The notes below the pieces were generated by a model. That model had not been told where the DNA came from. It did no database searches and worked only from the letters and a program-made list of their open reading frames with translations. Positions 1 to 21,126 of a stretch of DNA of 21,126 bases are shown here, one piece after another; position 1 is the first letter of the stretch; every line of letters starts with the position of its first letter. The translations under genes and the position numbers were made by a program. This DNA is from a virus, in IMG/VR virus record IMGVR_UViG_3300037042_002462, positions 1 to 21,126 of that record; one strand, written 5' to 3'.

Positions 1-533
1 TTAGGTGTGATTTGTTTAGCGATTATTGAATTAATAAAATCTAATGTTTGTTTATCTTTTATCATGAAGATAGTTTTTTTAGCTAAAACCTCATCAGTAC
101 CAACCCCATCAAACGCTTTACGTAATAAACCCATAATATTCAATGCGTATTGTTTTGCCTGTTGAGACATAACATTAGGTTGGGGTTTTTTCAATGGAAC
201 TTTACCCTTAGGTGTCTGTTCATTTAAAACATTTGATTTATTTATTTCGTTAACGAAACTTTCTTTTAAAAATGAAAAGAAGTTATTAATCTCTTCTTTT
301 GCATTGAACGTAGATTCAAGTATTATATTACCCTCAAATTTTCTCTGATAACTTTCTTGAATATTATTATTGTCCCCGAATAAACCATTTATATAATCTC
401 TTTGACTTTCTTTTAAGAAAACGACCTTACTTGAAAAGTCAGGGTTCATTTCCATTTCAAATAAATGTAATCCTTTATGAAATTCTATTTGTTTTTCAAA
501 CTTATGTAGGTGATAATCTAATCTATTTTCCAT
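1..533 (-). CDS. Partial hypothetical protein, C-terminus cut by window edge
   Basis: Reading the minus strand from an ATG at 533 gives an open frame of 177 codons with no stop before the window edge, so the C-terminus is missing. The protein starts MENRLDYHLHKFEKQIEFHK, is charged and probably helical. Near the visible end it has KAFDGVGTDEVLAKKTIFMI, which resembles the GxGTDE signature of annexin-type repeats; I also associate such motifs with some large-phage proteins, but that is a weak resemblance. The proline-rich stretch before it (around residues 109-120) looks like a linker. It is divergent from the plus-strand gene at 609. Family not recognised; a structural or virion-associated role is only a guess. 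Confidence 0.75.
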   Translation of the reverse strand, partial: MENRLDYHLHKFEKQIEFHKGLHLFEMEMNPDFSSKVVFLKESQRDYINGLFGDNNNIQESYQRKFEGNIILESTFNAKEEINNFFSFLKESFVNEINKSNVLNEQTPKGKVPLKKPQPNVMSQQAKQYALNIMGLLRKAFDGVGTDEVLAKKTIFMIKDKQTLDFINSIIAKQITP

Positions 534-608
534 ATTGTGAATAATTGTTATATGATAAATATTATGATAACAAAAAAAACTCCACATTTAATTATATTTA
601 TATAGAGT
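534..608. promoter_or_regulatory. Divergent intergenic region with weak -7-like box
   Basis: This 75-nt AT-rich gap separates two divergently oriented starts (533 minus, 609 plus), so it must carry promoters in both directions unless transcription reads through. On the plus strand TATATTTA at 593-600, 8 nt before the ATG at 609, approaches the Bacteroidota -7 consensus TAnnTTTG but lacks the final G. No clear -33 TTTG is visible. Confidence 0.4.
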
Positions 609-1580
609 ATGGAAGATATAGAATTACAAAGTATTATAAAACGAGTATTGTTAGAGGAAGTCGATGATAAGGCGTTTACAAAAAGAGAAGTAATGTTCTT
701 TAAGTTCTTAAATGAATTTAAAGAAAATGCCAACCCAACGACATCAAAGTTGAATAAATTTATTCAAAGTAATATGTCCGCATTTGGATTTAAAACTGAG
801 GATTATCATGAACTCACAAATAAGTACACTCAAAACTATAGAGAAGATGGTAGATATGAGGACACTAGAACAAGTGAACTTAAACAATATCACAACTTAA
901 AATCTAAAAAGGTAACTAACACAAACGCATCTGAAAGAGTATCTGAGTTATTACCATTTAAAGGATCTAACTTAGAAGGTAGATGGGAACAAGATGGTAA
1001 AGGTAATTGGGGTTATATTGTTATTTCATATGGTTGGTACCCTATTTACATTTACAAATATAAAAAATGGTTTGAGACATCTGGTACATACTCATCATCC
1101 ACATCTAAACAAATGAGAAACACTAGACCAACTAAATGGAATAGTAAGTTAGGTAAACAAATGTTAATTTGTGATCGTACTGAAATGGAACAAATTAGAA
1201 AAGGCTCAATCACACCTGAACAATTAGTTGTGGATAAAAATAATAAGTTCACCGAATCAATAGATAAATTAATTGACTCACGTACATTACAAACTATTAG
1301 AGTTGGTTGGTTCCCAAGATTAAGAATATCATTTTATTATACAGGTGTTAGATTCAATGAGAAAATGCCTGAAGTCACAATTAACGTTGTTAAGGTAGAT
1401 AAAATTGTTGACAATAAAATAGATAGAGAAGCTGGTGATTTCTTCACAGATAATATGATTGGAGTAACGAAAGAGTACTTGAAGGATTCGGTAGAGTCTT
1501 ATCTTGAAAGGTCCTTCACTGAAATGTTAGGTAGGGATTTATCTGAAAACATAATGGTTAATATAACCTATAATAAATAA
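609..1580 (+). CDS. Hypothetical protein, 323 aa, only plus-strand gene
   Basis: This is the only convincing plus-strand gene in the window. It has an ATG start and ends just before a hairpin terminator. The N-terminus (MEDIELQSIIKRVLLEEVDD) is a short acidic/basic helix of a kind I associate with large-phage virion proteins. The middle (about residues 115-175) is rich in Trp, Tyr, Gly and Ser (GRWEQDGKGNWGYIVISYGW), suggesting a beta-rich domain; the C-terminal half is mixed, with an amphipathic helix near the end. No signal peptide, membrane segment or catalytic motif was found. The isolated orientation suggests a different transcription programme from the minus-strand accessory genes, possibly joining virion genes to the left. 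Function unknown. Confidence 0.85.
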   Translation: MEDIELQSIIKRVLLEEVDDKAFTKREVMFFKFLNEFKENANPTTSKLNKFIQSNMSAFGFKTEDYHELTNKYTQNYREDGRYEDTRTSELKQYHNLKSKKVTNTNASERVSELLPFKGSNLEGRWEQDGKGNWGYIVISYGWYPIYIYKYKKWFETSGTYSSSTSKQMRNTRPTKWNSKLGKQMLICDRTEMEQIRKGSITPEQLVVDKNNKFTESIDKLIDSRTLQTIRVGWFPRLRISFYYTGVRFNEKMPEVTINVVKVDKIVDNKIDREAGDFFTDNMIGVTKEYLKDSVESYLERSFTEMLGRDLSENIMVNITYNK

Positions 1581-1582
1581 AA

Positions 1583-1612
1583 AAAGTCGGATCTAAGTCC
1601 GACTTTCTTTTT
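1583..1612. terminator. Bidirectional hairpin terminator between convergent genes
   Basis: A perfect 9-bp stem AAAGTCGGA (1583-1591) pairs with TCCGACTTT (1598-1606) around a 6-nt loop. A T-rich run follows on the plus strand (1604-1613) and an A-run precedes it, which is a T-run on the minus strand. It sits exactly between the convergent stops of 609-1580 (+) and 1612-1848 (-), so it can terminate both. Confidence 0.9.
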
Positions 1613-1848
1613 TATAATCCGTAGTTAAGTTTTTTATCACCTAACAACTCCAAGGCTTTCTCAACCGCTATATCTTTGGTTTTCATTCCACGTTCTTTAA
1701 TGTTCTTACCATGTAAGATTTGATACGTAGTTGAAGCGACTTCTTTGTTATCACCTCGTCCTGGTTTCTTTCTCATAGCGTCTGTAGCATAAACATCTAA
1801 AAAACCAACTTTACAAATGTAACGACCTTTTGTTGAACCTTTTCCCAT
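1612..1848 (-). CDS. Small basic hypothetical protein, 78 aa
   Basis: A compact, Lys/Arg-rich soluble protein starting MGKGSTKGRYICKVGFLDVY, with a central KKPGRGDNKEVASTTYQIL segment and a C-terminal helix. The start is preceded by a long A-rich leader on the coding strand and, further up, by a TAnnTTTG box at 1884-1891, so it may have its own promoter. It is the last minus-strand gene before the shared terminator at 1583-1612. No known domain, no transmembrane segment. Nucleic-acid binding is possible from its charge but is not demonstrated. Confidence 0.75.
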   Translation of the reverse strand: MGKGSTKGRYICKVGFLDVYATDAMRKKPGRGDNKEVASTTYQILHGKNIKERGMKTKDIAVEKALELLGDKKLNYGL

Positions 1849-1883
1849 TTTTTTTATTTTTTTTGTTTTGATTAATACTTCTA

Positions 1884-1891
1884 CAAATCTA
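1884..1891 (-). promoter_or_regulatory. Bacteroidota -7 box (TAGATTTG)
   Basis: On the minus strand this is TAGATTTG, matching TAnnTTTG. A TTG lies 20 nt upstream (1912-1914), consistent with the -33 element. It would give a leader of roughly 30 nt for the gene starting at 1848, and it lies just beyond the stop codon of the upstream gene. Confidence 0.55.
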
Positions 1892-1896
1892 CTAAT

Positions 1897-2244
1897 TTAT
1901 TTCTGATCTGACAACATAAATTTAATAAATTTTCTAATTGTTTTAATAATTTTTACTCTTTTGGGGTCTCTTTCATCCATATCATACAAATATTCAATAA
2001 TATCATTCTCATATAACATTTCTATAATTTTTCTTTCCATGGTTTTTTTAGAATCATAACCATTAAAACCATATGTTGGATAACCTTTAAATGAATACTC
2101 TTTAACCTTTAGTGGTGTGAAGTCACCCCAATTACCACCAAGTTCTCTTTCATTAACATGAAGTCTTCTGATTAAGAAATAAAATAATTTAGAATCAATC
2201 TCCTCATGTTGTGAGGAGATATCATCATTTTCATTTAATGTCAT
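1897..2244 (-). CDS. Hypothetical protein, 115 aa
   Basis: A soluble acidic-to-basic protein beginning MTLNENDDISSQHEEIDSKL. The central part (LGGNWGDFTPLKVKEYSFKG) is aromatic and Gly-rich; the C-terminal part is a charged helix (DMDERDPKRVKIIKTIRKF). It starts 2 nt after the stop of the Dps-like gene at 2247-2744, so the two are very likely cotranscribed. No signal peptide, membrane segment or catalytic motif visible. I do not recognise the family. Confidence 0.75.
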   Translation of the reverse strand: MTLNENDDISSQHEEIDSKLFYFLIRRLHVNERELGGNWGDFTPLKVKEYSFKGYPTYGFNGYDSKKTMERKIIEMLYENDIIEYLYDMDERDPKRVKIIKTIRKFIKFMLSDQK

Positions 2245-2246
2245 TT

Positions 2247-2744
2247 TTATTTAAGGAATTTTAATTTGTAAACCGTTGAGTTAATTAACTCTTCAACCGT
2301 ATCAATTTGATTTTGTATGTAACTTTCTTTAACCGAATCTCTGTTATCACTAATGATTTTTAACAAGTCCTTGAAGTAAGAAAGTAATTGTCCATTTGAT
2401 TTATAGTCACTCATATCAAAAGTCTTGTAGTTTTTAATTAAACCGTGTTTACCTTGATAAGATTCAACTAATCCGTCAACTAATGCATCTATACCTTCAT
2501 AGTAACCCTGAAGTGCTTTGTGTTCAGAATATGATGTGGTTTGTAAATGAAATACGTGAACTTGTGTTTGTGAATGTAATAATTTACAAACCATTTCACA
2601 AAATTGATCATTGTTATTATTTTCCGAATCATCACCGTCCTCTGAATCATCTTCTTGTTCTTCATCATCAAGAGTATCTTCTTGTTCGTACAATCCTTGT
2701 TTTTTTAATTCTTCAAACAATTTTTCTGTTAGATCTTTTTCCAT
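2247..2744 (-). CDS. Dps/ferritin-like helical protein (phage DUF5856-like)
   Basis: 165 aa. Residues 20-46 are a very acidic, Asn-rich low-complexity linker. After it comes a helical domain whose central part (VHVFHLQTTSYSEHKALQGYY, about 62-82) matches the metal-binding helix of Dps proteins, with His63, His66 and His75 and acidic residues at 86 and 94 in a spacing like the Dps ferroxidase site. Dps and ferritin-like proteins bind iron and sometimes DNA, protecting against oxidative damage. I recall a phage family of this type annotated as DUF5856; the family number is from memory. Whether it oxidises iron is inference. Cotranscribed with 1897-2244. Confidence 0.6.
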   Translation of the reverse strand: MEKDLTEKLFEELKKQGLYEQEDTLDDEEQEDDSEDGDDSENNNNDQFCEMVCKLLHSQTQVHVFHLQTTSYSEHKALQGYYEGIDALVDGLVESYQGKHGLIKNYKTFDMSDYKSNGQLLSYFKDLLKIISDNRDSVKESYIQNQIDTVEELINSTVYKLKFLK

Positions 2745-2772
2745 AGTTTTTTATTAATAAATATATCCAACT

Positions 2773-3273
2773 TTATGATTTTTCAATCAAGTCCTTATCG
2801 GATATTATAACTTTAGATATATCAAATGTCTTATCTAACTTTAATATTTGTTTTTTTATGTCAGAAAATGATGTCCATAATAATGACCCTTCGGTACTAG
2901 GACTATAATCATTATCAACTAAGTATTGTACAACCGTATTGTCCTCCAATGTTATAAAACCATGTGCAAATCCCCTTGGGACAAATAACTCATCACCACC
3001 TTTCATTTCAAAAAATTGACAATTATTATATGTTTTAGGTTTACCTCTAAGATCAACAACAAAGTCCAAAATCCTACCATTGATGACTTTAACTAACTTA
3101 GCTTGTTCAGTTTCTCCTGTTTGATAATGTAATCCTCGTAAGGTAAACTTTTTAGGGTTTACACTTACATTACTCTGTTTCCATTCCTTTTCTAATTCAA
3201 ACAACGAAAGAGGACTAAATGATCCTCTTTCATCGTAGAATATTCTGTTATTGATTATTCTTGCTTCTTCCAT
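2773..3273 (-). CDS. rmlC: dTDP-4-dehydrorhamnose 3,5-epimerase family (RmlC-like cupin)
   Basis: 166 aa, slightly shorter than typical RmlC (about 180). Family motifs are in order: DERGSF (14-19), TLRGLHYQ (44-51) with the catalytic His49, QAKLVKVINGRILDFVVDLR (57-76), VPRGFAHGF (98-106), Tyr117 and Tyr123 in the QYLVDNDY stretch, and ISDKD near the end in the position of the His-Asp dyad partner. RmlC converts dTDP-4-keto-6-deoxyglucose to the rhamnose precursor; homologues act in other deoxysugar pathways. No other rml gene is visible, so it may act on a host-made nucleotide sugar, for example to alter surface glycans. Its ATG shares one base with the stop of the upstream metallophosphoesterase (TAATG), indicating translational coupling. 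Confidence 0.9.
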   Translation of the reverse strand: MEEARIINNRIFYDERGSFSPLSLFELEKEWKQSNVSVNPKKFTLRGLHYQTGETEQAKLVKVINGRILDFVVDLRGKPKTYNNCQFFEMKGGDELFVPRGFAHGFITLEDNTVVQYLVDNDYSPSTEGSLLWTSFSDIKKQILKLDKTFDISKVIISDKDLIEKS

Positions 3274-3965
3274 TATAAAAATTTAATTTCATTAGTTATT
3301 GGGTTCCAATCAATATTCCAAGGTGTGTGGGAATAAAGATATCGTTCGTTCAATACTGATGCGTTGAAGTAATGGGTGTGTCCATCGTAGTAATGCCCAT
3401 GACCTGAATGAATGTGACCACAGATATGAATCTTAGGTTTGATTTGTTTGATTCGTTCCGCAAGTAATTCACAACCTAAGTGTTGTCCACGACGACCTTC
3501 AACATCATCCAAGAATCCCCAAGCTGGACCGTGAGTTATTAAAATGTCAATACCTTCAGGTATCATATCCCACACCGCTTTTAACTCTTCACCATTTCGT
3601 GGTAAGTTAAACGCCCAATTGTAGAACTCAGGTTGCCAAGGAGATCCCCAAATTTTAACTTCAGGACCATCACCATCTTGTATGGTTATTAACTCATCTT
3701 GGATATACTCAATAGTTTTATATCCCGTTAACAATCCTTTTACTTTTTCAACATTGTTTTGGAAACCCCAGTCGTGATTACCTGCAATGAATACCTTATG
3801 ACCGTAAGTAACGATCTTATCGTACCAAGCAGCAAACTCACGTATCTCATGTTCATAACCCATAGAACTTAAGTCACCCGCATGTAATAACAAATCACCA
3901 CCAGGTAAATCGTGATGTACGTGTTTGTGTTTCCCGTGTGTGTCTGATATAATTGTTAATTTCAT
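3273..3965 (-). CDS. Calcineurin-like metallophosphoesterase
   Basis: 230 aa with a full two-metal phosphoesterase core: Asp8 and His10 (SDTHG), Asp31 (HAGDLS), Asn63-His64 (AGNHDWG), His145 (LITHGP), His184 and His186 (CGHIHSGHGH). The layout resembles the MPPED/UPF0046-type branch. The substrate cannot be read from sequence; relatives hydrolyse cyclic nucleotides, phosphodiesters or phosphoproteins. It is led by a TATATTTG box only 4 nt before the ATG, so it probably heads a transcription unit and may be translated from a leaderless mRNA. It is coupled to rmlC by TAATG. Confidence 0.93.
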   Translation of the reverse strand: MKLTIISDTHGKHKHVHHDLPGGDLLLHAGDLSSMGYEHEIREFAAWYDKIVTYGHKVFIAGNHDWGFQNNVEKVKGLLTGYKTIEYIQDELITIQDGDGPEVKIWGSPWQPEFYNWAFNLPRNGEELKAVWDMIPEGIDILITHGPAWGFLDDVEGRRGQHLGCELLAERIKQIKPKIHICGHIHSGHGHYYDGHTHYFNASVLNERYLYSHTPWNIDWNPITNEIKFL

Positions 3966-3969
3966 AATA

Positions 3970-3977
3970 CAAATATA
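3970..3977 (-). promoter_or_regulatory. -7 box TATATTTG, 4 nt before ATG of 3273-3965
   Basis: Minus-strand TATATTTG ends 4 nt upstream of the ATG at 3965. With the usual Bacteroidota geometry the transcription start would fall at or next to the A of the ATG. A possible -33 TTG lies at 4001-4003 (23-nt spacing), which is weak. The same box and spacing recur at 8930, 12018 and 17128. Confidence 0.7.
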
Positions 3978-4124
3978 CTAATCTTTTTTCAATCTAACCT
4001 CAATATAAAAATTAAAACATAAAAATGTTCCTAAACCCATTAAATGTTTATCATAAATTCCGAATGTAAGTCCGAAACCTATCCCCTTAAATGTGTCCAC
4101 GAAAAACCCAAATCTATCACTCAT
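3978..4124 (-). CDS. Small hydrophobic protein, 48 aa
   Basis: ATG at 4124 overlaps the stop of the DUF2452 gene in an ATGA arrangement (stop 4121-4123), and the frame runs to a stop at 3978-3980, directly next to the promoter box of the next gene. It begins MSDRFGFFVDTFKGIGFGLT and has two aromatic/Gly-rich hydrophobic stretches before a basic tail (EVRLKKD). The tight overlap and the exact fit between neighbours support a real gene. It may associate with membranes; function unknown. Confidence 0.6.
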   Translation of the reverse strand: MSDRFGFFVDTFKGIGFGLTFGIYDKHLMGLGTFLCFNFYIEVRLKKD

Positions 4125-4495
4125 AACTTAATCCACTTATTATCATAGTTTAATGTAAATGAACCAATGTGTTCTCTACTCCATTGGTTCGGTTCTATTA
4201 AAGATAGAAACGTATCACCGTTTTGTCCATAGTATAAATGATATGTTTCACCAACTACCGGCTCAAAGTTGAATTTTGATCTGTAAACGGTATCATTCCA
4301 CTTAAAGTCTTCCACCAATTTTTCATACTCTTTCTTTAAAGATTCGTATCTATTTGAAAACTCTTTATTGACTTTTATAATCTTAGAGTTCTTCCAATTT
4401 TCCACATCGTCAGGTCTAATGACTGGTGCACCTATGTTTGATCCATACGGTAATAATCCAGGATTATCCGCAACATTATCAGGTTTATCACTCAT
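4121..4495 (-). CDS. DUF2452-family protein
   Basis: 124 aa. The N-terminus NPGLLPYGSNIGAPVIRPDD (11-30) and the C-terminal half (FEPVVGETYHLYYG, then LSLIEPNQW) match the layout I know for DUF2452: a Pro/Gly start, a helical coiled-coil middle and a short beta-rich end with a conserved Trp. The function of the family is unknown; it is common in Bacteroidota and gammaproteobacteria, so host origin is plausible. Its start shares a base with the stop of the upstream gene (TAATG), and its stop overlaps the next start (ATGA), so three genes are translationally linked. Confidence 0.75.
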   Translation of the reverse strand: MSDKPDNVADNPGLLPYGSNIGAPVIRPDDVENWKNSKIIKVNKEFSNRYESLKKEYEKLVEDFKWNDTVYRSKFNFEPVVGETYHLYYGQNGDTFLSLIEPNQWSREHIGSFTLNYDNKWIKL

Positions 4496-4818
4496 TACAA
4501 AGTTTCTAACTTATCTTTAATTTTTTGAATAAGGTTTTCGTCTGTGATTACTTCACTACGCAAGATCTCATTTAATAAATTTTCAGTTTCTAATTTCCCT
4601 TTAACTTTAACTCTATGAGTTGCATTTAACTCAACCTCATGTAAACGATAAGCAACCTCATCAACTTTTTTAAGTTTATTGATATACTTTTCAATACGTT
4701 GATCTAACTTACGTCTTCTTTCCATATTGGTTACGGTTGGGATTGCTTTGTATAATTCATCCAAACGACCTTTGAGGTATTGGATCTCCCCGAACTTAAG
4801 TATGTCTTGATCTGTCAT
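4495..4818 (-). CDS. Hypothetical coiled-coil protein, 107 aa
   Basis: Highly charged and predicted mainly helical: residues about 10-60 (YLKGRLDELYKAI through ERRRKLDQRIEKYINKLKKV) look like a coiled coil; the C-terminus is another charged helix. No Cys/His metal site, signal peptide or membrane segment. Linked by TAATG to the DUF2452 gene downstream and only 1 nt from the lipoprotein stop upstream. Family not recognised. Confidence 0.75.
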   Translation of the reverse strand: MTDQDILKFGEIQYLKGRLDELYKAIPTVTNMERRRKLDQRIEKYINKLKKVDEVAYRLHEVELNATHRVKVKGKLETENLLNEILRSEVITDENLIQKIKDKLETL

Positions 4819-4819
4819 A

Positions 4820-5047
4820 TTATTTAGTATGAATTGGGTTCATACAATTACCTTTATGTGAACCCCAAGAGCTTTGCCCATAACCCACTCTAATGTATTC
4901 ACAACCTCCATATGTGAATTCTGTCACATTTTTGTGACGATCATCAGATTTCTGTCTTAACCCTATGGGTTCTTCTATTTGTTGGGGGTTTTGTTCATAA
5001 CAAGATACTAATAATGATAATCCAATTAAAATTAATAACTTTTTCAT
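4820..5047 (-). CDS. Small lipoprotein with conserved Cys/Gly/His tail
   Basis: 75 aa. Residues 1-16 form a lipoprotein signal: MKK, a hydrophobic core, then the lipobox LVSC with Cys16 as the lipidation site. The mature protein has a short polar linker and then a compact tail FTYGGCEYIRVGYGQ followed by SSWGSHKGNCMNPIH, with two Cys and two His. I recall similar GCEYI...HKGNC tails in Bacteroidota phage and host small proteins, but cannot name the family. It should sit in the periplasmic leaflet of the inner or outer membrane. Superinfection exclusion or lysis (o-spanin-like) are possible but unproven roles. Confidence 0.8.
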   Translation of the reverse strand: MKKLLILIGLSLLVSCYEQNPQQIEEPIGLRQKSDDRHKNVTEFTYGGCEYIRVGYGQSSWGSHKGNCMNPIHTK

Positions 5048-5103
5048 TCTTCTATTGTTTTAGTAATTACTCCAAACTTGTATGAAGTAATATGTGTTGT
5101 AAT

Positions 5104-5424
5104 TTATTTACTATAATCAGTCCATTTCCATCCAAAGAATAACCTCATAAAATACCTATGAATACAATTTGGTTTACTTTCTAAATGTACACAATATCCA
5201 CCAATACAATACTTACCAACTTTAGTAGGTATTTTTAAACCAGTTTGTTCGCTAACAAATGGTTTTTCAGAATTAACAACCTCATGAAAATCTTTCATTT
5301 TGTCGTATTCATCTTCAGTTGTTTCTTTTTTCTTTCTAGGTTTGTAATACTTTTTTCTTGGTTTCTTTTCCATCAAAGGTTTTGTAGTAGTTACAGTCTC
5401 TTTTAATATAATTTTTTCATTCAT
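5104..5424 (-). CDS. Basic hypothetical protein, 106 aa
   Basis: The N-terminal half is extremely Lys/Arg-rich (EKKPRKKYYKPRKKK, about 19-33) and likely disordered; the C-terminal half contains CIGGYCVHLESKPNCIHRYF, with three Cys and two His that could bind zinc, then FFGWKWTDY. No membrane segment is certain. It is flanked by about 50-nt AT-rich gaps on both sides. Nucleic-acid binding is plausible from charge. Family not recognised. Confidence 0.7.
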   Translation of the reverse strand: MNEKIILKETVTTTKPLMEKKPRKKYYKPRKKKETTEDEYDKMKDFHEVVNSEKPFVSEQTGLKIPTKVGKYCIGGYCVHLESKPNCIHRYFMRLFFGWKWTDYSK

Positions 5425-5474
5425 AATTAAATAATAACATTATTTTTTTATCTTGTAAATGTTTTTTATTTACT

Positions 5475-6206
5475 TTATTTCTTTTTAATCTTGAGTACTT
5501 CCTTTGCGTAATAATCGTCAAAACCTTCTAAGTAATTTGTGATTGATTTACTTTTATCTGAACCAATAACCTCATCTATTAAACCAAACTCCATTGCTTC
5601 GTCAGAACTATACCATCTATCACGACTTGAGAAATCCAATACCTCTTGGAATGTTTTACCACAATTCTCAGCTAAGATCTTGAATAGGATGTAGTTATAT
5701 TTTTCACCCTCCATTTGATCAATACGAGTGTCTTGAATGTTACCTCGTGTTCCGTGACTAACTTGGTGTGTCATCACCTTTGAATGGATTAATGATGATC
5801 GTTTTCCTTTTGTTCCTGAAGACAACAATACGGATCCCATAGAAGCACACATACCTAAGTTTGTTGTTACGATATCAGAACTCACATAGTTCATCAAATC
5901 TACAATACCAAGTCCACACATAACCGATCCACCAGGACTATTAATGTAAAGTGTGATGTCTTTTTTCTCCACTGAATCTAAGAACAATAATTGAGCTTGT
6001 ACAATGTCAGACATATGTTGGTCTACAGGCCCAGATAACCATAATATTCTATCTCTAAGTAATCTTGAGAAAATATCTATTTGAGTTGCTCTTAGTTCTC
6101 TTTCTTCCAACACATACGGTGTTAGTCCCGACTCAAACTTGTCTAATACCAGCGAACTAATTCCTTCGCTCTTTGCGAAACTTCTAAACTCTTTTCCGTA
6201 ATTCAT
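5475..6206 (-). CDS. clpP: ATP-dependent Clp protease proteolytic subunit ClpP
   Basis: 243 aa with the complete serine-protease triad: Ser122 in GMCASMGS, His147 in VMTHQ, Asp196 in SSRDRW. The oxyanion-loop motif NSPGGSV (89-95) and the N-terminal EERELRATQIDIFSRLLRDR block are typical, the latter being close to Bacteroidota ClpP. Host ClpP forms a barrel fed by ClpX/ClpA; phage copies may mix with host ClpX or mature virion proteins. The His motif is MTHQ instead of the common MIHQP, and the residues after it are divergent. An extra C-terminal tail of about 25 residues is Lys-rich. Its start lies 18 nt after the stop of the thymidylate synthase C-half. Likely host-acquired. Confidence 0.95.
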   Translation of the reverse strand: MNYGKEFRSFAKSEGISSLVLDKFESGLTPYVLEERELRATQIDIFSRLLRDRILWLSGPVDQHMSDIVQAQLLFLDSVEKKDITLYINSPGGSVMCGLGIVDLMNYVSSDIVTTNLGMCASMGSVLLSSGTKGKRSSLIHSKVMTHQVSHGTRGNIQDTRIDQMEGEKYNYILFKILAENCGKTFQEVLDFSSRDRWYSSDEAMEFGLIDEVIGSDKSKSITNYLEGFDDYYAKEVLKIKKK

Positions 6207-6224
6207 AATTGTTTTTTTTGTTTT

Positions 6225-6905
6225 TTAATTTGATAATGGTGCTTTAATTGATGGGTGTGATTGATAATCCTTCATTGTGAAATCACCAATAACATAAGAT
6301 TCAATACTTGGTCTTGATCCTTCATAAGTTGGGAACTGATTTAAGGTTGGTAAATCAAATGGTTTTCTTCCAATTTGTTCTTTTGCTTGTTCAAGATGGT
6401 TCAAATATAAGTGAGTATCACCCAAGTTTCCAATCAATTCGTCAGGAACCATATTTACTTCTTTTGCCAATATTTCTAATAACAGTCCGTAAGAGGCAAT
6501 GTTGAATGGTAAACCTAAGAATGTATCCACTGAACGTTGATTCCACATTAAAGAGATTGCTCGGGTTGGAATGGTATTTTTGTATTTTTCATAATCCATT
6601 CCTGTATCTCCATACTTTTTAATATACAAATCAACTCTTTCTTCTCTATTCAACTCTCTTGTGTAAACTTGAAATCCATAATGGCAAGGTGGAAGTGTCA
6701 TTTTTGGTAAATCGTGAACAGCCCACGCACTCACAACCATACGTCTAGAATTTGGATTATCTTTTAGTTGCTTAACCAATTCAGATATTTGGTCAATACC
6801 CTTATTACCAAACTCATCATTAAATTCGTTGTCAGTTTTTAATTTTTGTAAGAACTCTTCTTTTGTGAAAGGAGTCCCATCTTCGTGTGTATGTTTACTC
6901 TGCAT
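6225..6905 (-). CDS. thyA: Thymidylate synthase, C-terminal half (split gene)
   Basis: This ORF carries the second half of ThyA: GIDQISELVKQL, NSRRMVVSAW with the phosphate-binding Arg pair, LPPCHYGFQ with the catalytic Cys, QRSVDTFLGLPFNIASY, GDTHLYLNH and a C-terminal PSIKAPLSN. It lacks the N-terminal Arg loop and folate/dUMP residues, which lie in the ORF at 7779-8279. ThyA makes dTMP from dUMP and methylene-THF. I chose the ATG at 6905, which overlaps the HNH stop (ATGCAGAGTAA); an in-frame GTG at 6929 is the alternative. Before GIDQI the protein has a segment (about residues 10-36 from the chosen start) resembling the insert of the N-half. Activity would need the two chains to assemble. 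Confidence 0.9.
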   Translation of the reverse strand: MQSKHTHEDGTPFTKEEFLQKLKTDNEFNDEFGNKGIDQISELVKQLKDNPNSRRMVVSAWAVHDLPKMTLPPCHYGFQVYTRELNREERVDLYIKKYGDTGMDYEKYKNTIPTRAISLMWNQRSVDTFLGLPFNIASYGLLLEILAKEVNMVPDELIGNLGDTHLYLNHLEQAKEQIGRKPFDLPTLNQFPTYEGSRPSIESYVIGDFTMKDYQSHPSIKAPLSN

Positions 6906-7611
6906 AATTCCAGTTTTTAAATTTTTCACTCTTGCTTTTTATTCTATCACTAACCATATCCCACTTAACACCCAATCCATTTGACGCTTGTCTAATACTC
7001 TCATACCATACACCTTCAATAATACAAGCTCTTTTATGAACCGAAACATCACTTAATTTTTTTCTAAACTCTAGTGATGAGTTCCTTTTTATATTCGCTT
7101 CACTAATTTTTTTACGGGTTTCTTCAGAAAGTTTTCTACCTGTCATAGCTTTACGTGTTTCATCCGAATGTTTCCAGCCAGATTCCAATCTCTTTTTGTG
7201 AATTTTATCAATAACTTCTTGTGGTCGTTTTCTACCTTTAAGTGTTTCGCTTGTTTTTCTTTTATGTTCTTCACTTAACTTAACACCTTTTTTCTTTTCA
7301 CTCATTAATTTTATTACTTCTATTTTAATAGATTCATAAACTCTAGAACTAGGAACATATCTACTTTGTCTCTTACTTTTCATATTGCACATTGCCCATA
7401 ATGCAAACTTTAACTTATTACTATTAGGATAGATTTGTACTAGTAATCTGTGACACATAAAATGCTCTCTAGCAGTTAAACTCACTAAGTTTTCTTTATC
7501 GTCTGAACCGCCTATACATCTTGGTATTATATGGTGTTTTTCTGTATAACATTCCAGTATTCTATTCTCCGCTCTGTTTACTATCTGATTGTATATTTTT
7601 TCGTAATTCAT
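6895..7611 (-). CDS. HNH homing endonuclease with NUMOD3 repeats
   Basis: 238 aa. N-terminal HNH nuclease: EKHHIIPRCIGG (24-35) with His26-His27, then Asn41 (KENLVSLT) and His50 (REHFMCH). Next come several NUMOD3-type DNA-binding units (GVKLSEEHKRKTSETLKGRK, about 109-128, and GRKLSEETRKKISEA, 158-172), followed by a NUMOD1/IENR1-like C-terminus (GVWYESIRQASNGLGVKWDM). Such enzymes nick or cut an intronless or uninterrupted allele and are copied in by repair. It lies between the two thymidylate synthase halves; its last codons overlap the ATG of the C-half, and its first 50 nt overlap the small ORF at 7562-7732. No room remains for a group I intron core, so it is probably a free-standing insertion. 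Confidence 0.92.
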   Translation of the reverse strand: MNYEKIYNQIVNRAENRILECYTEKHHIIPRCIGGSDDKENLVSLTAREHFMCHRLLVQIYPNSNKLKFALWAMCNMKSKRQSRYVPSSRVYESIKIEVIKLMSEKKKGVKLSEEHKRKTSETLKGRKRPQEVIDKIHKKRLESGWKHSDETRKAMTGRKLSEETRKKISEANIKRNSSLEFRKKLSDVSVHKRACIIEGVWYESIRQASNGLGVKWDMVSDRIKSKSEKFKNWNYAE

Positions 7612-7732
7612 AGTATTTTTCCATTGTTTTTTTATTTATCACTTCTTTGTTACGATGATAATACTCTTTAGCCCAAGCTCTTTGAGCTTCAATCTTTTCT
7701 TGTTCTGTTTTGTATTTTTTTAATCGTCCCAT
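7562..7732 (-). CDS. Small basic helical protein in the thyA interruption, 56 aa
   Basis: ATG at 7732 gives an ORF ending at 7562-7564 that overlaps the HNH start by 50 nt in another frame. It begins MGRLKKYKTEQEKIEAQRAW and continues with AKEYYHRNKEVINKK, a Lys/Arg/Glu-rich single long helix. Similar basic YYxRNKE helices occur at the ends of phage and giant-virus HNH or zinc-finger nuclease proteins, so it could be a DNA-binding partner or a detached N-terminal part of the endonuclease. Too short for a clear call. Confidence 0.55.
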   Translation of the reverse strand: MGRLKKYKTEQEKIEAQRAWAKEYYHRNKEVINKKTMEKYYELRKNIQSDSKQSGE

Positions 7733-7778
7733 TTATAATAAATATATAACTAAAAGAAAAAAACTAAAAGAATTATAA

Positions 7779-8279
7779 TTATTTTTTAATTTTTTTCAAA
7801 TAATCTTCATACAAATCATCATCTGATTTACCATTCCAATTACGCCAACCGTGTCCGTAGATTTTTCCTAAATCACCCCACTTCTGAGCAAACTCATCAT
7901 CTGTTTTGATTTTGTTAATGAATTCTTCTTGTGTTAATAACTGACCATTTTCATTAATATAATCTTTTGGTGGATTAGATTTTTTTATTGGAAAACTATT
8001 CTTAAAGAATTTATACGCATCTCCATCCCAGATATGACAATTATTGTCAACCAAATACTTAATATTTGTATCACCACGAAGGAACCATAACAATTCGGTT
8101 ACCATCGTCTTCCACGCCATTTTCTTGGTTGTTAGTAAAGGAAACCCTTCACTCATTTTATGTCTGATCTGACGACCGAAAACACTAATGGTTCCAGTCC
8201 CTGTACGATCACTTTTCATAATCCCATTGTCAAGAATATCCTGTAGGAGTTCTTGGTATTTTTTATCTAATGTATTCAT
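7779..8279 (-). CDS. thyA: Thymidylate synthase, N-terminal half (split gene)
   Basis: 166 aa. It holds the first half of Thy[14 protein letters not shown] (23-35, the phosphate-binding Arg loop), [12 protein letters not shown] (46-57), [12 protein letters not shown] (62-73), NCHIWD (80-85), and [17 protein letters not shown] (134-150). After WNG the normal protein would continue into the DQI...SRR segment; here it runs into a short tail and a stop at 7779. A common bacterial insert (about 107-133: [12 protein letters not shown], then [12 protein letters not shown]) precedes WGDLG. It starts in an ATGA overlap with 8276-8515. The catalytic Cys lies in the separate ORF at 6225-6905. Confidence 0.93.
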
Positions 8280-8515
8280 ATTAATTCATCATTAACCTCA
8301 ATTTCAGTTTCTATTTCAGAAATTTTATTTTTCACATAGTTCTCCAACTCTTTACTCACTCTGAGATATTCATTTCTTAAATCGTGGAATTTTTCGTCCT
8401 TAATCTCTTCAAAACTTGAGTAACTTTCAAAACAATAATGAAATCCTTCAGCACCAATTCTGTATCTGACGTTTTGGAATTCTTCCAACTGATCATATAA
8501 TTTATCTAATTTCAT
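8276..8515 (-). CDS. Hypothetical protein, 79 aa
   Basis: I start it at the ATG at 8515, which shares a base with the stop of the cREC gene (TAATG); a longer frame would need a TTG. It begins [20 protein letters not shown] and continues [18 protein letters not shown], an aromatic-rich core, then a charged coiled-coil C-terminus. I have an impression that the [12 protein letters not shown]...SSFEEI...FHDLR pattern recurs in phage small proteins but cannot name it. Its stop overlaps the thyA start (ATGA), so cREC, this gene and thyA-N are one translationally coupled unit. Confidence 0.8.
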
Positions 8516-8925
8516 TATACCGTGTGTTCTATTTGTACTCTTACACAATTTTGTGGCATTCTATTCAAATGTCTGTAGTTATTAATATAACCCATCATAT
8601 TACCACTACCCACCGCATTTGCAGAGTGTACAACAACCTCCACCGCAGGCTTACCATCCAACCATTGATTAACCAACCACTTAGTACAATCCATACCAGT
8701 TTTTTCTGTGATATTATCGTAATTAATCGTGTAGTTTTTTACAACACCATAATGCCATTCTGCCATTGCACTATCACCTAAGTCATGATCCAAAGAAATT
8801 AATTCAATGTTCTCCAACCCAATTGAATTTATCTTTTGTACGAACTCATCGTAAGAACGAACAACAATCCAACTTGGGTCAACTGGTGTTCTTACGTCAT
8901 CTAAATAAATTTTAACTTTTTCCAT
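8515..8925 (-). CDS. Cyclic-phosphate-processing receiver-domain protein (cREC)
   Basis: 136 aa. A single receiver-like domain: LDDVRTP (8-14) with Asp9-Asp10, VRSYDEFV (22-29), ISLDHDLG (43-50), TGMDCTKWLV (76-85) and VVHSANAVGSGN (98-109). These match the cREC family, a receiver-fold variant that comparative genomics has linked to cyclic phosphate ends made during RNA repair or RNA/ADP-ribose processing. It lacks a DNA-binding output domain, so it is not a classical response regulator. Led by a TATATTTG box 4 nt before the ATG. It heads the cREC-hypothetical-thyA unit. Confidence 0.85.
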   Translation of the reverse strand: MEKVKIYLDDVRTPVDPSWIVVRSYDEFVQKINSIGLENIELISLDHDLGDSAMAEWHYGVVKNYTINYDNITEKTGMDCTKWLVNQWLDGKPAVEVVVHSANAVGSGNMMGYINNYRHLNRMPQNCVRVQIEHTV

Positions 8926-8929
8926 ATCA

Positions 8930-8937
8930 CAAATATA
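8930..8937 (-). promoter_or_regulatory. -7 box TATATTTG, 4 nt before ATG of 8515-8925
   Basis: Minus-strand TATATTTG lies between the stop of the upstream gene (8938) and the ATG at 8925, with exactly 4 nt to the ATG. The 15 bases over ATG, spacer and box are identical to those at 17121-17135. No convincing -33 element is visible. Confidence 0.7.
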
Positions 8938-9249
8938 CTACTTTTTTATTATACCTAAATCTATTCTATATTTTTTAATTTTAATTCTTGTCGGTTGGAA
9001 CTGATCACCGTCACTTGCCTTATGACCATTCAAGATAGCTTCAGTTATCTTTAACTCGTTATCAAGAATAAACATCATTTTCTCCTGATCTGTTAATTCA
9101 TATGGTACAACTTCCATTCTTATGAATTCACGAATCATATCTTTTATTTTACCAATTTGTTCGGTAGGATTTTGTTTAGATCCGTGTACCATAACTGATG
9201 TCTGGTATATTGTCCTACTTAATTGTAGTATTTTATCATCAAATCCCAT
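8938..9249 (-). CDS. Hypothetical protein, 103 aa
   Basis: Soluble, mostly helical. Starts MGFDDKILQLSRTIYQTSVM, then HGSKQNPTEQIGKIKDMIRE, and ends with a basic strand-like tail (RIKIKKYRIDLGIIKK). No membrane segment, Cys cluster or catalytic motif. It begins 1 nt after the stop of the repeat-protein gene and ends directly at the promoter box of the cREC unit. Family not recognised; its position suggests joint expression with the repeat protein. Confidence 0.75.
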   Translation of the reverse strand: MGFDDKILQLSRTIYQTSVMVHGSKQNPTEQIGKIKDMIREFIRMEVVPYELTDQEKMMFILDNELKITEAILNGHKASDGDQFQPTRIKIKKYRIDLGIIKK

Positions 9250-9250
9250 C

Positions 9251-10249
9251 CTAATCTATTTTTTTACCCACTTTAATTATTCCTTTAATTCTATCAGTAT
9301 GTGGATAAGGGTCTTCATGTGTTTCCTTCACACCATTTTGGATAGCATCATACACATATTGATCATGTGGTTTGGTTCTATCTTCCTTACCGTGAGAATA
9401 TTTACCCCAATCTCTGTTCCCATCTTGTGCTGGTAGTGGTTGTATTTCTTTCACACCCTTTTGAATAATGTCATCAACCCCAAGAAGAGTACGTCGTAGT
9501 GTACCATTAGTAACCTTCACCCCATTTTGAATGGTGTCTTCAACTCCATTATCTTGTGCCCACCCAATCTCGGTGTGTTTTACCCCATTTTGAATGGCAT
9601 CTCCAACTCGGTCAAATATGTTGTTATTTGCAGTGAAGGTCTGTTTCACCCCATTTTGAATGGTATTTTCAGTTTTTTTAGTTCTCGGTAGTAGTCCTCG
9701 TTTAGTTTCACTCACTCCATTTTGAATGGTGTCTTCAACTTTTGTACTCCTTCTTCCATCATAACAATCGGTGTGTTTCACTCCATTTTTAATAGTATCT
9801 CTAACGGACAACGGTCTAATTCCTCGTTCATGTCGGAGTACTTTCACCCCATTTTCAATGGTGTCTTCAACCAACGAAAGGTTTCTACAATTTGTTTCCA
9901 TGGTATCTTTCACTCCATTTTTAATGGTATCTTCAACATATTTATCCTGTTCAAAAAATGGATCCCCGGTGGTTTTAACGGTATGGAGATTCAAAAATCT
10001 TAATTCAAACCATTCAGTTACATATTTTTGATTTTCCGTAAGATCTAAAGAAATACCCCTAAATAAAGAACTGAATATTCTGTAGTTATACCACAATGTT
10101 TTATCTTCAGTAAACTCAATCATCCATTTTGTTTCTTCGGTATTAATTAACCATAAAGACCCATTATGTCGATATATGTCCATACCATCGGCAAAATCAT
10201 TGATGATCTCAAATAAACATTCTTTTTTCTTTAATTCTTTATAATCCAT
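9251..10249 (-). CDS. Repeat protein with nine 22-residue VEDTIQNGVK units
   Basis: 332 aa. Residues 1-103 form an N-terminal domain rich in Trp, Phe and Tyr (ETKWMIEF, KTLWYNYRIFSSLFRG). From about residue 104 the chain is nine repeats around VEDTIQNGVK, spaced 22 residues (one spacing 21, one 41), with a tenth degenerate copy at the C-terminus (RIKGIIKVGKK). The conserved part is about 10 residues plus Thr two positions after the Lys; the 12 residues between are unrelated from unit to unit and mostly polar. The repeats are also conserved at the DNA level (see the repeat entry). Its start overlaps the previous stop by 11 nt. No signal peptide or known repeat family matched. It may be a scaffold with many copies of one binding peptide; function unknown. 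Confidence 0.85.
   Translation of the reverse strand: MDYKELKKKECLFEIINDFADGMDIYRHNGSLWLINTEETKWMIEFTEDKTLWYNYRIFSSLFRGISLDLTENQKYVTEWFELRFLNLHTVKTTGDPFFEQDKYVEDTIKNGVKDTMETNCRNLSLVEDTIENGVKVLRHERGIRPLSVRDTIKNGVKHTDCYDGRRSTKVEDTIQNGVSETKRGLLPRTKKTENTIQNGVKQTFTANNNIFDRVGDAIQNGVKHTEIGWAQDNGVEDTIQNGVKVTNGTLRRTLLGVDDIIQKGVKEIQPLPAQDGNRDWGKYSHGKEDRTKPHDQYVYDAIQNGVKETHEDPYPHTDRIKGIIKVGKKID
9263..9937. repeat. CRISPR-like periodic repeat, 29-nt units at 66-nt period
   Basis: Nine 29-nt copies start at 9327, 9450, 9516, 9579, 9645, 9711, 9777, 9843 and 9909; intervals are 123, 66, 63 and then 66 five times. A tenth, degenerate copy is at about 9263. The core is CCATTTTGAATGG, a perfect CCATT/AATGG inverted repeat whose 3-nt loop varies (TTG, TTT, TTC), followed by TGTCTTCAAC. 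The segments between are 34-37 nt and show no similarity to each other; the 9356-9449 gap is longer and probably lost one unit. All copies are in frame within the gene 9251-10249. Confidence 0.9.
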
Positions 10250-10871
10250 TATCTAAACTATTTGGGTAATATAATAATGTTGGATTTTTCTTTTGGATAT
10301 CTATATTTGGAAATCTCTCACTGAATTTTTTAACATTAAAAGGTTGTGTAATAATGTGAAAACCACTTTTAGTTTTTATAAAAACCATATCTTGTTCTTT
10401 ACCAGCCTCAACTTGCAACTCATTGATGTATTCCCTCATTTTAATTTGTTTTGGGTCATGAGCAAAAGTATCTATTGAAACATCATCAATGTCTATGATC
10501 CAACGTTTTTCTTTTGTTTTAATCTGACCAACAATTGAATCAAATAATCCTTTTTGATTACTCACACCATCTCTTATTCGTTCAGCTAGTGCTGATAACA
10601 TATTTAATGACACATCCTTATGATTTTGTTTCTGTACGTGAATATAAGCACGCGCCTTAAACATCTCACAAAGTTGTTTAATCTCATCATAACGTTTTTC
10701 AAGATACTCAACCGAGTCCACACAATAAGTTTTAATTGTTCTTACCGATTGGTGATTGTCTCGTTCCCCTTCAGGTTGATCTTTCTTACGTTTAAAAACA
10801 TAAAGCATATAGAAATCACCTTCTTCGCTGAAATTCAATAATGGTTTTATAGTTTTTAAGTTATCAATCAT
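10239..10871 (-). CDS. Conserved phage-type protein, possible primase (AEP) fold
   Basis: 210 aa, soluble. It has a helical middle (KRYDEIKQLCEMFKARAYIH) and a core KRWIIDIDDVSID (122-134) followed by FIKTKSGFHIITQPFN (164-179) and KKNPTLLYYP. A hydrophobic strand ending in DxD and then a small-Gly-x-His strand is the arrangement of archaeo-eukaryotic primase motifs I and II, so a divergent AEP-like nucleotidyltransferase is possible. The third acidic motif is not clear, so this is tentative. The gene starts just after a small membrane ORF (10873-11043) and its end overlaps the repeat-protein gene by 11 nt. Confidence 0.6.
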   Translation of the reverse strand: MIDNLKTIKPLLNFSEEGDFYMLYVFKRKKDQPEGERDNHQSVRTIKTYCVDSVEYLEKRYDEIKQLCEMFKARAYIHVQKQNHKDVSLNMLSALAERIRDGVSNQKGLFDSIVGQIKTKEKRWIIDIDDVSIDTFAHDPKQIKMREYINELQVEAGKEQDMVFIKTKSGFHIITQPFNVKKFSERFPNIDIQKKNPTLLYYPNSLDNGL

Positions 10872-10872
10872 A

Positions 10873-11043
10873 TCAATAAGGGTTTTGTTCTTCGTATAAC
10901 ATATCTCTTAACATTTTGTTCTCCTCAACCAATAACTCACACTTCTTAGCATCTTTCAACATTGAGTAAGACATCATTGACCCGAACACACATCCGATTA
11001 CAATCCCAATAACAATAGCAATTTTATCAATCTTATTTTCCAT
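10873..11043 (-). CDS. Small single-pass membrane protein with coiled coil, 56 aa
   Basis: ATG at 11043, stop at 10873-10875, 1 nt before the next start. It opens MENKIDKIAIVIGIVIGCVF, one strong transmembrane helix (about 7-26), and then a charged helical tail rich in Lys and Glu (LKDAKKCELLVEENKMLRDM). This N-in membrane anchor plus short coiled coil resembles a mini i-spanin or a phage membrane adaptor, but length and context do not decide. It fills the gap between two other genes in the same operon. Confidence 0.7.
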   Translation of the reverse strand: MENKIDKIAIVIGIVIGCVFGSMMSYSMLKDAKKCELLVEENKMLRDMLYEEQNPY

Positions 11044-11055
11044 TTTATATAATTT

Positions 11056-11280
11056 TTATTTATTTTTCATTAATTCATCTCGTTTAAAACTTAAAGCCAT
11101 ATCTAAAGAAGACCTAACAGACCAAACCAAATTATTATCAACTTTATTACGATACATTTGTTTTACATAATTCCTCACTAACATTCTTGCGGTAAAAGTT
11201 TGTTGATATGTTTCACAAGAATCAATAACTTTTCTTACCCATTTCTCTACGTCTCCGTAATGTCTACTTCTATTTTCCAT
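11056..11280 (-). CDS. Hypothetical protein, 74 aa
   Basis: Small helical protein: MENRSRHYGDVEKWVRKVID, then a Cys/Thr/Gln segment (SCETYQQTFTARMLVRNYVK) and a basic C-terminal helix. The pattern (a start around YGDVEKW, then KVIDSC) seems to me to recur in phage small ORFs. It lies 4 nt after the CCA-adding enzyme and in the same unit. No catalytic motif; function unknown. Confidence 0.8.
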   Translation of the reverse strand: MENRSRHYGDVEKWVRKVIDSCETYQQTFTARMLVRNYVKQMYRNKVDNNLVWSVRSSLDMALSFKRDELMKNK

Positions 11281-11284
11281 TTTA

Positions 11285-12013
11285 TTAATTTTCCATTGTG
11301 GGTTTCAACCACATTAATTTGTTTACAAAAATATATCTCTTTAATGTTGGGTAGTCATTCAACATATCTAACGTACCCATCGTATCGTGTTTGAAACATT
11401 TTAACAACTCTTCTCTAATTCTTTCAGATGACACAACTCCCATCTTATTTTCATAATCGTAGTTGTTAATGTAGTAATCTAAGAATTTTAAACTGAACCC
11501 TTTTGTTATTGCAAATCTTACCGCTCTTAAAACACGAAGAGGATCATCATTAAATGTTTGTTCAGGTGGTAGTGGAGTTATAAGAACCATTCGTTTTAAA
11601 TCATTCATCCCATCAAATAAATCAATGATCTTACCATCTTCACCTTTAGCCATTGCATTGACGGTAAAGTCTCTACGTTCTAAATCGTCTTTAAGGGTTC
11701 CTGGTACAACGATCGGAGTTCTTGTTCCTTCCACATACCCAATCTCTTTACGAGCCATTACGAAGTCTGCAACCCCCTGATACTTGTGATCCTTCGGGAA
11801 CTTTGCTCTTACCGTAAAACAATCCGGTGTTGATAAGAATATTTCAAACTTTTCATTAGTAAGATAAGTCTCCAATATAACAAACATTTCATGAGCACTT
11901 TTGTACTTTTCCAATAAGGATTCACTTGGGACCGCAACATAGTCTACATCCTTGGATTGAAGACCTAAAATCTCATCCCTAATTTTTCCACCTACCTCGT
12001 AAAATTTAAACAT
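11285..12013 (-). CDS. Class II CCA-adding / poly(A) polymerase-type nucleotidyltransferase
   Basis: 242 aa, about 60 percent of the usual 400 or more. Family motifs are in order: GGKIRDEILG (8-17) and the catalytic Asp22/Asp24 (KDVDYV), ERRDFTVNAMA (112-122), IIDLFDGMNDL (129-139), NDDPLRVLRAVRFA (155-168) and SSERIREELLK (195-205). The enzyme rebuilds the 3' CCA of tRNA from CTP and ATP, or adds A tails. The downstream tail-and-body domain is lost or reduced, so it may be a minimal enzyme. It heads an operon with its -7 box 4 nt before the ATG. Phage copies are thought to repair tRNAs damaged by host or phage nucleases. Confidence 0.93.
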   Translation of the reverse strand: MFKFYEVGGKIRDEILGLQSKDVDYVAVPSESLLEKYKSAHEMFVILETYLTNEKFEIFLSTPDCFTVRAKFPKDHKYQGVADFVMARKEIGYVEGTRTPIVVPGTLKDDLERRDFTVNAMAKGEDGKIIDLFDGMNDLKRMVLITPLPPEQTFNDDPLRVLRAVRFAITKGFSLKFLDYYINNYDYENKMGVVSSERIREELLKCFKHDTMGTLDMLNDYPTLKRYIFVNKLMWLKPTMEN

Positions 12014-12017
12014 ATTA

Positions 12018-12025
12018 CAAATATA
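12018..12025 (-). promoter_or_regulatory. -7 box TATATTTG, 4 nt before ATG of the CCA enzyme
   Basis: Minus-strand TATATTTG ends 4 nt before the ATG at 12013, the same geometry as at 3970, 8930 and 17128. Just upstream is the terminator at 12043-12073, so this is the start of an independent unit. No -33 TTTG at the expected distance. Confidence 0.7.
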
Positions 12026-12042
12026 CTATTTTTTTTCATAAT

Positions 12043-12073
12043 AAAAAACCCCAACCTAAAAAAGATTGGGGTT
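12043..12073 (-). terminator. Hairpin terminator after the methyltransferase-like gene
   Basis: The stem is AACCCCAA (12047-12054) with TTGGGGTT (12066-12073), extended by partial pairs, followed on the minus strand by a T-rich tail (12041-12048). It lies just after the stop at 12078. Its stem is nearly identical to those at 12725-12755 and 17153-17181. Confidence 0.9.
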
Positions 12074-12077
12074 AGTG

Positions 12078-12692
12078 TTAAATTTCTAAAATAAGTAAGT
12101 CCTTTATATCTTCACACCAACAATGTATGGTACTACTAGAGTTTTTTAAATTGTTACTATATAATTGTTTTAATGTTGTCATTTCATCGTAAGCATCATT
12201 AGTTAAAGCATCCCAAAAATCAAAATATATATAATCAAATTTTTGTGTTGGTATAAGAGTGTGGTATTGGAAAACATCTCCTTTAACAATTGTGATTTTA
12301 TTTAAAGGATCGTTTTCTTTTAATATACCACCAATGTAATCTATAATATCCTGATCAATCTCAAGAATGGTTATAGAATTAATATTAACATCATTTAATA
12401 AAGGATACACTATTAAACCAATACCTAAACCAACTATTAACACATCACCATTAACGTTATCTAAAAAATTTTTATTTGTTACCATTTCAAATGGTCCACT
12501 ATCCATCACATATTCATTTTGATTTCTTCTAAGAGTGTACTGTGTTGGAAACTCATTAACAAAATTACCCTTCCCATAGAAGTCTATTATATTCTGAGCC
12601 GACACCATTTTACCGGTGGTTTGTATTAAATTGTATTTACCGAAATTAATCTCAGTGGGATAATAAGACGATAAGTCAACGTAGTTTCTCAT
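12078..12692 (-). CDS. SAM-binding methyltransferase / spermidine-synthase-like protein
   Basis: 204 aa. The Rossmann core is clear: DVLIVGLGIGL (83-93, glycine loop), SITILEIDQDIIDYI (106-120) with acidic Glu111, NKITIVKGDVFQY (131-143) and KFDYIYFDFWDAL (151-163). This order and the DxW element resemble polyamine aminopropyltransferases and related small-molecule methyltransferases. It is shorter than spermidine synthase, and the N-terminal beta domain is only partly present. Substrate not predictable. It is flanked by terminators on both sides (12043-12073 and 12725-12755), so it is probably monocistronic; a possible weak -7 box lies around 12715-12722. Confidence 0.8.
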   Translation of the reverse strand: MRNYVDLSSYYPTEINFGKYNLIQTTGKMVSAQNIIDFYGKGNFVNEFPTQYTLRRNQNEYVMDSGPFEMVTNKNFLDNVNGDVLIVGLGIGLIVYPLLNDVNINSITILEIDQDIIDYIGGILKENDPLNKITIVKGDVFQYHTLIPTQKFDYIYFDFWDALTNDAYDEMTTLKQLYSNNLKNSSSTIHCWCEDIKDLLILEI

Positions 12693-12724
12693 ATAGTTGT
12701 TTTTTATATAAATACAAATTTTAA

Positions 12725-12755
12725 AATAAAAAACCCCAACCTAAGATTGGGGTTT
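12725..12755 (-). terminator. Hairpin terminator after 12774-12992
   Basis: The stem is AAACCCCAA (12731-12739) with TTGGGGTTT (12747-12755) and a 7-nt loop, followed on the minus strand by a T-rich run (12725-12733). It ends the unit containing the SPFH gene and its partners. Confidence 0.92.
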
Positions 12756-12773
12756 CTACTAAAATAATTTTGA

Positions 12774-12992
12774 TTATTTAATAATAACCATGTTTGTGTT
12801 TGAAATTGGTACTCTTAAGACAGGAATAACTGTGGTAGATTCCTCATCCATTTTTTTCATGACCTCATAATACCCTTGTTCAATTTTCACTGTTGGTACA
12901 TTTTCAAAATATTCAATAATATTTGAACCTTCTCTACGACCATCCAACAATTGAACCGTTTTTGTTCTCGTATTAAAAACTAATGTCTGCAT
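12774..12992 (-). CDS. Small conserved hypothetical protein, 72 aa
   Basis: Starts MQTLVFNTRTKTVQLLDGRR, then NIIEYFENVPTVKIEQGYYE, and ends TVIPVLRVPISNTNMVIIK. It is a compact beta-rich sequence with a short helix; I associate the VPTVKxxxGYYEVM and RVPISNTNM strings with phage proteins of unknown function. It is 5 nt downstream of the SPFH gene and is the last gene before the terminator. No membrane segment. Confidence 0.8.
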   Translation of the reverse strand: MQTLVFNTRTKTVQLLDGRREGSNIIEYFENVPTVKIEQGYYEVMKKMDEESTTVIPVLRVPISNTNMVIIK

Positions 12993-12997
12993 ATTAA

Positions 12998-13951
12998 TTA
13001 GTTTTTATTTAAGTTCAAAAACATTCCACTACTACCTGCCATCGTTGTTGGTAATTTTCCATCCCAAGCTTGGGCTTTCAAATACTCAATATACATTGGA
13101 GTAATCTGATTTTGTTTAATCTTGATTGCTTGTGCGGCAGCGTAAGCATTAATGATCATTTCAGCAGAGTCAGCTCGTGCCACCGCAACTTTACGTTTAC
13201 CTTCCGCAATTGCAGTTAACGCTTGTTGTTCAGATGCCTCAGCTTGTTGGATCGCCTTTGTTTTAGCAATAATAGATTCCTGTAACGCTTCAGGTGGTGT
13301 GATGTTGGTACGTAATTGTGATACGTTAAACCATTTAGATAATCTCACATTACACTCAGCAACGATTGATGCTTCAAATGCCTGTCTGTGTCCAAAGATA
13401 CTATCAACCTCCCAAGTGTTTGCCACGTCATTCACCGCTCCGATGATCGCGTTTTTCAACCATCCTTGTTCAACTTGTTTTACATCCAATCGTAAATTCA
13501 CGAACATATCACCAATATTTGCCTCTTTCAAAGAGTAGTTAAATGTTGGTTTAATTGTTGCCGGGAATCCACCTTTTGTGATTACTTGTTGGTCATCATA
13601 CTCAATGTGTTGTTGGAACGTTGGGAACTCTAACATTTGTTCTGTCCAAGTATTATAAACCACCCATCCTGTTTTGTACTGGTAGTTTGTTACTCCACGT
13701 TGAGATCCAACCAAACTAACTTTTAATCCTTTGTACCCACTATCCACTTTCTCAAGGGCAAATGGTTGAACCATAGATAAAATTAACCCTGTAATGAAGA
13801 TCCCTAATGGTTTAATTAACCATCCTGTTTGGAATTTTTCTCTGTTGTCTCCCCATCGGTCTGGTTCAACTTTATACATAGTTCCTCGTGTTTTTAATGC
13901 GATGAGGATTGCCGCAATTAAACCTGTAATAAAAATTAATGTACTAATCAT
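12998..13951 (-). CDS. SPFH / band 7 (prohibitin-like) membrane protein
   Basis: 317 aa. The N-terminus has two hydrophobic segments (about 2-19 and 48-64) followed by the SPFH domain: ALEKVDSGYKGLKVSLVG, QMLEFPTFQQHIEYDDQQVI, then GFPATIKPTFNYSL. The C-terminal part is a long Ala/Glu-rich helix (about 220-265, with AIQQAEASEQQALTAIAEGK) typical of band 7 oligomerisation. Such proteins form ring or cage assemblies at membranes and often bind proteases such as FtsH. A phage copy could protect phage proteins or act on host membrane proteolysis. The two-transmembrane protein at 13944-14165 overlaps its start by 8 nt and is a likely partner. Confidence 0.9.
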   Translation of the reverse strand: MISTLIFITGLIAAILIALKTRGTMYKVEPDRWGDNREKFQTGWLIKPLGIFITGLILSMVQPFALEKVDSGYKGLKVSLVGSQRGVTNYQYKTGWVVYNTWTEQMLEFPTFQQHIEYDDQQVITKGGFPATIKPTFNYSLKEANIGDMFVNLRLDVKQVEQGWLKNAIIGAVNDVANTWEVDSIFGHRQAFEASIVAECNVRLSKWFNVSQLRTNITPPEALQESIIAKTKAIQQAEASEQQALTAIAEGKRKVAVARADSAEMIINAYAAAQAIKIKQNQITPMYIEYLKAQAWDGKLPTTMAGSSGMFLNLNKN

Positions 13952-14165
13952 TTTCTTCTTCTTTTTTTATAAAATTATAAACTAAACTAACTATTAGCTT
14001 TAATGTGAAAACCGTGTAAGCTAAAGCTACTAATACCGCCACGATCTGGATTACTGAATTTACTTCTCTGTTTATAACATATTCAAAAAATGTGTTTATA
14101 ACTATCAAATAAATCATTGTTAGTATGATGACTCCCCATGTTCCTAACCTTTCTACTTTAAACAT
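13944..14165 (-). CDS. Two-transmembrane hypothetical protein, 73 aa
   Basis: The protein has a short polar start (MFKVERLGTWG), two hydrophobic helices (about 11-30 and 38-63) separated by a charged loop (YVINREVNS), and a charged tail (FIKKEEEND). Its stop lies 8 nt inside the SPFH gene, so the two are translationally coupled. It may be a membrane partner of the SPFH complex. Family not recognised. Confidence 0.75.
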   Translation of the reverse strand: MFKVERLGTWGVIILTMIYLIVINTFFEYVINREVNSVIQIVAVLVALAYTVFTLKLIVSLVYNFIKKEEEND

Positions 14166-14181
14166 CTACTTCATTTATCTT

Positions 14182-14271
14182 TTATTGTATTACGTAATTC
14201 AAAATATACAAAACTATTGTGACAGTTCCAAGTAAACCAACCAGTATTATTTCTAAATCTTTCTCTTTCAT
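14182..14271 (-). CDS. Tiny membrane peptide, 29 aa
   Basis: ATG at 14271 overlaps the lipoprotein stop (ATGA) and the frame stops at 14182-14184. It starts MKEKDLEIILVGLLGTVTIV and forms one transmembrane helix with a charged N-terminus. Position and overlap match neighbouring small genes, but at this length chance cannot be excluded. Possibly a membrane modulator or toxin-like peptide; no evidence for either. Confidence 0.5.
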   Translation of the reverse strand: MKEKDLEIILVGLLGTVTIVLYILNYVIQ

Positions 14272-14507
14272 TTTACAGACTTATCAATTAAAATATATGG
14301 TGGTTTAATTCTAACTTCAGACCCATCACTATTGAAGTAATAGATTGTGTCCCCATCAAAACTAATTGTGTCGGTAAACCATATTGCGTCGTGCATTGGG
14401 TTTGGACCTGACGTTGGGACATAGACTTTACCATGGATTTCATATTTATAATCCTTATATGTACAGGCAGTCAAACCCAGTAACATAATTAAAATTAATT
14501 TTCTCAT
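14268..14507 (-). CDS. Small lipoprotein, 79 aa
   Basis: Starts MRKLILIMLLGLTAC, a lipoprotein signal with lipobox LTAC and Cys15. The mature part (YKDYKYEIHGKVYVPTSG, then FTDTISFDGDTIYYFNSDGS) is beta-rich and polar and ends PPYILIDKSVK. It overlaps the preceding gene (ATGA, stop 14504-14506) and the next small ORF (ATGA at 14268-14271). It is expected to be membrane-anchored facing the periplasm. Function unknown. Confidence 0.8.
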   Translation of the reverse strand: MRKLILIMLLGLTACTYKDYKYEIHGKVYVPTSGPNPMHDAIWFTDTISFDGDTIYYFNSDGSEVRIKPPYILIDKSVK

Positions 14508-14737
14508 AAATTTTCTTCTTTGATTTTTTCGTGTTTCTCTTTGAACCTATTGATTAACTCAACTAACTCATCAATTGAATCAAAAGCCCATCTTTCTGTT
14601 TCAATAACATAGAAATCCCCACCTCCACCATTATCGGTTTTGATTGTTAAGAACTGATCTTCAGTAGAATTACAATCCGCATCCTGAGCAAATGTTACTT
14701 TAAATTCCTGACTTAATATTTCGGCTTTTTTTATCAT
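14504..14737 (-). CDS. Hypothetical protein, 77 aa
   Basis: Starts MIKKAEILSQEFKVTFAQDA, then CNSTEDQFLTIKTDNGGGGD, FYVIETERWAFDSIDELVEL and a charged helical end. The ERWAFDSIDELVELINRF stretch resembles the end of many small phage proteins that pair a beta sheet with a C-terminal helix. A TATCTTTG box at 14752-14759 gives a leader of about 10 nt. It heads the short unit that runs through the lipoprotein to the SPFH gene. No known family. Confidence 0.8.
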   Translation of the reverse strand: MIKKAEILSQEFKVTFAQDADCNSTEDQFLTIKTDNGGGGDFYVIETERWAFDSIDELVELINRFKEKHEKIKEENL

Positions 14738-14751
14738 ATCTTATTTTTTAT

Positions 14752-14759
14752 CAAAGATA
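14752..14759 (-). promoter_or_regulatory. -7 box TATCTTTG before 14504-14737
   Basis: Minus-strand TATCTTTG matches TAnnTTTG and ends 14 nt before the ATG at 14737, so this start has a short leader, unlike the four boxes with 4-nt spacing. It lies between the small ORF at 14783-14884 and the start. Confidence 0.55.
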
Positions 14760-14782
14760 TGAAATTTAATGGAAATAAAAAA

Positions 14783-14884
14783 TTATTTTTCAGATTTTAT
14801 TTTTGCTACAACCATATGAATGGTTAATAAAACAAATGTTAATAACATTGATGTGATTTGTATAATACTTTCTAATTTTTGCAT
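14783..14884 (-). CDS. Tiny membrane peptide, 33 aa
   Basis: ATG at 14884, stop at 14783-14785, 9 nt after the stop of 14894-15196. Starts MQKLESIIQITSMLLTFVLL with one transmembrane helix and a basic tail (VAKIKSEK). It fits the pattern of other small membrane ORFs in this region (10873, 14182, 17010). Evidence is an intact frame, good spacing and typical composition; no homology is known. Confidence 0.5.
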   Translation of the reverse strand: MQKLESIIQITSMLLTFVLLTIHMVVAKIKSEK

Positions 14885-14893
14885 AATTGATGT

Positions 14894-15196
14894 TTATACA
14901 AATTTGATGCCACCATCAACCATTTCAACTTCACATACACCTTCGTCCACTGATAATATTTTATCAATATCTTCCAAAGTTAAATTCAATCTTTCAGGTT
15001 TGGCGTGGATCTTAAAACTTCTCGTTAAAGTTAATTTAGGATCCTTAATCAAATTTAATACAATCTCGTTCTCACATTTAACGATCATTGGGTATTGTCC
15101 GTTCACGGTTACAATTGCTTCATCTCCAACAAATATCTCTTCAGTCGATCCAAGATATGGTTTCTCATCAATTACAAATAATTTTACTCTAGTCAT
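14894..15196 (-). CDS. Hypothetical protein, 100 aa
   Basis: I start it at the ATG at 15196, just inside the end of the upstream gene (8-nt overlap); a longer frame from 15295 only duplicates upstream coding sequence. It starts MTRVKLFVIDEKPYLGSTEE, then GDEAIVTVNGQYPMIVKCEN, and ends DEGVCEVEMVDGGIKFV. Strand-rich with two Cys; no clear metal site or membrane segment. Family not recognised. Confidence 0.75.
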   Translation of the reverse strand: MTRVKLFVIDEKPYLGSTEEIFVGDEAIVTVNGQYPMIVKCENEIVLNLIKDPKLTLTRSFKIHAKPERLNLTLEDIDKILSVDEGVCEVEMVDGGIKFV

Positions 15197-15500
15197 TTTT
15201 CTTTCTATTATATATATGTGTATGGTTCCAATTACCACACGTATCACAGGGTTGGTAATCCATTGAATTTTCAACATCATACTCAAATTCATCACTATTA
15301 GTAATAATCATATGAGCAATGTCCGACCAATCTTGAATACTTAATTTATGTTTTAATGATTTTAATTTATCAATTATACCATCCTTTAAGTCACCGATCA
15401 TTTCGGGACTTCTATTATCAAACTCGTGAGTAAATAAAGATTCACCATCAACCTCAACGTCGTTTCCAAAACAATTCTCACTCAAGGTTATATTATTCAT
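15189..15500 (-). CDS. Small protein with Cys2/His2-like site, 103 aa
   Basis: The N-terminal two-thirds is a polar mixed domain with a helix (DLKDGIIDKLKSLKHKLSIQ). The C-terminus has CDTCGNWNHTHIY (85-97): Cys85, Cys88, His93, His95, a plausible zinc-binding knuckle. Neighbouring genes overlap it on both sides (stop inside the next start; start overlapping 15497). Nucleic-acid binding is plausible from the knuckle and charge but unproven. Confidence 0.75.
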   Translation of the reverse strand: MNNITLSENCFGNDVEVDGESLFTHEFDNRSPEMIGDLKDGIIDKLKSLKHKLSIQDWSDIAHMIITNSDEFEYDVENSMDYQPCDTCGNWNHTHIYNRKKND

Positions 15501-15811
15501 ATTCTTAAATTATTTTTATAATTCATATCCATAATATAATTCTTTAAATTTTTAACTAAAGATTCAGCGTCAGATTTCTCATACATATCAGGATATCTTT
15601 CCGACATTTTATTTGTTTCTTCCATATCACGACAACTCGTTAGTATGTCAGATAACATGGTCTTTAACATATGTTCCTTATTGTATGAATCCTCAATCTT
15701 TCTTTGGAGGACAATTTCCTCAAGTTCTCTTGTGTAATCAATTAACTCTTCAACTGGACCTAAATCCATTAAATGTTCATTACCTCTGAATATTTGACTT
15801 ACGCTCTTCAT
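15497..15811 (-). CDS. Hypothetical helical protein, 104 aa
   Basis: The longest frame starts at a TTG (15844); I prefer the ATG at 15811 (MKSVSQIFRGNEHL), which overlaps the upstream stop by 32 nt. Another ATG at 15769 (MDLGPVEELI) would avoid overlap, so the start is uncertain. The rest is charged helix: YTRELEEIVLQRKIEDSYNK and later DAESLVKNLKNYIMD. It has no metal site or membrane segment, and its stop overlaps the next start (ATGA-like). Family not recognised. Confidence 0.6.
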   Translation of the reverse strand: MKSVSQIFRGNEHLMDLGPVEELIDYTRELEEIVLQRKIEDSYNKEHMLKTMLSDILTSCRDMEETNKMSERYPDMYEKSDAESLVKNLKNYIMDMNYKNNLRI

Positions 15812-16166
15812 AGTGTTTGTTACATAATGTTCTATACCAACCAAGATCTGTTCTCATATCACCTTTTTCACCACAGGTTTCACAAATCTCATAACTTTTA
15901 TTTTCAGCTAAATGTATTCTTTTAAAAATTTCATCAGATCCGGCATTGATGTAAAATCTTAACCCACCGAATTTTTCTTTAACCTGACATATCTGTTTGT
16001 CCCACCCAAGTTTTATTAGATCTTCAATTAGATCTTTAATTAATGGATACCAACCACTATCAACATCAAATACCCCACAGTGTTTAATATTTGGTCTGTC
16101 AGAGTAATACCCATTCTCAAGTCCACCTATGGACTCAAGGAAATCATCCATTTCTTCTTTAGTCAT
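15780..16166 (-). CDS. Phage zinc-ribbon-like protein, 128 aa
   Basis: Contains GWDKQICQVKEKFGGLRFYI (54-73), then CETCGEKGDMRT (95-106) and TLCNKHYEE (113-121): Cys95, Cys98, Cys115 and His118 form a plausible zinc site. I associate the QVKEKFGGLRFYI and CETCG pattern with a widespread family of unknown phage proteins. Starts 8 nt inside the HAD gene's stop. Could bind nucleic acid or protein; no enzyme motif. Confidence 0.8.
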   Translation of the reverse strand: MTKEEMDDFLESIGGLENGYYSDRPNIKHCGVFDVDSGWYPLIKDLIEDLIKLGWDKQICQVKEKFGGLRFYINAGSDEIFKRIHLAENKSYEICETCGEKGDMRTDLGWYRTLCNKHYEERKSNIQR

Positions 16167-16737
16167 CTTTTAAAAACTTTAATATTTTTTCTTTAATTCC
16201 AGATTGTTTAATACCTTCGGATCCTTTTGGCGTTAACACAAAGTTATCTAACCCCCAATCTTTCCAACTCTCACCATTCTTACCCATATCAAGGTCATCA
16301 ACCGCAACCCAATGTGTAATCTCAGGATGGTCGTGTAGGTATTGTTTAATCTCAATAACACGAGTCATCTCTAAGTCCCATTGTGGTGACCATATCCAAA
16401 CCATATCATTATACCAAGTACATTGTCCTAAGTTTGGTGTTAAGTCAACTGGTTTTTTTATAATTCCTTGCGATTCATAATACTCACCCATCTCTTCAAG
16501 GTTTGCCCATCGTTTCCAATCAGATGAGGTTACAATCTCAGCACCTGTCTCTTCAATAATTTTATTAAGAATCTTAATTGCCTTCTGATTGAAGTTATCA
16601 AATCGATACTCCAAAGGGAATTCACCCATTTTCATTGACAATTTACGTCCACCCCACTTTTCTTGTTTCTTACGTCGTCCTCCCCACTCTGAAGATAAAC
16701 AAATAACCCCATCGTGATCTAAAAATATTACTTTCAT
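16159..16737 (-). CDS. HAD-family phosphatase (HAD_SAK_2-like)
   Basis: 192 aa. Motif I LDHDGV (6-11) with catalytic Asp7 and Asp9, motif II around VTSSDWKRW (69-77) with Thr70/Ser71, and a C-terminal WVAVDDLDMG (143-152) with acidic residues 147-148. Between them an AIKILNKIIEETGAEIV helix-strand gives the HAD fold, and an unusual WGGRRKKQEKWGGRK insert follows motif I. This resembles HAD domains linked to RNA-repair (Swiss Army Knife) proteins; the substrate is unknown. The stop overlaps the zinc-ribbon gene by 8 nt. Confidence 0.88.
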   Translation of the reverse strand: MKVIFLDHDGVICLSSEWGGRRKKQEKWGGRKLSMKMGEFPLEYRFDNFNQKAIKILNKIIEETGAEIVTSSDWKRWANLEEMGEYYESQGIIKKPVDLTPNLGQCTWYNDMVWIWSPQWDLEMTRVIEIKQYLHDHPEITHWVAVDDLDMGKNGESWKDWGLDNFVLTPKGSEGIKQSGIKEKILKFLKDD

Positions 16738-16741
16738 TTTT

Positions 16742-17026
16742 TTATGTTATTGATCCAACCACATTATATTCTTCTTTAAACCATTCCTCCATAATATTAT
16801 ACAACTCACTTAATATTTCAGGATCGTTGTCATTAATATTAAATGTCCTAACCAATGGTTTCACCATTTTTATCCAATTAAGAAATATTATTTCTTCTTT
16901 AGGTTGGAACTCAAAATATACTTCACCCTCTTTATGATAACAAAGATTTTTTGGACTACACACTAAATCACTGTAATGTGTATCCAAAAAATTTTTAATA
17001 ACTATTTTTTTATTCTTTCCTATCAT
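16742..17026 (-). CDS. Hypothetical protein, 94 aa
   Basis: Starts MIGKNKKIVIKNFLDTHYSD, then LVCSPKNLCYHKEGEVYFEF, and ends in an acidic helix (EILSELYNIMEEWFKEEYNV). Mixed alpha/beta, with two Cys in a CSPKNLC arrangement that alone does not prove a metal site. Its start lies inside the end of the membrane ORF 17010-17123 (17-nt overlap). It is 4 nt from the HAD gene. Family not recognised. Confidence 0.75.
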   Translation of the reverse strand: MIGKNKKIVIKNFLDTHYSDLVCSPKNLCYHKEGEVYFEFQPKEEIIFLNWIKMVKPLVRTFNINDNDPEILSELYNIMEEWFKEEYNVVGSIT

Positions 17027-17123
17027 TTAAGAATTTATTAAAAGGATGATCCTTATCTTTATTAACTTTCCTAATAAAAGCCGAGACCATTATTATCAGT
17101 AAAAAAAGTATAAGTCCTATCAT
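17010..17123 (-). CDS. Small single-pass membrane protein, 37 aa
   Basis: ATG at 17123, stop 17010-17012. Starts MIGLILFLLIIMVSAFIRKV, a strong transmembrane helix, and ends in a basic cytoplasmic-type tail (NKDKDHPFNKFLNDRKE). The -7 box at 17128-17135 is 4 nt before the ATG, the same layout as three much larger genes, which argues that this small ORF is real and is the first gene of the unit. Confidence 0.75.
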   Translation of the reverse strand: MIGLILFLLIIMVSAFIRKVNKDKDHPFNKFLNDRKE

Positions 17124-17127
17124 ATCA

Positions 17128-17135
17128 CAAATATA
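17128..17135 (-). promoter_or_regulatory. -7 box TATATTTG, 4 nt before ATG of 17010-17123
   Basis: Minus-strand TATATTTG with the same 4-nt spacing to ATG as at 3970, 8930 and 12018, and placed right after the terminator at 17153-17181. The ATG-spacer-box string is the same 15 bases as at 8923-8937. Confidence 0.75.
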
Positions 17136-17152
17136 AGAAATTAATTTTAAAT

Positions 17153-17181
17153 AAAAAACCCCACCTGTTGAAGATGGGGTT
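17153..17181 (-). terminator. Hairpin terminator after the TonB receptor gene
   Basis: The stem is AACCCCA (17157-17163) with TGGGGTT (17175-17181) plus partial further pairing, followed on the minus strand by a T-rich tail (17151-17158). It lies just after the stop of the receptor gene at 17187 and separates that operon from the next promoter. Confidence 0.9.
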
Positions 17182-17186
17182 AATTT

Positions 17187-19748
17187 TTAAAACTTATATC
17201 TAACCGATAGTGAAACCGTTTGACCAAAAGTAATCTCTTGCCACCTATTATCTTCTGTGTCATATTTTTGATTACCATTTAGGTCTTGAAAGTATATAAG
17301 TTTTTGTGCCAATATATCTTTTATATTTAATTTTATTTCAAACTTTTTATATGATTTTGCTAACTGGAAGTCAATTACATTTCTACCGTTTTCCCAAACA
17401 CTAGGTTCTTGTTGATTACCAACAATATATATTCTAGGTCCAATAACATTATATGATAAAGTCACATTAAAATCTTCTTTTTTATTCGTGTAAAATAAAC
17501 CTGAATTAATGATGTATGGTGATTGACCTTGTAATGGTCTGTTACCTCCGGCACCTATAACCTCATCCATATTAACTACAGATTTAATTAAAGATATATT
17601 ACTATAAAGTGTAAGTTGGTCCCATAACTTATGGTTTTCAACTTTAGATAAAAACCCCAATTTAAATCTGAATTCTAACTCACCACCAAAACTTTGTGAT
17701 CTATCTATGTTTGAAAAGTATAACTCAGGTGCCCCTGATGTTCCAGTCCTATTTATAGTTTCAATAGGATTATCAAAGTTTTTGTAAAATCCTGACAAAC
17801 TTATAATCTGACCACTACCAGGATAAACTTCATATCTAATATCACAATTAGTTATCTTAGTTCTTTTTAAGTATGGATTACCTGATGTAATATTATCTAA
17901 TATAAAGTTATAGAAGTTAAATGGAGCCAACTCCCTAAACTCAGGTCTTGATACCGTTTGACTAATACTTCCTCTTAACTTCATTTTTTTATTGAAGTTA
18001 TAAATTATATTAACCGAAGGTAATAAATCAATCACAGTGGTATCAATGTTTCTATTTAGGTTACTCCCAAATTCAATGTAGTTAAAGTTTTGATTGTAAG
18101 ATTCTAATCTAACTCCACCCGTAAATCTCCACTTATCTAATTTGTAATCAACCATAGTGTAGAAAGAGTTTAATAATGAATTTGCATTATAACTATCATC
18201 TACTTTGGTCGCTTCATCTAATTTAAAACCACCCTGACCATTACTCAAAAGACCCATATTCTCAATAGAAAATATTTGATCCATAGGTAATAAAAGTAAG
18301 TTACTATTAAAGGTACTACCGTTTGGTTTATATTGTGAAAACCCAAAGTTTCTTGATTGGAAGTCTTTCATTCTAAATTGATTCCATCCACCGATTTTAA
18401 TTGAATTAACATCTTTAAATGGAATTGTTAGGTCATACCTAGCACTTATAATTTTTTCATCTGATTCAGACCAAAACATATTACCAGCTGCCGTTGGTAT
18501 GGTACCATTCTGTTGAACTACGGCAACATATTGTTCTGTTGGGTCATCCTCATTTAAAGAGTATTTTCTATAAACTACTCTCCTTAGGTTTGGTATGTCT
18601 CTTTTAACATTACTATAACCAACACTCCAATTAAATTTATTTTCTTTTATCGTGTGGATCCCAAGTAATTGATTAGTTAAAAAGTTATTTTGAGTATACC
18701 AAAAATTTGTAGACTTTTCCCATTGTCTTGGATCACTATCCAATTCTCTAACACCATTTCTAACGTTAACCTTATCTTCAGAATTTACGGAATAAATGTT
18801 CTTAAACTTGATGGTGTTGTTTTCATTAATCTTATAAACCAAATTTAACATACCACTATTCAAAACACTCCGAGTAAAGACAGAATCATTTAGTTCCATT
18901 TTCTTAACCACACCTGTTGCTTGTTCCTCAAACTCTCTTCTAACAATATTATTATAGTTGAAGTTGTTTTGGTAGTTATATGTTAAAATGAAACTTAACG
19001 TTTGTTTCTTTTTTAATTTAATGTTTCTACTTAATGTATATTGAATAGATGGGTTAGGTAACGCAAGTCTATCTTTAGTTGACCAAGTAAAATCCATTAG
19101 TTTTGCAACCTCAGACCTTTCTTGTTTTGATAAGTTTTGGAAATCAATAGTCCCATCAATATTTGGTAACCCTCTAGATTCAACATTATAAGTTTTAAAA
19201 TTCCTAAATGTTGCAATTGTATTATGTGATCCTCCAATCTGTATTGTGTGTGTATTATCATTTTTAGGTTCGGAAGTGTTGATATCAATTATACCTCCAG
19301 CAAATTCACCAGGTAAATCAGGACTAGCAGTCTTCATTACCATTAGATTGTCAATCATGTTTGATGGAAAAATATCAAATGAAAAAGATCTCTTATCGGA
19401 TTCTGAACTTGGTAAAGGTAGTCCGTTCAATAATGCGAAGTTATATCTATCATTAAGACCCCTCACAACCACGAACTTATTATCCACAACACTTATCCCA
19501 CTAACACGTTTAAAAACATCAGAGACCTTAGAGTCTGGTGTTCTCTTAAAGGTCTCTGCGTTAATTCCGTCTACAGATGTAACACTATTTCTTTGTAGTT
19601 TTACAAGTTCTGTTGTTGATTCTTTATTAATTTTAAAGGTAACCGTAACCCCCTCAACATTTCTAACTGAGTCTTTTTTAAATGTCTCAGATGGTTGAGC
19701 TAATAATTGTATTGGTAGTACCAATAATAACGTCAATAAAAATTTCAT
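17187..19748 (-). CDS. TonB-dependent outer-membrane receptor
   Basis: 853 aa with a signal peptide (about 1-17, cut after LLA). The mature start has a probable TonB-box region (EGVTVTFKINKES) and then the plug: SVTSVDGINAETFKRTPDSK, FVVVRGLNDRYNFALLNGLP and DLPGEFAGGIIDINTSEPKN. The rest is a barrel of alternating aromatic strands ending SLSVRYKF, typical of outer-membrane insertion. Bacteroidota relatives with this plug usually begin with a carboxypeptidase-regulatory-like domain of about 90 residues, which is absent here. Substrate unknown. It follows the T9SS-sorted protein by 5 nt and ends at a terminator, so the pair is an operon. In phage-like surroundings this is unusual. Confidence 0.95.
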   Translation of the reverse strand: MKFLLTLLLVLPIQLLAQPSETFKKDSVRNVEGVTVTFKINKESTTELVKLQRNSVTSVDGINAETFKRTPDSKVSDVFKRVSGISVVDNKFVVVRGLNDRYNFALLNGLPLPSSESDKRSFSFDIFPSNMIDNLMVMKTASPDLPGEFAGGIIDINTSEPKNDNTHTIQIGGSHNTIATFRNFKTYNVESRGLPNIDGTIDFQNLSKQERSEVAKLMDFTWSTKDRLALPNPSIQYTLSRNIKLKKKQTLSFILTYNYQNNFNYNNIVRREFEEQATGVVKKMELNDSVFTRSVLNSGMLNLVYKINENNTIKFKNIYSVNSEDKVNVRNGVRELDSDPRQWEKSTNFWYTQNNFLTNQLLGIHTIKENKFNWSVGYSNVKRDIPNLRRVVYRKYSLNEDDPTEQYVAVVQQNGTIPTAAGNMFWSESDEKIISARYDLTIPFKDVNSIKIGGWNQFRMKDFQSRNFGFSQYKPNGSTFNSNLLLLPMDQIFSIENMGLLSNGQGGFKLDEATKVDDSYNANSLLNSFYTMVDYKLDKWRFTGGVRLESYNQNFNYIEFGSNLNRNIDTTVIDLLPSVNIIYNFNKKMKLRGSISQTVSRPEFRELAPFNFYNFILDNITSGNPYLKRTKITNCDIRYEVYPGSGQIISLSGFYKNFDNPIETINRTGTSGAPELYFSNIDRSQSFGGELEFRFKLGFLSKVENHKLWDQLTLYSNISLIKSVVNMDEVIGAGGNRPLQGQSPYIINSGLFYTNKKEDFNVTLSYNVIGPRIYIVGNQQEPSVWENGRNVIDFQLAKSYKKFEIKLNIKDILAQKLIYFQDLNGNQKYDTEDNRWQEITFGQTVSLSVRYKF

Positions 19749-19753
19749 TCCTA

Positions 19754-21126
19754 TTATTTTTTAACTATAACTTTTTCCGTATGACCATCAGCATTGATGA
19801 TATAAATACCATTTTCCAAATCCGATAAGTCTGTATTGTTTTGTTTTACAACTTTACCCAATGAATTGTAGATTACAAAATTTAAAGATTTTTTATCAGA
19901 ATCAATACTGATTAAACCTTCTGTTGGGTTAGGGAATACTTTAAACGATGTTTTGATTGTTTCACTAATACTATTAGTTAAATCACCGAATTTATCATTT
20001 GTGAAGTCCGCACCTGTTGCAACAACCGACGTACTATCTAATCTACAATCAGGAGTTACCCCATTAGGAACAAAAATATTAACCCAATTAATTTGATTAA
20101 TTGTTGTTAATGAATCGTTATTGTTATTTGTAAAATATGAGTTTAAAAACCCTGGTGTTGTAACCAAACAATTTGTTGGTATTTCACAAAGTACATTACT
20201 ATTGAAAGATAGTGTATCTCCTAATACGTTATCCTCAACTGACGTTCCTTCTAACGATAAACCTTTTTCCCATCCAACAACAAGAGTGTTAAATACTGAA
20301 ACCGCTGAGTTTCTTCTAATTCTAAATGCTTTCTCAAATTTCTCACCCATAGGTAAAACAACGTTACCGTCACCTTTAGCTCCAACAAGTGTGAAGTTAG
20401 AAAAAATAGGTGCAGTTTGTGGTAAAGCCACACTACCTTGTGCGTCATTGTCAGATTCAAAACAATTTGAGTCACCTGCGGCGTCTGACAAATTTTCATT
20501 TCGAATTGATAACCCAAACTGAACATTACCTCTATAACCAAAGTCAGTATCAAAATCATCATCAGTTGTTGAATATGATATTAAATGTTTACAGTTAACA
20601 GTTCCACCAAACCATTCAAATGAATCATCACCCGAATAACTAACCTGGATATAATCTACTTGTGTCCCTGACCCAACCGAACCAAAAGTAATACCATTAA
20701 TTTCTTTATTAGGTGATAAAGGAATACCACCAAATTCAATTCTTACATATTTTAATGAACCTGAATTATCCATATCATTACTTCCACCAAATTCAGTATC
20801 AGGTGTTGGCACAATACCTTCAATATTTGCAACACCACCAGGTTGGTTATTAACTCCGTTACCTAAAATAACAACTCCACCCCAATCACCTTCAGATCTA
20901 TTACCAACTGAATTATTTGAAGTGAATACGATTGGTAATTGTTGTGTTCCTTCAGCAATCAATTTACATCCTCTCGTAATAATTAAAGTTCCTTGTGTCG
21001 AATAGTCACCTCTAATTATTGTTCCGGGTTGGATTGTAAGTGTCGCACCATTTTTTACATATATCTTATTCTGTAATAAGACCACACCAGATAAGGTTGT
21101 GTTTGTTGTAATATCAGAACTTATTG
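19754..21126 (-). CDS. Partial secreted beta-helix-like protein with T9SS type A sorting domain
   Basis: The frame is open from the right edge to a stop at 19754; the N-terminus and any signal peptide lie beyond the window (the GTG at 21085 is just an internal Val). The N-part (VKNGATLTIQPGTIIRGDYS, SEGDWGGVVILGNG, LKYVRIEFGGIPLSPN, IQVSYSGDDSFEWFGGTVNC) is the repetitive Gly/Asn/Asp-rich type found in Bacteroidota surface proteins likely to form a right-handed beta-helix. The last 65 or so residues (FKVFPNPTEGLISIDSD, YNSLGKVVKQ, ENGIYIINADGHTEKVIVKK) match the T9SS C-terminal sorting domain, which needs host type IX secretion. Such proteins often sit next to a TonB receptor of the type downstream. 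Confidence 0.93.
   Translation of the reverse strand, partial: ISSDITTNTTLSGVVLLQNKIYVKNGATLTIQPGTIIRGDYSTQGTLIITRGCKLIAEGTQQLPIVFTSNNSVGNRSEGDWGGVVILGNGVNNQPGGVANIEGIVPTPDTEFGGSNDMDNSGSLKYVRIEFGGIPLSPNKEINGITFGSVGSGTQVDYIQVSYSGDDSFEWFGGTVNCKHLISYSTTDDDFDTDFGYRGNVQFGLSIRNENLSDAAGDSNCFESDNDAQGSVALPQTAPIFSNFTLVGAKGDGNVVLPMGEKFEKAFRIRRNSAVSVFNTLVVGWEKGLSLEGTSVEDNVLGDTLSFNSNVLCEIPTNCLVTTPGFLNSYFTNNNNDSLTTINQINWVNIFVPNGVTPDCRLDSTSVVATGADFTNDKFGDLTNSISETIKTSFKVFPNPTEGLISIDSDKKSLNFVIYNSLGKVVKQNNTDLSDLENGIYIINADGHTEKVIVKK

Follow-up and report, generated by a model that had tools for sequence, protein, structure and literature searches.

The variable segments of a repeat-bearing gene of large uncultured Bacteroidota phages are captured pieces of host chromosomal DNA. 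They are held between constant repeats in an open, selected reading frame, which sets this array apart from a typical non-coding CRISPR array, and the resulting cassettes pass between divergent phages. Taken as a whole, we consider it probable that the gene is a translated CRISPR-like array, in which spacers of host DNA are selected as peptides and exchanged between phages, with the type II-C Cas1-Cas2 of the host as the likely inserter acting in trans. A protein-coding gene that lengthens by taking up fixed-length pieces of DNA from another organism between its repeats is not known to us, and literature searches returned none.

The window analyzed here is a whole virus record of 21,126 bases, and the gene lies on its minus strand (Table 1). 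Its product of 332 residues begins with an N-terminal domain of 88 residues, followed by nine units of the form VEDTIQNGVKxT, each with a variable segment behind it. The period of the array is therefore a constant unit of 12 amino acids plus about 10 variable residues (36 nt + 30 nt). A preliminary description, made from the sequence alone, had reported nine copies of a 29-nt element starting at 9327, 9450, 9516, 9579, 9645, 9711, 9777, 9843, and 9909. All nine copies lie at these positions, and a repeat search, whose register is shifted by 9, gives spacings of 123, 66, 63, 66, 66, 66, 66, and 66 nt, six of the eight intervals being 66 nt. The repetition is thus real, but the length is not 29 nt, as the conserved unit in aligned relatives measures 36 nt. 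We also found the degenerate tenth copy that had been proposed, near 9261 at the C-terminal end (RIKGIIKVGKK), and every unit shares one frame of the minus-strand ORF, as had been claimed. The CCATT/AATGG stem with a changing 3-nt loop, described for each copy, is intact in six of the nine units but not in the others; on the coding strand the loop reads CAA, GAA, or AAA. Spacers in the window are 30 nt long save two, one of 27 nt and one of 87 nt. A 20-nt unit pattern allowing up to three mismatches gives seven matches, against 0.03 expected by chance. Tandem Repeats Finder misses the array in the window because the units alone repeat.

Table 1. Features of the array gene and of the adjoining gene in the window.
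Feature	Position	Strand	Remarks
Gene, 332 aa	9251..10249	-	N-terminal domain and translated repeat/spacer array; 96 homologous ORFs
N-terminal domain, ~88 aa	9986..10249	-	Predicted fold alpha-beta4-alpha-alpha, pLDDT 92-97; no Pfam/PHROG match
36-nt unit 1	9902..9937	-	Domain-proximal, 'leader' side
Spacer 1	9872..9901	-	METNCRNLSL; yidC antisense match 25-26/30 in three host-family genomes
36-nt unit 2	9836..9871	-	
Spacer 2	9806..9835	-	RHERGIRPLS
36-nt unit 3	9770..9805	-	
Spacer 3	9740..9769	-	DCYDGRRSTK; near-identical cassette DCYDGRRNTK in array L015
36-nt unit 4	9704..9739	-	
Spacer 4	9674..9703	-	KRGLLPRTKK
36-nt unit 5	9638..9673	-	
Spacer 5	9608..9637	-	FTANNNIFDR
36-nt unit 6	9572..9607	-	
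Spacer 6 (27 nt)	9545..9571	-	EIGWAQDNG; same cassette family in array L031
36-nt unit 7	9509..9544	-	
Spacer 7	9479..9508	-	NGTLRRTLLG; old cassette family, present in 9 arrays
36-nt unit 8	9443..9478	-	Degenerate
87-nt cassette	9356..9442	-	QPLPAQDGNRDWG...; old, conserved, C-terminal
36-nt unit 9	9320..9355	-	Degenerate
Terminal degenerate unit	9254..9298	-	TDRIKGIIKVGKKID
Conserved gene, 103 aa	8938..9249	-	Adjoins the array; family near 37/83 arrays

Relatives are abundant in IMG/VR, where a protein search returned 29, a profile of the N-terminal domain 168, and the repeat DNA more than 120 stretches. The 96 non-redundant homologous ORFs from metagenomic virus contigs all have the N-terminal domain (96/96) and hold 976 units in total, with a unit-to-unit spacing of 22 residues in 650 of about 880 intervals. 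No relatives appeared in a scan of GTDB genomes, and none among cultured phages, where tape-measure proteins gave weak matches at most. The gene and its N-terminal domain match nothing in Pfam, PHROG, or PADLOC, and Foldseek returned nothing significant for the fold of the domain. Structure prediction folds the N-terminal domain confidently and gives a mostly disordered repeat region; with repeats predicted to be disordered, the multivalent binding protein considered in the preliminary description is not suggested by the modeled structure. The simplest and most likely reading of the gene product would be that of a phage protein whose disordered, flexible tail consists of host-derived peptides, drawn at random and later selected. 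In the most intact arrays the first 36-nt repeat encodes the last helix of the N-terminal domain, and the window array is among those in which this helix has diverged from the repeat. A copy of the domain that carries no array lies at L022:7325-7729 and possibly represents the ancestral state. In G009 (L241, L243, L248), proteins have up to three N-terminal domains, most of them followed by an array of a second repeat type and then by other domains, one of which resembles a nucleotidyltransferase. Giant-virus FNIP repeats (PDB 6nyr, CroV588) are alike in their 22-residue period and gave a weak phmmer score over the repeats. Homology to FNIP or leucine-rich repeats was rejected, the per-domain E-value being 9.5 (PDB 6nyr), with no shared hydrophobic pattern and no Pfam match.

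Young arrays have the anatomy of CRISPR. One of them (L098), located where a 190-kb contig ends, consists of eight repeats identical at 36/36 positions and eight unrelated 30-nt spacers, and near-identical repeats of this kind fall within the standard for CRISPR arrays (repeats of 23-50 nt, unrelated spacers of similar length). Among spacers flanked by near-perfect repeats, 197 of 207 measure exactly 30 nt. In four more ORFs of the L098 phage, a second 36-nt repeat, GTTGAAAGAATCCTTCAAAAGGAGGTTAAAGACACC, alternates with spacers that are likewise 30 nt long. Two double compensatory changes preserve a 5-bp stem, with CAA as its loop, between the two repeat types. Among repeats of the first type, old units have a decayed stem and third codon positions are variable, a pattern that protein constraint is expected to give; selection for the stem at the nucleic-acid level is at most suggested. 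In the 3' direction, units become increasingly degenerate and cassettes increasingly common to many arrays, while 379 of the 507 cassette families were seen once. New cassettes are enriched at the 5' side, yet some unique ones are internal, and addition would then not be strictly at the leader end. Palindromes with 10-nt arms occur in 3 of 181 young spacers, with examples in L022, L098, and L116, where none were expected.

All protospacers located so far are bacterial, in searches that covered phage contigs, cultured phages, and bacterial genomes. The phages' own genomes and those of sister phages gave nothing convincing as a source in 3.6 Mb, and no spacer matched a cultured phage. Against 395 Bacteroidota genomes, a first set of 72 spacers had matches in 42, mostly by one spacer to the conserved rpoB gene and out of frame, and a second phylum-wide set had matches in four, which is near chance. 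One genome (G068) was matched by several spacers, and therefore its whole family of 240 genomes was searched. In this family, 52 of the 240 genomes match one spacer set at E up to 0.01 and 69 match another at E up to 0.003; reversed controls of the latter set matched none of 180 genomes of the family. Five distinct spacers match at 30/30 positions, and the alignments cover the spacers from one end to the other. A match in the family exists for 38 of the 150 young spacers searched, although these spacers were chosen partly for high GC and the 25% is not an unbiased rate. The segments were drawn from both strands and all frames: among 26 protospacers, 12 are sense, 12 antisense, and two lie at sites with no long ORF. 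Sources recognized by conserved sequence are rpoB, spoT, a penicillin-binding protein, pyk, and leuS, and profiles added aroE, dnaG, yidC, mazG, and lemA. No column of the sequence adjacent to the 26 protospacers rises clearly above noise, with a weak purine preference at +3; inverted repeats flank three of the 26, against 2% expected. As the spacers match its genomes, the G068 family of Bacteroidota is presumably the actual host of these phages. Conversely, 439 CRISPR spacers of the host gave no strong match to these phages.

In the mechanism that we propose, a spacer-integrating enzyme would, during infection, duplicate the repeat and insert a 30-bp piece of the host chromosome beside the copy. 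Only insertions that are in frame and free of stops would survive, each new spacer adding 10 amino acids. Useful cassettes would then be retained as peptides through purifying selection, and recombination in the repeats would move them between phages. The likely integrase would be the type II-C Cas1-Cas2 of the host acting in trans, the phage repeat resembling that of the host at its GTTG end. In this scheme, the identity of the integrase, its action at the time of infection, and what the phage gains are elements that we infer. As to the benefit, there is about an even chance that the phage uses the host adaptation machinery as a mutagen, with Cas1-Cas2 writing random 30-bp host pieces into the gene and the best peptides being kept and traded. 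We know of no other process that combines fixed 30-nt DNA capture with duplication of a 36-nt repeat.

The searches for the inserting enzyme covered phages and hosts. The 20 phage records, some of them possibly incomplete, carry neither Cas1, which was the cas gene searched for, nor a reverse transcriptase (PF00078), and no conserved candidate enzyme was recognized in the neighborhoods of the arrays. Cas1 is present in 35 of the 240 host-family genomes, and a genome with one exact spacer match (G659) is not among them. Arrays at 14 Cas1-adjacent host loci are mostly type II-C, as classed from their repeats, and have 30-nt spacers (29-31); two are type V-A with spacers of 25-29 nt, and one array has the identical 36/30 geometry. 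The first 22 nt of the phage repeat weakly resemble several II-C repeats (shuffle test, p 0.004-0.04, uncorrected), with similar p values for one type V-A repeat. The phage repeat had no identical counterpart among host CRISPR repeats. A host array with the same repeat core was considered and rejected, since the exact 17-mer gave 27 single, chance-like matches in GTDB genomes. In Flavobacterium columnare, the uptake of spacers by a second array, which has different repeats and a different leader, depends on II-C Cas1, and this second array, of type VI-B, takes up spacers from the host genome (PMC8092290). Moreover, type II-A Cas1-Cas2 works with 36-bp repeats and 30-bp spacers by means of an internal ruler (PMC6895254). 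The 30-nt spacers of the host II-C arrays and these precedents lead us to propose that host Cas1-Cas2 writes the phage array in trans; against this stand the absence of any identical repeat in the host and the small share of family genomes that carry Cas1.

These last points leave some room for the same captured-DNA array being filled by some enzyme of phage or host that has no relation to Cas1, such as an enzyme that recognizes the repeat hairpin. We regard this alternative as rather unlikely. It would account for the lack of Cas1 and reverse transcriptase in the 20 phage records and of Cas1 in most host-family genomes, and it would fit the hairpin kept across two repeat types and the inverted repeats at a few spacers (3/181) and protospacers (3/26 vs 2%). 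However, the host II-C arrays share the modal spacer length, and no conserved candidate for such an enzyme was recognized beside the arrays.

The reading frame bears on what the captured DNA is used for. No stop occurs in about 7,870 in-frame codons of 663 distinct spacers, against 4-15% stops in every other frame. Young spacers have the amino-acid composition of random DNA of 40% GC. Their GC is 40%, against 30-33% in nine long phage contigs, and it declines toward some 35% in spacers flanked by old repeats. A phase-mixture test for a coding origin of young spacers is uninformative, as the no-stop condition alone drives sequences to phase 0. Among cassette pairs picked by DNA identity, pN/pS is 0.21-0.39, compared with 0.82-0.98 under simulated neutral change. 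Older cassettes are thus under purifying selection at the protein level after capture. A role mainly as RNA, in which units of spacer and repeat would mimic host crRNAs and either sponge Cas9/tracrRNA or aim Cas9 at host genes, is improbable. Such a role would be consistent with the GUUG that follows each host-derived spacer in the sense transcript, which is the order expected of a II-C crRNA, and with the essential host genes among the matched spacers. It is at odds with the strict frame, with no stops in the 663 spacers, with the purifying selection on cassettes, and with the decay of the stem in old units. The repeat also has no credible match in Rfam, CRISPR repeat families included.

Exchange is evident from cassettes identical at the DNA level in arrays whose N-terminal domains are just 38-53% identical. 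Related arrays have some cassettes in common and differ in others by insertion, loss, or swap. One array of 25 units is identical across 22 contigs, and hence arrays change slowly on that scale. The preliminary description was right about the CRISPR-like look of the array and about its translation, and its impression that spacers are freely replaced is borne out by these exchanges. Between lineages we did not find the slow divergence of the same spacers with a stable number of units that it had named as the mark of an ordinary repeat protein; the 25-unit array in 22 contigs is identical. Its suggestion of shuffled peptide segments stands as far as replacement and exchange are concerned, but not as to origin, as the spacers are pieces of the host chromosome and not modules from within. 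That the gene is just an ordinary repeat protein, with homologous recombination shuffling segments of a large phage cassette pool, is very improbable: identical cassettes in divergent backgrounds and swaps among near relatives speak for it, but it leaves the birth of cassettes unexplained, given full-length host-genome matches in any strand or frame, young spacers with random-peptide composition and host-like GC, and 379 of 507 families seen once, so that shuffling is contradicted by the protospacers as a complete account and holds as a second process.

Known systems resemble the translated array in part. The closest parallels considered are the type II-C arrays of Bacteroidota and the type VI-B arrays fed in trans by II-C Cas1 (PMC8092290), which are alike in having spacers of about 30 nt, constant repeats, unrelated spacers, older degenerate units toward one end, a GTTG repeat start, and the capacity to acquire host-genome spacers. 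Here, in contrast, the array is a translated phage gene, no Cas1 and no identical host repeat were found, and the spacers, all of those located being bacterial and chromosomal, are kept as peptides under selection. Judged by CRISPR criteria, the spacers do come from other DNA molecules, but those traced are all bacterial, where CRISPR spacers stem mainly from phages or plasmids, and no Cas1 was found in the 20 phage records. The array works like a CRISPR array and is set apart by its coding nature, its host-derived spacers, and the absence of Cas1 where tested. Diversity-generating retroelements and lamprey VLR modules also place variable segments in a constant protein frame; there the source is a dedicated template, whereas here the segments come from host chromosomal DNA and no reverse transcriptase was found. 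In Campylobacter jejuni, host-derived spacers are acquired with Cas4-bearing phages (PMC4283603), a similar phage-associated capture of host DNA, but those spacers enter a bacterial CRISPR array and not a phage gene. Finally, false CRISPRs such as SdrC (PMC5294841) are protein-coding repeats with CRISPR-like geometry; they lack diverse spacers, unlike the present arrays, whose spacers are diverse, show no relation to one another, and can be traced to source genomes.

CRISPR-type capture of DNA that yields protein would turn random chromosome stretches of one organism into selected peptides of another, a new route by which genes acquire sequence. The origin of coding sequence de novo becomes directly observable, with older and younger layers within one gene. 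In addition, the spacers serve as a host record for uncultured phages and point to the bacteria that they infect. If Cas1-Cas2 is responsible, a defense module has been turned to phage use, and such genes could act as natural DNA recorders. If the mutagen reading is true, the phage gets a continual supply of new peptides.

Several other genes of the window deserve mention. The 103-residue product of the gene adjoining the array (8938-9249) ends in AILNGHK...PTRIKI, a stretch apparently related to the array's terminal unit. A thymidylate synthase is split over two ORFs, 7779-8279 and 6225-6929 (window 6225-8279), and an HNH homing endonuclease ORF (6895-7611) lies between the halves; Rfam gave no intron at gathering score in this region. 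At the contig end (17187-21124) are genes for a TonB-dependent receptor and for a protein that probably bears a type IX secretion sorting tail; they are either acquired genes or the mark of a host/phage junction. Closer to the array, a protein with a cREC_REC domain (cyclic-phosphate processing receiver domain) is encoded at 8515-8925.
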